Positions 1 to 64,000 of a stretch of 64,000 nucleotides of DNA are shown piece by piece. Origin of the DNA: Deltaproteobacteria bacterium HGW-Deltaproteobacteria-18. GTDB lineage: Bacteria; Desulfobacterota; Desulfovibrionia; Desulfovibrionales; Desulfomicrobiaceae. Each line of letters begins with the position of its first letter. Within the stretch, counting starts at the first letter, position 1. A program made the position numbers and the translations under genes. The notes under the pieces were generated by a model. That model saw only the letters and a program-made list of their open reading frames with translations, did no database searches and had not been told where the DNA came from. The stretch spans positions 62,001-126,000 of the forward strand of contig PHBE01000003.1 of NCBI GenBank assembly GCA_002841885.1. Direction: 5' to 3'.

Positions 1-1009
1 TAGGCAGGATGATGACGCCGATGATGGCCAGGAAGCCGCCTATGGGGCCCATCAGGGTCGTGGCGACCTGGTCGACGACTGCGGCAGGGCCGCCGCTGGC
101 CAGGGTGGCCTGCAGGGCTTCGGGGGTCTGGTAGAAGGTCATGCCGAGTGTTGCCCAGACCAGCGCGATGATGCCCTCGCCGATCATGGCGCCGTAGAAG
201 ATCGGGCGTCCGCATTTTTCATCCGGGATGCAGCGCGCCATCATGGGCGACTGCGTGGCGTGGAAGCCGGAGATGGCGCCGCAGGCGATGGTGATGAACA
301 TCAGCGGCCACATGGGCAGGCCTTTGGGATGCACGTTGGCCAGGCCGACTCCGTTGGGGAAGAAGGTGTAGCCGTCGACGATGAGCATGGTCGAGAGGCC
401 GAAGGCCATGATCAGCAGACATGCCGTGAAGAGCGGGTAGAGGCGGCCGATGATCTTGTCCACGGGCAGGATGGTGGCCAGGAAGTAGTAGGCGAAGATG
501 ATGCCGGTCCAGATGACCACGGCCGTGTTTTTGTCCACGTCGAAGCCAATCTTGTTGGCCAGGAGCTTGGCGGGTCCGAGAATGAAGACCACGCCGACCA
601 GCAGCAGGAGCACGATGGAGAAGACATTCATGAACTGCTTGGCGAACTTGCCGAGGTTGTAGCCCACGGCGTCGGGGATGGACTTGCCGTCATAGCGGAC
701 GGACATCATGCCCGAGAAGTAGTCGTGCACCGCGCCGGCGAAGATGCTGCCAAGAACGATCCAGACCAGTGCCGCCGGGCCGTAAAGGGCGCCGAGAATG
801 GGGCCGAAGATGGGGCCGAGGCCCGCGATGTTCAGCAGCTGCACCATGTAGATGGTCTTGGGGTTCATCTTGACGTAGTCGACGCCGTCCTCCAGACGGC
901 AGGCCGGGGTGGCCCGACAGGTGTCGACGCCGAAACTGGATTCGACGATCTTGCCGTAAACGAAATAGCCGGTAATGAGTGCCGCGACGGCAAAAAAGAA
1001 GTAAAACAA
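1..1009 (-). CDS. cstA: CstA/BtsT-family peptide or pyruvate transporter, C-terminus beyond window
   Basis: Inner-membrane transporter of the carbon-starvation CstA family; members import peptides or pyruvate. About 336 residues are visible before the window edge, so the C-terminal part is missing. The first codon is TTG at 1009-1007, giving LFYFFFAVAALITGYFVYGK, the usual N-terminus of short CstA proteins in sulfate reducers. An AGGAGGG SD lies four bases upstream. Conserved stretches are LLNIAGLGPIFGPILGALYG, AGAVHDYFSGM and FITIACGAISGFHATQSP, with several membrane helices. It lies 244 bp downstream of a LytS/LytR-type pair, matching the E. coli BtsSR-btsT arrangement. Substrate is not decided by sequence. 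Confidence 0.88.
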   Translation of the reverse strand, partial: MFYFFFAVAALITGYFVYGKIVESSFGVDTCRATPACRLEDGVDYVKMNPKTIYMVQLLNIAGLGPIFGPILGALYGPAALVWIVLGSIFAGAVHDYFSGMMSVRYDGKSIPDAVGYNLGKFAKQFMNVFSIVLLLLVGVVFILGPAKLLANKIGFDVDKNTAVVIWTGIIFAYYFLATILPVDKIIGRLYPLFTACLLIMAFGLSTMLIVDGYTFFPNGVGLANVHPKGLPMWPLMFITIACGAISGFHATQSPMMARCIPDEKCGRPIFYGAMIGEGIIALVWATLGMTFYQTPEALQATLASGGPAAVVDQVATTLMGPIGGFLAIIGVIILP

Positions 1010-1253
1010 GTCTCCCTCCTTGGAAAAAAGTTGGTTGCGCCAAATCTCTTCAAATCAACGTCTGGTCATGCTGTCATGACCGGGACGGCTTGCCGGGTCG
1101 AACTCGGCGGATATTTCGCGCTTTAGGACAAGACAGGGGAGGGGACAACGAAACATGTTTCAAATGTCTTTTTGAGCGCCTGAATTGCGCGAGAGGAGAG
1201 CCGAAACGTCTGGCGAGCGATGGGACTCAGAGGGGCCTGCGAAGAACAGGGGG
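1010..1253 (-). promoter_or_regulatory. Leader/promoter region of the cstA-like gene
   Basis: Gene-free 244 bp between the sensor-kinase stop and the transporter start. It holds a perfect 12-bp palindrome GAAACATGTTTC at 1150-1161 and the SD at 1014-1020. By analogy with btsT, the response regulator may act here, but I could not identify a LytTR-type direct repeat or a confident -35/-10 pair. Confidence 0.35.
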
Positions 1254-2960
1254 CTAGACCCGGGCCGGCATGGGCAGCATGAAGTCGATGCAGGTGCCCT
1301 GGCCGGGCGCGCTGATGACCTGCGGGAGATAGGACGGGCCAAAGATCTGCTCCAGTCGCTGGAAGCAGTTGCGCACGCCGATCCCGCCGGAACGGGAATC
1401 AAGTCTGGTTTTGGCGAAGAGCCGGTCCACCTGGGTCTGGTTCATGCCGACCCCGTCATCCTTGACCTCAACATGCAGGCATGGGCCTTCCTTGCGCACC
1501 TGCACGCGGATCTCGCCGCCGTTTTCATGGGCCAGAATGCCGTGGCGCACGCTGTTTTCGACCAGGGGCTGGATGATCAGCGGCGGAATGGGCCAGGATT
1601 CGCATCCTTCCTGCACGTCGAAGTCGACCCGGATGCGTTCACCGAAGCGGGCCTGTTCGATGGCCAGATAACAGCGGATCTGATCCAGCTCTTCGGACAG
1701 GGGCACGAACCCCCGGCTCGCCTCCAGGCTTTTGCGCAGATAGCTGGAGAGGTCCTGCAGCAGGCTGCGGGCCTTTTCGGGACTGGTGCGGCAAAAGGAG
1801 GTGATGGTGTTCAGGGAGTTGAACAGGAAGTGCGGGTTGATCTGGGCCTGCAGGCGCCGGATCTCGGCATGGGCGAGCATGCGCTCGGTGATCTGGATGT
1901 TTTCAAGTTCGAGCTGTGTGGAAAAGAGGTTGCCAAGCCCCTTGCCGAGTTCGAAGAGCAGCAGGTCGAGGGATTTGTTGGCAGTGCCGTAGAACTTGAG
2001 CGTGCCGGCCACGTTTCCGCCCTTGGTCAGGGGGACGATGATGGCCGAGGCAAACGGGCAGTTCGGGTGTCCGCAGCCGATGCCCTCCTTTGCGCTCAGA
2101 AACATGGGCTGCCCGGTCTCGATCACGGTCCGGGTGGCCTCGGTGACGATGGGGCGTCCGGCCAGGTGGTGGTCATCGCCGACGCCGATGTGGGCCAGGA
2201 CGTTGGTTTCGTCGGTGATGGCCACGGCACCGACCGTGACCCTGCTGTGGATGATGCGTGCCGTGGCCAGGGCGCTCTCGGGGGTCAGGCCGGAGCGCAG
2301 GTGGCTGACCGTGGAGTTGGCGATGTCCAGGATTTCCTGTGCCTGGACCGAATCCTGCCTGGCCCGGTAACGGAAGACCACGTTGATGACCTGCACGAAG
2401 GTGGCCGCGCCCAGGGTGTTCAGGATGATCATGGGCGCGGCGATGATGCGCACCAGTTCCACGGCTTCGGCAAATGAGTGGGACAGGGCCAGAACCATGC
2501 CCATGTGCAGCGTCTCTCCGCCAAAGGCCAGTCCGGCCGCCCAGCGCCAGTCCACGCTGCGCTCCTTGAGGTACAGGGTCAGCAGTCCGGCGGCCGCGCC
2601 TTCGATCATGGTTGCCATGCCGCAGGGCACGGCGCTGAAGCCGCCGATGTCGATAAGGATGCGATGCCCTCCGGCGATCAGACCCGAAGCGATGCCGACC
2701 ACGGGGCCGCCGAAGAGACCTCCCGTGATCACGGCCATGGCCCGAAGGTTGGCCACGGATTGTGAGACAAGGTTGCCCCCGTAGGTGCCCAGGATTCCGG
2801 CCGCGCCGAAGAAGAGGATCTGCAGCAGCGTCGAGCGCCACGATGGGCCTTGGCGCAGGCGCATCTTGTGGATGGGGGTGATGGTCAGGAGCAGGAAGGC
2901 TCCGGCCACGATGAGCCCGAGACGTTCGGCCAGGGCCAGGATGAGGGCGTCGGAATTCAT
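1254..2960 (-). CDS. LytS/BtsS-type sensor histidine kinase
   Basis: Membrane sensor kinase of 568 residues in the LytS family. The first ~190 residues hold the multi-helix 5TMR-LYT sensor region. A GAF-like segment follows at about 215-345. The histidine-kinase core carries QINPHFLFNSLNTI, where the His is the expected phosphorylation site. The ATPase lobe has QPLVENSVRHGI and DDGVGMN. It is the second gene of a two-gene unit, starting 9 bp after the response regulator stop, with a short AGGAT SD. In the family such kinases sense extracellular pyruvate or nutrient state and activate a CstA/BtsT transporter, which is the next gene downstream. The ligand here is inferred. Confidence 0.92.
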   Translation of the reverse strand: MNSDALILALAERLGLIVAGAFLLLTITPIHKMRLRQGPSWRSTLLQILFFGAAGILGTYGGNLVSQSVANLRAMAVITGGLFGGPVVGIASGLIAGGHRILIDIGGFSAVPCGMATMIEGAAAGLLTLYLKERSVDWRWAAGLAFGGETLHMGMVLALSHSFAEAVELVRIIAAPMIILNTLGAATFVQVINVVFRYRARQDSVQAQEILDIANSTVSHLRSGLTPESALATARIIHSRVTVGAVAITDETNVLAHIGVGDDHHLAGRPIVTEATRTVIETGQPMFLSAKEGIGCGHPNCPFASAIIVPLTKGGNVAGTLKFYGTANKSLDLLLFELGKGLGNLFSTQLELENIQITERMLAHAEIRRLQAQINPHFLFNSLNTITSFCRTSPEKARSLLQDLSSYLRKSLEASRGFVPLSEELDQIRCYLAIEQARFGERIRVDFDVQEGCESWPIPPLIIQPLVENSVRHGILAHENGGEIRVQVRKEGPCLHVEVKDDGVGMNQTQVDRLFAKTRLDSRSGGIGVRNCFQRLEQIFGPSYLPQVISAPGQGTCIDFMLPMPARV

Positions 2961-2969
2961 GGCTATCCT

Positions 2970-3755
2970 CTACGCAAGGCCGAGCTGGTCGCGAAAATCG
3001 CGGACCCTGGCCTTGCTGACGGTGATTTCGGTGGTCGCGTGATCGCGCATGGTCAAAAGATACTTGCCGTTGAACCAGGGCGCAAAATCCCTGACCTGCG
3101 TCAGATTGACCAGCTCCCCGCGGTTGGCGCGAAAGAAGGACAGGGCGGCGAGTTTTTCCTCCAGGCGGTCCAGGGTGCCGGGACCGTGGTGGACATAGCT
3201 CGTGTCACGCGTGTGGACAAACATGCGGCGCCCCTCGGTGCGAATGAGGACCACATCGGCGTGTTCCAGCAGCAGCACGCGCCCCCGGTGCTCCACGGAA
3301 ATGCGCACCAGCGGCTGGCCGAGGCCCATGCCTTTGAGCAGTTCCTGCAGCTGCGGCTGCGCGGCGAGACCCGTGTCCTTGAGGCGCAGCTGGCTGCGCA
3401 GCCGCCCCAGGCAATTGGCCAGGCGCTCGCGGGAGACGGGCTTGAGCAGATAGTCCACCGCGTTTTCCTCGAAGGCGCGGATGGCATACTGGTCGTAGGC
3501 CGTGGCAAAGACGAAGAGCGGCGGCTCGGGGCATCTGAACGCCCGCTCCAGAACATGGAAGCCGGTCGCGCCGGGCATCTGGATGTCCTGGAAAACCACT
3601 TCGGGACGCAGGCGCACGATTTCTTCCATGGCCTGCGATGCGGACATGGCCGTGCCCACGATCCGCACATCCTCAAAACCGGACAAAAGATAGGACAGCT
3701 CGTCCAGGGCGGGCAGTTCGTCATCTACCAGGAGGCATCGGATAGGAGGTGTCAT
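2970..3755 (-). CDS. LytR/BtsR-type (LytTR) response regulator
   Basis: DNA-binding response regulator of 261 residues from the ATG at 3755, preceded by GAGAG. A longer open frame upstream is non-conserved and was not used. The N-terminal receiver has the acidic pair in LLVDDE and the phosphoacceptor Asp57 in FQDIQMPG; YLLKPVSRERL supplies the switch Lys. The C-terminal ~100 residues are a LytTR domain, with the motif FFRANRGELVNL followed by FAPWFNGKYLL. It is transcribed first, followed by the kinase and then the transporter, so it likely controls the latter. This pair is orthologous in layout to BtsR/BtsS. Confidence 0.92.
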   Translation of the reverse strand: MTPPIRCLLVDDELPALDELSYLLSGFEDVRIVGTAMSASQAMEEIVRLRPEVVFQDIQMPGATGFHVLERAFRCPEPPLFVFATAYDQYAIRAFEENAVDYLLKPVSRERLANCLGRLRSQLRLKDTGLAAQPQLQELLKGMGLGQPLVRISVEHRGRVLLLEHADVVLIRTEGRRMFVHTRDTSYVHHGPGTLDRLEEKLAALSFFRANRGELVNLTQVRDFAPWFNGKYLLTMRDHATTEITVSKARVRDFRDQLGLA

Positions 3756-3883
3756 GGAGTCTCTCAAGGTGTTTGCCGCGCCTTTATCAGAATCGGACGC
3801 AAAACGCATCAATGGCGTAACTCTCTGTTTTGAATTGAGATACTGTCGAGATTGATGTCCGTCCTGTTCTGCGGCAGAAATAA

Positions 3884-3912
3884 TTGACCCATGCGGGATA
3901 GCGCTCCACAAT
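3884..3912 (+). promoter_or_regulatory. Candidate promoter for crcB
   Basis: TTGACC at 3884-3889, a 17-bp spacer, then CACAAT at 3907-3912. It would give a leader of about 155 nt before crcB. The divergent lytR start is at 3755, so the 318 bp between the two genes serves both. No fluoride-riboswitch signature (GGNGATGG near the 5' end, CTGATG near the 3' end) is visible in the leader, and no other feature stands out there. Confidence 0.35.
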
Positions 3913-4073
3913 CATGCGCGGCTTTGGTAAGCGGAGTCTTCGCCGTGCCGAATCCTTTCGTCCCGAAGCAGCCGAGGCTTTATTAGAGGGAGGCTGTATG
4001 GCGTCTTGGCTTGTGCGTGCCTGCGACCCCGGGCTCGTCGCTGCGGACAGCGAATCAACCGCGAGGAAAACTC

Positions 4074-4448
4074 ATGTCGAAAATTGCCTTGATCGCCCTG
4101 GCCGGGGCGTTTGGAACGCTGTGCCGCTACTGGCTCTCGGGCCTGGTCTACGATGTCATGGGGCGGGACTTTCCCTGGGGTACATGGGCGGTGAATATCA
4201 CGGGCTGCTTTCTTTTCGGGCTGGTCTGGATCCTGGCCGAAGAACGGGGACTGTTGTCGGCACAGGCCCGCATTCTGATCCTCACCGGCTTCATGGGCGC
4301 GTTTACGACCTTTTCGACCTTCATCTTCGAGAGCGGCGGCATACTCAACGACGGGCAGTGGCTCAAGCTGGCCCTTAATCTGGCAGGCCAGAATCTGGTG
4401 GGTTTCGCGGCCCTCTACCTGGGCACGGGGCTGGGCAGGATCGTTTAG
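4074..4448 (+). CDS. crcB: CrcB/Fluc fluoride ion channel
   Basis: Small four-helix membrane protein of 124 residues that exports fluoride as a dual-topology dimer. Family signatures are GAFGTLCRYW near the N-terminus, WGTWAVNITGCFLFG, and GFMGAFTTFSTF, which contains the Phe/Ser/Thr residues lining the pore. The start at 4074 (MSKIALIALAG) is preceded by GAGG; an upstream in-frame start gives a non-conserved tail. It stands alone on the plus strand between minus-strand operons. The usual fluoride riboswitch is not apparent. Confidence 0.94.
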   Translation: MSKIALIALAGAFGTLCRYWLSGLVYDVMGRDFPWGTWAVNITGCFLFGLVWILAEERGLLSAQARILILTGFMGAFTTFSTFIFESGGILNDGQWLKLALNLAGQNLVGFAALYLGTGLGRIV

Positions 4449-4470
4449 CGGCGCAACCTGCGCATGCATG

Positions 4471-4498
4471 AAAAAAACCCTCGCAGCGGGCGAGGGTT
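4471..4498 (-). terminator. Rho-independent terminator of the heme/rpe operon
   Basis: Nine-bp stem AACCCTCGC/GCGAGGGTT with a 5-nt loop, followed on the minus strand by seven T. It lies 30 bp past the rpe stop and just beyond the convergent crcB stop, so it may help end both transcripts. Confidence 0.85.
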
Positions 4499-4527
4499 GG
4501 TCAAAACAAAGGAACGGCGCGGGCCGT

Positions 4528-5193
4528 CTATTTCGCGTGCACGGCATCCTGAAATGCCCTGTGCCGCTCGGCATACGGGGGAAAGCCGAAGAACGCCGAG
4601 CCGGAGACCAGGACATCGGCTCCAAGGTCAAAGAGTTCCTTGGCGTTGTCCAGGGTTACGCCCCCATCGACCTGAATCAGGGTCTGTAGCCCGCGTGAGC
4701 GGATCATGCCTGACAGGGCCGCGATCTTGTCCTTGCTGAAGGGGATGAAGGACTGGCCGCCGAAACCCGGGTTCACGCTCATGATGAGCACCATGTCCAG
4801 CTGGGGAAGCAGATACTCGACGACACCCAGCGGCGTGGCCGGGTTGAGCGACAGCCCTGCCTGCATGCCCGCCTCGCGGATGACGCTGAGCGTGCGCTCC
4901 AGATGCAGGGTGCTTTCGGCGTGAATGCACAGCAGGTCGGCGCCCGCGTCGGCGAATTCCGAGATGTAGCGCTCGGGGCGTTCGATCATGAGATGCACGT
5001 CGAAGAAGAGCTTTGAGGTCTTGCGCAGGCGCTTGATGACCGGAGGGCCGAAGGTGATGTTCGGAACGAAGGCCCCGTCCATGACATCCCAGTGCACCCA
5101 TTTGAGGCCGGCCTCTTCAAGGGCGGCCAGTTCGGAGCGCAGCGCGCCGAAGTCCGAGGACAAAAGGGACGGTGAGAGGATGAATTCGCGCAT
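4528..5193 (-). CDS. rpe: Ribulose-phosphate 3-epimerase
   Basis: Cytosolic TIM-barrel enzyme of the pentose phosphate pathway interconverting ribulose 5-phosphate and xylulose 5-phosphate; 221 residues. Family motifs are LSPSLLSSDF, HWDVMDGAFVPNITFGP, DVHLMIERPERYI and VNPGFGGQSFIP. The ATG at 5193 overlaps the TGA of the upstream siroheme decarboxylase gene (TGATG), with GGGAGG as SD, so translation is probably coupled. An ATG one codon earlier is also possible. It is the last gene of the heme operon; a terminator follows. Confidence 0.95.
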   Translation of the reverse strand: MREFILSPSLLSSDFGALRSELAALEEAGLKWVHWDVMDGAFVPNITFGPPVIKRLRKTSKLFFDVHLMIERPERYISEFADAGADLLCIHAESTLHLERTLSVIREAGMQAGLSLNPATPLGVVEYLLPQLDMVLIMSVNPGFGGQSFIPFSKDKIAALSGMIRSRGLQTLIQVDGGVTLDNAKELFDLGADVLVSGSAFFGFPPYAERHRAFQDAVHAK

Positions 5194-5651
5194 CATTCCT
5201 CCCGGTCGCCCATCTTGAAGTCGACCTGGATCTTGTACATCTTGGTCGCGGGCAGGTTCAGGATGGAAATGCCTGTCTTGCGGGTGATTCCGGCCAGGGT
5301 CTCCTGCACGTCTTCCCAGGAGGGGCCGATGAATGTGAACCAGATGTTCTGGCGATGGGCCCGCAGGTAGTTGTGCGTCACGCCGGGGAGCGTGTTCACC
5401 TCGGCGATGAATTCGTCCAGTTTGTCTTCCGGCACGGCCGCAGAGCACAGGGTCGAATGCCAGCCCAGCTTTTTGGACTGGAAATTGGCCCCGATGCGGC
5501 GGATCACGCCTTTTTCCGTCAGCGCCCGCACGCGTGCCAGGGTCTCGGCTTCGGTCAGGCCGACCTGGCGCCCGATTTCTTCATAAGGCCTGGCTTCGAG
5601 CGGGAAGCCGGTCTGGATCATGTCCAGGATCTTCTTGTCAAAATCGTCCAT
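5193..5651 (-). CDS. Siroheme decarboxylase subunit (AhbA/AhbB, AsnC/Lrp-like)
   Basis: Cytosolic protein of 152 residues in the AsnC/Lrp-like AhbA/AhbB family. With a partner subunit it decarboxylates siroheme to 12,18-didecarboxysiroheme. The N-terminal helix-turn-helix fold spans about residues 1-60 (DDFDKKILDMIQ, EEIGRQVGL, KGVIRRIGANF). The C-terminal ligand-binding half contains HNYLRAHRQNIWFT with the conserved His residues. Start ATG 5651 has SD GGTGG; an ATG overlapping the ahbD stop, four codons earlier, is the alternative. Only one subunit gene is present in this cluster. I cannot say from sequence alone whether it is AhbA or AhbB. Confidence 0.88.
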   Translation of the reverse strand: MDDFDKKILDMIQTGFPLEARPYEEIGRQVGLTEAETLARVRALTEKGVIRRIGANFQSKKLGWHSTLCSAAVPEDKLDEFIAEVNTLPGVTHNYLRAHRQNIWFTFIGPSWEDVQETLAGITRKTGISILNLPATKMYKIQVDFKMGDREE

Positions 5652-5662
5652 GCTTCCACCCA

Positions 5663-6865
5663 TCAGGCTTTGCGCCGTTCGGCGATTTTGGGGATGTACG
5701 TGCACAGCGGCTCTTCACCCATGTAGTTGTCGTTCATGGAATGGGCCCTGGCGCGGCAACCGCCGCAGACCTTGTGGTATTCGCAGATGCCGCACTTGCC
5801 CTCGTACTCTTCCTGGGTGCGGAACTGTCTGAACTGCTTCGACGAACGCCAGATTTCCGGGAACGGGGTGGTGCGGATGTTGCCGCAATCAAGTTCCAGA
5901 TAGCCGCAGGGCTGGACCTGGCCGACATGGGAGATGAAGCAGAAGCCCGTTCCGCCGAGACAGCCGCGGGTCATGGCGTCGAGGCCGAAGTTTTCAGGCG
6001 TGACCGGCACTCCCTCGGCCTTGGCCCGTTGACGCATGATGCGGTAGTAGTGCGGGGCGCAGGTGGCCTTGAGATGCATGCTCGTGGTCTTGCGGAAATC
6101 GTAGAACCAGTTGAGCACGTCCTCGTATTCCTGTCCCGTGATGACCTCGGCGCCAAGCTGGGCGGCGCGGCCCGTGGGCACCAGCAGGAAGATGTGCCAA
6201 GCCACGGCCCCGATGTGTTCGCACAGGTCGAAGATCTTCTTGAAACTGCTCAGGTTCGCGCGGGTCACTGTGGTGTTGACCTGGAATTCGATGCCGGCAT
6301 CTTTCAGGTACTGGATGCCGCGCATGGAGGCGTCGAACGCGCCCTGCACGCCGCGAAATTCGTCGTGGCTTTGCGCGTCGGGGCCGTCGATGGAGATGGA
6401 ACAGCGCTGCACCCCGGACTCGCGCATCTTTTGCGCGGTTTCCGGGGTGATCAGCGTTCCGTTGGGGGACATGACGCAGCGCAGGCCCTTGTCTGTGGCG
6501 TAACGGATCAGTTCATAGACGTCGGCGCGCATCATGGGATCGCCGCCGGTGAAGATGATGATCGGGTTGCCGACCTGCGGGAAGGTGTCGATGAGCGCCT
6601 TGGCCTCGGCCGTGTCCAGCTCGCCTTCGTAGGGTTCCAGGTGCGCTTCGGCCCGGCAGTGCTTGCAGGCCAGGTTGCAGGAGCGGGTCACTTCCCAGGC
6701 GATGAGCTTGCAGGCCGGGGTGCCGTCGGCCAGGGTCGTGACCATGCCGCCCGGATGTCCGCCGGGCTTCGCGCCGGGATGCCCGCCCGGGTGTCCGCCG
6801 GGATGTCCGGCTTTCGGCCCGTCCAGGCCGGGGGCGCCTGCCGCGTTATGAGGATGTTTCTGCAT
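5663..6865 (-). CDS. ahbD: AhbD heme synthase, radical SAM/SPASM
   Basis: Radical SAM enzyme of 400 residues that oxidatively decarboxylates the propionates of Fe-coproporphyrin III to vinyls, making heme b, the last Ahb step. The radical SAM cluster is C63-N-L-A-C67-K-H-C70. FTGGDPMMR lies downstream. The C-terminal SPASM region has CGICEYHKVCGGC and further Cys for an auxiliary cluster. IAWEVTRSCNLACKHCRAEA matches AhbD rather than AhbC. The ATG at 6865 overlaps the hemB stop (TAATG). The first 40 residues are an unusual Gly/Pro/His tail (see repeat). Confidence 0.9.
   Translation of the reverse strand: MQKHPHNAAGAPGLDGPKAGHPGGHPGGHPGAKPGGHPGGMVTTLADGTPACKLIAWEVTRSCNLACKHCRAEAHLEPYEGELDTAEAKALIDTFPQVGNPIIIFTGGDPMMRADVYELIRYATDKGLRCVMSPNGTLITPETAQKMRESGVQRCSISIDGPDAQSHDEFRGVQGAFDASMRGIQYLKDAGIEFQVNTTVTRANLSSFKKIFDLCEHIGAVAWHIFLLVPTGRAAQLGAEVITGQEYEDVLNWFYDFRKTTSMHLKATCAPHYYRIMRQRAKAEGVPVTPENFGLDAMTRGCLGGTGFCFISHVGQVQPCGYLELDCGNIRTTPFPEIWRSSKQFRQFRTQEEYEGKCGICEYHKVCGGCRARAHSMNDNYMGEEPLCTYIPKIAERRKA
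6746..6808 (-). repeat. HPGG tandem repeat in the AhbD N-terminus
   Basis: Codons 20-40 of ahbD encode a run of four His-Pro-Gly units (GHPGGHPGGHPGAKPGGHPGG, one residue over 20 when read through to residue 40). On DNA this is an imperfect 12-bp tandem repeat. The tail precedes the conserved catalytic part, which begins near residue 41, and so is probably disordered. Its His spacing could bind metal or heme; that is inference. Confidence 0.85.
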
Positions 6866-7842
6866 TATATGTGTCCCGCCTTGAGCAGGTCTTGGGTGAA
6901 GTAGGAGAGAATGAGGTCCGCGCCGGCCCGCTTGAACGCAATGAGGCTTTCGAGCGCCACGGCGGTTTCGTCGATCCAGCCGTTCATGGCCGCCGCCTTG
7001 ATCTGGCTGTATTCCCCGCTGACCTGGTAGGCGGCCACGGGCAGGTCGAAGTTGTCGCGGACCAGGCGGATGATGTCCAGATAGGGCAGGCCCGGCTTGA
7101 CCATGAGGATGTCCGCACCCTCTTCCACGTCGGCGGCGGCTTCGCGCAGGCCCTCACGCCAGTTGGCGGGGTCCATCTGGTAGGTCTTGCGGTCCCCGAA
7201 CTTTGGCGCGCTCTCGGCCGCGTCGCGGAAGGGACCGTAAAAGGCCGAGGAATACTTGACCGCGTAGGACATGATGGGCGTGTTCAGGAACCCCTTTTCA
7301 TCGAGGGCTTCCCGAATGGCCGCCACCCGGCCGTCCATCATGTCCGAGGGCGCGATGATGTCCGCGCCGGCCTCGGCCTGGGCCACGGCCGTGCGGGCCA
7401 GCAGCGCCAGAGTCGGGTCGTTCTGGACCACGCCTTCGGGCGAGACCAGGCCGCAGTGCCCGTGGGAGGTGTACTCGCACAGGCAGGTGTCCGCGACCAC
7501 GATCAGCTCCGGCCAGCGGCTCTTGATGCGGCGGATGGCTTCCTGCACGATGCCGTTTTCAGCGTAGGCCTGGGTGCCGGCCGGATCCTTTTCGACGGGG
7601 ATGCCGAAGAGGATGAGGCTTTTGAGACCGGCATCCACGGCCGGGCCCACTTCGCTCAGGAGCTGGTTCAGACCCAGCTGGAACTGACCGGGCATGGAGC
7701 TGATGGGCTTCCTGAAATCCGGGTCCGATTCGACCACGAAATACGGCTGGATCAGGTCTTCCCGACCCAGCCTGCTCTCCCGCACCATGTCCCGCAGGAC
7801 GCTTTTGGAACGCAGCCTGCGGCCGCGGTGAAAGGTGTTCAT
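6865..7842 (-). CDS. hemB: Porphobilinogen synthase (delta-aminolevulinic acid dehydratase)
   Basis: Condenses two 5-aminolevulinate molecules to porphobilinogen; 325 residues, normal length. The metal site [14 protein letters not shown] has three Cys, so this is a zinc-dependent form rather than a Mg/Asp form. Active-site lysines are in [17 protein letters not shown] and [12 protein letters not shown]. It sits between ahbC and ahbD in the same direction: 9 bp after ahbC, and its TAA overlaps the ahbD ATG. It feeds uroporphyrinogen III, the precursor of the siroheme used by the neighbouring enzymes. Confidence 0.97.
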
Positions 7843-7851
7843 GCCGTCCTC

Positions 7852-9045
7852 CTAGACCTTCTCGCCGCTGATTTCCTCGTCGGTCAGGTAGCAGGCCGGG
7901 TCATGTGCCCAGAAGTCGTCGAAATAGGCTTCGGCCCGGGCCCGGAAGTTGCCGCCGCAGATGTTCAGGAAGCGGCAGGTGGCGCAGCGACCCTTCACGT
8001 GCGGCCTTTTGTCCTTGAGCTTGTGCAGGAGCTCGATCTTCTCGTCGACCCAGATCTCGGAGAAAGGGCGCTCCAGCACGTTGCCGAAGGTGTGGTGGCG
8101 CATGAACTGATCCGCGTGCACGGAGCCGTCCCAGGAGATGCAGCCGATGCCGCGTCCCGAGGAGTTGCCTTCGTTCATTTTCAGAAGTTCCATGACCTCG
8201 GCGGCGCGCGCCGGATCTTCCTTCAGCAGGCGATAATAGACGTAGGGGCCGTCGGCGTGGTTGTCCACGGTCAGCACTTCCTTGGGCTTGCCCTTGTCGT
8301 GCAGGGCCCGGGTGCGGTCCATGATCAGGTCGACCACGGCGCGGGTCTCGGCGTGATCCAGGTCTTCCTTGATCAGCTCGGAGCCGCGGCCCGAATAGAC
8401 CAGGTGGTAAAAACAGATGCGCGGCACTTCCAGGGATTCGACCAGATCAAAGAGGTGCGGAATCTCGGCCGCGTTGCGCTTGTTGATGGTGAAGCGCAGG
8501 CCCACCTTGAGGCCTTCGGCCTGACAGTTTTCCACGCCTTTGAGCGCCTGCTTGTAGGAACCGGTCACGCCGCGGAATTTGTCGTGCACGGCCTCGGCGC
8601 CATCCAGGGAAATGCCGACGTAGGACAGGCCGACTTCCTTGAGTTCGCGAGCCTTGGCTTTGGTGATGAGCGTTCCGTTGGTGGAGATGACCGCACGCAT
8701 GCCCGTGGAGGTGGCGTATTTGGCCAGGTCCACCAGATCTTCACGCACCAGGGGCTCGCCGCCGGAGAAGAGAATGACCGGGGCGCCGAACTTGGCCAGG
8801 TCGTCGATCATGGCCTTGGCCTGATCCGTGGAGATGGGATCCTTGTGATTGCTCGGCTCCACGGCGTGGGCATAGCAGTGCACGCATTTGAGATTGCAGC
8901 GCTGGGTCATGTTCCAGACCACAACGGGCTTTTTGTCCTTGGCGAACTGCAGCAGGTGAGAGGGAAGTTGGGCGGAGTCGCGTCCGTAGCGAAGTGCATC
9001 GGAAGGTTCCACCGTGCCGCAGTATAATTTCGAAATACCGATCAT
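7852..9045 (-). CDS. ahbC: AhbC, 12,18-didecarboxysiroheme deacetylase, radical SAM/SPASM
   Basis: Radical SAM enzyme of 397 residues that removes the acetate side chains of 12,18-didecarboxysiroheme to give Fe-coproporphyrin III. The N-terminus KLYCGTVEPSDALRYGR is characteristic of AhbC. The cluster is C50-N-L-K-C54-V-H-C57, and FSGGEPLVREDL follows. The C-terminal SPASM segment has CATCRFLNICGGNFR. It is the first gene of the heme operon. SD GAGG precedes the ATG at 9045. The 316-bp upstream gap probably holds the operon promoter. Confidence 0.9.
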   Translation of the reverse strand: MIGISKLYCGTVEPSDALRYGRDSAQLPSHLLQFAKDKKPVVVWNMTQRCNLKCVHCYAHAVEPSNHKDPISTDQAKAMIDDLAKFGAPVILFSGGEPLVREDLVDLAKYATSTGMRAVISTNGTLITKAKARELKEVGLSYVGISLDGAEAVHDKFRGVTGSYKQALKGVENCQAEGLKVGLRFTINKRNAAEIPHLFDLVESLEVPRICFYHLVYSGRGSELIKEDLDHAETRAVVDLIMDRTRALHDKGKPKEVLTVDNHADGPYVYYRLLKEDPARAAEVMELLKMNEGNSSGRGIGCISWDGSVHADQFMRHHTFGNVLERPFSEIWVDEKIELLHKLKDKRPHVKGRCATCRFLNICGGNFRARAEAYFDDFWAHDPACYLTDEEISGEKV

Positions 9046-9361
9046 GGGTGCCTCATGTGAACGCTGGGGTTCGTCGGGGTGATGTGCGAGCCCGGCCGCG
9101 CCGAAAGGGGCTGCCGGGTCCGAAAAAACGGGAAAGCCGAAGGCTTGTCCTAATGGTTGCCATTGTCAAGTCAAGGGGTGAAAAACGCCTACTGCAGGGT
9201 GTTGGTAGGAGGTTCGGCGTTCAAAAGCGATGCCGTGCGGTCCTTGGAATCCACGGCGCGGTGCTCGGAACCTGCCTCCGTATTCTCCGCGCTGTTTCGG
9301 GGCCGACGGCGGTCTTTGGGACTGCTCAGGGCTGTGCGCCACCATGCTTTGAAGTTGCGCA
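9046..9361 (-). other. Gene-free region upstream of the heme operon
   Basis: No conserved coding frame is seen in these 316 bp. On the minus strand, tandem TTGAC-type hexamers occur at about 9164-9175, then an inverted repeat (9152-9164) and TAGGAC at 9148-9153. This is a possible -35/-10 pair with a 16-bp spacer. No terminator for the upstream membrane-protein gene is evident. Confidence 0.4.
9152..9164. promoter_or_regulatory. Inverted repeat AATGG-N3-CCATT, candidate operator of ahbC
   Basis: Perfect 5-3-5 inverted repeat AATGGTTGCCATT. On the minus strand it sits just downstream of TTGAC-like hexamers, within a possible promoter about 105 bp before ahbC. The position would suit a repressor site controlling heme synthesis. 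I do not recognise the binding protein. Confidence 0.35.
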
Positions 9362-10300
9362 TCAGATCCCTCCGGTCAGCAATGTCAGGATGATGGCGAT
9401 AGCCATGGCCAGAAGCATGGGCAGGATCAGAACGGCCAGGACCTGTTTGTTCGTGGCACCGTGCACGTGGCGCAGTCCCAGAAATTTGTACACGACCACG
9501 CCGATCATGGCCAGGGGCAGTCCGATGTACGGGACGATCATGAGCAGCATGGGCGCAGCGCTGTAGGTCCCGGCCCGGAAGGTACCCTCGAAGCCCTTGG
9601 TGTCAGCCTTGAAGAGCCGCAGAAAGAAGTGGTTCATGGCGGTGTCGAGAAACAGGAAGACACAGACCTCAAGTGGGTACAAAATGAGGGAAAGAGCCGC
9701 CTGCAGCGTGTTGTCCAGGTTTTCGGTCAGTACGCTCGGGGGAATGATGCCTAAGAGCTGCCAGATGGATTGAGACAGGGCTACGGCCTGAACGATGATC
9801 AGGAAGAAAAGCAGCGGCTTGAGCAACCCGTTGCCCACCGGCATGGCCGAGAAAAAGGCCTTGGGATTGGCCAGCACGTCAAGGAAAGTCTGGGCAAAGG
9901 CGCGCGGATAGCCGGATTCGACGCGCTCCCACAGCGGCAGGGATGGCTCCGGCCGTTGCTCGGCGTTAAAAGGGTCTTCTTCCCCGTCTTCATTGAGCGC
10001 GGCCAGTTCGTTCCACAGATCTTCGTCACGCGGCGGCGCAGGGGTCTCGACGGGTCCAGGAGCAGGCTGGTCGGTTTGAACGGGGGCCTGAGCCTCTTTC
10101 AGCATGTCCGGACGTTCAGGGATGACCGGCGGAACCGGGGGCTGCGACTGGGTTTCAGGTTCAATATGTTCGAGCGGGGTTATTTCACGGAATTTGAAGC
10201 GATGCCGGCATTTTGGACAGGTGGCCATGACCGCTTTTGGAGGCAGCTTCTCTTCGTTGATAGTGCGTCCGAACCCGCACTTGGGACAGGTGATGTTCAT
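9362..10300 (-). CDS. Zinc-ribbon and Yip1-domain membrane protein
   Basis: 312 residues, function unknown. The N-terminus is a zinc ribbon of the MJ0042 kind, C5-P-K-C8 and C28-P-K-C31 with 19 residues between pairs. A Pro/Gln/Glu-rich linker (about 45-120) follows. The C-terminal half is a Yip1-type bundle of about five hydrophobic helices, beginning with the FLDVLANPKAFFSAM motif. The cytosolic ribbon may bind a partner at the membrane. It follows asnB by 51 bp on the same strand, but nothing in the sequence links the two functionally. Confidence 0.8.
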   Translation of the reverse strand: MNITCPKCGFGRTINEEKLPPKAVMATCPKCRHRFKFREITPLEHIEPETQSQPPVPPVIPERPDMLKEAQAPVQTDQPAPGPVETPAPPRDEDLWNELAALNEDGEEDPFNAEQRPEPSLPLWERVESGYPRAFAQTFLDVLANPKAFFSAMPVGNGLLKPLLFFLIIVQAVALSQSIWQLLGIIPPSVLTENLDNTLQAALSLILYPLEVCVFLFLDTAMNHFFLRLFKADTKGFEGTFRAGTYSAAPMLLMIVPYIGLPLAMIGVVVYKFLGLRHVHGATNKQVLAVLILPMLLAMAIAIILTLLTGGI

Positions 10301-10351
10301 GGTAAATGCGTTCTCCTCTTGCGAGAAGGCTGATACCTGCTCTTGTCCCGA

Positions 10352-12235
<1,884 letters not shown>

Positions 12236-12239
12236 GCGT

Positions 12240-12271
12240 GTTTTCCCTGTTGAGGTGTGGTCTGGGAAAAC
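12240..12271 (-). promoter_or_regulatory. Hairpin covering the asnB ribosome-binding site
   Basis: Perfect 8-bp inverted repeat GTTTTCCC/GGGAAAAC with a 16-nt loop, ending 4 bases before the asnB ATG. On the mRNA the AGGGA SD is paired in the stem, so the hairpin could limit asnB translation. No T-run follows, so it is not an intrinsic terminator. Confidence 0.5.
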
Positions 12272-12320
12272 GTTTGCAGAATGCGTGCCTTACATGTCGG
12301 CCAGGATAGGATTTCTCTGC

Positions 12321-12731
12321 CTATCTGGCGTAATATGCGGCCGCTTTGGGAGGAGCCTGATACGCCGGGTTCTTGGAAATTTCCGAAAAGGCGGACCTGA
12401 AAGAGGACAGGATTCCGATCACCTCGTCCACGAGCACGGTATCCATCTTGAGGTTGGCCTGCAAAAGGCGCGTGTTGCAGTACATGTAGAGCTTGTGCAG
12501 GTTCTTGGCGATTTCCCCGCCTTTGTCCGTATTCAGGGAACCGTCGAGTTCCGCGATTATGTCGAGAGCCTGGGAGATGAGGATGCCTTTCTTGGCGAAG
12601 TTTTTCGCCTGAATTTCCCCCTTGGCCTGCTCCAGGAAGGTGATGGCCCCGTCGTAAAGCATGACCACGAGGTGACCAGGGGTTGTGGTGGTGACCTGTG
12701 TCTGCATGTAGGCGTTGGCGGCTTTGTGCAC
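12321..12731 (-). CDS. fliS: Flagellar export chaperone FliS
   Basis: Cytosolic chaperone that binds flagellin and prevents its early polymerisation; 136 residues. I chose the GTG at 12731 (MHKAANAYMQTQV), since AAAGGAG lies 8 bases upstream and other FliS proteins start there; a TTG six codons earlier lies upstream of the SD. Typical features are AYMQTQVTTTTPGHLVVMLYDGA and the helical bundle to the C-terminus. It lies immediately after fliD; the 12750 TGA and the SD nearly touch, so it is cotranscribed from the fliD sigma54 promoter. Confidence 0.93.
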   Translation of the reverse strand: MHKAANAYMQTQVTTTTPGHLVVMLYDGAITFLEQAKGEIQAKNFAKKGILISQALDIIAELDGSLNTDKGGEIAKNLHKLYMYCNTRLLQANLKMDTVLVDEVIGILSSFRSAFSEISKNPAYQAPPKAAAYYAR

Positions 12732-12749
12732 GATGCGAACTCCTTTCAA

Positions 12750-14807
12750 TCAAGTGCTGGACAAGCTGTCGATTTGTGACTTCAGCTGTGTGGATATGTT
12801 GTCGTAATTGCCGAGAAGGGCTTCCAAATTGGCAAAGCGCAGGCGCAGGTTCTTTTCCAGGAGAGCCAGGCGGCGCTCTTCATAGGCGATCTTGTCGTCG
12901 ATGGAATCCATGATGTCCTGATAGTTGTCTTTGAGGACTTCAAGAGTTCCGGTAGTTGCGTCTGTCAACCTTTTGAGTTCGTCAATCAACTCCTGGGTCT
13001 TGCCGGATTTGATCTGGGCTGAACCGGAATACGAACCGGCCGTCAGATTGATGACCTCAAGGGAGAGGCCCCTGGCCCCGTTTTCGTCCCCTTGGCCCAC
13101 AATCTTCGTGCCGTCGATGCTGGCCGGGTATCCGTTGATGCTGGCGGACGTGATGTTGCCGCCAGCGTCTACGGTGTAGTTCACTGCGTATTCCCCGGCT
13201 TTCGTGATGCCTTTGATGGCCGAATCGAAATTGAAATTCGAAGATTCCACAGCAACGCCGTTCACTATTTCCTTGGTCGAAGGGTAATAGTCTGCGCTGA
13301 AGAGGCGGGCCACGGCGTCGGGGTCGGTGTTCAGCGCTGCTGAAAAGGCGCTGGAGTCGAAGACCAGCAGGCCAAAGGTCGGGGAGCCCTGGCTGGTGTC
13401 CGTGGTGATGCCTACGCTGCCCAGGGAGACGATGGGGTCCATGTCGTAGTCAAACCCGACCCCTTTTTCCGCGAGGATGTTTTTGAGCTTCTGCTGGATC
13501 ATCTGCATGCCGTAGTTGCCGGTCAGCAGGGATCCGGAAACGTTTTCGCCGACAGTCGTGACCTGGGTCTGGTCCTTGATTTCCTGCAGTACCGAATTCA
13601 CTGCATCGACAAATGTCTGCACTTTCTCGGCGACAGCTTCCGAGTCAAGGCTTGTGGTGATGGTCGCGCTGCCGATGCTGGCCAGGTTCATGGTCACGCC
13701 GGAGATGATGTCCGAAATGGAGTTTGTTTTGCGTTCGAAATAGCCGTCTGTGGCGCCTTGAAGCTGCTCGAAGGCGCCCGGCTGCAGTGCGCCGATCGTG
13801 GTCCCGGGAGAATTAATGATGGAAATCTGTTTGTCCGAGCCAGCCGCGCCCGTCAGGGTCAGTTCGACATTGCCGGACACGTCTGCGGCCGTGGCCATGG
13901 AAAATCCCACCTCAGCGTTGATCTTTCCGGCCAGCGCTGCGTAGGTATCCGCGGCCTCGACAGCGACGGAATACAGCGTGCCTCCATAGGCGAACCTGAA
14001 GGTACCGTCGGCGGTGGTGACCGTGTCGGCGGTCGTCTTGCCGGTGAAGGTGGCTTTGAGCACATCCTCGGTGGCGGTGGGAGGATCAAGAGGAAAGCCA
14101 TCGACCCGAAGCTTGGCGTTGGCTGCGTTCTGGGTTTCAATGAACTGCGCCTGGCTGAAATTGGGGAGCAGATTGGCCGAGGTCGACGCGTCATCGACAA
14201 GGAAGTCATTGCCCGCCCCCAGGTTCATGCCCCGGATCTGCAGCCGGTAACCGCTGCCGTCGTTGACCACACTGGCGCGGACGTAGTTGCGATTGTCCGC
14301 ATCGGAGTTGATGAGACTGGCAAACTGGGTCAGGGTCGTGGTGCTCGATACATTCACGGTCACCTGCCGGGACCCGGCCGCAAAGACAAAACTTCCTGCC
14401 GAGCCGCCGCTTATGACATCGTCCGGGGAGGAAAAAATTACCGCCCCCATGTGCATGTCGTTGGTCGCCAGGGACAGCACATCCACCTGATGGGTACTTT
14501 CTTCCGCGCTGCTGCCTGCCGTGGCGGTCAATGCTGTGGTGTTGGAGGAGAGTGCGTTCTTGGTCAGGAACTCGTCCGTGGTGTTCATGGAATTCAGGGA
14601 CGTTTTGAGGGAGAGCATGTTCATTGAGAGCGAATCAAAGGCGTCGCTCTTGGCTTCCCAGTCTGACCGCCAACTCTCGAGCCGTTTGGTTCTGACTTGT
14701 TCGATCTCGATGAGCTTGGTCACCATGGAGTCGAAATCCGTCCCGGAGCCTAGGCCCGTGAAACGGATGGATCCGGAAACAAGCGAACTGGTCAGGTCAT
14801 CAGCCAT
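12750..14807 (-). CDS. fliD: Flagellar filament cap protein FliD (HAP2)
   Basis: Secreted cap protein of 685 residues that folds exported flagellin at the filament tip. The N-terminus SIRFTGLGSGTDFDSMVTKL is the family signature. The C-terminus is coiled-coil (LKDNYQDIMDSIDDKIAYEERRLALLEKNL), and the central part holds the variable domains. Length is above the commonest ~450-500 residues, due to the variable middle. The ATG at 14807 has GAGG SD. A sigma54 promoter lies 47 bp upstream; fliS follows directly. Confidence 0.94.
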   Translation of the reverse strand: MADDLTSSLVSGSIRFTGLGSGTDFDSMVTKLIEIEQVRTKRLESWRSDWEAKSDAFDSLSMNMLSLKTSLNSMNTTDEFLTKNALSSNTTALTATAGSSAEESTHQVDVLSLATNDMHMGAVIFSSPDDVISGGSAGSFVFAAGSRQVTVNVSSTTTLTQFASLINSDADNRNYVRASVVNDGSGYRLQIRGMNLGAGNDFLVDDASTSANLLPNFSQAQFIETQNAANAKLRVDGFPLDPPTATEDVLKATFTGKTTADTVTTADGTFRFAYGGTLYSVAVEAADTYAALAGKINAEVGFSMATAADVSGNVELTLTGAAGSDKQISIINSPGTTIGALQPGAFEQLQGATDGYFERKTNSISDIISGVTMNLASIGSATITTSLDSEAVAEKVQTFVDAVNSVLQEIKDQTQVTTVGENVSGSLLTGNYGMQMIQQKLKNILAEKGVGFDYDMDPIVSLGSVGITTDTSQGSPTFGLLVFDSSAFSAALNTDPDAVARLFSADYYPSTKEIVNGVAVESSNFNFDSAIKGITKAGEYAVNYTVDAGGNITSASINGYPASIDGTKIVGQGDENGARGLSLEVINLTAGSYSGSAQIKSGKTQELIDELKRLTDATTGTLEVLKDNYQDIMDSIDDKIAYEERRLALLEKNLRLRFANLEALLGNYDNISTQLKSQIDSLSST

Positions 14808-14853
14808 GTCATTCCTCTGGTGCGTTGGGTTGGACGAATCTACTCACGCTTCG

Positions 14854-14869
14854 AGCAAACCTGGTGCCA
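14854..14869 (-). promoter_or_regulatory. Sigma54 (RpoN) promoter of fliD-fliS
   Basis: Minus strand TGGCACCAGGTTTGCT matches 15 of the 16 consensus positions (TGGCACG-N4-TTGCW; the G after TGGCAC is C). The GG and GC dinucleotides are exactly 10 bp apart. It is placed 47 bp before fliD, as in other sigma54-driven flagellar genes. Confidence 0.85.
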
Positions 14870-14888
14870 GAATCAACGTTGCCGAGTT

Positions 14889-14919
14889 AAAAAGGCCGGG
14901 CCGCTTCCGCGACCCGGCC
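14889..14919 (-). terminator. Terminator of fliC
   Basis: Seven-bp GGCCGGG/CCCGGCC stem, extended inward by TCGC/GCGG-type pairing, followed on the minus strand by five T. It is 27 bp past the fliC stop and separates fliC from the fliD transcript. Confidence 0.85.
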
Positions 14920-14945
14920 GGGAATGAGGTTTTACGAAGTTGTCA

Positions 14946-15893
14946 TTATCCCTGCATGAGCTGCAAAGCCATCTGCGGCAGGGTGTTGGCCTGGGAGAGC
15001 ATGGCCACGGCGGACTGGGTCAGGATCTGGTTACGCACGAAGTTGGTCATTTCCGTGGCGATGTCGGCATCGGAGATCCGGGACTCGGCAGCCTGCAGGT
15101 TTTCTGCCTGGATCTGCAGGTTGGTGATGGTGTTCTCAAGACGGTTCTGCAAGGAGCCGAGATTGGCTCGGATGTTATCCTTGGAGGTGATGGCCGCGTT
15201 GAGAGCTGCCAAGGCTTCCTGCGCACCCTGCTGGGTGGAGATGCTGGCACCGGCGGAGGCCACGCCGTGCGAGCCGTTCGCCTTGCTCGTGTCGGAAGAA
15301 AGGCCCACGCCAAGAGCGGAGGCGGTCGCGTTGCCGATGGCGATGTAGTAGTAGTCTTCCGCGGAATCGTTGCCCGTGCCGAAGTGGATCTTGAGCGGGC
15401 CCGTCGAGGCCAGGCCGCTGCCACTGTGGCTGCTCGCCCAGCTGGAGACAGCGGTGGAGGTGGCGGAAAGATTGCCGTTCAGCAGGTAAATGCCGTTGAA
15501 GTCCGTGGCGTTGGCGATTCGGGTGATTTCCGAGGCCATCTGCTGGTACTCCGAGTCGATGATCAGGCGCTGGTCCGAGCTGTAGGTGCCGGTGGCCGCC
15601 TGGGTGGCCAGTTCCTTCATGCGGATCAGCTTTTCGTCGATGACGCCAAGGGCGCCGTCGGCGGTCTGGATCATGGAGATGGCGTCGTTGGCGTTTCTGA
15701 CACCCTGGTTCAGGGACGCGATATCGGCACGCATGAGCTCGCGAATGGCGAGGCCCGCCGCGTCGTCGGCGGCGGTGGTGATGCGCAGGCCCGAAGACAG
15801 GCGGCTGACGGATGTTGACAGGTTGCCGTACGCGGCCGACAGGTTGCGGTTCGCGTTCATGGCCATCAGGTTGTGGTTGATAATGAGTGACAT
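14946..15893 (-). CDS. fliC: Flagellin
   Basis: Filament subunit of 315 residues, exported through the flagellar type III apparatus. The conserved N-terminal D0/D1 helices (INHNLMAMNANRNL, SVSRLSSGLRI, AAGLAIRELMRADI) and C-terminal D0/D1 helices (RISDADIATEMTNFVRNQIL, LPQMALQLMQG) are intact. The central variable region is short. The gene has its own sigma28 promoter 84 bp upstream and its own terminator. SD AGGAGG lies just before the ATG at 15893. Confidence 0.97.
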   Translation of the reverse strand: MSLIINHNLMAMNANRNLSAAYGNLSTSVSRLSSGLRITTAADDAAGLAIRELMRADIASLNQGVRNANDAISMIQTADGALGVIDEKLIRMKELATQAATGTYSSDQRLIIDSEYQQMASEITRIANATDFNGIYLLNGNLSATSTAVSSWASSHSGSGLASTGPLKIHFGTGNDSAEDYYYIAIGNATASALGVGLSSDTSKANGSHGVASAGASISTQQGAQEALAALNAAITSKDNIRANLGSLQNRLENTITNLQIQAENLQAAESRISDADIATEMTNFVRNQILTQSAVAMLSQANTLPQMALQLMQG

Positions 15894-15976
15894 AAAAAAT
15901 TCCTCCTTGAAAGATTAGCGGCTTCCTTGCCTTTGAATCGAGCAGTTGCGGGCCTTGCTCTTTGGTCTTGATGAGT

Positions 15977-16003
15977 GAATCGGCAGGAAGCGGAATTTCT
16001 TTA
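15977..16003 (-). promoter_or_regulatory. Sigma28 (FliA) promoter of fliC
   Basis: Minus strand TAAA at 16003-16000, exactly 15 bp spacer, then GCCGATTC at 15984-15977. Consensus is TAAA-N15-GCCGATAA; the two differences are in the last two bases. It starts in the tsaB-fliC gap, giving a leader of about 80 nt. Confidence 0.88.
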
Positions 16004-16038
16004 GAGGAATTTTGTCTGACAGCTCATGTCGGACGAAA

Positions 16039-16785
16039 TTATTCGAAATCGGGGATGTGCCTGCGGGCGTCGGTAGCCGGAATGCCGCGCGAACTTGCGA
16101 TGGATTCCAGATTGTCCTCGGCGTCGGACTTGCGCAGATAAAGCGGCTGGGGCGTTTGGTTTGAGTATTCGGCCTTGCATGCTGCTGCCAGCAGAGAGGC
16201 TGGCAAGGGTGTGTCGAGAGGCTGCGGCAGGGCCGTGGCTTTTGGCAAGGCCTGCAATTCAGGATTTTTGCGCAGGCCGCTGCCAAGCAGAAAGATGTCC
16301 GCCGGGCGTGACTGAAGCAGCTCGTACGCGTTGAGAACCGGCAGTGGGCAGACATGAGCCAGAGGCGTGCCCGCGACAAATCCCTGGATGTAGACCTGGC
16401 CCTTGCGGGCGTAGGTCAGAACCCAGAGTTCGCAGCCATGCACGAACGGTTCGGCCTGGGTGGCCAGGATCTGCGGATATTGCAGGCCGGCCATGGGGAT
16501 GGCGTGCGGACGGGACAGCCCGTGCATGGCAGCGTGGGCGATGCGCAGGCCTGTGAACGATCCCGGTCCGCGCACACAGGCGATGCCCGAAAGTTCGCCA
16601 GTGTTCATGGCTTGCACCCGCAGGGCGCGCTCGATGGCCGTGGCCAAGTGGCGGATGGATTGGCCGGGGCAGAGAATCTCTTCGCTGAACATGACCTCCC
16701 GCGCGCTGCCAAGGACAACCTGAATGCGCTCCTCGGCGCAGTTGAGCGCGAGATAGCGGCTATCTGAAGTGTCGGACGATATCAT
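16039..16785 (-). CDS. tsaB: tRNA threonylcarbamoyl-adenosine biosynthesis protein TsaB
   Basis: Non-catalytic partner of TsaD in the complex that makes t6A37 on ANN-decoding tRNAs; 248 residues. The actin-like ASKHA fold begins at YLALNCAEERIQVVLG, and the CVRGPGSFTGLRIAHAAMHGL motif is the family signature. The ATG at 16785 overlaps the rseP stop by 26 bp; SD is weak, so coupling is likely. It is last in the pyrH-to-tsaB operon. The MtaB enzyme at 35.9-37.2 kb acts on the product modification. Confidence 0.9.
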   Translation of the reverse strand: MISSDTSDSRYLALNCAEERIQVVLGSAREVMFSEEILCPGQSIRHLATAIERALRVQAMNTGELSGIACVRGPGSFTGLRIAHAAMHGLSRPHAIPMAGLQYPQILATQAEPFVHGCELWVLTYARKGQVYIQGFVAGTPLAHVCPLPVLNAYELLQSRPADIFLLGSGLRKNPELQALPKATALPQPLDTPLPASLLAAACKAEYSNQTPQPLYLRKSDAEDNLESIASSRGIPATDARRHIPDFE

Positions 16786-17827
16786 TGAAAGTGGCCAGAA
16801 TCATGAGCATGAGCAGCAGCATCATGCCGATTTTCAGGGCAAATTGCTGCACGCGCGGGCTCAGGGGTTTGCCGGTGATGGTTTCCAGGAAGAAAAAGAG
16901 GATGTGCCCGCCGTCCAGCACCGGGATGGGCAGCAGGTTCAGGATCCCGAGATTGATGCTGATCAGCGCGGTCAGGGCCAGCAGGTTGACCAGGCCGTTT
17001 TGCGCTTCCTTGTGGATCATCTCGGTGATGAGGATGACCCCGCCCATGTCCGACATGGGGATGACCCGCTCGATGAGCTTGACGATGCCCATGACCATCA
17101 GCCCGCTGACTTCCCAGATTTGACGTGCACCCTGGACCGCCGATTCAAAAAAGCCGAGCTCGCGGCTCAGGATCTCGCCTTTTGGTGCGATGCCGAGCAT
17201 GGGCATGGTCTTGATCTCGCCGAACAGATTGCGCTTTTCCTGCAGCCGTGGGGTAACGTGCACGGAAAAGAGCTCGCTGCCCCGCTGCACGGTCAGGAAC
17301 ATCGAATCGCCCTCATTGGTCTCGATGCGATCGACCAGATCTTCCCAGACCGCGATCTGTACGCCATCGATCTCGATAATCTGGTCCCCGGGCATGATGC
17401 CGGCTTCTTCGGCAGCGCTCGAGTTGGTCACCTGGCCGATGACGGGCAGAAGTTCCTGCACTCCCTGGCTGTAGGCCAGTCCCCAGAAAATGAACCAGGC
17501 CAGGATGAAGTTGAAAACGGGCCCGGCCAGTACGACCAGCATGCGCTGCCAGGGAGGTCTGCGCGAAAAGGATTCCTCCGGTCCAAATCCTTCGGGAAGT
17601 TCGGCGTCCACGGATTCGCCGACGAGCTGAACATATCCTCCCAGGGGAAAGGCGCAGACACGGTAGTCTGTCTTGCCCCGGGTGAAGCCGAAGAGGCGCG
17701 TCCCGAATCCCAGGGAAAAGACGCTCACACCCATGCCGAGGCCGCGCGCGACAACGAAGTGTCCCAGCTCATGAAAAAAGATCAGTCCGCCCAGGACTAC
17801 AACCACAGCCAGAATACTGGTTACCAT
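16760..17827 (-). CDS. rseP: RseP-family site-2 zinc metalloprotease
   Basis: Inner-membrane intramembrane protease of 355 residues. The HELGH zinc motif (H19, E20, H23) is in the first helix; the third ligand Asp is in NLLPIPVLDGGH. One PDZ domain is visible at about 115-195 (QVTNSSAAEEAGIMPGDQIIEIDG), fewer than the two of E. coli RseP. In the family it cleaves anti-sigma factors or signal-peptide remnants. It overlaps dxr by 7 bp and tsaB by 26 bp within the operon. Confidence 0.94.
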   Translation of the reverse strand: MVTSILAVVVVLGGLIFFHELGHFVVARGLGMGVSVFSLGFGTRLFGFTRGKTDYRVCAFPLGGYVQLVGESVDAELPEGFGPEESFSRRPPWQRMLVVLAGPVFNFILAWFIFWGLAYSQGVQELLPVIGQVTNSSAAEEAGIMPGDQIIEIDGVQIAVWEDLVDRIETNEGDSMFLTVQRGSELFSVHVTPRLQEKRNLFGEIKTMPMLGIAPKGEILSRELGFFESAVQGARQIWEVSGLMVMGIVKLIERVIPMSDMGGVILITEMIHKEAQNGLVNLLALTALISINLGILNLLPIPVLDGGHILFFFLETITGKPLSPRVQQFALKIGMMLLLMLMILATFNDIVRHFR

Positions 17828-19032
17828 TCGCCTTTTCCTATGGCCTCTTCGGACCGAGTTCGTGTTTGCGCATCGAGGTCCAAAATGTCCTCCAGATCAT
17901 GCACGCAGGTCAAGGAATGATTGGCCAGCATCAGTTCGATGAGCCGTGCAATTCCCGGGAAAGAGATGCGCCCGTCCAGAAAAGCCTGAACCGCGATTTC
18001 GTTGGCGGCATTGAGCACCACGGGGTGGCTTGAACTGGCGGACAGCGCCTCGCGTGCCAGATTCAGGCAGGGAAAGCGCAGCGGGTCGGGGGACTCGAAA
18101 GTCAGAGTGCCGATCCGTGCCAGATCGAGGCGCTCAAGGCCGATCTGCAGCCGCCGCGGATAGCCGAGGCAGTAGCCGATGGGGATCTCCATGTCCGGCA
18201 TGCCCAGGTGGGCCAGCTGCGAGCCGTCTTCGTATTCGACCAGGGAGTGAACGATGGATTGGGGATGGACCACCACATCCACCTCGTCCAGAGACGCGCC
18301 GTACAGATGCACGGCCTCGATGATCTCAAGACCTTTGTTCATCATGGTCGCGGAGTCGATGGAAATTTTTGCGCCCATTGACCAGTTAGGATGCTTCAGG
18401 GCCTGGGCCGGGGTCACCGCCTGGATTTCCTGCAGGCTTTTCGTGCGAAACGGTCCGCCCGACGCGGTCAGGATCAGGCGGCAGGCCTGCCTGCCTTCGT
18501 GGCCTGCGAAGGCTTGGAAAAGGGCGTTGTGTTCGGAATCCACCGGAAGAATGACGGCCCCGCTGGCCTGGCAGACACGGCGAAAAAGGTCCCCGGCCAG
18601 GACGAGAGCCTCCTTGTTGGCCAGACAGAGCACCTTTCCGGCCTCGGCCGCGGCCAGGGCCGGTACCAGCCCGGCCGCGCCGACCTGGGCGGCCAGGATG
18701 AGGTCGGCCTCGGGGAGGGTGGCCATGGCGGTGTACCCTTCCTGTCCTACAAGGATGCGTGGGGAATAACCGCCGGGAAGCAGCGCGCGCAGCTCTTTGG
18801 CCTTGTCTTCGCTGAGGACGCCCAGATAAGCAGGGCGGAACGTTTCGGCCTGTCTGGCCAGCAGCTCCATGTTTCTGGCTCCGGCCAGAGCCACGACGTT
18901 AAGATCGTCCCTGTTCTTGGCCACGACCTTGAGCGCGCTCGTGCCGATGGACCCGGTGCTGCCCAGAATGGCGAGGTTGCGCTGGTCGGGGCGTTCGAAA
19001 ACCGGGGATGAGAGGCCTGAGATGTATTTCAT
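17821..19032 (-). CDS. dxr: 1-deoxy-D-xylulose 5-phosphate reductoisomerase
   Basis: Second enzyme of the MEP isoprenoid pathway; 403 residues. The NADPH-binding motif is LAILGSTGSIGTSAL. The substrate/metal region includes LANKEALVLAG, LPVDSEHNALFQ, and SGGPFR. NWSMGAKISIDSATMMNKGLE is nearly invariant in the family. It lies next to uppS and cdsA, linking isoprenoid precursor supply with undecaprenyl and phospholipid synthesis. Confidence 0.97.
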   Translation of the reverse strand: MKYISGLSSPVFERPDQRNLAILGSTGSIGTSALKVVAKNRDDLNVVALAGARNMELLARQAETFRPAYLGVLSEDKAKELRALLPGGYSPRILVGQEGYTAMATLPEADLILAAQVGAAGLVPALAAAEAGKVLCLANKEALVLAGDLFRRVCQASGAVILPVDSEHNALFQAFAGHEGRQACRLILTASGGPFRTKSLQEIQAVTPAQALKHPNWSMGAKISIDSATMMNKGLEIIEAVHLYGASLDEVDVVVHPQSIVHSLVEYEDGSQLAHLGMPDMEIPIGYCLGYPRRLQIGLERLDLARIGTLTFESPDPLRFPCLNLAREALSASSSHPVVLNAANEIAVQAFLDGRISFPGIARLIELMLANHSLTCVHDLEDILDLDAQTRTRSEEAIGKGEW

Positions 19033-19041
19033 GGTTTTGTC

Positions 19042-19836
19042 TCAGGCGAAAAAGGAAAACAGGGCGGTCAGCCCGCAGTACAGTGGGAGGGTGAAAAGCA
19101 GGCTGTCGATGCGATCCAGAATGCCGCCGTGACCGGGCAAGATTTTGCCGGAGTCTTTTATCCCGCGCCAGCGTTTCAGGGCGGACTCGAAAAAGTCGCC
19201 AATCTGCGCGGCAATGTTCAGAGCCGCACCGAGCAGGGCGAAACTCGTCCAGTGCGCGTTGCCGAAAGAGAAACCCATGGCGGTGCAGACCAGGACGCTC
19301 GCACAGAGTCCGCCAAGGCTGCCTGCCCAGGTCTTTTTCGGACTGACCGACGGCCAGATCTTGGGTCCGCCGATAAAGCTTCCCGCATAGTAGGCTCCGG
19401 TGTCGGCGGCGAAAGTGGTCAGCAGCACGAGCCCGATCTCGGGCGCCGAGATGGTCCTGAACAGACGCAGGATAAAGGGCAGGTACAGAAGTCCGAAGAG
19501 CAGCGTCTGGCTGTCCTGAAAGGCGTCGGGGGATTTGCCCCTGTCATGGGCGATCAGAAATGAGACGGCCACGCCCAGCATGGCCGAGCAGACCAGGGCA
19601 CCGCCGCTCCAGGCCAGAGGAGCCCAGACCATGCCCAGAGCGAAGAGCACTCCGATGGTCTTCCAGACAGGCTTCTCCCGTCCCGGCCAGAACATGGCGT
19701 AGAACTCCAGGAGGCCAAGACCGGCCACGGCGGAGATGCCGATGCTCAGAATTGGGTCGCCGCTGTAGATGGCCCATCCCAGCAAGGGCAGAAGCAGCAG
19801 GGAGGTCAGGACGCGCTTGAAATGCGGACTTTTCAT
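19042..19836 (-). CDS. cdsA: Phosphatidate cytidylyltransferase
   Basis: Multi-pass membrane enzyme of 264 residues that makes CDP-diacylglycerol from phosphatidate and CTP. The C-terminal signature SALKRWRGIKDSGKILPGHGG-type motif (S-x8-KD-x4-PGHGG-x-LDR-D) is present and ends DRIDSLLF. TFAADTGAYYAG and SPKKTWAG are also conserved. The ATG overlaps the uppS stop (ATGA). It is one gene of the standard pyrH-frr-uppS-cdsA-dxr-rseP order. Confidence 0.96.
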   Translation of the reverse strand: MKSPHFKRVLTSLLLLPLLGWAIYSGDPILSIGISAVAGLGLLEFYAMFWPGREKPVWKTIGVLFALGMVWAPLAWSGGALVCSAMLGVAVSFLIAHDRGKSPDAFQDSQTLLFGLLYLPFILRLFRTISAPEIGLVLLTTFAADTGAYYAGSFIGGPKIWPSVSPKKTWAGSLGGLCASVLVCTAMGFSFGNAHWTSFALLGAALNIAAQIGDFFESALKRWRGIKDSGKILPGHGGILDRIDSLLFTLPLYCGLTALFSFFA

Positions 19837-20534
19837 GCGGACTCCTCCCCAGTGGTCCCGAAACGCCGCTGGCGGGACGCGTAGTCATCCAGTGCGGCAT
19901 GCAGTTCGGGCACATGAAAGTCCGGCCAGGGCACGGCGGAGAAATAGAGCTCGCTGTAGGCGCTCTGGAAGAGCAGGTAATTGCTCAGCCGCAGTTCGCC
20001 GCTGGTGCGCAGAATCAGGTCCGGATCGGGCATGCCCGAGGTGTAGAGTTCGCTTGCGAACATTTCTTCTGTCAGCTCCTCGGGCTTGACCTGATTTTCA
20101 AGCAAGGCCTTGCAAGCCCGCAGGATTTCAAGCCGTCCCGAGTAGTTGAGGGCCAGATTCAGGTTCATGGCCGAGCAGGCGGCGGTTTTTTCCATGGCGT
20201 GGCGCAGCACCTGCCGGGTTGCCAGGGGCAGTTCATCCAGATCCCCGAGTACGTTCAGGCGGATGGACTGCTCCAGCAGAGACGGCAGTTCCTCGGTCAA
20301 AAAGTCCTTGAGCAGGCCAAAAAGGAAGCCGACTTCCTGCTTGGGCCTGGACCAGTTTTCCTTGGAGAAGGTGTAGAGCGTCAGGTAGGGAATGCCGAGT
20401 TTTCGGCATTCCTTGACGATTTCGCGGGCGGTTTCGGTGCCGGCTTTGTGGCCGGCACTGCGGTCAAGCCCCTTGGCGCGGGCCCAGCGGCCGTTGCCGT
20501 CCATGATAATGGCGAGATGATTGAGCGGTGGCAT
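19833..20534 (-). CDS. uppS: Isoprenyl transferase (undecaprenyl diphosphate synthase)
   Basis: Cis-prenyltransferase of 233 residues that makes the C55 lipid carrier for peptidoglycan and surface polysaccharide. Conserved elements: HLAIIMDGNGRWA with the catalytic Asp, GHKAGTETAREIV, YTFSKENWSRP, and the C-terminal PDLILRTSGELRLSNYLLFQSAYSE (given in part; R/S-E ligands present). It overlaps cdsA by 4 bp and follows frr by 9 bp. Confidence 0.96.
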   Translation of the reverse strand: MPPLNHLAIIMDGNGRWARAKGLDRSAGHKAGTETAREIVKECRKLGIPYLTLYTFSKENWSRPKQEVGFLFGLLKDFLTEELPSLLEQSIRLNVLGDLDELPLATRQVLRHAMEKTAACSAMNLNLALNYSGRLEILRACKALLENQVKPEELTEEMFASELYTSGMPDPDLILRTSGELRLSNYLLFQSAYSELYFSAVPWPDFHVPELHAALDDYASRQRRFGTTGEESA

Positions 20535-20543
20535 GGACTGGAT

Positions 20544-21098
20544 CTAGATCTCCATGATTTCCTTTTCTTTCTCGGTAAAGGCCGCATCAGCCTTTTTCAC
20601 GAAGTTGTCCGTGGTCTTCTGGACCTCATCCTGGGCCTTGTGCAGATCGTCTTCGCTGATTTCCTTGGCGGTGTGCATCTTTTTGAGAGCGTCGTTGACG
20701 TCCCGGCGCACGTTGCGGATGGCGACCTTGGCATCTTCGGTGTATTTTTTGGCCATCTTGACCAGGTCCTTGCGGCGTTCTTCGGTCAGGACCGGGATGT
20801 TGATGCGAATGGCCCGACCGTCGTTGATGGGAGTGAGTCCCAAGTCCGACTTCATGATGGCCTTCTCGATGCTGTTGAAGGCGCTACGATCCCAGGGAGA
20901 GATGGAGATGGTGCGGCTGTCCGGGATGGATACGGAGGCGACCTGATTGAGCGGGGTCGGGGTGCCGTAGTAATCGACCCGGATGCTGTCCACCAGGGCT
21001 GTGGAAGCCCGCCCGGTGCGCAGCTTGGAGAAATCCTTTTCCAGACTGTCGATGCTTTTCTGCATCCTGTTTGTGCAATCCTGTGTGTGCTTTTCCAT
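20544..21098 (-). CDS. frr: Ribosome recycling factor
   Basis: 184 residues; with EF-G it splits post-termination ribosomes. The start at 21098 ([12 protein letters not shown]) has AAGGAG six bases upstream; a TTG six codons before lies upstream of the SD and was not used. Conserved [29 protein letters not shown] is seen in part, as well as [14 protein letters not shown]-like sequence. It follows pyrH by 1 bp (pyrH TGA then ATG). Confidence 0.97.
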
Positions 21099-21099
21099 G

Positions 21100-21819
21100 T
21101 CATTCTCCTTGAACAATTGTTCCGACTTCTTCGCCCCTGACTACCCGCTGGATATTGCCGGGCACAAAGAGGTTGAAGACCCCGATGGGGAGTTTGTTGT
21201 CCATGCAAAGGGATATGGCTGCGGAATCCATGACCTTGAGACGGCGCTGCAGCACGTCGAGATAGGTCAGCTTGTTGAACATGACCGCGTCGGGGTGCTT
21301 TTCAGGGTCCTTGTCGTAGACCCCGTTGACCCTGGTGGCCTTCAAGATGGCCTCACATTTGAGTTCCATGGCCCTGAGCGCTGCCGCAGTGTCCGTGGTG
21401 AAATAGGGGATGCCCGTTCCGGCGGCGCATATGACCACGCGGCCTTTCTCGAGATGACGGATGGCGCGGCGCCGGATGTAGGGTTCGGCCACTTCCTTCA
21501 TGTCGATGGCGGTCATGACGCGGGTCGTGATGCCGAGTTTCTCGAGGGCGTCCTGAACGGCCAGGGCATTCATGACCGTGGCCAGCATGCCCATATAGTC
21601 GGCCGAAGCACGGTCCATGCCCTTGGATGAGACGGAAATCCCACGAAAAATGTTGCCACCACCGATGACCATGCTGAGCTGCACTCCCATGGAAGCCGCC
21701 TCGGCAAGTTCACGGCAGATGGACTGGATGGTCTGAGGTTCGATGCCGAAGCCCTGCTCTCCGGCCAGGGCCTCTCCGCTCAGCTTGAGCATTACTCTGC
21801 CGTATCGGAGTTTCTCCAT
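21100..21819 (-). CDS. pyrH: Uridylate kinase
   Basis: Bacterial UMP kinase of the amino-acid kinase fold; 239 residues. Phosphorylates UMP to UDP. Motifs: [45 protein letters not shown] and [16 protein letters not shown]. It is the first gene of the pyrH-frr-uppS-cdsA-dxr-rseP-tsaB run, downstream of a promoter at 21892-21920 and a 5' stem-loop. A terminator separates it from tsf. Confidence 0.97.
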
Positions 21820-21853
21820 TGTGTAGGTACCTCTTGGGTAAGCGGTGAACGAA

Positions 21854-21881
21854 AAGGAGGCCGGGATGCCCTGGCCTCCTT
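21854..21881 (-). promoter_or_regulatory. Stem-loop at the 5' end of the pyrH mRNA
   Basis: Nine-bp stem AAGGAGGCC/GGCCTCCTT with a 10-nt partly paired loop. It begins about four bases after the start expected from the promoter at 21892-21920. Only a short T-run follows, so a 5' mRNA-stabilising hairpin fits better than an intrinsic terminator, though attenuation is possible. Confidence 0.45.
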
Positions 21882-21891
21882 CTCGGATGAT

Positions 21892-21920
21892 CGTATATCC
21901 ATTTCGCGCACTCGCTGCAA
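21892..21920 (-). promoter_or_regulatory. Promoter of the pyrH operon
   Basis: TTGCAG at 21920-21915, a 17-bp spacer and TATACG at 21897-21892 on the minus strand. It is located between the tsf terminator and pyrH, giving a leader of about 65 nt. Confidence 0.6.
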
Positions 21921-21968
21921 CAGGAGGCGTGAAGCGGGACAGATGCGGGGTTTGATGATCTGAGGGCC

Positions 21969-21993
21969 AAAAAAAAGGGCCTTGCGGCCCTTT
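21969..21993 (-). terminator. Terminator of rpsB-tsf
   Basis: Stem AAAGGGCC/GGCCCTTT with a TTGC loop and an eight-base T-run on the minus strand, starting 3 bp after the tsf stop. Confidence 0.92.
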
Positions 21994-21995
21994 GC

Positions 21996-22799
21996 TTATG
22001 CGCCGATGGCGAACCGGAAGAACCGGACGATGTCGGCGTTTTTCCCGAGAAGATCCTTGATGGTCTTCTTGTCGTCTTTAATGAAGAGCTGTTCGCGCAG
22101 ACAGACTTCCTGATAGAACTTGCGGATGCGTCCCTCGACGATCTTTTCGGCGATCTGGGCCGGCTTGCCTTCTTCCTTGGCCTGGTTCAGGTAGATTTCC
22201 TTCTCCTGGGCCAGCGTCTCGGCCGGGATCTGATCCGGGCCTACGCAAAGGGGATTGGTGGCTGCGATCTGCATGGCTACGTCCTTGGCCAGCTCGGGAG
22301 TGACCTGGCCGGAAAGCTCGACCAGGACGCCAAGCTTCTTGGTGGAGTGGACATAGGTGCCGATGGCTCCGTCACCGGAGAAGGACACGTAAGCCAGGCG
22401 GCCGACCTGCATGTTCTCGCCGATCTTTCCGATCAGGCCGGTCAGGTCGGTGGCTTCGGCAGGCAGGGCTGCCACGTCGTCAGTCTTCTTTTCCAGGGCG
22501 AGGTTGGCCAGGCCTTCGGCCAGGGCAATGAATTCCTCGTTCTTGGACACGAAGTCGGTCTCGCACTTGAGTTCGCTCATGGCCGCGGATTTGCCGTCAG
22601 CGGACAGGACTACGGTCACCAGACCTTCGGAGGTTGCACGTCCGGCTTTCTTGGCGGCCTTGGACAGCCCCTTTTCGCGCAGCCAGGCAATGGCTTTTTC
22701 TTCATCGCCATCGCATTCGGCCAGTGCCTTTTTGCAATCCATCATGCCTACGCCGGTGCGTTCGCGCAGGTCCTTAACCATCGCTGCAGTGATACTCAT
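21996..22799 (-). CDS. tsf: Elongation factor Ts
   Basis: Guanine-nucleotide exchange factor for EF-Tu; 267 residues. The N-terminal UBA-like part has [19 protein letters not shown], and the core has [13 protein letters not shown]-type sequence ([19 protein letters not shown]). QMAAT-like ([13 protein letters not shown]) and the C-terminal [15 protein letters not shown] are conserved. It follows rpsB by 4 bp and ends at an intrinsic terminator. Confidence 0.97.
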
Positions 22800-22803
22800 C
22801 GTA

Positions 22804-23589
22804 TTATACCTCTTCGTCTGTATCTACGGATTCCGGCTCTGCGGAACCGGCCGGGAGTTCAACTTCGGGAACCTTGGTGGTCTTGGGCTCTTCCACGGTG
22901 TCCTTGGTGCTGGCGGCGCCTTCCATGCAGGCGTCGGCCATGGCGCCGGCAAAAAGCTTGATGGCGCGGATGGCGTCGTCGTTGCCGGGGATGATATAGT
23001 CAATCAGGTCGGGATCGCAGTTGGTGTCGACCACGGCCACGATCGGGATGCCGAGCTTGCGGCATTCCTTGACGGCGATCTCTTCGCGATGCGGATCGAT
23101 GATGAATGCGGCCGCAGGCGGTTCTTCCATGTCCTTGATGCCGCCCAGGGTCAGGTTCAGCTTGGTGACTTCGCGTTCCATGCGCACGACTTCCTTCTTC
23201 AGGAAGCGGCTCACGGAGCCGTCCTCGAACATGGTCTCGAGCTTCTTGAGGCGAGTGATGCTGGTGCGGATGGTCTGGTAGTTGGTCAGGGTGCCGCCCA
23301 GCCAGCGGTTGGTGACGTGGTACATGCCGCAGCGCTCTGCTTCGGTCTTGATCACGTCCTGCGCCTGGCGCTTGGTGCCGACAAAAATGATCTTTCCGCC
23401 GCGGGCTACGGTATCGGCGATGAAATCGTGGGCCTTGCGGTACAGCTTCACGGTCTGCTGCAGGTCGATGATGTGAATTCCCTTGCGCGCGCCGAAAATG
23501 AAGGGGCGCATCTTGGGGTTCCAGCGGCGGGTCTGGTGGCCGAAGTGAACTCCGGTCTCCAGCATCTGTTTCATACTTACATAAGCCAT
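22804..23589 (-). CDS. rpsB: 30S ribosomal protein S2
   Basis: 261 residues from the ATG at 23589, with AAGGAG six bases upstream. S2 signatures: [20 protein letters not shown] (20 residues), [20 protein letters not shown], and [19 protein letters not shown], with the usual Asp-rich tail. A perfect TATAAT (23720-23715, minus strand) overlaps the rnj stop and could be the -10 of an rpsB-tsf promoter, with no clear -35. The leader of about 120 nt contains a GCCCA/TGGGC inverted repeat. Confidence 0.97.
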
Positions 23590-23715
23590 GGTAATCTCCT
23601 TGGTTTTATTCCTCCGCCCACAGGAGCCCGAATGGGCCAAACCAAAAATGCGGACGTGTGGAGTGTTTGGGAACTGAAGTCGGTACGCGAGTGCTTTGTG
23701 CTTGGCAAGAAAAAA

Positions 23716-25368
23716 TTATACCCGGGCGATGAGGGGAATGACGATGGGGTCGCGTTCCAGGACCTTGCGAAAAAAGCGGCGCAGGGAAGACCTGATTTTC
23801 TCTTCCAGCTTGTAGGCTTCGCTACCGGGGTTGCCTTCCATGACATCTAATATGATGCACTTGGCGTCTTCGAGAATGTGGGAGAAATGCTGCTCGAATA
23901 TGAAGCCCTTGGACTGGATGCTGGGGCCGAAAACGATGGTCCCGAATTCGTCCTGCACCAGAAGCACGATGACAAGCCCTTCGCCGCCCAGGATCTGGCG
24001 TTCCTTGAGCACGCTCTGGCCCACGTCGCCCACGCCCTTGCCGTCGACGAGGATGGACTCGGCGAAGACCGCTTCCTCCAGGCGGATGCCCGAGGACGAA
24101 AGGGTCACGGGATGGCCGTTCTCGAGGATCAGCGCCCGTTCGGGCGCGATGCCCCGCGAAACGGCCAGTTCGGCGTGCTTGAAGAGGTGGCGGTATTCGC
24201 CGTGCACCGGAACGAAGAATTTGGGTCGGACCGTGTCGAGCATGATCTTGAGCTCTTCCTGGTGGGCGTGGCCGGAGGCGTGGATGGCCTGCACCTTTTC
24301 GTAGAGGACGCTCGCTCCGTGCCGGTAGAGGTCGTTGATGACCCGGGTGATGGCCCTGGTGTTGCCCGGGATGAAGCGCGAGGACATGACTACGGTGTCG
24401 CCCTTGTGGATGTTGATCTGCCGGTGTTCGCTCCGGGCCACACGGCTCAGGGCCGAAAGGGGTTCGCCCTGGGAGCCGGTCAGCAGGATGACGATCCGGC
24501 TGTCGTCGAGATATGCCAGCTCTTCCATGTCGCAGGAGTTTTCGCGGTTGAAGCGCAGGTGTCCGAGGTCCTTGGCGACCTCGATGTTGGTGACCAGACT
24601 GCGCCCCGTGAAGGCCACCTTGCGGCCGTGTTTGGCGGCGAGATCGAAAATTTCCTGCATGCGTTGGATGTGCGTGGCGAACAGGGTCACCAGGATGCGG
24701 CCCTTGGCCTCGGCAAAGACCTCGTCAAGGGAGTCCTGGATTTCCTGTTCGGTGAGTGAAAAACCTTCCCTTTCCACATTGGTCGAGTCGGAAAGCAGGA
24801 GCAGTACGCCGTCGTGCGAGAATTTTTGGAAGGCTTCGAGGTCCGTGGCGTGCGCACCCTGGGGATTGCGGTCGATCTTGAAATCCCCGGTGTGCACAAT
24901 GCGCCCGGCCGGAGTCTCGATGCCAAGGCCGAAGCCCTCGATGATGCTGTGGCAGACCGGCATGAAGGTCACGGCGAATTCGCCCAGGTCGACCCGTTCC
25001 CGCGCGTGCACCGGGTGCAGCTTTACATGGGATTCGAGATTGCGCTCCTGCAGGCGTTTCATGGCCAGACGCAGGGTGAACTCCGAGCCGTAGAGGGGAA
25101 CATCCTGCAGGTAGGGGACAAGCCAGGCCAGCGCACCGATGTGGTCTTCGTGTCCATGGGTCAGAATGATGCCCTTCAACTTGTGCTTGCGGCTGACGAT
25201 GAAGTCCATGCGGGGGATGACCACATCGACCCCATAGAGAATGACATCCGGAAACATGAGCCCGCAGTCCACGAGGATCATGCTCTGCTCGGTCTCCAGG
25301 GCCATGCAGTTCATGCCTATTTCTCCCAGCCCGCCAAGCGGGGTCAGGGTAACGTGCGATTCGGGCAT
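23716..25368 (-). CDS. rnj: Ribonuclease J
   Basis: Metallo-beta-lactamase/beta-CASP ribonuclease of 550 residues with endo- and 5'-3' exonuclease activity on mRNA and rRNA. The zinc motif LTHGHEDHIGAL (HxHxDH) is intact, preceded by GGLGEIGMNC. The beta-CASP part has SGHAHQEELK and FVPVHGEYRH. I used the ATG at 25368 (MPESHVTL); the frame continues upstream without conservation. It lies between an EF-G-like gene, behind a terminator, and rpsB. Confidence 0.93.
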   Translation of the reverse strand: MPESHVTLTPLGGLGEIGMNCMALETEQSMILVDCGLMFPDVILYGVDVVIPRMDFIVSRKHKLKGIILTHGHEDHIGALAWLVPYLQDVPLYGSEFTLRLAMKRLQERNLESHVKLHPVHARERVDLGEFAVTFMPVCHSIIEGFGLGIETPAGRIVHTGDFKIDRNPQGAHATDLEAFQKFSHDGVLLLLSDSTNVEREGFSLTEQEIQDSLDEVFAEAKGRILVTLFATHIQRMQEIFDLAAKHGRKVAFTGRSLVTNIEVAKDLGHLRFNRENSCDMEELAYLDDSRIVILLTGSQGEPLSALSRVARSEHRQINIHKGDTVVMSSRFIPGNTRAITRVINDLYRHGASVLYEKVQAIHASGHAHQEELKIMLDTVRPKFFVPVHGEYRHLFKHAELAVSRGIAPERALILENGHPVTLSSSGIRLEEAVFAESILVDGKGVGDVGQSVLKERQILGGEGLVIVLLVQDEFGTIVFGPSIQSKGFIFEQHFSHILEDAKCIILDVMEGNPGSEAYKLEEKIRSSLRRFFRKVLERDPIVIPLIARV

Positions 25369-25452
25369 TAAGGGGCTCCGGTTTGTTGAGGTGTGATTTG
25401 ATGCTTGCGCATCCTTACGGAAACTAAGGGAAGTGAAGCCCAAGGACAAGAC

Positions 25453-25485
25453 CAAAAAAAAGGCCGCGTTGGAGCGGCCTTTTTC
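25453..25485 (-). terminator. Bidirectional terminator downstream of the EF-G-like gene
   Basis: Stem GGCCGC/GCGGCC with a 6-nt loop, extended by A/T pairs, with an A-run on one side and a T-run on the other. It lies 16 bp after the EF-G-like stop and before rnj. Confidence 0.9.
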
Positions 25486-25500
25486 GTGCGGAAGACGGGT

Positions 25501-27561
25501 TCAATCTTCTTCTTTCTTGCTGTCGGCGATGACCTGCTCGGCCACGTTGGGCGGGCATTCCTCGTAATGGGCGAACTCCATGGTGAAGGTGCCCTGGCCT
25601 CCGGTCATGGAGCGCAGGTCCGGGGCGTATTTCATCATTTCGGCCATGGGCACGTGAGCCTTAACTTCGGTCACCCCGCCGATGGAGTCGGAGCCCAGGA
25701 CCCGTCCGCGCCGGCTGGAGAGGTCGCCGATGACGTCGCCCATGAACTCGTCGGGAATGAACACGGCCGCGAGCATGATGGGTTCGAGCAGTATCGGGTT
25801 GCACATCTCGACGGCTTTCTTGAAGGCCAGGGAGCCCGCGATCTTGAACGCCATTTCAGAAGAGTCGACGTTGTGGTAGGAGCCGTCGTAAACGGCCACC
25901 TTGAAATCGACCATGGGATAGCCGGCCAGGAATCCGCGTGCAGCCGCTTCCTGGACGCCTTTGTCCACCGCCGGAATGTAGTTGCGCGGAATGGAACCGC
26001 CGACGATCTCGTCAAGGAACTCGTAGCCCGCACTGCGGGCGTTGGGCTCCATGCGGATCCAGCAGTCGCCGAACTGGCCGCGTCCGCCGGACTGTTTCTT
26101 GTGCCGGCCCTGGACCTGGGCCTTGCCCTTGATGGTCTCGCGGTAGGGGATCTTGGGGGTTTTGAGGAGAATGTTGGTCTTGTAGCGGCGCCTGACCTTT
26201 TCCACAGCCAGCTCGATGTGCAGCTGTCCCATGCCGGTGAGCAGCATGTCGCCTGTCTCGTCGTTCCGCACCAGGTGCAGGTTGATGTCCTCGTCCAGAA
26301 GCTTCTGCACCGCCGCGAAGACCTTGTCTTCCTCGCCTTTTTCCTCGGCGGCCAGGGCATAGGAAATGATGGATGGGCTCAAGGCCGGCTTGGGCAGGAT
26401 GAACGGGGCCTTCTCTGCGCACAGGGTGTCGCCGGTGGCCGTGTTCTTGAGTTTGGCCACGGCCACGATGGCTCCGGGTCCGACCTCGTGCTTGCAGGGG
26501 GTCTGTTTTTTGCCTTCCAGAAACAGGATTTGGCCGATCTTTTCCTTTTCGTCCTTGGTTGCGTTGAGGACGCTGGCGTCGGGGGAGAGCACGCCGGAGA
26601 GCACGCGCAGCACGGACAGCTGCCCGGCGAAGGGGTCGGCAATGGTCTTGAAGACAAAAGCGGCAAACGGTGCGTCAGGGCTCGACGGGCGTTCGTTGCC
26701 GTCGGCGTCGAGCCAGGGCTCGTGTTCCAGTGGCGAAGTCATGAGGTTCTGCATGGTCTCAAGGAGCGTGACCGCACCCTTGTTCTGCAAGGCGGCGCCC
26801 GCGCAGACCGGGACCAGCATGCGTGCGGCGATGCCTGCGCGCAGACCGGCGATCATTTCCTCGTCCGTCAGCGAGCCTTCCTCGAGGTATTTTTCCATCA
26901 ACTCTTCGCTGCTTTCGGCGATGTTTTCTACAGCGATTTCACGCGTCATGGTGACTTCGTCGGCCAGGTCTTCAGGCATGTCGATGGGCGTCAGGGCGCC
27001 ATTCTCATCGAAGGCGTAGGCCTTTTCGGCCAGGATATCGACCAGGCCCCGGAAGTCGGCTTCGCTGCCGATGGGCAGATAGAGGAGGACGGGCTTGATG
27101 CCCAGGGTGTCGGACAGGGCCTGATAGGCCATTTGGAAATTTGCACGTTCACGGTCCATCTTGTTGATGAAGACCATGGCCGGGAGCGAGGCCTTGACTG
27201 CTTCGGACCAGATCTTCCTGGTCAGCGGCTTGACCCCGTCGATGGCGTCGATGATCAGGACCACGTTGTCCGCGCCCTGCAGAAGATAGGGAAGATCACC
27301 AATGAAGTTGTTGTCGCCGGGCGTGTCGATGAGAAAATTCAGGTTCTTCTTCCAGGGGAGCTGCGCAAAGCCGGGTTGAATGCTGCCCCTGCGTTTGGTT
27401 TCTTCGGGTTCGTAGTCGAGGACTGTCGAGCCCTCGTCGATCTTGCCCAGCCTGGTAATGGAACCGGCGGCGAACAGCAGCATTTCGGCCACTGAAGTCT
27501 TTCCGGTTCCTCCATGCCCTATCAGGGCGAAAGTCCTCTGTTTTTGAAGTTGATCCTGCAT
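25501..27561 (-). CDS. EF-G-like translational GTPase (paralogue family)
   Basis: Translational GTPase of 686 residues with EF-G domain order: G domain (1-275), domain II, III, IV and V. GTPase motifs are GHGGTGKTS (P-loop), DTPGDNNF (G3) and NKMD (G4). The switch I region has RRGSIQPG instead of the canonical RGITI, as in the EF-G-like/EF-G-II group. The second half has GMGQLHIELAVEKV and RGFLAGYPMVDFKVAVYDG. It is not beside rpsL/rpsG/tufA, so it is probably not the main EF-G. The role may be ribosome recycling or stress translation; that is inference. Confidence 0.88.
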   Translation of the reverse strand: MQDQLQKQRTFALIGHGGTGKTSVAEMLLFAAGSITRLGKIDEGSTVLDYEPEETKRRGSIQPGFAQLPWKKNLNFLIDTPGDNNFIGDLPYLLQGADNVVLIIDAIDGVKPLTRKIWSEAVKASLPAMVFINKMDRERANFQMAYQALSDTLGIKPVLLYLPIGSEADFRGLVDILAEKAYAFDENGALTPIDMPEDLADEVTMTREIAVENIAESSEELMEKYLEEGSLTDEEMIAGLRAGIAARMLVPVCAGAALQNKGAVTLLETMQNLMTSPLEHEPWLDADGNERPSSPDAPFAAFVFKTIADPFAGQLSVLRVLSGVLSPDASVLNATKDEKEKIGQILFLEGKKQTPCKHEVGPGAIVAVAKLKNTATGDTLCAEKAPFILPKPALSPSIISYALAAEEKGEEDKVFAAVQKLLDEDINLHLVRNDETGDMLLTGMGQLHIELAVEKVRRRYKTNILLKTPKIPYRETIKGKAQVQGRHKKQSGGRGQFGDCWIRMEPNARSAGYEFLDEIVGGSIPRNYIPAVDKGVQEAAARGFLAGYPMVDFKVAVYDGSYHNVDSSEMAFKIAGSLAFKKAVEMCNPILLEPIMLAAVFIPDEFMGDVIGDLSSRRGRVLGSDSIGGVTEVKAHVPMAEMMKYAPDLRSMTGGQGTFTMEFAHYEECPPNVAEQVIADSKKEED

Positions 27562-27828
27562 ACAGCCCCCTTATGCAAAGTATTACGCAACCATATGGCT
27601 ACAGGGTATAAGATCGTTCCAGTCTTTCATAATGATCGACGGGAATTCGCTTGCAAAAGAGAAGAAATTGGATGAAAGTCCCACGCTCTAAGTCCCCGAG
27701 CGCTTGTAAACCGCCTGCTATCCTGAACTTTTTCAAGAAATACCCCTATAGAGAGGGGTCTTGGAAGTTGTCAAGAGCAATGGGATTTTAAGTGCTGCGT
27801 AATTCTTCAAAATTGTTGAGAGAAAATC
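27562..27828. other. Divergent intergenic region with hairpin
   Basis: 267 bp between the EF-G-like gene (minus) and the ParB-like gene (plus), AT-richer than its surroundings. It contains an inverted repeat at 27734-27763: outer CAAGA/TCTTG and inner ACCCCT/AGGGGT. No strong promoter is recognised. TTGTCA (27768-27773) and TTATGA-16-TATACC on the minus strand are weak candidates. Confidence 0.4.
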
Positions 27829-28806
27829 ATGAACACGGTCGATTCACAGCCCCTGGACCCTGCATCCGCCACGCTCCTGCGTTGCCGTGCCGAGAATATG
27901 GATGCCGATGGGCCCTGGCTTTTCTGGTCCGCTCCGCCGTCCCCGACCTTGCGCCGCAGCCTGAAAGACCACGGACAGCTCGTGCCCGTGCTGGTCGATG
28001 CCGCAGGCGCACGGCCCGTGCTCGTTGCGGGTGCGGCCCGGGTTGCCGCCCTGGCGGAGCTTGGCCGTGAGATTCTGTGCCTGGACCTTGGTGCCCTCGG
28101 CGCAGAGGCCAGAGGACTGACCTATGTGCAGTCCAATGCCGGTGCGGAGTTAACCGACGGGCAGCTCGTTCTGGCCCTGCGCTACTTCAACGCCCTGTCG
28201 GACGTGAACATGGCGCGGGTGCTTGAGGCGCTCGGCTTTGAAGCGCGTTCCAAGAAGATGCGCCTGGTCCGCGCCTGGCTGACGCTGCCTGCGCGCTGGG
28301 ATGCGTTTCTGGGCACGGGCGCTGTGCCCCTGGCTTGCGCGGACGTGCTGGAAGCATTTGCCCCTGAAGATCTTGAGGCCCTTGAGGCGCTCTTTGCCTC
28401 GCTCTTCTGGTCACGCGGGAACGCGGTCAACGTGCTGACGTGGATTCGCGAGGTCTGTGCCCGTGACGGTGTTTCCGTGGCAAAAGTGCTGGAGGGCGCG
28501 GGTTTGAGAGAGATTCTGGCTGCCGGTCTTTCGCCCAAGGACGCCATGACCCGCATCATTCACGAGGTACGCCTGCAGCGCTACCCGGTACTGTCGGACA
28601 TGGAGCGCGAGTTTGTCGACACCGCCCGCCGGGTCTCGGCCGGAACGCGTTGGCGGGTGGTCCAGCCGGACGTGTTCGAGAGCAACGCCGTGGAACTGAG
28701 CGTGCGCCTGACGAGCCCGGCCGATCTGCACGCTGCCAGCGCTGAACTTGCCCGCATCGCGGTCCGGGAAGATCTGGGCGGCCTTTTTCCTTTGGGGGAC
28801 AAATGA
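27829..28806 (+). CDS. ParB-like (Srx-fold) protein, function unknown
   Basis: 325 residues. The N-terminal part (about 15-90) resembles the ParB/sulfiredoxin fold: LRRSLKDHGQLVPVLVD, then PVLVAGAARVAALAELG. The GERR nucleotide-binding signature of chromosomal ParB is replaced by GAAR. The remaining ~230 residues are mostly helical (LSDVNMARVLEALGF looks like a helix-turn-helix), and I do not recognise them. The stop TGA overlaps the ATG of the radical SAM gene (ATGA), so the two are translationally coupled. A role in DNA binding or in guiding the partner is inference. It is not beside parA. Confidence 0.7.
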   Translation: MNTVDSQPLDPASATLLRCRAENMDADGPWLFWSAPPSPTLRRSLKDHGQLVPVLVDAAGARPVLVAGAARVAALAELGREILCLDLGALGAEARGLTYVQSNAGAELTDGQLVLALRYFNALSDVNMARVLEALGFEARSKKMRLVRAWLTLPARWDAFLGTGAVPLACADVLEAFAPEDLEALEALFASLFWSRGNAVNVLTWIREVCARDGVSVAKVLEGAGLREILAAGLSPKDAMTRIIHEVRLQRYPVLSDMEREFVDTARRVSAGTRWRVVQPDVFESNAVELSVRLTSPADLHAASAELARIAVREDLGGLFPLGDK

Positions 28807-29909
28807 CGGCCCTGCCTACCTATCTGCAGGGCATCAGCCGGGTTGTGGTCGATGCGGCCGTGGCCGGTTCCCCCGTGGCGCAGCGCGTGCGTCAGAGGTT
28901 GCCCCACCTGACGGCGGAAGTACTGGACGAGGGCGAAACCCTGTCCTCAGGGCTGGCGCGTGAGGATATCCTTTACCTGAAGCGGTACCGGGGTCGTTTT
29001 TTGCGTCATTGCCCCGGCACCAGCCATTATCGTTGCTGCGGATACCAGATCGTGCATATCGGTGAAAATTGCCCGCTTCGCTGCTCGTATTGCATTTTGC
29101 AGGCCTATTTTCAGGACCGCGTGCTCAAGGTCTGGGCCAACCAGGACGACCTGTGGCAGGAGCTGGACCAGTCCTTCAGCGCAAACCCTGATCGCCGCTA
29201 CCGGGTCGGTACCGGGGAATTCACCGATTCATTGGTGCTTGAGGCCCTGACCGGCTATAGCCGGGATCTGATCGAATTTCTGGGGAGCTATCCGCAGGTC
29301 TGCCTTGAACTCAAGTCCAAGGTGGTGGACCTGTCCTGGATGGACGTTGTCCGCGATCCCTCAAGGGTCCTTCCGGCCTGGTCCATGAACGCACCTGCCA
29401 TAGCAGAGCACGAGGAACAGGGCGAGTGCGCGAGCCTGGAAGAGCGCCTCACCGCAGCACGGACCTGCGCCCGGGCGGGTTTTCGGGTCTGCCTGCATTT
29501 TGACCCCATGATCCATTTTCCCGGCTGGCAGGAAGGCTACGCCCGCACGGTGGAGATGATCTTCGACCATCTGCGCCCCGAGGAGATCGCCTATGTGAGC
29601 ATGGGCTCTTTTCGACACATGCCGGACCTGAAGCGCTGCATCATCGAGAATTTTCCCGGTTCGAGCTACATCCATGGGGAGTTCATCACCGGGATCGACG
29701 GCAAGCAGCGTCTGTTGCGGCCCTTGCGGGTCGAGCAGTTCCGCTTCCTGGCCGACGCGTTGCGCCGGGGCGGGCTCGATCGGCAGCTCTATCTGTGCAT
29801 GGAGTCGGACGAAGTCTGGCAGGCGGTACTTGACCGCACGCCCTCGGACCTGGGCGGTTTATACAGGCATCTGATGGCGCAGGCTTTTGGTGATGGAGGG
29901 AAAGAGTAA
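28803..29909 (+). CDS. Spore photoproduct lyase-like radical SAM protein
   Basis: 368 residues of the SplB/COG1533 family. The radical SAM cluster is C90-P-L-R-C94-S-Y-C97, at the same residue numbers as in Bacillus SPL. C70, C78 and C79 lie before it. RVGTGEFTDSLVLEALT aligns with the SPL stretch that carries the essential Cys141, but here the position reads EFTDSL, with no Cys. It is therefore unlikely to be a standard spore photoproduct lyase; no sporulation genes are seen here. It is coupled by a 4-bp overlap to a ParB-like protein. Confidence 0.8.
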   Translation: MTALPTYLQGISRVVVDAAVAGSPVAQRVRQRLPHLTAEVLDEGETLSSGLAREDILYLKRYRGRFLRHCPGTSHYRCCGYQIVHIGENCPLRCSYCILQAYFQDRVLKVWANQDDLWQELDQSFSANPDRRYRVGTGEFTDSLVLEALTGYSRDLIEFLGSYPQVCLELKSKVVDLSWMDVVRDPSRVLPAWSMNAPAIAEHEEQGECASLEERLTAARTCARAGFRVCLHFDPMIHFPGWQEGYARTVEMIFDHLRPEEIAYVSMGSFRHMPDLKRCIIENFPGSSYIHGEFITGIDGKQRLLRPLRVEQFRFLADALRRGGLDRQLYLCMESDEVWQAVLDRTPSDLGGLYRHLMAQAFGDGGKE

Positions 29910-30367
29910 GGGACTGTCAGCCTGTGAGTATTTTCAATTTGCGGGACACGGTCCGGTCCCGCCATGGCTATCCAAGCCCTGTTCTCGGGGGTGGCATTGT
30001 ACGGCCGCGATCCGGGTTGGGCCGGGCAAGGGCCGCCGAAACTCCTTCTCCGGCCTCGTAGAGTCGAATCGTTGCGTGCAGGGCGTTATGTCTGGGTGGT
30101 TCGGTTGGCAACGATTCAACAAACGATGCCAGGCTCAGTCAAACAGTCGGCGCCCCTAGCCCGGCCCAACCCGGCCCGCTGGGAAGACGCATGAATGGTC
30201 GGTTTTTTCGAGTTGGCCTGACGTTGGGTGCGAAGTCATTGCGAGAAGCCAGGCTCTGCGTGGGAGTCTTCGACGCGGCAATCCACGCTTCCGATCTCTG
30301 GGGCGGCACTGTGCGGCCGCGAGCCGGATTGGACCGGGCGAGGTCCGCATGAGCTCCTGGAAGGCTC
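29910..30367. repeat. Gene-free region with nested inverted and direct repeats
   Basis: 458 bp without a credible gene. Three layers are visible. A 21-bp inverted repeat, 20 of 21 matching, lies at 30012-30032 and 30154-30174. Inside it a perfect 10-bp inverted repeat GAATCGTTGC/GCAACGATTC lies at 30066-30075 and 30108-30117. A direct repeat of about 65-85 bp (29982-30055 versus 30294-30357) shares GGCGGCACTGTGCGGCCGCG-like sequence at roughly 80% identity. GTCATTGCGAG at 30235 and GCGGCAATCC at 30275 resemble the widespread REP-like bacterial repeat. It could be a degenerate MITE/REP cluster. Confidence 0.6.
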
Positions 30368-30913
30368 TCAGTCTGCTGCGGGCTGCGATTTCATGATGCC
30401 GCCCAGATCCAGATTCATGTTTTTTATGCAGCTGTCTTTAAGATGGCAGCGTTCACACCCGTAGCGGTGAGGGTAGGGGGTGATGGTCGCGTATTTGCGG
30501 TCCAAGGCTCCTGAATCCTGCAGGTTCAGACCAATTTTTTCAAGCGTCCGGCACAGTGGCTTGGTTGGAACCGGAACCGGCGCGCATTGCTTTTCTCCCA
30601 GTTCAGGCATCAGCGCCTTCAAGGTCCCCATGATCATGGTCTGGGCGATGGCCTCGTGCTTGAATCCTTCCGACGGGGACTGCTTCCAGATTTCGTCGAC
30701 CTGGTCCTCCACCTCGCTTTCAAGAAATACGACTACATGTTCCTTGCGGTCACCAAGCTTGTAGACCTTGAGAAGGGGAAGCCATTTTTCCCAGACGTCG
30801 AGCACGGAGAGCATGTCGCGCGGGCCGAGTTCGTCGATCTGGGAGAGGAAAAGGAACGTGGGAAAATCAAACTCCGGCTGCACCGGCAGTTGGGTTATGG
30901 ACAAAATCTTCAT
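30368..30913 (-). CDS. Conserved hypothetical protein with C-terminal Cys motif
   Basis: 181 residues; I do not recognise the family. The N-terminal part is mixed alpha/beta without signal peptide or membrane helix. Near the C-terminus is GCERCHLKDSC (C-x2-C-x5-C), which with C-x residues at about 108 and 118 could bind zinc or an Fe-S cluster. Codon use is like its neighbours. It stands 90 bp downstream of the PilZ-LuxR gene on the same strand, so it may be its cotranscribed partner or target. Confidence 0.7.
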   Translation of the reverse strand: MKILSITQLPVQPEFDFPTFLFLSQIDELGPRDMLSVLDVWEKWLPLLKVYKLGDRKEHVVVFLESEVEDQVDEIWKQSPSEGFKHEAIAQTMIMGTLKALMPELGEKQCAPVPVPTKPLCRTLEKIGLNLQDSGALDRKYATITPYPHRYGCERCHLKDSCIKNMNLDLGGIMKSQPAAD

Positions 30914-31003
30914 GAATGCTCGAACCTGTGGTCTAGGGTGTCTGGGAAGCCGGACGCGAGGCCCGTGGCGTGGATTGGTCCTTGATATACTTGCGCGTGA
31001 AAC

Positions 31004-32011
31004 TCAAGAATTTTCTCTGGCTCCAAGGTGTCTGGCCGCCCACAGCGAGGCCTGTAGACGGTTGGGCACGTCGATTTTCTTGTAGATGTTGTAGATGTGC
31101 GATTTGACGGTGTTGAGGCTCAGAAAAAGCTTCTGCGCGATATCCTTGTTGGTGGCTCCGGCGGCGAGCATGAGCAGAATTTCCTGTTCGCGCTGGCTCA
31201 ATTCGGCCTGTCCGTCTTCCGGGGCAATCAATTCGGCGGGGCGGTTCTGCTTGCCGAGCAGAAAAGCGGACATGGCCTCGCGGGAGAACCAGAGCTCATT
31301 TTCAAGCATGGCGCTGACACCCTTGACCATCAGCCTGAACGGGGAGTTGCGGTAAAAGATGCCGCGAATGCCGGAGGTGAGGGCTTCCAGTTCGAGGGAG
31401 CGGTCTTCCGGGACGTTGAAAAGGGCCACGGACGTGGACATGAACGGGGAATCCTCGCCGTTCGCCTCCTGCAAAAGCTCCTCCATGGACATGCCGGTGC
31501 AGTCGAGAAGGGTCAGGTCGGGCCGGGCGCTTTCAAGAATTCTGGGCAGGGAAGGGGAGTGGCTGCAGCTGACTCCGGTCTCCTGACTGAGTCTGGCAGC
31601 CAAAAGGTCGTTCAGGAGCGGGTCGTCTCCGACGATGCCGAGCATGGCCGGTCCTGCCTGGCCGGGTTTTCTGCCCGAGTTGACGCAAAGGGAGGTGACC
31701 TTGGTCGGATCGAAGGCGACGGCCATGCCGTTTTTTTCCGTACGCACCACTGTGCCCTCGACCCGAAATCTGGATTGCTGCTGGCCGGCTCTCATGCCGC
31801 CGAAATCGAGGGAGATGTTCAGCGTCACTTGCGTTCCGGCGGGATATGTCTGCCCGGTTTCGAAAAAGACCCCTCCAGCAGAGATGTTTGTCGTCGCCAG
31901 CTCCTGGTCCGAATAGTCATGCATGATCGAGCTCACTTTCGTGGGGATGCTCAAGGAAAAACGTTCAATACTGCGTCGAGTGCCCCTTTTTGACGCCGTG
32001 CTGTTGTTCAT
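31004..32011 (-). CDS. PilZ - receiver-like - LuxR HTH regulator
   Basis: 335 residues from the ATG at 32011, which has GGAGG SD; an upstream in-frame start is ignored. An N-terminal PilZ domain (about 10-105) has the c-di-GMP ligands R13-x3-R17 (RSIER) and N42-x-S44-x2-G47 (NISAGG). A receiver-like segment (about 122-235) has GDD near 128-130 and LLD at 168-170. The LuxR/GerE helix-turn-helix (about 268-330) has LSQREQEILLMLAAGATNKD and LNTVKSHIYNIYKKI. This would be a c-di-GMP-responsive transcription factor; targets are unknown. It follows the TPR gene by 28 bp. Confidence 0.88.
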   Translation of the reverse strand: MNNSTASKRGTRRSIERFSLSIPTKVSSIMHDYSDQELATTNISAGGVFFETGQTYPAGTQVTLNISLDFGGMRAGQQQSRFRVEGTVVRTEKNGMAVAFDPTKVTSLCVNSGRKPGQAGPAMLGIVGDDPLLNDLLAARLSQETGVSCSHSPSLPRILESARPDLTLLDCTGMSMEELLQEANGEDSPFMSTSVALFNVPEDRSLELEALTSGIRGIFYRNSPFRLMVKGVSAMLENELWFSREAMSAFLLGKQNRPAELIAPEDGQAELSQREQEILLMLAAGATNKDIAQKLFLSLNTVKSHIYNIYKKIDVPNRLQASLWAARHLGARENS

Positions 32012-32039
32012 GTTTCCTCCGTGGCGGGTGTGCAACGTG

Positions 32040-32825
32040 TTAGTCCGATACTTTTGCTTCCGCGGTGGAGATGTCTTGCGGCAACAGGTTGTTTTTCTTG
32101 AGGTACGCTAAAAATTTTTGGGCAATTTCCAGGTTGTTGTTGAGGCGCAGGGCCGTGCGCAGATGTTCGATGGTGCTCTGGATGTCGGCCTTGGCGAAAC
32201 AGGCCCTGGCCATGTTGTAGTGCAGGTTCTCGTCGGCCGGGGAGAGCTCCAGCGCCTTGGCGTAGTACTCCGTGGCCTGTTCGTACATCTCGTTCTTGCG
32301 CAGACTGATGCCGAAATCATTGAAGAGGTGCTTGTGTTCGGCCTCGAAGGTCGCCTCCATCTTGATCAGGCGTTGGAAGATGTTGTCGGCTTTGCCTGTT
32401 TCTCCCCGGTCCAGATAGGTCAGGCCCAGGCCGAAATTGGCCCTGATGTTTTCTTCATCGACGCGCAGGGCGTTGTCGAATTCGTACTCCGCGCTGTAGG
32501 TGTCCCCGTTCACTCGATGTCGCTCGGCCTTGGCGATGGTCTGATTGAGTTTGCGGATACTCGGAAAGACCTTGCTCGAATAGAACTCGGGTTCGGGTTC
32601 GTACTGCTCCAGGAATTCTTCTTTCGGGATCTCCTGCTTGGGACCGGAAGGGACGTAGTTCGGATTCAGTGGCTGGATGGTGATCACGCCCTGGTCGTCT
32701 TCTTCGGCAAACCAGTACATGGTCTGCGTGGTCTTGCGTATGGTCGCACCCGCACCGACCTTGGCAATTTTTTCTGAGGAAAAAACGCCCTTGATAAGCG
32801 CGCGTTGATTTTCAGTTTCCGACAT
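32040..32825 (-). CDS. TPR-repeat protein
   Basis: 261 residues, cytosolic, no signal peptide. The N-terminal ~90 residues (KVGAGATIRKTTQTMYWFAE) are not recognised. From about 95 to 250 it has four or five TPR units, for example AEYEFDNALRVDEENIRANF, EQATEYYAKALELSPADENL and STIEHLRTALRLNNNLEIA. TPRs mediate protein contacts. It lies between pyrF (18 bp upstream) and the PilZ-LuxR regulator, so it may be a signalling adaptor for the latter. Confidence 0.85.
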   Translation of the reverse strand: MSETENQRALIKGVFSSEKIAKVGAGATIRKTTQTMYWFAEEDDQGVITIQPLNPNYVPSGPKQEIPKEEFLEQYEPEPEFYSSKVFPSIRKLNQTIAKAERHRVNGDTYSAEYEFDNALRVDEENIRANFGLGLTYLDRGETGKADNIFQRLIKMEATFEAEHKHLFNDFGISLRKNEMYEQATEYYAKALELSPADENLHYNMARACFAKADIQSTIEHLRTALRLNNNLEIAQKFLAYLKKNNLLPQDISTAEAKVSD

Positions 32826-32843
32826 GGGCGTCCCCCGCAGAAA

Positions 32844-33557
32844 TTATGTGATTGTCTTCAGATAGTTCCGAGCTGCCTGCACAGGGTTGTCCGACCGGGT
32901 GATGGGTCGGCCGACGACAAGGTAATCACTGCCGTCACGGGCTGCCTGAGCCGGAGTGCAGACACGTGACTGGTCTCCACAGTCTGCGTCGGGCAGGCGA
33001 ATGCCAGGAGTGAGGAGCTGAAAAGATGCTCCACATGCCTGACGTATATCACGAACTTCCCTGCCTGAACAGACCACGCCGTCGAGTTTCCAGTTTTGGG
33101 CGCTTTGCGCCAGATAAACGGTCAGATCGCGCAGATCCGCCTCGGTGGCGTCGGGATTCCAGGCCAGATCCTTGGACCCAAGGCTGGTCAGCAGCGTCAC
33201 GGCGAGGATGAGGGGGGAAGCCTGTCCGGGTGCAAGGCCCTGGGCCCGGCCTGCCGCCGCCGCTTCGCACATGGCGCGTCCGCCGAGTGCGTGGATGGTC
33301 AGCATGTCCACGCCCATGCGCGTGGCCTGGGCCGTGGCCGCTTGCACGGTGTTGGGGATGTCCATGAATTTGAGATCGAGAAAAACCTTGAAACCCATAT
33401 CCTTGAGTCGGGCGACAAGCTCCTGTCCGGAGTTCAGGTACAGCTCCAGACCGACCTTGACCCAGGGCACCACGCCTTGCAGGCTCGAAGCCAGGGCCAG
33501 CGCCTGCGCCGTCTCGGGAAAATCCAGGGCCACAACCAGTGCCGGGTAGGTTTTCAT
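32844..33557 (-). CDS. pyrF: Orotidine 5'-phosphate decarboxylase
   Basis: 237 residues, TIM barrel; makes UMP from OMP. Start ATG 33557 ([14 protein letters not shown]) overlaps the gmk stop (ATGA). The catalytic DLK-x2-D motif is in VFLDLKFMDIPNTV; the phosphate-binding end has LLTPGIRLPDA and VVGRPITRSDNP. The common His in the DLKxHD position is Met here, outside the catalytic Lys/Asp set. Confidence 0.95.
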   Translation of the reverse strand: MKTYPALVVALDFPETAQALALASSLQGVVPWVKVGLELYLNSGQELVARLKDMGFKVFLDLKFMDIPNTVQAATAQATRMGVDMLTIHALGGRAMCEAAAAGRAQGLAPGQASPLILAVTLLTSLGSKDLAWNPDATEADLRDLTVYLAQSAQNWKLDGVVCSGREVRDIRQACGASFQLLTPGIRLPDADCGDQSRVCTPAQAARDGSDYLVVGRPITRSDNPVQAARNYLKTIT

Positions 33558-34198
33558 GAGAGCCCCCACTGGCGGATCAGGGCGGCTTGCCAGGACTCCT
33601 GGTAGGCGGGTCTGGTTTTTTCGGCCACATAGATGGCTCGTAGCTGTTCGTAAGCCAAATTCAAGTCGTCGTTCACGATCCAGTGGTCGAACCACCGGCT
33701 GTCCCCGATTTCGTCCCTGGCGGCGGCCAGACGGCGGATGATGGTGGCCTCGCTGTCCGTGCCCCGTCCGGTCAGCCGGGACTCCAGAGCCGCGCGTGAC
33801 GGAGGGAAGACGAACACGTAGCAGCCCTGCCCCATGTTGCTCTTGATCTGGCGCGCGCCCTGCACGTCGATGTCGAAGATGACGTCGCGGCCTTTGGTCA
33901 GGAGGTCCATGGTGGTCTGTCTCGGGGTGCCGTAAAGGTTGCCGTGGACTTCGGCCCATTCGGCGAAATAACTTTCGTCCCGGCGGCGCTCAAACTCTTC
34001 GCGGGTCAGGAAATGGTATTCCCGGCCGTTGGCCTCGCCCGGACGGGGTGCGCGGGTGGTGCAGGACACGGAAAAAGTAAAGGCGCTGAATTCGGCGGTC
34101 AGCCGTCGGATGAGGGTGCTTTTTCCGGTGCCCGAAGGGGCGCTGATGACGAGCATCATGCCCACGTTGGCTTGCGGGGGAGTGCTTGCGCTATTCAT
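33554..34198 (-). CDS. gmk: Guanylate kinase
   Basis: 214 residues; phosphorylates GMP to GDP. ATG 34198 has GGAGG five bases upstream; the preceding GTG is too close to the SD. P-loop [11 protein letters not shown], then [19 protein letters not shown] for GMP binding. It overlaps remA by 8 bp and pyrF by 4 bp. The yicC-remA-gmk order is widespread in bacteria. Confidence 0.96.
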
Positions 34199-34448
34199 CA
34201 CTGCCTCCGGCGGTGAATCGTTGGCTGATGGTTTCGGGCTGGATGGCTGACAGGATGCAGTGGTTCGAATCGGTGATGATGAGCGAGCGGGTTTTGCGGC
34301 CCTGCGTCGCGTCGATGAGCCGTCCGGCCTGCTTGGCCTCCTCCCGCAGGCGGCGCATGGGGGAGGAGGTCGGGCCGACGATGGCCACCACTCTGCTTAT
34401 GACCACGGCATTGCCGAAGCCGATGTTGAGGAGTTTTTTCTTTTCCAC
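34191..34448 (-). CDS. RemA-like DUF370 family regulator
   Basis: 85 residues, GTG start at 34448 with GGAG formed at the end of yicC. It matches the RemA/YlzA (DUF370) family: [25 protein letters not shown] is seen in part, then [30 protein letters not shown]. In Bacillus RemA is a DNA-binding activator of matrix genes; in this lineage its function is unproven. Its position between yicC and gmk is conserved across phyla. Confidence 0.9.
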
Positions 34449-34451
34449 GCC

Positions 34452-35333
34452 CTACTCCAGGTTCTGGATCTGCTCTCTGCATTTTTCGAGTTCGGCCTTG
34501 AAGGAGACCACCAGCTGGCTGATGCTCGTGTTCTGGCTCTTGTTGCCGCAGGTGTTGATCTCGCGGAAGCATTCCTGGACCATGAAGTCGAGTTTGCGGC
34601 CCACGGGCTCGGTCTGGTTGAAATAGCCGTCGATGCCCTTGAGATGGATCTCAAGGCGCGTCAGCTCCTCGGAGACATCGACCCGGTCTGAGATGGTTGC
34701 CAGTTCCTGCAGCATGCGGTCCGGATCTATCTGGGCACCGCTGTCAAGGAGCAGCTTGGCGACCCGTTCCTGCAGCAGGGCGAAACGCTCCGGCGCGGTC
34801 TGGGCCGCCAGGACGCGGATCTCTTCCACCAGCACGGTCAGGCGAGCAAAGCGCACGCGCAGATCATCCTCCAGCGCCAGACCTTCCCGGACCCGCGCTT
34901 CGTCCCAGTCCGCAAGGGCCTTCTTCAGGGTCTCGGTCAGGCTTTCGATGAGCTGCGGGTTGTCGATGCTGCCGGAATCCTTCCACAGGGAAGGGATGTT
35001 CAACAGCCGGTTCAGGTCCGGCGTGTGTGAAAGGCCCTTGGATGCGGCCAGAGTCTCAAGCTCCTGCAGCATGGACGCCGCCATGGTCCTGTCCAGGCTA
35101 AGCGACTGCAACTCGGGGTTGTTGATCTTGAGCCCGAGAAAGAGCTCCACCCCGCCCCGGTTGGCCACTGTGCGGACCTCGTTTTCCCAGGTTTTTTGGT
35201 GGGCGTAGAGGGTGGGCGGAATCTTCCACTTCAGATCCAGATGGCGGTTGTTGAGGCTGCGGATTTCCCAGGACAGGGTCCAACCTTCCTCCTGGGCGCT
35301 GGCGCGGCCGTAGCCGGTCATACTCTTGGGCAT
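34452..35333 (-). CDS. YicC/YloC-family endoribonuclease
   Basis: 293 residues. The N-terminus MPKSMTGYGRA and the C-terminal FMVQECFREINTCGNKS are family hallmarks. YicC proteins are RNA-binding endoribonucleases involved in sRNA turnover in E. coli. The start overlaps the DUF4416 stop region by 16 bp, and remA follows directly, so it is within one long transcript. Confidence 0.93.
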   Translation of the reverse strand: MPKSMTGYGRASAQEEGWTLSWEIRSLNNRHLDLKWKIPPTLYAHQKTWENEVRTVANRGGVELFLGLKINNPELQSLSLDRTMAASMLQELETLAASKGLSHTPDLNRLLNIPSLWKDSGSIDNPQLIESLTETLKKALADWDEARVREGLALEDDLRVRFARLTVLVEEIRVLAAQTAPERFALLQERVAKLLLDSGAQIDPDRMLQELATISDRVDVSEELTRLEIHLKGIDGYFNQTEPVGRKLDFMVQECFREINTCGNKSQNTSISQLVVSFKAELEKCREQIQNLE

Positions 35334-35881
35334 TGCGTATCCTCTGATGATGTTAAATGCTTGAGGGATTCCCTGTACATGTCCCGGATGCGGGTCAGGT
35401 GCTTCTTGACCTCGGGCGCGGCGTAGTCCGGGAAGGTCCAGGGGAGGTCACACCAGTCTCCCCCTTGAAAAATGAGGGTCAGGTCGGCCCAGATTCCCTG
35501 TGACAGGTACACCCTGTGCGTGAAATTCTTGCCCGTGGCCAGGACCAGGCGTTCCTGGGTGACGTAGCCCGGGTCGAGATTGAAAAACCGCCTGCCGTCA
35601 CGCGCCCAGCGAGTCTCAAGCCTGTTGGTAGCCAGCTTGATTTCGGCCAGCCCGTCGAGGGGCAGGGGGCGCTCAAAGGACAGGACAAGCCGGGAAATGG
35701 GCGAGCCCAACTCCGCGTCGTAATAGCTGGTCCGGCTGAAGGGGATGGGCTGCGACTCGTAATCGATGCGGCCCATAATCTCTTCAAGACGCGGTCGCAG
35801 CGTCGGCCAGACCTCCTCCCGGCAGGCGCTCAGCACCGACAGGAATGCACGTCCCGGCAGGGGCTCCTTCGGGATGCTCAT
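35318..35881 (-). CDS. DUF4416 family protein
   Basis: 187 residues of a family common in anaerobes and still without a known role. Typical motifs: GRIDYESQPIPFSRTSYYDAE in part, RRFFNLDPGYVT, RLVLATGKNFTHRVYL and WTFPDYAAPEV. No signal peptide. ATG 35881 overlaps the mtaB TGA (ATGA). It shares the operon with tRNA-modification genes mtaB and mnmA upstream and yicC downstream, which may hint at an RNA-related role. Confidence 0.88.
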   Translation of the reverse strand: MSIPKEPLPGRAFLSVLSACREEVWPTLRPRLEEIMGRIDYESQPIPFSRTSYYDAELGSPISRLVLSFERPLPLDGLAEIKLATNRLETRWARDGRRFFNLDPGYVTQERLVLATGKNFTHRVYLSQGIWADLTLIFQGGDWCDLPWTFPDYAAPEVKKHLTRIRDMYRESLKHLTSSEDTQCPRV

Positions 35882-37167
35882 GCCTTCTCCGTGTGCTCAT
35901 GGGCACGTTTGGCCTTTAGTCCCGAAGAGGTCAATCCCACCGGGACGACGCGCAGAAGTTCGTGAGCCAAAGGGGGCGCGTCGCTGACCGAGCATTCGAC
36001 GTAAAATTCGTTCATTCCCGTGCCTCCATCTTCCATGGCTACATCCATGACCGGGAGTTTGAGCAGCTCAAGCAGAAAATCCTCGCGTTTGCGGGCCACC
36101 TCCCGGCGCAGGGCCTTGGCCCTCTCCCGGCGGATGTGGCCGGGCACGGAATTCTTGAAGAGTGCGGCCGGGGTACCCGGGCGCTCGGAATAAGGGAAGA
36201 CGTGCGCGTACGAGAGCGGCAGGCGCCGCACGACCTCCAGGGTTTCGTCCGCATGCGCCTGCGTTTCACCCGGAAAACCCGCGATGAGGTCCGCGCCAAG
36301 GCCGAAGACAGGCCAGATTTTGCGCAGGTCATGCAGAAAGTCGAAGATCTGCTCCGGTCCGTAGTGCCCCCGCCCCATGCGGCGCAGCACTTCCGGGCTG
36401 CCGCTCTGCAGGGAGACGTGCAGGTGCGGAGTCATGAGGCGGCTTTGCGCCAGGGTGGAGAGCGCCTTGGCGTTCAGGTCGCCGGGTTCCAGGGAGCCCA
36501 GCCGCAGCCGTGCCCGACCGGCCCAGCGGGGGGACAGGGCCCGGTCCACCGCGGCAAGAAGATCCCAGAAGTCTTCATTTGATGGCAGATCCCGGCCGTA
36601 ATGGCGCAGGTTGATGCCGCACAGGGAGATTTCGCGGATTCCGGCCTCAAGCAGACGCTCGGCCTCACCTATGACCTCTGCGGGAGGGCGGCTGACGGAG
36701 CGACCGCGCGTGGAGGGGATGATGCAGTAGGTACACCCGTGGGAGCATCCGTCCTGGACCTTGATCACGCCCCGGGCGCGGTTGTAGCCGGAGATGGCCG
36801 GCGTCGGAAAGGGGGCTTGCGCCTGGTCCGCGCTGCCGAGCCGAGTCTTGTCTTTCTGGGAGATGATCTCATCCACCGCGTCCATGGCCAGGATGCGTTC
36901 CCGGTCGGCCTCCACGGCGCAACCGGCCACGACAATCCACGGTTTGGGACTGTTTGAGGAAAGGCTTCGGACCAGTTTGGCCAGATCGAGCACCGCGCGC
37001 TCGGTCACGGCGCAGCTGTTGATGAGCACCAGGTCGGCCAGGGACGGGTCATGGGTTTCCATCAGGCCGTCCGCGACGAGGGTTTCGCGGATGGCCTGGG
37101 ATTCGTACTGGTTGACCTTGCAGCCCTGGGTGGTCAGAAAAAAAAGCTGTCCGGGTTCACGCCGCAC
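35878..37167 (-). CDS. mtaB: tRNA t6A37 methylthiotransferase (MtaB-like)
   Basis: Radical SAM methylthiotransferase of 429 residues that converts t6A37 to ms2t6A37. GTG start at 37167 has a strong GGAGG. The N-terminal MTTase cluster Cys are in TTQGCKVNQYES, NSCAVTE and AGCAVEAD. The radical SAM motif is CSHGCTYC in KVQDGCSHGCTYCIIP. The C-terminal part is TRAM-like. QGCKVNQ places it in the MtaB rather than the MiaB or RimO branch. It overlaps mnmA by 11 bp. Confidence 0.92.
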   Translation of the reverse strand: MRREPGQLFFLTTQGCKVNQYESQAIRETLVADGLMETHDPSLADLVLINSCAVTERAVLDLAKLVRSLSSNSPKPWIVVAGCAVEADRERILAMDAVDEIISQKDKTRLGSADQAQAPFPTPAISGYNRARGVIKVQDGCSHGCTYCIIPSTRGRSVSRPPAEVIGEAERLLEAGIREISLCGINLRHYGRDLPSNEDFWDLLAAVDRALSPRWAGRARLRLGSLEPGDLNAKALSTLAQSRLMTPHLHVSLQSGSPEVLRRMGRGHYGPEQIFDFLHDLRKIWPVFGLGADLIAGFPGETQAHADETLEVVRRLPLSYAHVFPYSERPGTPAALFKNSVPGHIRRERAKALRREVARKREDFLLELLKLPVMDVAMEDGGTGMNEFYVECSVSDAPPLAHELLRVVPVGLTSSGLKAKRAHEHTEKA

Positions 37168-38200
37168 GGGTCGCCTCCTGGATCACGCCGCCGGCCAGGA
37201 CCTGCCCATCGGGTGAATACACGGCGGCCACCTGGCCCGGAGTGGGAATGGGCCGTGGCTCCGGAAAGGCGATGGACATGCCGGATTGGTCCACGGTTAC
37301 GTGCGCAGGTTCCGGGAGCTGACGGTAGATCGTCTGCACGAGCACCTCCTCTGGCCAAAGTCCGGGCGCAAGGAGCAGGTTGGGGACGGCCGTGCGGCAG
37401 CCTGACGATATGGCCTCGGATTTGGGGCCGACGAGGAGCCGGTTGTGCACGAAGTCCTTGCCCGTCACGTAGAGGGGTTCGCGGTAGGCGATGCCCAGGC
37501 CCTTGCGCTGCCCCAGGGTATGGTTCCACAGGCCCGCGTGCCGGCCAAGCACCGTGCCGTCGGCCAGTGCGATGGGACCCGGACCGCCCAGCCGGATCTT
37601 TCTTTCCCGCAGAAAATCCCTGTAATCAGCGGGGATGAAACACACTTCCTGGCTTTCCCGTCCGGCGGGCGGCTCCATGTTGCGTTCGGCCAGGGCCAGC
37701 CGCACGGCGTTCTTGGTCCAGTCGGCCAGGGGGAAGAGGACATGCCCGAAACGTTCCCGAGGCACCCTGGACAGAAAATAGCTCTGATCCTTGCTTGCAT
37801 CGAGGCCCCTGTACAGGGCCGGGCCGTGCGCGGTGTGCAGCAGTCGGGCATAGTGGCCCGTGGCCAGCCGGTCCGCCCCGAGTTCCCGGACCCTGTCCAG
37901 CAGCAGTCCGAACTTGATGGCCGGATTGCAGGCCGCGCAGGGGTTGGGGGTCAGCCCGGCCTGATAGGCGCGCACAAAGGGGGCAACGACCAGTTCCTCG
38001 AATTCACGCCGCAGGTCCAGCAGATGGAAGGGCACGAAAAGGGTGGAGCACAGATCGCGTAGCCGTTCGTGCAGGACTTCGTCATCTGTACCCAGAAAAC
38101 GGGCGTGTACGGCCATGACCTCGGCTCCGGTTTCCCGGAGCAGAAGCAGGCTCATGAGGGAATCGGCCCCTCCACTCAGTGCGATTGCGGTTTTGTGCAT
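37157..38200 (-). CDS. mnmA: tRNA-specific 2-thiouridylase MnmA
   Basis: 347 residues; makes s2U34 in Lys, Glu and Gln tRNAs. PP-loop SGGADS at residues 9-14; catalytic cysteines in NPCAACNPAIKF and SQEVCFIPADY. The ATG at 38200 lies only 2 bases beyond the T-run of the gatA terminator, and no SD is visible. The Met is right for the family because the PP-loop follows at the usual distance. How it is expressed is unclear (see findings). Confidence 0.94.
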   Translation of the reverse strand: MHKTAIALSGGADSLMSLLLLRETGAEVMAVHARFLGTDDEVLHERLRDLCSTLFVPFHLLDLRREFEELVVAPFVRAYQAGLTPNPCAACNPAIKFGLLLDRVRELGADRLATGHYARLLHTAHGPALYRGLDASKDQSYFLSRVPRERFGHVLFPLADWTKNAVRLALAERNMEPPAGRESQEVCFIPADYRDFLRERKIRLGGPGPIALADGTVLGRHAGLWNHTLGQRKGLGIAYREPLYVTGKDFVHNRLLVGPKSEAISSGCRTAVPNLLLAPGLWPEEVLVQTIYRQLPEPAHVTVDQSGMSIAFPEPRPIPTPGQVAAVYSPDGQVLAGGVIQEATRAA

Positions 38201-38202
38201 GT

Positions 38203-38226
38203 AAAAAAAGGCCGGAAGATCCGGCC
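38203..38226 (-). terminator. Terminator between gatA and mnmA
   Basis: Stem GGCCGG/CCGGCC, loop AAGAT, followed by seven T on the minus strand. It begins 4 bp after the gatA stop and ends 2 bases before the mnmA ATG. Confidence 0.85.
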
Positions 38227-38230
38227 CGGG

Positions 38231-39697
38231 TTAAGCAAGCGGCGGCTTTGGCAGCTTTGGCAGGTGAGTTTCCAACGTCTGGGCCGCGGACAAGAGGCCC
38301 GCTTCATCCATGTTCCCGGCGAAGAGTTGCAGGCCGACGGGCATGCCGGAGTCCTTTCCGAGCCCGACAGGCAGGGAGAGACCGGGCAGTCCGCTCAGGT
38401 TCAGGGAGATGGTGAAGATGTCCGTCAGGTACATCTGCAGCGGATCGGCAGTGTTTTCTCCGATGGCGAAAGCCGTGGTCGGGCAGGCCGGACCGCAGAT
38501 CAGGTCGCATTTGTCCAGGGCGCTCAGGAAGTCCTGGCGGATCAGGCGCCGGACCTGGGCCGCCTTCCTGTAATAGGCCTCGTAGTAACCGGCCGAGAGC
38601 ACGTAGGTGCCGAGCATGATGCGGCGCATGACCTCTTCCCCGAAGCCTTCGGAGCGTGAGCGGGTGTACATGGTCGCAAGGTCCTGGGTCTGGCTGCTGC
38701 GGCGGCCGTAGCGCACCCCGTCAAAGCGGGCCAGGTTGGAGCTGGCTTCGGCCATGGCCAGGATGTAGTAGGTGGCGATGGCGTACTCCGTGTGCGGCAG
38801 TGACACGGGCACTACCTCTGCGCCCAGGGAGGCGGCCAGGTCGACGGCGCTGCGGCAGGCCGCGTCCACCTCGGCCGAGAGGCCTTCGCCCCAGTACTGT
38901 TCCGGCAGGCCCAGGCGCAGGCCCTTCAGCGAGTCGCTCCGGTTCAGGGCTTCGAGATAATCAGGGACCGGCGTGTTGACGCTGGTGGAGTCCTTGGGAT
39001 CGTGGCCCGCGATGACCTGCAGGATTTCCGCCGCATCGGCCACGGTGCGGGTCATGGGACCGGCCTGGTCCAGGGAGGAGCCGTAGGCGATGAGGCCGCG
39101 CCGTGAAACACGGCCGTAGCTGGGCTTGAGGCCCACGATGCCGCAGAAGCTGGCGGGCTGGCGGATGGAGCCGCCCGTGTCCGTGCCGATGGATGCGAAG
39201 CACTGTCCGGCTGCCACGCTGGCCGCGGAACCGCCGCTGGAGCCGCCGGGAACCCGCGCCGTGTCCCAGGGATTCCTGGTGACCTTGAACGCGGAATTCT
39301 CCGTGGACGAGCCCATGGCGAATTCGTCCATGTTGGCCTTGCCGAGGATGATGGCCCCGGCGTCTTTGAGTCTGGTCACGCAGTCGGCGTCGTAGACCGG
39401 GACGAAGTTTTCAAGAATTTTGGAGCCGCAGGTGGTGGGCATGCCCACGGTGGCCAGGACATCCTTTATGACGACCGGCACTCCCCACAGCGGCCTGGTT
39501 GCGTCCGGCCCCTTTTTGTCCATGGCCGCGGCCAGGCTCAGGGCTTCTTCCCCGGAGACATGCAGGAGGGCGTCAAGCCGTGGTTCGGTAGCGGCGATGC
39601 GCTCCAGGCAGGAAGTTGTCGCTTCCTGGGCGGTGACTTCGCCTGCGCGCAGGAGATCGCGGACCTGAGTCAGGGAATGGTGGAAAAGCTGTGACAT
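38231..39697 (-). CDS. gatA: Asp-tRNA(Asn)/Glu-tRNA(Gln) amidotransferase subunit A
   Basis: Amidase-signature subunit of GatCAB; 488 residues from the ATG at 39697 with AGAGGA SD. It supplies ammonia from glutamine to mischarged tRNA. Catalytic Lys is in [10 protein letters not shown], and the Ser pair in [14 protein letters not shown] and [10 protein letters not shown]. gatC is 40 bp upstream; gatB is not in the window, as often when split. Presence implies indirect Asn-tRNA or Gln-tRNA formation. Confidence 0.96.
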
Positions 39698-39737
39698 GAA
39701 AAATTCCTCTTGGAGCGGTTCTGAAGTGCGTCGCCGA

Positions 39738-40022
39738 TCAGACGATGCGCGGCACGATGAAGTATTCGCCGTCGGTCTCGGGGGCGTTGCGCAGGATCTC
39801 GGTGCGATCGAAATCCTTGCGGACTTCGTCCTCGCGCAGGAATCCGGGCTGCTCGACGGGAGTGTACATGGGTTCGACGCTGCTGGTGTCCAGTTCGTTG
39901 AGCTTGTCCATGTAGCCGAGGATGTCATCCATCTGGACGCTGAGGCCGGCGGCCTGTTCGGGGCTTATTTCGAGCCGGGACAGGGTGGCGATGGCCAGGG
40001 CTTTTTCAGGGCTTATTTTCAT
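39738..40022 (-). CDS. gatC: Asp-tRNA(Asn)/Glu-tRNA(Gln) amidotransferase subunit C
   Basis: 94 residues. GatC stabilises the GatA-GatB contact. [20 protein letters not shown] at the start and the [19 protein letters not shown] motif are typical. ATG 40022 has AAGGA SD; an ATG two codons earlier overlaps the SD. The start is 2 bp after the stop of the upstream lipoprotein gene. Confidence 0.94.
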
Positions 40023-40024
40023 GC

Positions 40025-41959
40025 TCATCCTTGCTGCTTCTTGTTTTGAAGTTGGATTCGGCGTTCTTCGCGGCGAATCTGTCTCTGTTCCCTGGCCTGA
40101 CGGATTTTTTCCATGTCGGCCCGGATCATGCCCGATTGAGTCGGCTGGAACAGGAACAGGTCCTGGGAAGCCTGCCCTGCGTCCCAGTGCATGGGCGCCA
40201 GGGTCCAGGGCATGCGGCTGGCAGCCTCTGACAGGGCCTGGTTGAAGGCGGAGACGGAGTTCTGGCCGCCTCCGAGCAGGGCGGTGAAGCGCACGAAGTC
40301 GTAGCCCAGCGCCGCCCACATGTCCGCTTCTTCCCCGCCACCTTCCTCCATGCCGCGCTTCAGGCTCTGGGCGCTTTGGGAGGGGCTGTCGGTGCTCCAT
40401 GCGCCGGGAAAGAGCGTCAGGTCGAAGTATTGGGTTTCAAGGTTCGCTTCGCCCAGGCTCTGGCCCCAGAGTTGTGGTCCAAGGAAGATGAGCCGCGTTT
40501 CCTCGTAGTAATGGAAAAGCGGGGCCAGCTGCTGTACCCGGAAGAGGGAGTCGGGCAGGAAAACCGCCTGGAAGGGAGGCTCGGGGTTCAGGGTGTCCTT
40601 GGCTCCGCTGGCGCCCAGAATGGCGGCCACGGCCTTGCCCCAGGTCGGTGGGTTCTGGATGTCGTAGCTTCTCGTCGTGGAGATGCGCGCGCCCAGAATT
40701 CCTGCCTGCTCGCGAAAGATGTCGGCCATGGCCGTGCCGAACCGGTCCTGGGGATGCAGGATCGCGTAAGACGTGATTCCAAGCTGTTCGCAGCCCCGGA
40801 TGACGGCCCGGACCTGGTCCGCAGGGGTGCTGAAGAAGCGCCATGCTTCCTTGCCCTCGTCCTCGACGCTGGGCATGAAGGTCAGAAATCTGGATGTGCG
40901 GTGCAGGCCCGCCAAACGAATCTGTCCCCAGATCTCCTTGCGCAGCGGTCCGCCGATGATGGGCACGCCGCTCACGGCGCGCAATTCTTCCAGAAAGGTC
41001 GGAGATTCGGTATTGATGAGCTTGATCGCCGGGGCCTCGGTCTGGGCCCGGCTCTCGCGCCAGGCTGTGTCGGCGCCTTTGGCGATTTTCCAGCCTACCT
41101 GCGAATAGGGGCCGGAAAGGGGCAGGAGCAGGACCAAGCTCTGCCTGACCACGCCCATTTCCTGTTCCAGGGCCCGCAGCTGACCGGCAAAGAAATCCTT
41201 GTTGGCGAGACTGCCGCTGCGCACTATGGCGGACAGGCTGGGCCAGACGGCTGGCCAGTTGCCCTTGTCTTCAGTCAGAAGCTTCATGCTTCGCGCCCAG
41301 ACCACCATGGACCAGGGATAGGCGTTCGGATCGGCGCCAAGAGCGCTGTCCAGAATCCTGCGCAGCTCATCCACCTGCAGGGATTCCGCACGGCGCAGGG
41401 CGTCGGCTTCCATGGCCCCCCGTGTGCCGTCATCGGGCACGGCCTTGTAGACAAGGCCCATGGCTTCGAAGGCCAGGCCATATTCCGGGATGGCCCAGAA
41501 ATGGTCGGTCAATTCCATCCCGGCCGCCATGCGGGTGGTCCAGTCCAGGTCGGCGCGTCCGGCGAGATCAATGAGATAGCTCGCATAGGCGTCCCTGCCC
41601 TTGCGCGCCAGGAGAAGCTGGGCGTTGGCCTGGTTCCAGTCCCAGGAGGACGTGGCGGTTTTGTTTTCGGCCTGCCAGGCCTGCAGATTCTTTTCCGCCA
41701 GGTCGTATTCCCCGAGCTGCACCGCGCTGCCGACGGTATTGCGCCAGGCCTCGCCGCGGCCGGGGTCGCCCACGCGGCTTGTCTCCAGATACTTGGTATA
41801 ACGCTGGAGGGCTTTTTCCGGGTCCGCCGCCTTGTGCCCGGGCAGTGCGGAGGCGGGCTTTGCGTCGGGGGTGGAGTACACGATTTTCTTGGCGCAGGAG
41901 GCGGAGCCGAGAATCAGGGCCATGACGAGGATGCAGGAATAAAGTGATCGGAATTTCAT
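40025..41959 (-). CDS. LpoA-like lipoprotein with periplasmic-binding fold
   Basis: 644 residues from the ATG at 41959; an upstream in-frame extension is discarded. Signal MKFRSLYSCILVMALILG then SASC, with Cys22 as likely lipidation site, though the -3 residue is Ser rather than Leu. The N-terminal half has TPR-like helices (to about 290). The C-terminal half is a type-I periplasmic-binding fold (VLLLPLSGPYSQVGWKIAKG, PIIGGPL, YAILHPQDRFG). The architecture matches LpoA/YraM, an outer-membrane activator of PBP1A, or a related amino-acid-binding protein. It is directly upstream of gatC, an odd partner. Confidence 0.8.
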   Translation of the reverse strand: MKFRSLYSCILVMALILGSASCAKKIVYSTPDAKPASALPGHKAADPEKALQRYTKYLETSRVGDPGRGEAWRNTVGSAVQLGEYDLAEKNLQAWQAENKTATSSWDWNQANAQLLLARKGRDAYASYLIDLAGRADLDWTTRMAAGMELTDHFWAIPEYGLAFEAMGLVYKAVPDDGTRGAMEADALRRAESLQVDELRRILDSALGADPNAYPWSMVVWARSMKLLTEDKGNWPAVWPSLSAIVRSGSLANKDFFAGQLRALEQEMGVVRQSLVLLLPLSGPYSQVGWKIAKGADTAWRESRAQTEAPAIKLINTESPTFLEELRAVSGVPIIGGPLRKEIWGQIRLAGLHRTSRFLTFMPSVEDEGKEAWRFFSTPADQVRAVIRGCEQLGITSYAILHPQDRFGTAMADIFREQAGILGARISTTRSYDIQNPPTWGKAVAAILGASGAKDTLNPEPPFQAVFLPDSLFRVQQLAPLFHYYEETRLIFLGPQLWGQSLGEANLETQYFDLTLFPGAWSTDSPSQSAQSLKRGMEEGGGEEADMWAALGYDFVRFTALLGGGQNSVSAFNQALSEAASRMPWTLAPMHWDAGQASQDLFLFQPTQSGMIRADMEKIRQAREQRQIRREERRIQLQNKKQQG

Positions 41960-42005
41960 AAGGTATGGAGCCTGACAGGGGTCTGACGGGGTGTCCCGGT
42001 TGAAT

Positions 42006-42037
42006 AAAAAAAAGCCTGGCCCCGTCAAGGGCCAGGC
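42006..42037 (-). terminator. Terminator of dnaK
   Basis: Nine-bp stem GCCTGGCCC/GGGCCAGGC, 6-nt loop and eight T on the minus strand; 59 bp after the dnaK stop and upstream of the lipoprotein gene. Confidence 0.93.
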
Positions 42038-42095
42038 GTGGAGTATAGGGACCGGCAAATTGCCGTGTCAAGCCAATGCTTGCCGTGGTCTGAAC

Positions 42096-44003
<1,908 letters not shown>

Positions 44004-44051
44004 TGTGGTCTCCTCTGCGATATTTGAAATAATTATGTAAAAATCGGGCAC

Positions 44052-44079
44052 AAATTAACGCCTAAAAATTGCTTGTAAA
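44052..44079 (-). promoter_or_regulatory. Candidate promoter of dnaK
   Basis: TTTACA at 44079-44074, a 16-bp spacer and TAATTT at 44057-44052 on the minus strand, about 49 bp before the ATG. The elements suit a vegetative rather than a sigma32 promoter. No TTAGCACTC-type inverted repeat is present. Confidence 0.4.
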
Positions 44080-44182
44080 GGGCAGGAGAGGTTTTTTTTT
44101 GGCTGGAGGGTCCAGAGGGTAAACGGCGACGCATCCGGAAGCATGCTTCAGGGGAGGATGACAGGCGTGCGGGTCGTGCACG

Positions 44183-44214
44183 AAAAAGCCCCTGCCGTCA
44201 CTGACGGCAGGGGC
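44183..44214 (-). terminator. Terminator of gapA
   Basis: Nearly perfect palindrome, 12-bp stem GCCCCTGCCGTC/GACGGCAGGGGC with ACT loop, followed by five T on the minus strand. It lies 28 bp after the gapA stop. Confidence 0.93.
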
Positions 44215-44241
44215 CTTGGTTCGAATCGCTCGCCGGTTGGA

Positions 44242-45261
44242 TCAAAGGCCTTTTTGCGCCATCAGATGGGCCAAATCGGCCACGCGGCATGAATAGCCCC
44301 ATTCGTTGTCGTACCAGATCAGCACTTTGGCCAGGTTTCCGGCCTGGACAGTGGTGAAGTCCGCGTCCACCACGCCCGAGTGCGGATCGGCGATGAAATC
44401 CGAGGAGACCAGCGCCTCTTCGGCATACCCAAGGATGCCCTTGAGTTCGCCTGCGGCTGCGTCCTTGAATGCGGCCTTGAGTTCCTCGGCCGTCGTGTCG
44501 CGCTCGAGCACGGCCACGAAATCCACCAGGGAGACCGCAGGCACTGGCACGCGCACCGAATAGCCGTCAAAGCGCCCGGCCATCTCGGGGATGACCTTGG
44601 CCACGGCCTTGGCCGCCCCCGTGGAGGTCGGGATCATGTTGCAGGCGGCGGCCCTGGCCCGGCGCAGGTCCTTGTGCGGGAGATCGAGGATGCGCTGGTC
44701 GTTGGTGTAGGCGTGGACCGTGGTCAGCACACCCTTGGCCACGCCGAACTTGGCGTGCATGATCTTGACCGCCGGAGCCAGGCAGTTGGTCGTGCAGGAG
44801 GCGTTGGAGACGATGTGGTGGATGGCCGGGTCGTACTTGTCCTCGTTCACGCCGATGACCACGGTCAGGTCTTCGTCCTTGGAAGGCGCGGTGATGATGA
44901 CCTTCCTGGCCCCGCTCTCGAGGTGCTGCCCGGCGGTGGGGCCGGTGCGGAAGATGCCGGTGGACTCGATGACGATATCGACGCCGCACGACTTCCAGGG
45001 GATGAGCTTGGGATCGCGCTGGGCAAAGCTCTTTATCTCCCACTCGCCGCCCACCCGGATGGTGTCCGCGTCCGCCTCCACCGAAGGTGCGAAGTGCCCG
45101 TAGGAGGTATCGTGCCGGAGCAGGTGGGCGTTGGTCTGGGTGTCGAAGAGATCGTTGATGGCCACCACTTCCAGGGTGTCGCGATGGCGTTGCCAGATGG
45201 TCTTGAGCACCTGTCGGCCGATGCGGCCGAAGCCGTTTATTCCTATTCGTGTTTTTTCCAT
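44242..45261 (-). CDS. gapA: Glyceraldehyde-3-phosphate dehydrogenase
   Basis: 339 residues, type I NAD(P)-dependent enzyme of glycolysis/gluconeogenesis. The Rossmann start [16 protein letters not shown] and active-site [12 protein letters not shown] (catalytic Cys) are intact. ATG 45261 with GGGAG SD eight bases upstream. It follows the GAF gene by 10 bp, thus cotranscribed, and ends at a strong terminator. Confidence 0.97.
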
Positions 45262-45271
45262 AAGATGCTCC

Positions 45272-45832
45272 CTAGTCTTCAAAAACCTGGTAGTCGTAAG
45301 CGTTTATGAGTTCCATCTGGCGCTTCAAGGTCTGGTGCATGCGCGCGTTTTCGATGGCGATGGCCGAAATGTTGGCGATGGCCTGCAGGAAGCCGATCTC
45401 TTCCTCGTCAAACTCGCGGCGCTCTCCGGTGTAGACCCGAAGCACACCGATGGGGCGGCTGCCTTCCACAAACAGGGGGGCCACCAGCACGGAAACCAGC
45501 CCTTCCTTGGCCGCTTCGCCGCCGTACTGGAAGCGCGGGTCCGAACCCGCATCGGCAATCTGGACCACCTTGCCGGTGAAAGCCTCGCGGTCCAGGCCGC
45601 TCTTGGCCACTTCGACCACGCCTTTTTTGGCGTAACGCTCGCTGAGGCCGAAATAGGCTGCAGGCTTCAGAACCTTGCCGCTGCGGTCGAGGAGGCGGAT
45701 GAAGCACCCCTTGACACCCATGGCCCGGGTCACCTGTTCCGCGATCCGGCTCAGCACCTCGCTCGGGTCGAGGCTTGAGTTCACCGTTCTGCTGACTTCG
45801 TAAATAATTTCGTAGAGGCGCTTTTTGCTCAT
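45272..45832 (-). CDS. Single GAF-domain protein
   Basis: 186 residues, essentially one GAF domain (about 15-170), with [22 protein letters not shown] and [23 protein letters not shown]. No output domain. GAF domains bind small ligands or redox groups; the ligand here is unknown. SD GGAGG before ATG 45832. It precedes gapA in one transcript. TTGTTC-18-TATGTT at 45896-45867 on the minus strand is a possible promoter. It might sense a metabolite and tune gapA, but that is inference. Confidence 0.88.
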
Positions 45833-46021
45833 GATTTCCTCCGTTCATGTCTGAAACTTCGCGAGAAACATACATGACAAAGGCTCAAGAGAACAACACC
45901 TTTTCGCTTCCGGCTCAAAATTATGAATTGAATGAACAAACAGGCCGGCTTTTTCCGCGAGTGTCTTGAGTTTTCCACATGCAGAGGATACGAGGCCCCA
46001 AAATCTTTTACAGGAGTATTT

Positions 46022-46438
46022 ATGGAACGCACTTTTTCCATCATCAAGCCCGACGCCGTGGCCCGCAACCTTCAGGGCGAAATCATGGCCATGATCCAGG
46101 GCGCAGGGCTGCGCGTCGTGGGCATGAAGATGATCCAGTTGACCAGATCCCAGGCCGAAGGCTTCTACGCCGTGCATAGCGAGCGTCCCTTTTTCGGCAG
46201 TCTTGTCGAGTACATGTGCTCCGGTCCGTGCGTGGTCATGTGCCTGGAAGGCGAGAATGCCGTGCAGAAGTACCGCGACCTGATGGGCGCGACCAACAAG
46301 GACAACGCCGCCGAAGGCACCATCCGCAAGAAATACGCGCTGGACATCGAAAAGAACTCCTGCCACGGTTCCGACGGTCAGGATACCGCAGCGGTCGAAA
46401 TCGCATACTTCTTCAACGCACTGGAGCTGGTGGGATAA
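46022..46438 (+). CDS. ndk: Nucleoside diphosphate kinase
   Basis: 138 residues from the ATG at 46022 with CAGGAG SD; the frame extends upstream without conservation. Makes NTPs from NDPs. [16 protein letters not shown] opens the protein, and the phospho-His is in [26 protein letters not shown]-17-TACGAG at 45966-45994 is a weak promoter candidate. It overlaps proC at TAATG. Confidence 0.96.
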
Positions 46439-47229
46439 TGAAAAGATTCGGGTTCATCGGGCTTGGGAACATGGGTGGGGCCATCGCCAGGGGGTTGGCC
46501 GCAGGCGGAGCGTTCGCCCTGCACGGATTTGATCCCAGCGAGGGCATGTGCCGCAGGAATGCGGACATCATGAGCATCCATCCGACTGCCCAGGAACTGG
46601 TCAAGAATTCGGACTATGTCCTGCTGGCCGTCAAGCCGCAGGTCATGCGTCCGGTGCTGACCGGTCTGGTCCCGGCCCTTGGACCCGAAACCTGTCTTGT
46701 CTCCATCGCCGCCGGCGTCACTCTGGACCAGCTGGTCGAATGGTCCGGGAAAGAATGCCCCGTGGTTCGCGTCATGCCCAACACTCCGGCCATGGTCGGC
46801 AAGGGCGTGTATGCGCTGTGCTTCGACCACGAGCTCCTGGATGAGAGCTGCAGGCAGACTCTGCTGGACGTCTTTTCCTCCATCGGCCAGGCCCATGTGC
46901 TGCCGGAGAAGCTCTTTGACGCCTACACCGGGCTCATCGGTTCCGGGCCCGCCTACGTATACGCCTTCATGGAAGGCCTCATCGACGCCGGCGTCACCCT
47001 CGGGCTGACACGTGCCCAGGCCACCAGCATGGTCGCGGGGCTGGTCTCGGGATCGGCGCTCATGGCCGAGGCGGAGGGTGCCCATCCGACGCTTCTGAAG
47101 GAGATGGTCACCTCGCCCGGCGGGACGACCATCGCGGGCCTCAACGCCCTGGACGAACATCACTTCAAATTCGCGATCGGCCGGGCAGTCCGGGCGGCCG
47201 CCGAGCGCAGCAAGGAACTTGCGGATTAG
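46438..47229 (+). CDS. proC: Pyrroline-5-carboxylate reductase
   Basis: 263 residues; last step of proline synthesis. NAD(P) fold FGFIGLGNMGGAIARGL; conserved AVKPQVM, VRVMPNTPAMVGKGV, and C-terminal EMVTSPGGTTIAGLNAL. The ATG at 46438 overlaps the ndk TAA. The long frame upstream of it is a shadow of ndk. Confidence 0.96.
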   Translation: MKRFGFIGLGNMGGAIARGLAAGGAFALHGFDPSEGMCRRNADIMSIHPTAQELVKNSDYVLLAVKPQVMRPVLTGLVPALGPETCLVSIAAGVTLDQLVEWSGKECPVVRVMPNTPAMVGKGVYALCFDHELLDESCRQTLLDVFSSIGQAHVLPEKLFDAYTGLIGSGPAYVYAFMEGLIDAGVTLGLTRAQATSMVAGLVSGSALMAEAEGAHPTLLKEMVTSPGGTTIAGLNALDEHHFKFAIGRAVRAAAERSKELAD

Positions 47230-47246
47230 GGCGGCCAGGAGCCGCC

Positions 47247-47783
47247 TTGTTTATGCCGTATTCATTCCGTAGCGCACGCATCCTTGCCCAGCCCGTGACC
47301 GCAGTCGAGACTCCGGAAATCGAGTCTGTCTATGCCGGAAACAGGGAGCTGCTGCTTCTTCTGGACCGCGAAAACGATCCTCCCGTCCTGGCCCGCCGCT
47401 TTGTCGAGCATCGGAACCTGCCGCCCCGGGGCTGCCCGTCCTCCCTGTACAATCTCATTCTGCGCGAACCCATGGCCGGTGACGTCATCGGTCTTTTGAG
47501 CCTGTACACCGGCTATCCCAAGAGCGACGTCGCCTATGTCGGCGAACTTTTTCTGAGCGTCGAATTTCAGGGCATCGGCCTGGGCAGGGAAGCCTATCTC
47601 AGCCTTGAAGCCCTGCTGCGTCCGGGGTCCCTGACCCGTGTGCGGGTGGGGGTGGGGCTCAAGAACTGGAATGCCATGCGGTTCTGGATCAGGCTTGGTT
47701 TCATGCACGTCACCGGGATGAGCGGAGACCGTATTTTCGGCCCCGGCAAGCACGCTTTCCTCGAACTGCAGAAAAATCTGTGA
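47247..47783 (+). CDS. GNAT-family N-acetyltransferase
   Basis: 178 residues from TTG 47247, or 176 from ATG 47253. The AGGAG SD is five bases before the TTG and eleven before the ATG, so TTG is slightly favoured. The acetyl-CoA motif is QGIGLGREAYLSL; YVGELFLSVEFQ and NWNAMRFWIRLGF are typical GNAT strands. The acceptor is unknown. It follows proC by 17 bp and is probably in that operon. Confidence 0.85.
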   Translation: MFMPYSFRSARILAQPVTAVETPEIESVYAGNRELLLLLDRENDPPVLARRFVEHRNLPPRGCPSSLYNLILREPMAGDVIGLLSLYTGYPKSDVAYVGELFLSVEFQGIGLGREAYLSLEALLRPGSLTRVRVGVGLKNWNAMRFWIRLGFMHVTGMSGDRIFGPGKHAFLELQKNL

Positions 47784-47812
47784 TCCCGGCCGGATCAGTC
47801 GACGGTAATATC

Positions 47813-47842
47813 TTGACATGACACGGGGGGCGGGGCTAAACG
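47813..47842 (+). promoter_or_regulatory. Promoter of tRNA-Val
   Basis: TTGACA at 47813-47818, an 18-bp GC-rich spacer and TAAACG at 47837-47842, 9 bp before the mature tRNA end. Strong match at -35. Confidence 0.65.
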
Positions 47843-47851
47843 CAACTCCTC

Positions 47852-47927
47852 GGGCGATTAACTCAGCGGTGAGAGTGCCACCTTCACACGGTGGAAGTCA
47901 CAGGTTCAAATCCTGTATCGCCCACCA
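47852..47927 (+). tRNA. tRNA-Val (anticodon CAC)
   Basis: 76 nt with encoded CCA. Acceptor stem GGGCGAT/ATCGCCC, discriminator A, D-arm with CTCAGCGGTGAGAG, anticodon stem CCACC/GGTGG with loop TTCACAC (CAC, reads GUG), and T-loop GGTTCAAATCC. All stems pair. Confidence 0.97.
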
Positions 47928-47937
47928 CCGACCGCAC

Positions 47938-47972
47938 AAACCCTTTCAGGCACCCGCCCGGAAGGGTTTTTT
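47938..47972 (+). terminator. Terminator of tRNA-Val
   Basis: Inverted repeat AACCCTTTC/GGAAGGGTT with a GC-rich loop and a T-run on the plus strand, 11 bp after the tRNA. The methyltransferase ATG follows 17 bp later. Confidence 0.8.
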
Positions 47973-47988
47973 CGCTTATGGAGCATCC

Positions 47989-48852
47989 ATGCAGATACAG
48001 GACGATTACGAACTTCTCGACAGCGGGAACGGACAAAAACTGGAACGCTTCGGCACTGTCATTCTGGCCCGCCCATGTGCCCAGGCCGTGTGGGAACCCG
48101 CGCAGCCCGCACTCTGGGATTCCGCCAGCGCCACCTTCGACCGCAAGGACGGGCTCAACTGGCACGGCCGGGAACGCCTTCCCGAGGAATGGATTGTGAC
48201 CGTGCGCGGGGTGCGCATGCGTCTTTCGACCACGGATTTCGGGCATCTCGGCATTTTTCCCGAGACGCTCGATCTGTGGGAATGGATCGGAGCTTCCGTG
48301 CGCCAGGCTGCAGCCGAGCGCAAGGAGGCCCCGAGTTTTCTGAACCTATTCGCCTATTCCGGGGGGGCGACCATGGCGGCGGCCCTGGCCGGTGCGCAGT
48401 GCTGCCACCTCGACGCATCAAAAGGCATGGTCGAATGGGCTCGCGGCAACTCGGCCCTGAACGGCCTCGAGGATTCGGGGACCAGGTTCATCGTCGACGA
48501 TGTCGGCGCCTTCCTGAAACGCGAGGTGCGGCGCGGGCGCAAATACGATTGCGTGCTCCTCGACCCTCCGTCTTTCGGACGCGGCAAACGCGGAGAGCTC
48601 TACAAGGTCGAAAGGAACGTGCAGGAGACTCTTGATCTGGTCCGTCAGGTTTTGAGCGACGCTCCGCTTTTCGTCATCCTGACGTCGCACACGCCGGGTT
48701 TTTCGCCCATTGTGCTCAGGAATCTGCTGGAGCAGACTTTCGGCAAGGGGACCCTGGCCTGCGGGGAAATGCTTCTGCATGGCGGCGACGGGGTGCTGGA
48801 CCTGCCAAGCGGCACGTGGGGGCGATGGGAGGGGAAGAGCGCTGAAATTTGA
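47989..48852 (+). CDS. Class I SAM-dependent methyltransferase, RlmI/RlmK-like
   Basis: 287 residues from the ATG at 47989. The frame runs back through the tRNA and was trimmed. SAM motif [19 protein letters not shown], acidic [18 protein letters not shown] with the DPPxFGRG signature of 23S rRNA m5C methylases of the RlmI group, but no PUA domain. The SAM-binding region and catalytic motif support an RNA methylase. Substrate uncertain. Its transcript must read past the tRNA terminator. Confidence 0.85.
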
Positions 48853-48885
48853 GATTTCAAGCCCGGGATCTGATCGCAGATTGTA

Positions 48886-49857
48886 TCAGCCCAGATTCCA
48901 CCAGCCAAGATAGCTTCCGCTGATGGTCAGGGCCACGGTGCACAGCAGGGCGGCCAGCAGCAGAGTCCGCATCATGCCGCGAATGCGCGCCGGGGACCAG
49001 GCTACTCCGAGGGGGCCGAGAAACGGTTTGTCCTTGATCTCTCCGAAGTAGCGGGTCGGCCCACCCATGCTCACCCCGGCCACGTGGGCGGCGGCGCTCA
49101 TGGGCCAGCCCGCGTTGGGGCTGTCCATGCTCCGCGCGTCCCGCGCGATGCGCTCCCAGGCGGCGGGACGCAGCCGCAGCCACCCCGTGGCCCAGATGGA
49201 GATTGCGGCCAGCCGTGCGGGCAGCCAGGCCAGGATGTCGTCGGCCCGCGCCCCGGCCTTGCCGAGCTCCTCGAAGCGCTCCGTGCGGTAGCCCCACATG
49301 GAGTCCACGGTGCTCACGGCCTTGTAGGCCCACAGCGCGGCGGGGCCCAGGAGGCAGAGCCAGAAGAGGGGGGCCACGAAGCCGTCATTGAAATTTTCGG
49401 CCAGGGTTTCGCCCAGAGCGCGGCAGACTTCGTCTTCGGTCATGTCTTCCGTGTCCCTGCTGACCAGGCCGGCCAGGTGCGCGCGGGCCGCCGCCAGTCT
49501 CCCGTTTTCAAGCAGGGCCAGCACGGTGTTCGTTTCCCGCAGCAGGCAGCCAAGGGCCAGCCCCGCATAGCCAAGATACAGGGCCAGGATTTCGCCCGCC
49601 AGGGGCAGTCCGGTCAGCAGCTGGACCAGTGCCGCGCAGCCCAGGGCCACGGCGGCGACGCTCAGGGTCCCGCCGATGCGCGGTCCAAGGAAAAAGGATT
49701 TTGCCCAGCCTTCGAGGCGCTCAAGCATCTTGCCGATGAGTCGCACCGGGTGCGGCCAGTCCCGGGGGTCACCGAAGAGCAGGTCCAGGGCCACGCAGCC
49801 CAGCAGAAAGACTAGCAGTGACAGGTTCAGCGGCAGATTGTAGAGCGTGTCGGGCAT
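48886..49857 (-). CDS. cbiB: Adenosylcobinamide-phosphate synthase CbiB/CobD
   Basis: Membrane enzyme of 323 residues that attaches the aminopropanol arm to adenosylcobyric acid in cobamide synthesis. Conserved LDLLFGDPRDWPHPVRLIGKM, NFNDGFVAPLFW, AYKAVSTVDSMWGYR and DSPNAGWPMSAAAHVAGV (in part). Several membrane helices. No cobalamin riboswitch is seen upstream, where trmL lies 15 bp away. Confidence 0.94.
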   Translation of the reverse strand: MPDTLYNLPLNLSLLVFLLGCVALDLLFGDPRDWPHPVRLIGKMLERLEGWAKSFFLGPRIGGTLSVAAVALGCAALVQLLTGLPLAGEILALYLGYAGLALGCLLRETNTVLALLENGRLAAARAHLAGLVSRDTEDMTEDEVCRALGETLAENFNDGFVAPLFWLCLLGPAALWAYKAVSTVDSMWGYRTERFEELGKAGARADDILAWLPARLAAISIWATGWLRLRPAAWERIARDARSMDSPNAGWPMSAAAHVAGVSMGGPTRYFGEIKDKPFLGPLGVAWSPARIRGMMRTLLLAALLCTVALTISGSYLGWWNLG

Positions 49858-49872
49858 GCGCGTCTCCAGTGG

Positions 49873-50349
49873 TTACGGGGCGTCCGGCCTGCCCTCGCGC
49901 AGGTCCAGTTCCCCGGTCTGACGATAGGCCTCGTAAAGAAGCACGGCCGCGGCGTTGGCCAGGTTGACGCTTCTGACCTCCCCCCAGATGGGGATGCGGA
50001 CGAGATCCGCGGCGTCGTGCAGGATTTCCGGGGGCAGGCCCCGGGTCTCGGGGCCGAGCACGATGATGTCGTCGGCCCTGAAGGAAAAACGGTGATAGGC
50101 CGTTCCCTGGCGCGCGCTGGTGAAAACCAGCCGCCCCGGATCGCGGCCTTCCAGGAAGGCGGCCCAGGACGGCCAGATGCGTTTGTCCACGTGAGGCCAG
50201 TAGTCAAGGCCCGCCCGTTTCAGGTACTTGTCGTCCAGGCTGAAGCCCAGGGGCTCGATCAGGTTCAGGCGGGTGGTGGAGGCGGCGCAGAGTCGGGCGA
50301 TGGTCCCGGTGTTGGGCGGAATTTCAGGTTCGTAAAGGGCGATTTGCAT
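49873..50349 (-). CDS. trmL: tRNA (cytidine/uridine-34 2'-O)-methyltransferase TrmL
   Basis: 158 residues, small SPOUT methylase acting on the wobble base of leucine tRNAs. MQIALYEPEIPPNTGTIARLCAAS, seen in part, is the family start; the knot contains GPETRGLP and VNLANAAAVLLYEAYRQ. It is divergent to rfbB and in front of cbiB. Confidence 0.93.
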   Translation of the reverse strand: MQIALYEPEIPPNTGTIARLCAASTTRLNLIEPLGFSLDDKYLKRAGLDYWPHVDKRIWPSWAAFLEGRDPGRLVFTSARQGTAYHRFSFRADDIIVLGPETRGLPPEILHDAADLVRIPIWGEVRSVNLANAAAVLLYEAYRQTGELDLREGRPDAP

Positions 50350-50471
50350 CTTGGAGTCTCTTTAAGTATTTTTAAAGGCTGTCACGGCCCGCACGGGGAC
50401 GCGCTGTCGGCTCGTCATCCACTTGGCTTTCAAACCCGCTTCCGTCAAGAACCGCGAAGTCAGGAGAATAC

Positions 50472-51497
50472 ATGCATCTGCTCGTCACCGGAGGCTGCGG
50501 CTTCATCGGCTCAAATTTCATCCAGCACATGCTTGCCGCGCACGAGGATGTGGTCATCGTCAACCTCGACAAGCTGACCTATGCGGGCAACCGCCGCAAT
50601 CTGGCCGAAGAGGAGGCCCGGCACATGGGCCGCCGCTATCATTTCGTGCATGGCGACATTTGCGACCAAGAGCTGGTGCCGGAGCTCATGCAGCGTTTTT
50701 CCTTCGATGCGGTGCTCAATTTCGCCGCCGAATCGCATGTGGATCGCTCCATAAGTGACCCCTTCCCCTTTGTCACGACCAACGTGCTGGGCACCCAGAA
50801 CCTCCTGGAGGCCGCAAGGCGCGCCGAGATCCCGCGCTTCGTGCACGTCTCCACCGACGAGGTCTACGGCACCCTCGGCCCTACGGGCCGGTTCACCGAG
50901 GACACTCCCCTGGCGCCCAATTCCCCGTACTCGGCGTCCAAGGCTTCCTCGGACCTCCTGGCCCGGGCCTATTTCCACACCTACGGGATGCCCGTCATGG
51001 TCACCCGCTGTTCCAACAACTACGGCCCCTACCAGTTTCCGGAAAAACTCATCCCCCTGGTCTATTTGAAGGCCTCCAGAAACGAGCGCATCCCCGTCTA
51101 CGGCGACGGGCAGAACGTTCGGGACTGGATCTATGTCATGGATCACTGCCGGGGCGTGGAGGCCACGCTTTTCAAGGGACAGCCCGGCGCAGTCTACAAT
51201 TTCGGAGGGGACGCCGAGCGGACGAACCTGGAAGTGGTGCGTCTCATATTGCGCCTGACGGGCAGGAGCGAGGATCTCATCACCCATGTCACTGACCGGC
51301 CCGGGCATGATCGCCGCTACGCCATGGCTTTCGAGCGTTCAACGAAGGACCTGGGCTGGACCCCGCAGCATTCTTTCGAGGATGGCATGGCCAGAACCCT
51401 GGCCTGGTACAAAGCCAACGAGGCCTGGCTTGACGAAGTGCAGAGCGGCGCCTATCGCCAGTTCATGGATGCATGGTACCAAACGAGGCAGGCATGA
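50472..51497 (+). CDS. rfbB: dTDP-glucose 4,6-dehydratase
   Basis: 341 residues, extended short-chain dehydrogenase; converts dTDP-glucose to dTDP-4-keto-6-deoxyglucose. NAD motif GGCGFIGSNF, ESHVDRSI, catalytic STDEVYG, YSASKASSD (YxxxK), SNNYGPYQFPEKLIPL. SD AGGAG before ATG 50472. The stop overlaps the rfbD ATG. rfbA and rfbC are not in the window. Confidence 0.96.
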   Translation: MHLLVTGGCGFIGSNFIQHMLAAHEDVVIVNLDKLTYAGNRRNLAEEEARHMGRRYHFVHGDICDQELVPELMQRFSFDAVLNFAAESHVDRSISDPFPFVTTNVLGTQNLLEAARRAEIPRFVHVSTDEVYGTLGPTGRFTEDTPLAPNSPYSASKASSDLLARAYFHTYGMPVMVTRCSNNYGPYQFPEKLIPLVYLKASRNERIPVYGDGQNVRDWIYVMDHCRGVEATLFKGQPGAVYNFGGDAERTNLEVVRLILRLTGRSEDLITHVTDRPGHDRRYAMAFERSTKDLGWTPQHSFEDGMARTLAWYKANEAWLDEVQSGAYRQFMDAWYQTRQA

Positions 51498-52357
51498 GGA
51501 GCGCAGTCGTACTGGGCGGCAAGACCGGCCTGCTGGGGCAGGCGCTGTGTCTGGCTCTGTCCAGGCAGGGATGGACCGTGAACGCTCCGGGGCGCGACGA
51601 GCTGAACCTGTTTGAACGCCCGGCCGTGGAGGAATACCTCATTCGGACCGAGGCCGCGGTGCTTTTCAACACTGTGGCCTACACCAAGGTCGATCAGGCC
51701 GAGGACGATCCGGCCGAGGCTTCCCGGCTGAATCGGCAGTTGCCGCTGATCCTGGGCAAGGCCGTGCAGAACACGGGGGTTCCCCTGGTCCATTACAGCA
51801 CGGATTTCGTCTTCAACGGTAAAAAGACAACCCCCTACGGACCCGGGGACCAGCCCGCGCCCGGTTCGGTCTACGGCCAGACCAAGCTGCAGGGCGAGCG
51901 TGAGCTTCTGGCCCTTGATCTGCCGAATCTGCTCATCATCCGCACCTCGTGGCTTTTTGGCCCGTGCAAGACCAATTTCGTGACCCGCATTCTGGAACTG
52001 GCCGCGACACGGCCGGAGCTCAGCGTGGTCCACGACCAGATCGGCAGCCCTTCCTACACCCCGGATCTGGCCGTCGGTTCCCTGGCTCTTCTGGACAGGG
52101 GGGCGACGGGCATCTTTCATCTGGCCAACGCCGGACAGGCAAGCTGGTGCGAGCTGGCCACCGAAGCCGTCCGGGGGGCGGATCTGGCGTGCCGGATCAA
52201 GCCCATACCCTCGTCCGAATATCCCCAGAAAGCCTGCCGACCTGCATATTCGGTCCTGGATCTTGGCGCCTTCACGGCCGCCACGGGCATCGCGCCTCGG
52301 CCGTGGTTGCAGGCCCTGCGCGAATTTCTTTTCTCCCGGGAAGACTGCCTGTCATGA
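51494..52357 (+). CDS. rfbD: dTDP-4-dehydrorhamnose reductase
   Basis: 287 residues from ATG 51494, overlapping rfbB by 4 bp. Short-chain dehydrogenase of the RmlD type: GGKTGLLGQALCLAL, NTVAYTKVDQAEDDP, YSTDFVFNG and YGQTKLQGE (YxxxK). Produces dTDP-L-rhamnose. The stop overlaps the hrcA ATG (ATGA), an unusual coupling to a heat-shock repressor. Confidence 0.93.
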   Translation: MRSAVVLGGKTGLLGQALCLALSRQGWTVNAPGRDELNLFERPAVEEYLIRTEAAVLFNTVAYTKVDQAEDDPAEASRLNRQLPLILGKAVQNTGVPLVHYSTDFVFNGKKTTPYGPGDQPAPGSVYGQTKLQGERELLALDLPNLLIIRTSWLFGPCKTNFVTRILELAATRPELSVVHDQIGSPSYTPDLAVGSLALLDRGATGIFHLANAGQASWCELATEAVRGADLACRIKPIPSSEYPQKACRPAYSVLDLGAFTAATGIAPRPWLQALREFLFSREDCLS

Positions 52358-53370
52358 TCCTGAGCAAGCGCGAAACCGCCGTCCTCACCGCCGTGGTCGA
52401 GACCTATGTGGAGACCGCCTTGCCCGTGTCGTCCCAAACCCTGGCCACGGGTCTTGGACTGAGCCCCGCTTCGTTGCGCTCGACCATGGCCGCCCTGACC
52501 GAAAAAGGTTATCTGCGGCAGCCGCACACGTCCGCCGGGCGGGCCCCGACTGTCCCTGCTTTCCGCTATTATCTCGACCAGGTCCTCAAGCTCGGGCCCC
52601 TGCCGCGCAGGGAGCAGTCCCGCCTGCATGATCACATCCAGCCGGGAGAAGGGGATTTGCCTCAGGTCCTGCGTCGCGCCGTCCGGACGCTTTCGACCCT
52701 GACCCGTCAGGTGTGCGTGATCATGGCCCCGCGTCAGGATCTGGCCCGCTGGCGGCAGATAGATTTCGTACTCCTGCGACCGGGCATGATCATGGCGGTG
52801 CTGGTCATGCATGGCGGGCTGGTCAGCAACCGTCTGGTGCAGATGGACGAGAGCCTGGGAGCCAATGATCTCGTGCACTACGGGAACTACCTGAACAGTC
52901 TTTTCGAGGGACGCACCACCCATGAGGTGCGCGGCGAGATCGAGCGGCAGTTGCAATACGCGCGAAGGACCCTGGATGCCTATCGCAGGGCCTGGGAGCT
53001 GGCTTCGCAGGCCCTGGCCGAGGAAGAGCAGCCCGAGGTTTTCGTCGGCGGCACGAGCCATCTCACGGACCAGCCCGAATTCACGGAGCTTGAGACCATC
53101 CAGGAGCTTTTGCGGCTCATCGAGGAACGCTCCCGGCTGCTTGAACTGCTGGACAAGACCTCGGTCAGCCAGTCCGTTTCCGTAAGCCTGAACCAGAGCA
53201 TGCCCGGACTCGCGGAGTGTTCGCTGGTGGCTTCTCCCTACAGCGCTTTTTCCACCAATCACGGCACGTTGGCCGTGCTCGGGCCGGTGCGCATGAACTA
53301 CGCACGCATCATGCCCATGGTTGACTTTGCCGCTCAAATACTTAGTCAGTGCCTCAAATCCCGCTTCTAA
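52354..53370 (+). CDS. hrcA: Heat-inducible transcription repressor HrcA
   Basis: 338 residues. N-terminal winged helix (ILSKRETAVLTAVVETYVET, ATGLGLSPASLRSTMAALTEKGYL in part, QPHTSAGRAPT), then the GAF-like dimerisation domain and C-terminal GTLAVLGPVRMNYARIMPMVDF. The repressor normally binds CIRCE. I found no CIRCE at dnaK, grpE or hrcA. It is coupled to rfbD and followed by grpE 50 bp downstream. Confidence 0.94.
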   Translation: MILSKRETAVLTAVVETYVETALPVSSQTLATGLGLSPASLRSTMAALTEKGYLRQPHTSAGRAPTVPAFRYYLDQVLKLGPLPRREQSRLHDHIQPGEGDLPQVLRRAVRTLSTLTRQVCVIMAPRQDLARWRQIDFVLLRPGMIMAVLVMHGGLVSNRLVQMDESLGANDLVHYGNYLNSLFEGRTTHEVRGEIERQLQYARRTLDAYRRAWELASQALAEEEQPEVFVGGTSHLTDQPEFTELETIQELLRLIEERSRLLELLDKTSVSQSVSVSLNQSMPGLAECSLVASPYSAFSTNHGTLAVLGPVRMNYARIMPMVDFAAQILSQCLKSRF

Positions 53371-53420
53371 GGATATTCGTGAAGCGTTTTTTCAAATATT
53401 TCAAGGATCAGGAGTTTTTC

Positions 53421-53966
53421 ATGTCCAATAAGGAAAAAGAGGGCCAGAACCCGGATGAAGTGCAGACCGAAATGCAGGCGGAAGAAACACGGGAGCTGAC
53501 CCTGGAGGAAAAATACGCCCAGGCCCTGGCCGACATGGAGGAGCTCAAAAAGGACAACTTGCGTGTCCTGGCGGACAGCGAGAATTTCAAGAAGCGTTTG
53601 CTGCGTGAAAAGGAGGACTATTTCAAGTTCGCCACTTCCGCCATCCTCGAGGAAATCATCCCGGTCATGGACAATCTCGACCTGGCCCTGGCCCACGGCA
53701 GGCAGGCAGAAGCCTGCAAGGATCTGGTAACGGGTGTGGAGATGACCATGAACATTTTTCTCGACACGATGAAAAAGCATGGACTGGAGCAGATCGCCGG
53801 GGTTGACGTGCCCTTCGATCCTTCCCGCCACGAGGCCCTGGGTCAGGTCGAACGGGACGATGTCGATGAAAACACGGTCTGTCAGATGCTGCAGAAGGGC
53901 TACATGCTCAAGGACAGGCTACTGCGCCCGGCCAAGGTCATGGTCAGCCGCAAGGCGGGAGCGTAA
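53421..53966 (+). CDS. grpE: Nucleotide exchange factor GrpE
   Basis: 181 residues from ATG 53421 with CAGGAG SD. Co-chaperone that releases ADP from DnaK. Acidic N-terminus, long coiled-coil (EEKYAQALADMEELKKDNLR), ADSENFKKRLLREKEDYFKFA and C-terminal VDVPFDPSRHEALGQVER. dnaK is about 9 kb away on the other strand. Confidence 0.95.
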   Translation: MSNKEKEGQNPDEVQTEMQAEETRELTLEEKYAQALADMEELKKDNLRVLADSENFKKRLLREKEDYFKFATSAILEEIIPVMDNLDLALAHGRQAEACKDLVTGVEMTMNIFLDTMKKHGLEQIAGVDVPFDPSRHEALGQVERDDVDENTVCQMLQKGYMLKDRLLRPAKVMVSRKAGA

Positions 53967-53970
53967 ACTC

Positions 53971-54336
53971 ATGGGACAGATCGTCGCGGTGCTCGGCGCG
54001 AGCCACAAGCCGGAGCGCTACTCGAATCAGGCCGTGCGCATGCTCAAGGATTACGGTCACTCGGTCATCCCGGTCACGCCGGGCCGAGCCGTCATCGAGG
54101 AGTTGCCGGTTGTTTCGAGCCTTGATGCCATCGGTCAAAAGGTGGACACGCTGACTCTCTATGTCGGGCCGGACCGCAGCGCCCAACTGCAGGACGCCAT
54201 CCTGGCGCTCAGGCCCGGACGTGTCATTCTCAATCCCGGCACCGAATCGGCGGCACTGGAACAGGCCTTGACCGAAGCGGGCATCCCCTGGGCGCACGCC
54301 TGCACCCTGGTCATGCTCAGAACCGGACAATTCTAG
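53971..54336 (+). CDS. CoA-binding (YccU-like) protein
   Basis: 121 residues. Single CoA-binding Rossmann-like domain: VAVLGASHKPERYSNQAVRMLK and VIPVTP, then VILNPGTES. Family members bind CoA; no enzymatic activity is known. It follows grpE by 4 bp and closes the operon. A long inverted repeat CCTTGGCCC/GGGCCAAGG spans the convergent junction with the rhomboid gene. Confidence 0.9.
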   Translation: MGQIVAVLGASHKPERYSNQAVRMLKDYGHSVIPVTPGRAVIEELPVVSSLDAIGQKVDTLTLYVGPDRSAQLQDAILALRPGRVILNPGTESAALEQALTEAGIPWAHACTLVMLRTGQF

Positions 54337-54380
54337 ACGGCAGCCCTTGGCCCGGGGAGCCCCTGCGGCTCCTCGGACCC

Positions 54381-55268
54381 TCACCCTGCAAGCGCCCCGC
54401 TCCCAAGGGCCAAGGCCCAGGCCCAGACCGCAAGGGCCAGCCCCGCCGCCCCGCTCAAAGCCCCGATCCGCGCCTTCCATCCCGTTGCCCCGTGCCAGTC
54501 TCCGACCAGCAATCCAAAGGGCAGACCGCAGCACATCCCGAAAAAATGCGCGCCCAGATCCACGCGCTCCTCGCCCGCGCCGAGCATGGCCAGCAGGCTG
54601 AAACCAAATCCCAGAGCCAGCAGAAGGACCTGTCCTCTCGAGCCGCGTTCGGCCCGTCCCGCGCCTCCAGCCAGGACGCCGATCAGTCCGAACACGCCCG
54701 TGGATGCGCCCACGCTCAGGTGATCGGGCGCCTGTGCCCAGGCGTTTACGGCATTGCCGAGGCTGCCCGAAAGCACAAAAAGTCCCCAGGTCAGGCCTGA
54801 TCCGATGCGTCGCGCCAGGAGCGAGGCAAGCACGGCCAGCGCTCCGGCATTGGCCAGTAGATGTCCGGCGTCGGCGTGCAGGAAAAGGGCGGTTACGCAA
54901 CGCCACCACTCACCGCCCAGAATGAGCGCGGCGTCGGCCCGACCGGCGAGATGCCAGGTGATGCGCTTGCCAAGACCTTGGGCGTCGAGCCATATGGTCA
55001 GGCCCAGGAATATGGCGATGACCAGCAGGCTGACCCAGGAATTGTCGGGCAGGGGTGCAGGGCGTGGGCGGGGCAGATTTTCCTCTTCGTAGGCGATGAT
55101 CTCCCGCACCGCGAGCGGAGCCAGGGCCGGTGCGACCAGAAGCCTGCCATGATCGAAGCGGTTCAGGAACCTTCGGCTGGACAGGACCAGGGCCCAGGCG
55201 CGGATGGTGGCCTTGTCCGGGCTGTGCTTCGAGGTGGCCAGGGCCAGGGTGGGCAGGATGTCGATCAC
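54381..55268 (-). CDS. Rhomboid-family intramembrane serine protease
   Basis: 295 residues. About six helices in the C-terminal 200; catalytic Ser in VGASTGVFGLIG and His in LGAHFFGM. HADAGHLLAN is the usual His-Asn loop. The soluble N-terminal ~75 residues are not recognised. The start is GTG 55268, directly after the ydcF-like TAA, with a weak SD, so coupling is likely. Substrate unknown. Confidence 0.88.
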   Translation of the reverse strand: MIDILPTLALATSKHSPDKATIRAWALVLSSRRFLNRFDHGRLLVAPALAPLAVREIIAYEEENLPRPRPAPLPDNSWVSLLVIAIFLGLTIWLDAQGLGKRITWHLAGRADAALILGGEWWRCVTALFLHADAGHLLANAGALAVLASLLARRIGSGLTWGLFVLSGSLGNAVNAWAQAPDHLSVGASTGVFGLIGVLAGGAGRAERGSRGQVLLLALGFGFSLLAMLGAGEERVDLGAHFFGMCCGLPFGLLVGDWHGATGWKARIGALSGAAGLALAVWAWALALGSGALAG

Positions 55269-56051
55269 TTAGAGAATGGATATCTGTCCGCGCACGAAAG
55301 ACCAAGCCAGTCCCAGGTATTCGTGCACGGCCATGTGGCAGGTCTTGATGTTTTCCGGTCCGGGCAGGAAGTGCTCGGGTTCGCCTTTGTCACGGTAGCA
55401 GGTCGGTGCGGGGATGGGCTTCAGGCCCTGATTTTCGAACAGTTTGACGGCTCGCAGCATGTGCGAGGCCGAAGTCACCAGCACAAAGGCGTCGGAACCG
55501 GCCAGAGCCTTGATGTGCATCGCTTCGTCGTGGGTGTCGAGGGCCTTGTCGGAGAGCATGATGCGGCCCGGATCGAAGCCGAGGTCCGCGGCGGCAGCGG
55601 CCATGACCTGCGCGCTTGACTGCTCGTCTTTGTATTTTCCGCCCGAAAGAACCAGGATGGAGCCCTTAAAACGGTTTGCCACCCGAATGCCCTCGGTGAG
55701 CCTGTAAATGGCCGCCTCTTCGAGCATGGCCCCGGGGGGCAGGCGCGTGTCCGTCCAGTGTCCCGCGCCAAGCACGACCACCCATTTGACAGGCGTCTTG
55801 ACGATTTCCGCACTGGAAAGGTTCAGGGGCGGGTAGGCGCTTTCAAGGGGGCGGATCATGTACCCGGAGACGGAATTGAGGGAAAATGCGTAGAGCAGAA
55901 GCCCGGCCATGACGAAGGGGGCGATGGCTTCCCTGGAACGGCGCAGCAGCACGTAGATCATGCCGAGGGCGAAAAGAACCAGACAGACGGACAGGGGCAT
56001 GAAGAGCGTGCCCAGGGCTTTTTTGAGGATAAAGCCCGCGCCCGCGTTCAT
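55269..56051 (-). CDS. YdcF/ElyC-like DUF218 membrane protein
   Basis: 260 residues. Two N-terminal helices (about 10-35 and 43-62) then a DUF218 fold: VVVLGAGHWTDTRLPPGAM, LVLSGGKYKDEQSSAQVMA (in part), LVTSASHMLRAVKLFE. ElyC members influence envelope assembly at low temperature. ATG overlaps the aroC stop (ATGA). Confidence 0.9.
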   Translation of the reverse strand: MNAGAGFILKKALGTLFMPLSVCLVLFALGMIYVLLRRSREAIAPFVMAGLLLYAFSLNSVSGYMIRPLESAYPPLNLSSAEIVKTPVKWVVVLGAGHWTDTRLPPGAMLEEAAIYRLTEGIRVANRFKGSILVLSGGKYKDEQSSAQVMAAAAADLGFDPGRIMLSDKALDTHDEAMHIKALAGSDAFVLVTSASHMLRAVKLFENQGLKPIPAPTCYRDKGEPEHFLPGPENIKTCHMAVHEYLGLAWSFVRGQISIL

Positions 56052-57112
56052 GTGCCGAATCCCATGCGCCTCTGCAGCAGGACCATGTCGGCCAGGACCA
56101 GCCGAACCATGGCCGCGAGCACCGGGACCACGCGGGGGATGGCGCAGATGTCGTGCCGTCCGCCGATGCTGATGGTCCGCGCAGCTCCGAAGCGGTCCCG
56201 GGTCTGCTGCTCAAGCGCGATGGAGGGGATGGGCTTGATGGCAGCGCGCAGAACAAGCTCCTGGCCGCTTGAGATCCCGGCCAGGATTCCGCCAGCGTTG
56301 TTGGATGCAAATCCCGAATCCAGCATGGCGTCGTTGTTTTCGCTGCCGCGCATGCGGCTGGCCGCAAATCCGCTCCCGATCTCGACTCCCTTGACCGCGC
56401 CGACACTCATGAGCGCCGCGGCCAGACGGGCGTCGAGCTTGTCGAAGACCGGTTCGCCAAGCCCCGCAGGCACGCCCAGGGCGCGAATCTCGACGATGCC
56501 GCCCAGCGTGTCGCCTTGCGCCACGACCTCCCTGACCAGTTCTTGCCAGCGCAGGGCCGCGTTGTCGTCGGCCGCGAAGAAGAGCCGGCGCTCTGCGCCT
56601 TCCATGTCGATGTTTTCCGCCGCGATGCCGCCAAGCTCCACTGCGCCGGCCCGGACAGTGATTCCGAGAGGCCGCAAAAACTCCCCGGCAATGGCTCCGC
56701 CCGCCACGCGGGAGACGGTCTCCCGGCCCGAGGAGCGGCCTCCGCCGCGATAGTCGCGCAGTCCGTACTTGGCCTGATAGGTCATGTCTCCGTGACCCGG
56801 CCGGAAAACATCTTTTATCTCACCGTAGTCGTGCGAACGCTGGTCCGTGTTCTCGATGGCAAAGCCGATGGACGTGCCCGTGGTCAGACCCTCGAAAATT
56901 CCGGACAGGAGACGGATGCGGTCCGGCTCGCTCCGGGCGGTGACGGCCAGGCCGCCCTGGCCGGGCCTGCGCCTGTCGAGCTCAGTCTGGATGGTGGCTT
57001 CGCAAAGGGCGACCCCGGCGGGACATCCGTCCACCACTCCGCCCAGGGCCGGGCCATGGGATTCACCAAAGGTCGTCAATTTGAAGATGCTGCCGAAAGT
57101 GTTTCCCGCCAT
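56048..57112 (-). CDS. aroC: Chorismate synthase
   Basis: 354 residues; FMN-dependent last step of the shikimate pathway. GNTFGSIFKLTTFGESHGPA at the start, GHGDMTYQAKYGLRDYRGGGRSS (in part), RETVSRVAGGAIA and the C-terminal RFGAARTISIGGRHDIC. All usual His and Arg ligands are visible. It is followed without gap by the YdcF-like gene. Confidence 0.97.
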   Translation of the reverse strand: MAGNTFGSIFKLTTFGESHGPALGGVVDGCPAGVALCEATIQTELDRRRPGQGGLAVTARSEPDRIRLLSGIFEGLTTGTSIGFAIENTDQRSHDYGEIKDVFRPGHGDMTYQAKYGLRDYRGGGRSSGRETVSRVAGGAIAGEFLRPLGITVRAGAVELGGIAAENIDMEGAERRLFFAADDNAALRWQELVREVVAQGDTLGGIVEIRALGVPAGLGEPVFDKLDARLAAALMSVGAVKGVEIGSGFAASRMRGSENNDAMLDSGFASNNAGGILAGISSGQELVLRAAIKPIPSIALEQQTRDRFGAARTISIGGRHDICAIPRVVPVLAAMVRLVLADMVLLQRRMGFGT

Positions 57113-57136
57113 GGGTTCTCCTCGGGCCCGGCCCGG

Positions 57137-57742
57137 CTAGTAGTCTTTGCCTCGCTTGCACCAGTCGGCGTATACGTTCTCGAATTCGTCAGCGTCCAGA
57201 GGGCTCCGGTCGTACATCCCGGCGGCCAGGCGCTGGCGCATGGCCTCGTAGAGGATGGTCGCCGCAGCTACGGACACGTTCAGGCTCTGCACCATGCCGA
57301 ACATGGGGATGTAGATCTCGTCCGGCACATGAACCTTGACGTCGGGGTCCATGCCCCGGTGCTCGTTGCCGAGAATGATGGCCGTGGGTCTGGTGAAATC
57401 GATATCCATGATGGGCCTGGCCGTGGGGCTGAAGCCCGTGCCCACGATCTGCATGCCCCGGTCGCGCAGCCCTTGGACCATGGTCCCGGCTTCGCGGTGG
57501 CGGGTCAGGTCGATCCATTTCTTGGCGGAGCCCGAGGAGCTGTTGGCCAGGGATGGAAATTTTTCCTTGGTGTAATAAAGGTGCACGCCGAACACGCCGA
57601 AGGCGTCGCAGCTGCGCAGGATGGCGGACACGTTGTGCGGGTCGTGGATGTTGTTCAGCACAAGCGTCAGGTCGGGCTGGCGCTTTGCCAGTACGGATCT
57701 GAGTCTGGTTTTGCGGTCTTCGGTCAGGAATCTGTCAGGCAT
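57137..57742 (-). CDS. TrmH-family tRNA/rRNA 2'-O-methyltransferase
   Basis: 201 residues from the ATG at 57742 (MPDRFLTEDRKTRLRSVLAK); an ATG at 57793 with a GAGAGG SD is possible and adds 17 residues. SPOUT fold: LVLNNIHDPHNVSAILRSCDAFGV, NEHRGMD, and VQSLNVSVAAATILYEAMRQR. The alignment with E. coli TrmH (tRNA Gm18) is good across the N-terminus. It sits between aroC and tlyA. Confidence 0.88.
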   Translation of the reverse strand: MPDRFLTEDRKTRLRSVLAKRQPDLTLVLNNIHDPHNVSAILRSCDAFGVFGVHLYYTKEKFPSLANSSSGSAKKWIDLTRHREAGTMVQGLRDRGMQIVGTGFSPTARPIMDIDFTRPTAIILGNEHRGMDPDVKVHVPDEIYIPMFGMVQSLNVSVAAATILYEAMRQRLAAGMYDRSPLDADEFENVYADWCKRGKDY

Positions 57743-57818
57743 GGGCTCGAATTTGGTTGAGGTGTTGAAGATGAACGCGGTCTGTACCCGCATCGGCCTC
57801 TCTTGGCAAAGGCCGAAG

Positions 57819-58565
57819 TCAGCGCTGCAAATGGAGCAGGTATTCCTGATTGCCCTTGGGCCCCTTGATACCCGCCGCGACGGAGCCCAGAACGTGCAGG
57901 CCGAGCTCCTCCCGGGCAAAGTCCTGCACTTCGGCCACGGCTTTGAGCTGCAACTCTTCCGAGCGGACCACGCCCTTGATCGCGTGCTCGGGTCCAAGCT
58001 CGAACTGCGGTTTGACCAGGGCCAGGATCTGCCCTGTGTCCTTTAGAAACTGCAGACAGGGGGGCAGGATCAGCCGCAGGGAGATAAAAGAGCAGTCGGC
58101 CACTACAAGATCCACCTTTTCGGGAATGAGGTCGGCGGAGGCGTGGCGCAGATTGATCCGCTCCAGGTTGACGACGCGCGGGTCGGTGACCAGCTTCCAG
58201 TGCAACTGGGCGTGACCCACGTCCACGGCGTAAACACGCGTGACCCCGAACTGCAGCAGGCAGTCAGTGAAGCCGCCGGTGGAGGCTCCGGCGTCCAGAG
58301 CGACCATACCGCTCACGTCCAGGGCGAAATGCTCAAGGGCCGTGAGCAGCTTGTAGCCGCCGCGGGACACGAAACGTTCCGCCTCCTTGATCTCAAGGCG
58401 CGCATCGCGGGGAATCTGCTGCCCGGGTTTGGCCACGGGGGTCCGGGCCTCGCCCTGGAGCAGGAGTACCTGTCCGGCCATGATCATCCGTTTGGCCTTT
58501 TCGCGGCTCTCGACCAGCCCCTGTTCGGCCAGAACCACGTCGGCCCGATCGATTTTCTTGGCCAT
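57819..58565 (-). CDS. tlyA: TlyA-family rRNA 2'-O-methyltransferase
   Basis: 248 residues. S4-like RNA-binding start (RADVVLAEQGLVESREKAKRMI) and FtsJ-like methylase: RFVSRGGYKLLTALE, VALDAGASTGGFTDCLLQFG (20 residues), DLVVADCSFISL and VKPQFE. TlyA methylates 16S and 23S rRNA. Distinguished from free hemolysins by this domain set. Confidence 0.93.
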   Translation of the reverse strand: MAKKIDRADVVLAEQGLVESREKAKRMIMAGQVLLLQGEARTPVAKPGQQIPRDARLEIKEAERFVSRGGYKLLTALEHFALDVSGMVALDAGASTGGFTDCLLQFGVTRVYAVDVGHAQLHWKLVTDPRVVNLERINLRHASADLIPEKVDLVVADCSFISLRLILPPCLQFLKDTGQILALVKPQFELGPEHAIKGVVRSEELQLKAVAEVQDFAREELGLHVLGSVAAGIKGPKGNQEYLLHLQR

Positions 58566-58569
58566 CCTT

Positions 58570-61158
58570 CTAGCCTTGCGGTTGAGGTTCGGGTTTGTCG
58601 GCCCAGAAGATCAGCCCTAGGCTGTGCGCGTCGCGCAGCAGCGGATGATGCGGCAGGATGCGCACGGTGAAACCGAACTTGCCCGTGGCCATGGGCATGG
58701 CCTTGCCGCGATAGACGTACCAGCCGTCAGCGGTGCGTTCGTCCGGGCTCATGGGAAAGGTGGACCGGTTTGCGAACTTGCCGGTGTGATCGAGGGGGCC
58801 GGTGTAGATTTCCACGCGGATGTCCTGGATGCCAAGGCCCTCGACCTTGACCTCGGCGCTGACCTCCAGATTTTCACCGACGAACATCTCATGGGCCGTG
58901 ACGCACTGCACGTTGCGGATGTCGAGTTCCCCCCAGTGGGTGAGCAGGTTCATGCGCCACTCGGCCAGTTCCATGACCGGACGGTATTCGTTGGCCGTGA
59001 GTTTGCCGTAGCTGATGTTGGACGGGAGGTAGGCGCGCTTGGAATATTCCTCGACCATGCGGTGTCCGTTGAAGACCGGACCCAGGGTTTTGAGGGCCTG
59101 TTTCATCTTCTGCACCCAGCGTCTGGGGAAGGAGCCCTGCACTCGGTCATAGAAGAGCGGGATGACGTCTTTTTCGAGAATGTTGTAGAGGGTCTGGCTC
59201 TCCACGAAGTCCTGGTACTCAACGTCGTCATATTCCTCGGCGTTGCCGATGGCCCAGCCTACGGAGTTGTCCGGGCTCCAGGCCTCGTCCCACCAGCCGT
59301 CGAGGGTGCTCAGGTTCAGGACGCCGTTGGCCATGGCCTTCATGCCGCTGGTGCCGCAGGCTTCCAGGGGGCGACGCGGGTTGTTGAGCCAGATGTCGCA
59401 GCCCTGAACCAGATAGCGGGCGACCTGCATGTCATAGTCCTCCAGAAAGACCATGGACGCGCGACACTCCGGGGACTGGCAGAGGCTGATGAGCTCCTGG
59501 ATGATTTTCTTGCCTTCGTTGTCCCGGGGGTGGGCCTTGCCGGCAAAGACGAACTGTACCGGGCGGGCAGGGTCCGTGACGAGGCGTTTCAAGCGGTCAT
59601 CGTCCTTCAGAAGCAGGTAGGCGCGCTTGTAGGACGCGAAACGACGGGCGAAGCCGATGGTCAGGGCCTCGGGATTGAGGACATTGTCCGCCACTTCAAG
59701 TTCCCAGCTGCGGCCGCCCCGGGACATGATCTGCTGCTGCAGCCTGCGTCGCACGAAATCGACCAGGCGTTCCCGCAGGCGTTCGTGGGCGCGCCACAAC
59801 TCGATGTCCGGGATGGAGCCGAATTTTTCGCCGACCCGCTCGCAGTCCGGGTCTTCGCGCCAGGACTGGCCGAGGAATCGGTCATAGAGGACGGACATCT
59901 CAGGCGCCACCCAGGTCGGGAAATGGATGCCGTTGGTGACCCAGGTGATGGGCACATCCTCTTCGGGGTACTGCGACCAGACATTGGCCCACATCTTGCG
60001 CGAGACCTTGCCGTGCAGACGGCTTACGCCATTGTTGAACCGGGACAGGCGCAGGGCCAGGATCGTCATGCAGAAGTGCTCGGCTTCGTCGCGCGTGTTT
60101 TCCCGGCCCAGGGCCAGGAAAACCTTCCAGGAGAGCCCCAGATCCGCGGAATATTCCAGGAAGTATCTGGCCATCAGGTCCGGGGAGAACCGGTCGTTTC
60201 CCGCCGGGACTGGCGTGTGCGTGGTGAAGACCGAGCTCTGGGCGACCAGTTCCAGGGCCGCCTCGAAGGACAGGTGGCGGTCCTGCATGAGCACGCGGAT
60301 TCTTTCCAGACCCGCAAAGGCCGAGTGGCCTTCGTTCATGTGGATGACCCGGGGAGAGAGGCCCATGGCCTCCAGTGCCTTGATGCCGCCGATGCCGAGC
60401 AGGTACTCCTGCATGAGGCGCATTTCCAGATCGCCGCCATAGAGCTGTGAGGTCAGCTCCCGGCGTTCGGGCGTGTTCTCGGAAATGTTGGTGTCCATCA
60501 GGAAGAGCGGCACGCGGCCAACGTCGGCCCGCCAGACGCGGAAATAGAGCGGTTTGCCCTGCATCTGGAAACGCACTTTAAGGGGCAGGCCTTCTTCGTC
60601 CAGTACGGGAAAAAGGGGCATCTGCTCGAAGTCGTTGGGCTGATAGCGCTCCTGCTGCCAGCCGTCGTGAGTCAGGTACTGGCGGAAAAATCCGCGCTGG
60701 TAGCAAAGGCCGATCCCGACCAGGGGAATGTTCAGGTCGCTGGCGGATTTGAGATGGTCTCCGGCCAGCACGCCAAGCCCTCCCGAATAAACGGGCAGGC
60801 ATTGTGCGATGCCGTATTCGGCGCTGAAATAGGCGACTACCGGTCCGCTCTCCAGGGCATCGAGTCCGGTCATGGGGCCGCGTTTGGAGATGTATTTTTC
60901 GAAACCCGCCGCAATGGTTGACAGACGGTCCAGAAAGAATTCATCCTCGCCCAGTTCTTCCAGTGTGCTCTGAGGCAGATGGTTCAGGAACCAGATCGGA
61001 TTGTGCTCGCTTTTTTCCCATAATTCGCGGTCTATCTGAGCAAAGAATTCCTCGATTTCATGCTGCCAGGAAAAATAGAGATTGCTCGCCAGCATCTTGA
61101 GCGGCAGAAGTTTTTCCGGAAGCTTGGGTACAACTGTATAAACATGCAATGGTTGCAT
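58570..61158 (-). CDS. glgP: Alpha-glucan phosphorylase (GT35)
   Basis: 862 residues from ATG 61158 with GGGGGA SD; an upstream in-frame extension was dropped. Releases glucose 1-phosphate from glycogen or maltodextrin. The pyridoxal-phosphate Lys is in [20 protein letters not shown], followed by [29 protein letters not shown] (in part) and HMNEGHSAF are conserved. Size and N-terminus match the short alpha-glucan-phosphorylase type. Divergent to dut. Confidence 0.95.
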
Positions 61159-61235
61159 AAATCCCCCTGTCATAAATTTGTAACGCATCCCTGCATGCGC
61201 GCTTGGGTTGCAAGTTAGCATGCCAAGGAGAAGAA

Positions 61236-61712
61236 ATGAATCCCTGTTCCGGAATTGTCACCATGCCGGTCAAGGTCCGTTTTTTATCGGAAACGTGCCC
61301 GCCGGAGAAGTTTAACTATGCCACTCCGGGGTCGGCCGGTATTGATCTGCGGGCTTGTATGGCGGAAGCGGAGGTCGCCATCCCCCCCGGGGGAAGGTTT
61401 CGCTTTCCTACGGGCATTGCCGTGGAATGCACGATGCCGGGAGTGGCCGGTTTTGTCTATTCCCGAAGCGGCCTGGGCACCAAGGACGGCCTGGTTGTCA
61501 GCCAGGGAGTCGGCGTCATCGACCCGGACTATCGCGGCGAGATTCTGGTCAGCCTCCTGAACACTTCGGACCAGACCCGTACCGTGACCCGGGGGCAGCG
61601 CATCGCCCAGCTCGTTTTTCAGCCGGTCGTTCGCGCGGAAATCATTCCGCAGGACGATCTTACCGAAACCGCGCGCGGCGCCGGGGGATTCGGGCACACC
61701 GGCACGATCTGA
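61236..61712 (+). CDS. dut: dUTP diphosphatase
   Basis: 158 residues; hydrolyses dUTP to dUMP. ATG 61236 with AAGGAG SD. All five motifs: PGSAGIDLRA, YSRSGLGTKDG, GVIDPDYRGEI, GQRIAQLVF, and RGAGGFGHTG. Slightly longer N-terminus than usual. argD follows by 26 bp. Confidence 0.96.
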   Translation: MNPCSGIVTMPVKVRFLSETCPPEKFNYATPGSAGIDLRACMAEAEVAIPPGGRFRFPTGIAVECTMPGVAGFVYSRSGLGTKDGLVVSQGVGVIDPDYRGEILVSLLNTSDQTRTVTRGQRIAQLVFQPVVRAEIIPQDDLTETARGAGGFGHTGTI

Positions 61713-61738
61713 TCCAATTCACTTGCAAGGAGAATTTC

Positions 61739-62932
61739 ATGAACAGCGAAGATATAAAGCAGGGCGAGGCCTCGGCTCTTTGCCGGACCTATGCGCGTTA
61801 TCCCCTGGCCGTAAGCCGGGCCGAAGGGACCAAGCTCATCACTCCCGAAGGCCGCGTCTATACCGACCTTCTGGCGGGCATCGCCGTGTGCAACCTGGGG
61901 CACTCCCATCCTGAACTGGTGGAGGTCATCCGTGCGCAGGCCGGCAAGCTCATCCACGTCTCCAACCTTTTCTACCAGGAAGAGCAGGTCGCCCTGGCCA
62001 ACAGGCTGCTTGGCACCACGCATCTGGAAAAGGTCTTTTTTTGCAACTCCGGAGCCGAGGCCAACGAGGGCGCCATCAAGCTGGCCCGGCGCTACATGCG
62101 CGAGGGTCGGGGCGAGGAGCGCTTCGAGATCATCACCCTTGGCGGGTCTTTCCATGGCCGCACCCTGGCCACCTTGACGGCTACGGGCCAGGACAAGATC
62201 AAGACCGGGTTCGGGCCGCTGCCCGAAGGATTCATCACAGTGCCCTTTGCCGATTTAAAGGCCATGGAAGCCGCCATGAACGAGCGCACCGCTGCGGTGC
62301 TGATCGAGATGATCCAGGGCGAGGGAGGGGTCAAACCCCTGCCGGGGGATTACGTTCGCGGTTTGGCCGAGCTTTGCGCCGCCAAGGGCGTGCTGCTGAT
62401 CGTCGATGAAATCCAGACTGGCGTGGGCCGGACTGGAAAATTCTGGGCGCATCAGCATGCGGGCCTCGTCCCGGACATCGTTACCGTGGCCAAGGGCCTG
62501 GCCGGAGGGCTGCCCATGGGTGCGGTCATGTGCACCGAAGAGGTCTCCAAGGGCTTTCCTCCGGGCAGCCACGGCACGACCTTCGGCGGCAACGCGCTCA
62601 TCTCCGCCGTGGCGGCCAAGGTCATCGAGATCATCGAACGCGACGATCTCTGCGGCCGGGCCGCGCGCATGGGCGACTGGCTGCGCGAAAGGCTGGAGGG
62701 AATCAGGACCAGACTCCCGGAGAAGATCGTCGAGGTGCGGGTGCACGGCCTGATGATCGGCATCGAATTGACGCATCCCGGGGCCGAGGTCTGGAAGGAG
62801 CTGCTCGAGCAGGGCTTTGTCCTGAACCTTACCCAGGATACAGTGCTGCGTTTGCTGCCGCCGCTGGTCATAACCAGGGAGGAGTTGGAGGCGTTCTGCC
62901 AGGCCCTGGAATCCATCCTGGCCAAAAGCTAG
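61739..62932 (+). CDS. argD: Acetylornithine aminotransferase
   Basis: 397 residues, class III PLP aminotransferase of arginine synthesis. DLLAGIAVCNLGHSHPELV, FFCNSGAEANEGAIKLARRY, SFHGRTLATLTATGQ, LIVDEIQTGVGRTGKFWAHQ and the PLP Lys in TVAKGLAGGLPMGAV. SD AAGGAG before ATG 61739. Could also act on succinyldiaminopimelate, as related enzymes do. Confidence 0.93.
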   Translation: MNSEDIKQGEASALCRTYARYPLAVSRAEGTKLITPEGRVYTDLLAGIAVCNLGHSHPELVEVIRAQAGKLIHVSNLFYQEEQVALANRLLGTTHLEKVFFCNSGAEANEGAIKLARRYMREGRGEERFEIITLGGSFHGRTLATLTATGQDKIKTGFGPLPEGFITVPFADLKAMEAAMNERTAAVLIEMIQGEGGVKPLPGDYVRGLAELCAAKGVLLIVDEIQTGVGRTGKFWAHQHAGLVPDIVTVAKGLAGGLPMGAVMCTEEVSKGFPPGSHGTTFGGNALISAVAAKVIEIIERDDLCGRAARMGDWLRERLEGIRTRLPEKIVEVRVHGLMIGIELTHPGAEVWKELLEQGFVLNLTQDTVLRLLPPLVITREELEAFCQALESILAKS

Positions 62933-62954
62933 TTTCTGCCGAGTTTTCGTTCAT

Positions 62955-62988
62955 GGGCCCTTTTTTCACCGGGAGCGGGCCCTTTTTT
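62955..62988 (+). terminator. Terminator of dut-argD
   Basis: Two GGGCCC blocks (62955-62960 and 62977-62982), each followed by six T, a direct repeat of GGGCCCTTTTTTCA. The blocks can pair as a six-bp stem ahead of the second T-run. Confidence 0.75.
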
Positions 62989-63034
62989 CAAACTTCAAAT
63001 TTCAACGGTGCGCATCCCGTTATCAGGTTTATAC

Positions 63035-63889
63035 ATGTCAAACAAACTCGCCCGTCTTACTCTTTCCTTTGCCCCGGAAAACGAGGATCTTGTCACCGGT
63101 CTGCTGTTTCTGCACACCCCTTGGGGCTGGGAGGATGACGGTACAAAGGACGGCCTGCGCCGCCTGACCGTGCATTTCGACCGTCCGGAACAGTCCGCCG
63201 AAACCGAGGCCGCTCTCCAGGCCGCCTGCCCGGAAATTATTCTGGAGAGCACAAGCGTGGATAACGCGGACTGGACCAGTGCCTGGAAAAAATACTTCAC
63301 GCCCATCCCCATCGGATCCAGGTTTGTGGTTCTGCCCGCCTGGCTCAAGGACGAGCCCTGCGCGGCCGAGCCCATTCTGATCGAGCCCAAGATGGCTTTC
63401 GGGACGGGACATCACCAGACTACGGCCCTGTGCCTTGAGGCGCTGGACCGCTTGGCGACGGATGGAGTCCTTACGGAGGGGCAATCCTTTCTTGATCTGG
63501 GCACGGGCTCGGGGATTTTGGGCATCGCCGCCGTCAAGCTCGGGCTCATCGGCCAGGGCCTCGACATCGACCCGGTGGCCATCGACAACGCCCACGAAAA
63601 CGCCGCCCTGAACGCGGTGGAGGGCGCTTTCAAACCCGCTACCGGCAGTGTCACGGACATCCCGGCGGAGCAGCGCTTTGACTGCATCCTGGCCAACATC
63701 CTGGCCAATCCGCTCATCGACATGGCCGAGGACATCTGTGCCCGCCTGGCCCGGCCGGGTGTGCTCATCCTGTCCGGCATCCTGCGCGAGCAGGCGGATC
63801 GCGTGGTGCAGGCCTATGTCGACCAGGGCTTGGCGGCTCCTGCGATTTCATACTCCGGGGAATGGACCCTGCTCGTCTTTCGCGCATGA
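63035..63889 (+). CDS. prmA: Ribosomal protein L11 methyltransferase
   Basis: 284 residues from ATG 63035; a GTG 27 bp upstream is less likely. Trimethylates L11. MAFGTGHHQTTALCLEAL, DLGTGSGILGIAAVKLG and ILANILANPLIDMA are the family motifs. The stop overlaps the ATG of the next gene (ATGA). Confidence 0.94.
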   Translation: MSNKLARLTLSFAPENEDLVTGLLFLHTPWGWEDDGTKDGLRRLTVHFDRPEQSAETEAALQAACPEIILESTSVDNADWTSAWKKYFTPIPIGSRFVVLPAWLKDEPCAAEPILIEPKMAFGTGHHQTTALCLEALDRLATDGVLTEGQSFLDLGTGSGILGIAAVKLGLIGQGLDIDPVAIDNAHENAALNAVEGAFKPATGSVTDIPAEQRFDCILANILANPLIDMAEDICARLARPGVLILSGILREQADRVVQAYVDQGLAAPAISYSGEWTLLVFRA

Positions 63890-64000
63890 ACCGGGAGGCC
63901 GTGCTGCTTGGCTACTACCGGGCGATGTCGGCCGAACTGGGACCAAGCAGGTGGTGGCCGGGACAAACGCCTTTCGAGATCGCTCTTGGCGCCATCTTGA
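63886..64000 (+). CDS. Endonuclease III-like HhH-GPD DNA repair protein, N-terminus only
   Basis: First 38 codons before the window edge: GYYRAMSAELGPSRWWPGQT then PFEIALGAIL, the start typical of endonuclease III-like glycosylases (the WWP and FE-x2-LGAIL motif). ATG overlaps the prmA stop. The catalytic Lys/Asp and Fe-S Cys lie beyond the window. Confidence 0.7.
   Translation, partial: MNREAVLLGYYRAMSAELGPSRWWPGQTPFEIALGAIL

Follow-up and report, generated by a model that had tools for sequence, protein, structure and literature searches.

A predicted two-protein system of a spore photoproduct lyase-like radical SAM protein and a dedicated partner protein in Deltaproteobacteria

Spore photoproduct lyase (SPL, or SplB; PF20903, TIGR04070; PDB 4fhc-4fhg, 4rh0, and 4k9r) depends on an essential cysteine, C141(Bs)/C140(Gt), whose thiol is the hydrogen donor to the thymine allylic radical, and on a tyrosine, Y99(Bs)/Y98(Gt), that relays hydrogen to SAM (PMC3742179). 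Two families of SPL-related radical SAM proteins, lyase_spl_fam (TIGR03886) and rSAM_mob_pairB (TIGR04470), are of unknown function. In the ParB superfamily, CTP hydrolysis by Bacillus subtilis ParB requires E78 of the GERR motif and E111 of the ENLQR motif, and its binding is disturbed in the G77S and R80A variants, whereas PadC of Myxococcus xanthus, which carries F348 in the place of E78, binds CTP without hydrolysing it (PMC8494293). The open-access literature searched, with subscription papers and preprints mostly outside its scope, contained no description of a radical SAM protein, SPL-like or otherwise, combined with ParB in a relevant sense. The catalytic fold of the system described here is already known, and its pairing, its partner domain, and its active-site pattern appear to be undescribed.

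The window, a stretch of 64,000 nucleotides from contig PHBE01000003.1 of Deltaproteobacteria bacterium HGW-Deltaproteobacteria-18 (Desulfomicrobiaceae), contains two genes that encode such a pair (Table 1). Both open reading frames were found at the positions given by an earlier sequence-only reading and share the ATGA that it had described. As it had also claimed, the pair stands isolated on the plus strand, since the nearest genes on either side, an EF-G-like gene (25501-27561) and an open reading frame (30368-30913), lie on the minus strand. The claim of a non-sporulating host is consistent with a search for Spo0A, which detected none in the source genome and was positive for the B. subtilis control. 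Gene 2 is present in a single copy in this genome. The divergent intergenic region of 267 bp before gene 1 (27562-27828) is unusually conserved throughout the genus, for example at CTTGCAAAAGAGAAGAAATTGGATGAAAG, and a search upstream of gene 1 for an inverted repeat or a consensus promoter was negative. The non-coding sequence after gene 2 (29990-30345) contains three copies of CCGG[G/A]TTGG[G/A]CCGGGC (30012-30027, plus strand; 30159-30174, minus strand; 30324-30339, plus strand), a clustering that is not expected by chance; six further copies with at most one mismatch occur elsewhere in the genome, and those after gene 2 possibly represent a small repeat element.

Table 1. Features of the gene pair, with positions counted from the first nucleotide of the window.
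Feature	Position	Strand	Basis or remark
Gene 1, 325 aa, partner protein with ParB-like N-terminal module, helical middle region, and novel C-terminal domain	27829..28806	+	
Putative ParB_N-type CTP module, ~residues 14-105	27868..28143	+	degenerate in window copy
GAAR, residues 68-71, replacing GERR	28030..28041	+	B. subtilis ParB G77 and R80 kept, E78 lost family-wide
C-terminal partner domain, ~residues 165-322	28321..28794	+	near one-to-one with gene 2; no Pfam/PDB relative
R251-x-P253, most conserved partner-domain motif	28579..28587	+	P invariant
F283-E284, second conserved motif	28675..28680	+	E invariant in alignment A3, >=90% in A5
ATGA overlap, end of gene 1 and start of gene 2	28803..28806	+	
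Gene 2, SPL-like radical SAM protein, 368 aa	28803..29909	+	PF20903, Foldseek SPL, AlphaFold2
C70-P-G-T-x-x-Y76-x-C78-C79, invariant extra cysteines	29010..29039	+	alignment; C70 aligns with SPL residue 76
C90-x3-C94-x2-C97, radical SAM cluster motif, with Y96 kept and I98 (SPL Y98 lost)	29070..29093	+	sequence, active-site census
G136-T-G-E139-F-T-D-S, E139 in place of SPL hydrogen donor C140	29208..29231	+	SPL alignment, census
C332 in YLCME, invariant C-terminal cysteine	29796..29798	+	census

The distribution of the two genes was surveyed in 297 genomes of one phylum. Gene 2 was detected in 183 of these, in 171 at full strength (E of about 1e-25 or better), and it was present in 22/22 searched family members. 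Matches to the gene 1 profile split at an E of about 1e-25, with members of the family below this value and ordinary ParB proteins making up the rest. Both genes occurred together in 160 genomes when the full gene 1 profile was used, gene 2 alone in 11, gene 1 alone in five, and neither in 121. The association was closer for the C-terminal domain of gene 1 (both 164, gene 2 only seven, domain only four, neither 122; Fisher p 8e-69, relatedness ignored). In three of the domain-only genomes, the contig breaks off at the partner gene, on the very side on which gene 2 is to be expected, and in the fourth gene 2 is present but truncated. Four of the genomes with gene 2 only are incomplete (80-89%), a fifth has half of gene 1 at a contig edge, a sixth has a partner that is accepted when the full-length profile of gene 1 is used, and the last shows a weak partner-domain match. 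Because Fisher p-values ignore relatedness, the gene 2 tree and the joint absences provide the better argument: by our reading of the survey, about 11 families have members without either gene and other members with both. Judged from these profile searches, the pair is a probable two-protein system that occurs in over half of the phylum genomes sampled, with the partner essentially wherever the enzyme is. The dedicated recognition partner that the sequence-only reading had guessed for a DNA- or protein-modifying radical SAM enzyme is thereby supported as far as a dedicated two-gene system is concerned, and the DNA substrate is still a guess. The 80 best matches in the genome collection all appear deltaproteobacterial; weaker relatives may occur outside the phylum, and an SPL-like protein is also present in Thermotoga maritima. 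A mobile or defence system was rejected, as no phage or viral relatives were found at useful similarity, plasmid matches were distant (22-30% identity only), and PADLOC returned no match. A partition system was ruled out by the phyletic pattern and the versions of the partner that lack ParB.

Gene 1 adjoins gene 2 in 50 of the 80 named loci, spread over many lineages, so the adjacency in deltaproteobacteria that the sequence-only reading proposed to look for is indeed conserved; homologues of the two genes are not usually unlinked, and the unlinked genomes still carry both. All linked cases are on the same strand (94/94), the partner is directly upstream in nearly all of them, and the stop codon of gene 1 falls between -60 and +150 nt from the point where the gene 2 domain begins in 82/94. 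Linkage changes at least six times on well-supported branches of the gene 2 tree, or 10 times by parsimony, and the unlinked lineages retain both genes, which in complete genomes (four named examples) are far apart. Such an arrangement goes far beyond what chance would produce. In the neighbour clusters inspected, no family of parA-like genes was prominent, which agrees, as does the lack of Spo0A in the source genome, with a pair that occurs in many lineages outside a parA or spore context. Genes that recur near gene 2 encode SNase, MiaB, SSB, and EF-G, and purC is a frequent upstream neighbour of gene 1 (25 loci, cluster 3); in the loci inspected, these neighbours did not indicate a common pathway. 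Other orders, too, often have the EF-G paralog close to the pair, but this gene was matched in 198/198 sampled genomes with or without the pair, so that the synteny is probably neutral and a functional link was rejected. In three loci of family f12, gene 2 is unlinked from its partner and followed by a PP-loop protein (cluster 26) that resembles, as judged by eye from its sequence, thiolation enzymes of the MnmA/ThiI type. Three apparent in-frame fusions of gene 1 and gene 2 were set aside: one is an artefact of masked bases, one lies at the edge of a contig in just one MAG, and the third, a weak partner-domain match (E 7.6e-4) ahead of gene 2 in one open reading frame, belongs to the last of the gene-2-only genomes described above and was not counted as evidence.

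The sequence-only reading had taken a ParB-like protein to be the partner, and this has to be revised. The ParB_N part is absent from the partner protein in five families, where 12 genomes have just the C-terminal domain next to gene 2 (four in f40, five in f60, and one each in f45, f73, and f79), at no fewer than two places on the gene 2 tree. In most of these the domain forms an open reading frame of 175-200 codons upstream of gene 2; in three, the open frame is longer, with only the C-terminal domain recognised in it. The ParB module is therefore common but optional, and the conserved partner of gene 2 is the C-terminal domain, the ParB part being dispensable. This domain, which tracks the enzyme, matched no Pfam family and gave no convincing match to a solved natural protein.

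The ParB resemblance of gene 1 is made secure by its family members, since the window copy alone is very weak. The latter had no Pfam match at E<0.1 (best weak matches, E 0.07-0.24), whereas ParB_N was matched by 22 of 32 relatives, and the family profile matched Noc/ParB structures over the N-terminal half, with an E of 2.7e-23 to Noc. The AlphaFold2 model of gene 1 (mean pLDDT 93.6) gave only partial Foldseek matches, to structures of ParB, Noc, and KorB. The ParB-like N-terminus with a modified GERR motif described earlier is thus supported by the family and by the GAAR of the window copy, although this copy itself is hardly recognised. All 39 family rows with a residue at these positions retain G77, and 38 of them retain R80. 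At the position of E78, the family has mostly F (17) or Y (10), otherwise A, H, S, or R; Glu occurs there in none of 40 sequences, and the position of E111 is mostly D or S. The retained G77 and R80, together with the loss of E78, mostly to Phe or Tyr as in PadC (PMC8494293), suggest that members of the gene 1 family bind CTP and do not hydrolyse it. The module of the window copy is degenerate, with GAAR and without ENxxR, so CTP binding may have been lost too in this order. In its middle part, gene 1 had no conserved recognition-helix residues in the alignment census, an argument against sequence-specific DNA binding. At the level of the family, gene 1 shares the ParB_N fold and the G and R of GERR with PadC, Noc, KorB, and ParB, but its module is fused to a novel C-terminal domain and associated with a radical SAM enzyme, not with ParA or parS.

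In Foldseek, the AlphaFold2 model of gene 2 (mean pLDDT 91.6) had solved SPL structures as its top matches, far ahead of the others (E of about 1e-20; query TM-score 0.73-0.75, target TM-score 0.78-0.81); the list that follows them includes radical SAM enzymes modifying peptides or proteins. Its score against PF20903 was 62.5 bits, above the gathering cut-off of 27. The radical SAM cluster is complete, as had been claimed, and CxxxCxxC was found in 55/55 sequences of the family, on a partial TIM barrel by fold match. Y96 and the cluster cysteines are invariant, as are K173 and R271, which correspond to SPL K174 and R273 when positions are counted along the SPL alignment. With the SPL fold and an intact 4Fe-4S motif, gene 2 is the predicted catalytic subunit. 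The residues that define SPL chemistry, on the other hand, are replaced. Glu occupies the position of C140 in 54/55 sequences, and the position of Y98 is Ile in 51/55 and Ile, Val, or Phe in all 55, never Tyr. C70, C78, C79, and C332 were each found in 55/55 sequences of the active-site census. Counted along the alignment, C70 coincides with chain position 103, that is, residue 76 of 4rh0, the structure of SPL S76C/C140A, a double mutant in which repair is reportedly restored via rerouted hydrogen transfer. Gene 2 also differs from SPL in its extra CC motif, its C-terminal Cys, its obligate partner protein, and its non-sporulating hosts. The protein is thus SPL-like in fold and family, as the sequence-only reading had it, but it lacks the SPL catalytic cysteine, and SPL activity should not be assumed; by these replacements, gene 2 has the SPL fold yet is predicted not to be an SPL. 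Its scores against the other SPL-related families were 25.9 bits for TIGR03886 (cut-off 437.55) and 19.4 bits for TIGR04470 (cut-off 410). A plasmid-borne lyase_spl_fam relative, the one locus inspected, had no similar annotated partner among its adjacent genes. In some genomes (four named cases), another SPL-like gene is located apart from the pair.

With a probability of about one half, the pair constitutes a two-protein radical SAM enzyme, in which gene 2 is catalytic and gene 1 is a dedicated docking or targeting subunit that usually carries a CTP-responsive module. Gene 2 would generate the 5'-deoxyadenosyl radical and take a hydrogen atom from the substrate. The hydrogen atom would be given back by C70, possibly assisted by C78/C79/C332; these four cysteines could instead be ligands of an auxiliary Fe-S cluster. 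The C-terminal domain of gene 1 would dock on the radical SAM subunit and present or select the substrate. The ParB module would bind CTP without hydrolysis, like PadC, and would switch the oligomerisation or DNA loading of the complex. The substrate may be a nucleic-acid base, undergoing lesion reversal or modification; a nucleic acid is the favoured guess in view of the descent from SPL and of a partner that is ParB-like. Tentative, and rather doubtful as a whole, is the fuller version of a CTP-gated radical enzyme, in which an SPL-derived radical SAM protein that repairs or modifies nucleic acid relies on a non-hydrolysing ParB-type module for its loading or switching, C70 replaces C140 as a relocated thiol hydrogen donor, and the docking domain is new and phylum-wide.

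It is unlikely that gene 2 instead modifies a protein or peptide, with the partner domain either recognising the substrate, as the RRE does in RiPP enzymes, or being the substrate itself. Dedicated recognition domains are common among radical SAM enzymes, and this explanation also fits the existence of the C-terminal domain as a small separate protein in five families and the enzymes acting on peptides and proteins that come after SPL in Foldseek. SPL, however, is by far the best relative in both structure and sequence; moreover, gene 1 had no RRE match in Foldseek, and no small precursor gene was seen beside the pair in the loci inspected. Quite improbable is an auxiliary Fe-S enzyme of cofactor or metabolite biosynthesis, in which C70, C78, C79, and C332 hold a further 4Fe-4S cluster and gene 1 serves as a subunit for assembly or regulation. 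All four cysteines are invariant and the presence/absence pattern resembles that of a metabolic trait, but C70 falls on the SPL substrate-site position 76, and apart from the frequent upstream purC, a housekeeping gene that could otherwise favour this reading, no conserved biosynthetic neighbours were found. A genuine spore photoproduct lyase of vegetative cells is very unlikely: the SPL equivalog TIGR04070 gave 64.3 bits, far below its cut-off of 400, none of 118 phylum genomes was above that cut-off, C140 and Y98 are lost, and the source genome has no Spo0A, even though the fold and the PF20903 score agree with it. That a ParB-family partition or regulatory gene lies beside an unrelated radical SAM gene by coincidence, for which the ParB_N homology might speak, can practically be dismissed given the near one-to-one co-occurrence even when unlinked, the five families without the ParB part, and a second ParB match of canonical strength in the same genome.

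The preferred reading of a radical SAM enzyme with a dedicated partner subunit has consequences at several levels. The natural pattern of C140 to Glu, Y98 to Ile, and position 76 to Cys resembles the laboratory SPL variant (PDB 4rh0), which makes the mechanism directly testable. If the CTP module works, a ParB CTP switch would be tied to radical chemistry, and we know of no earlier case of such a link. If real, the pair would represent a radical SAM system of unknown reaction that extends across the phylum and employs a partner domain matching no family.
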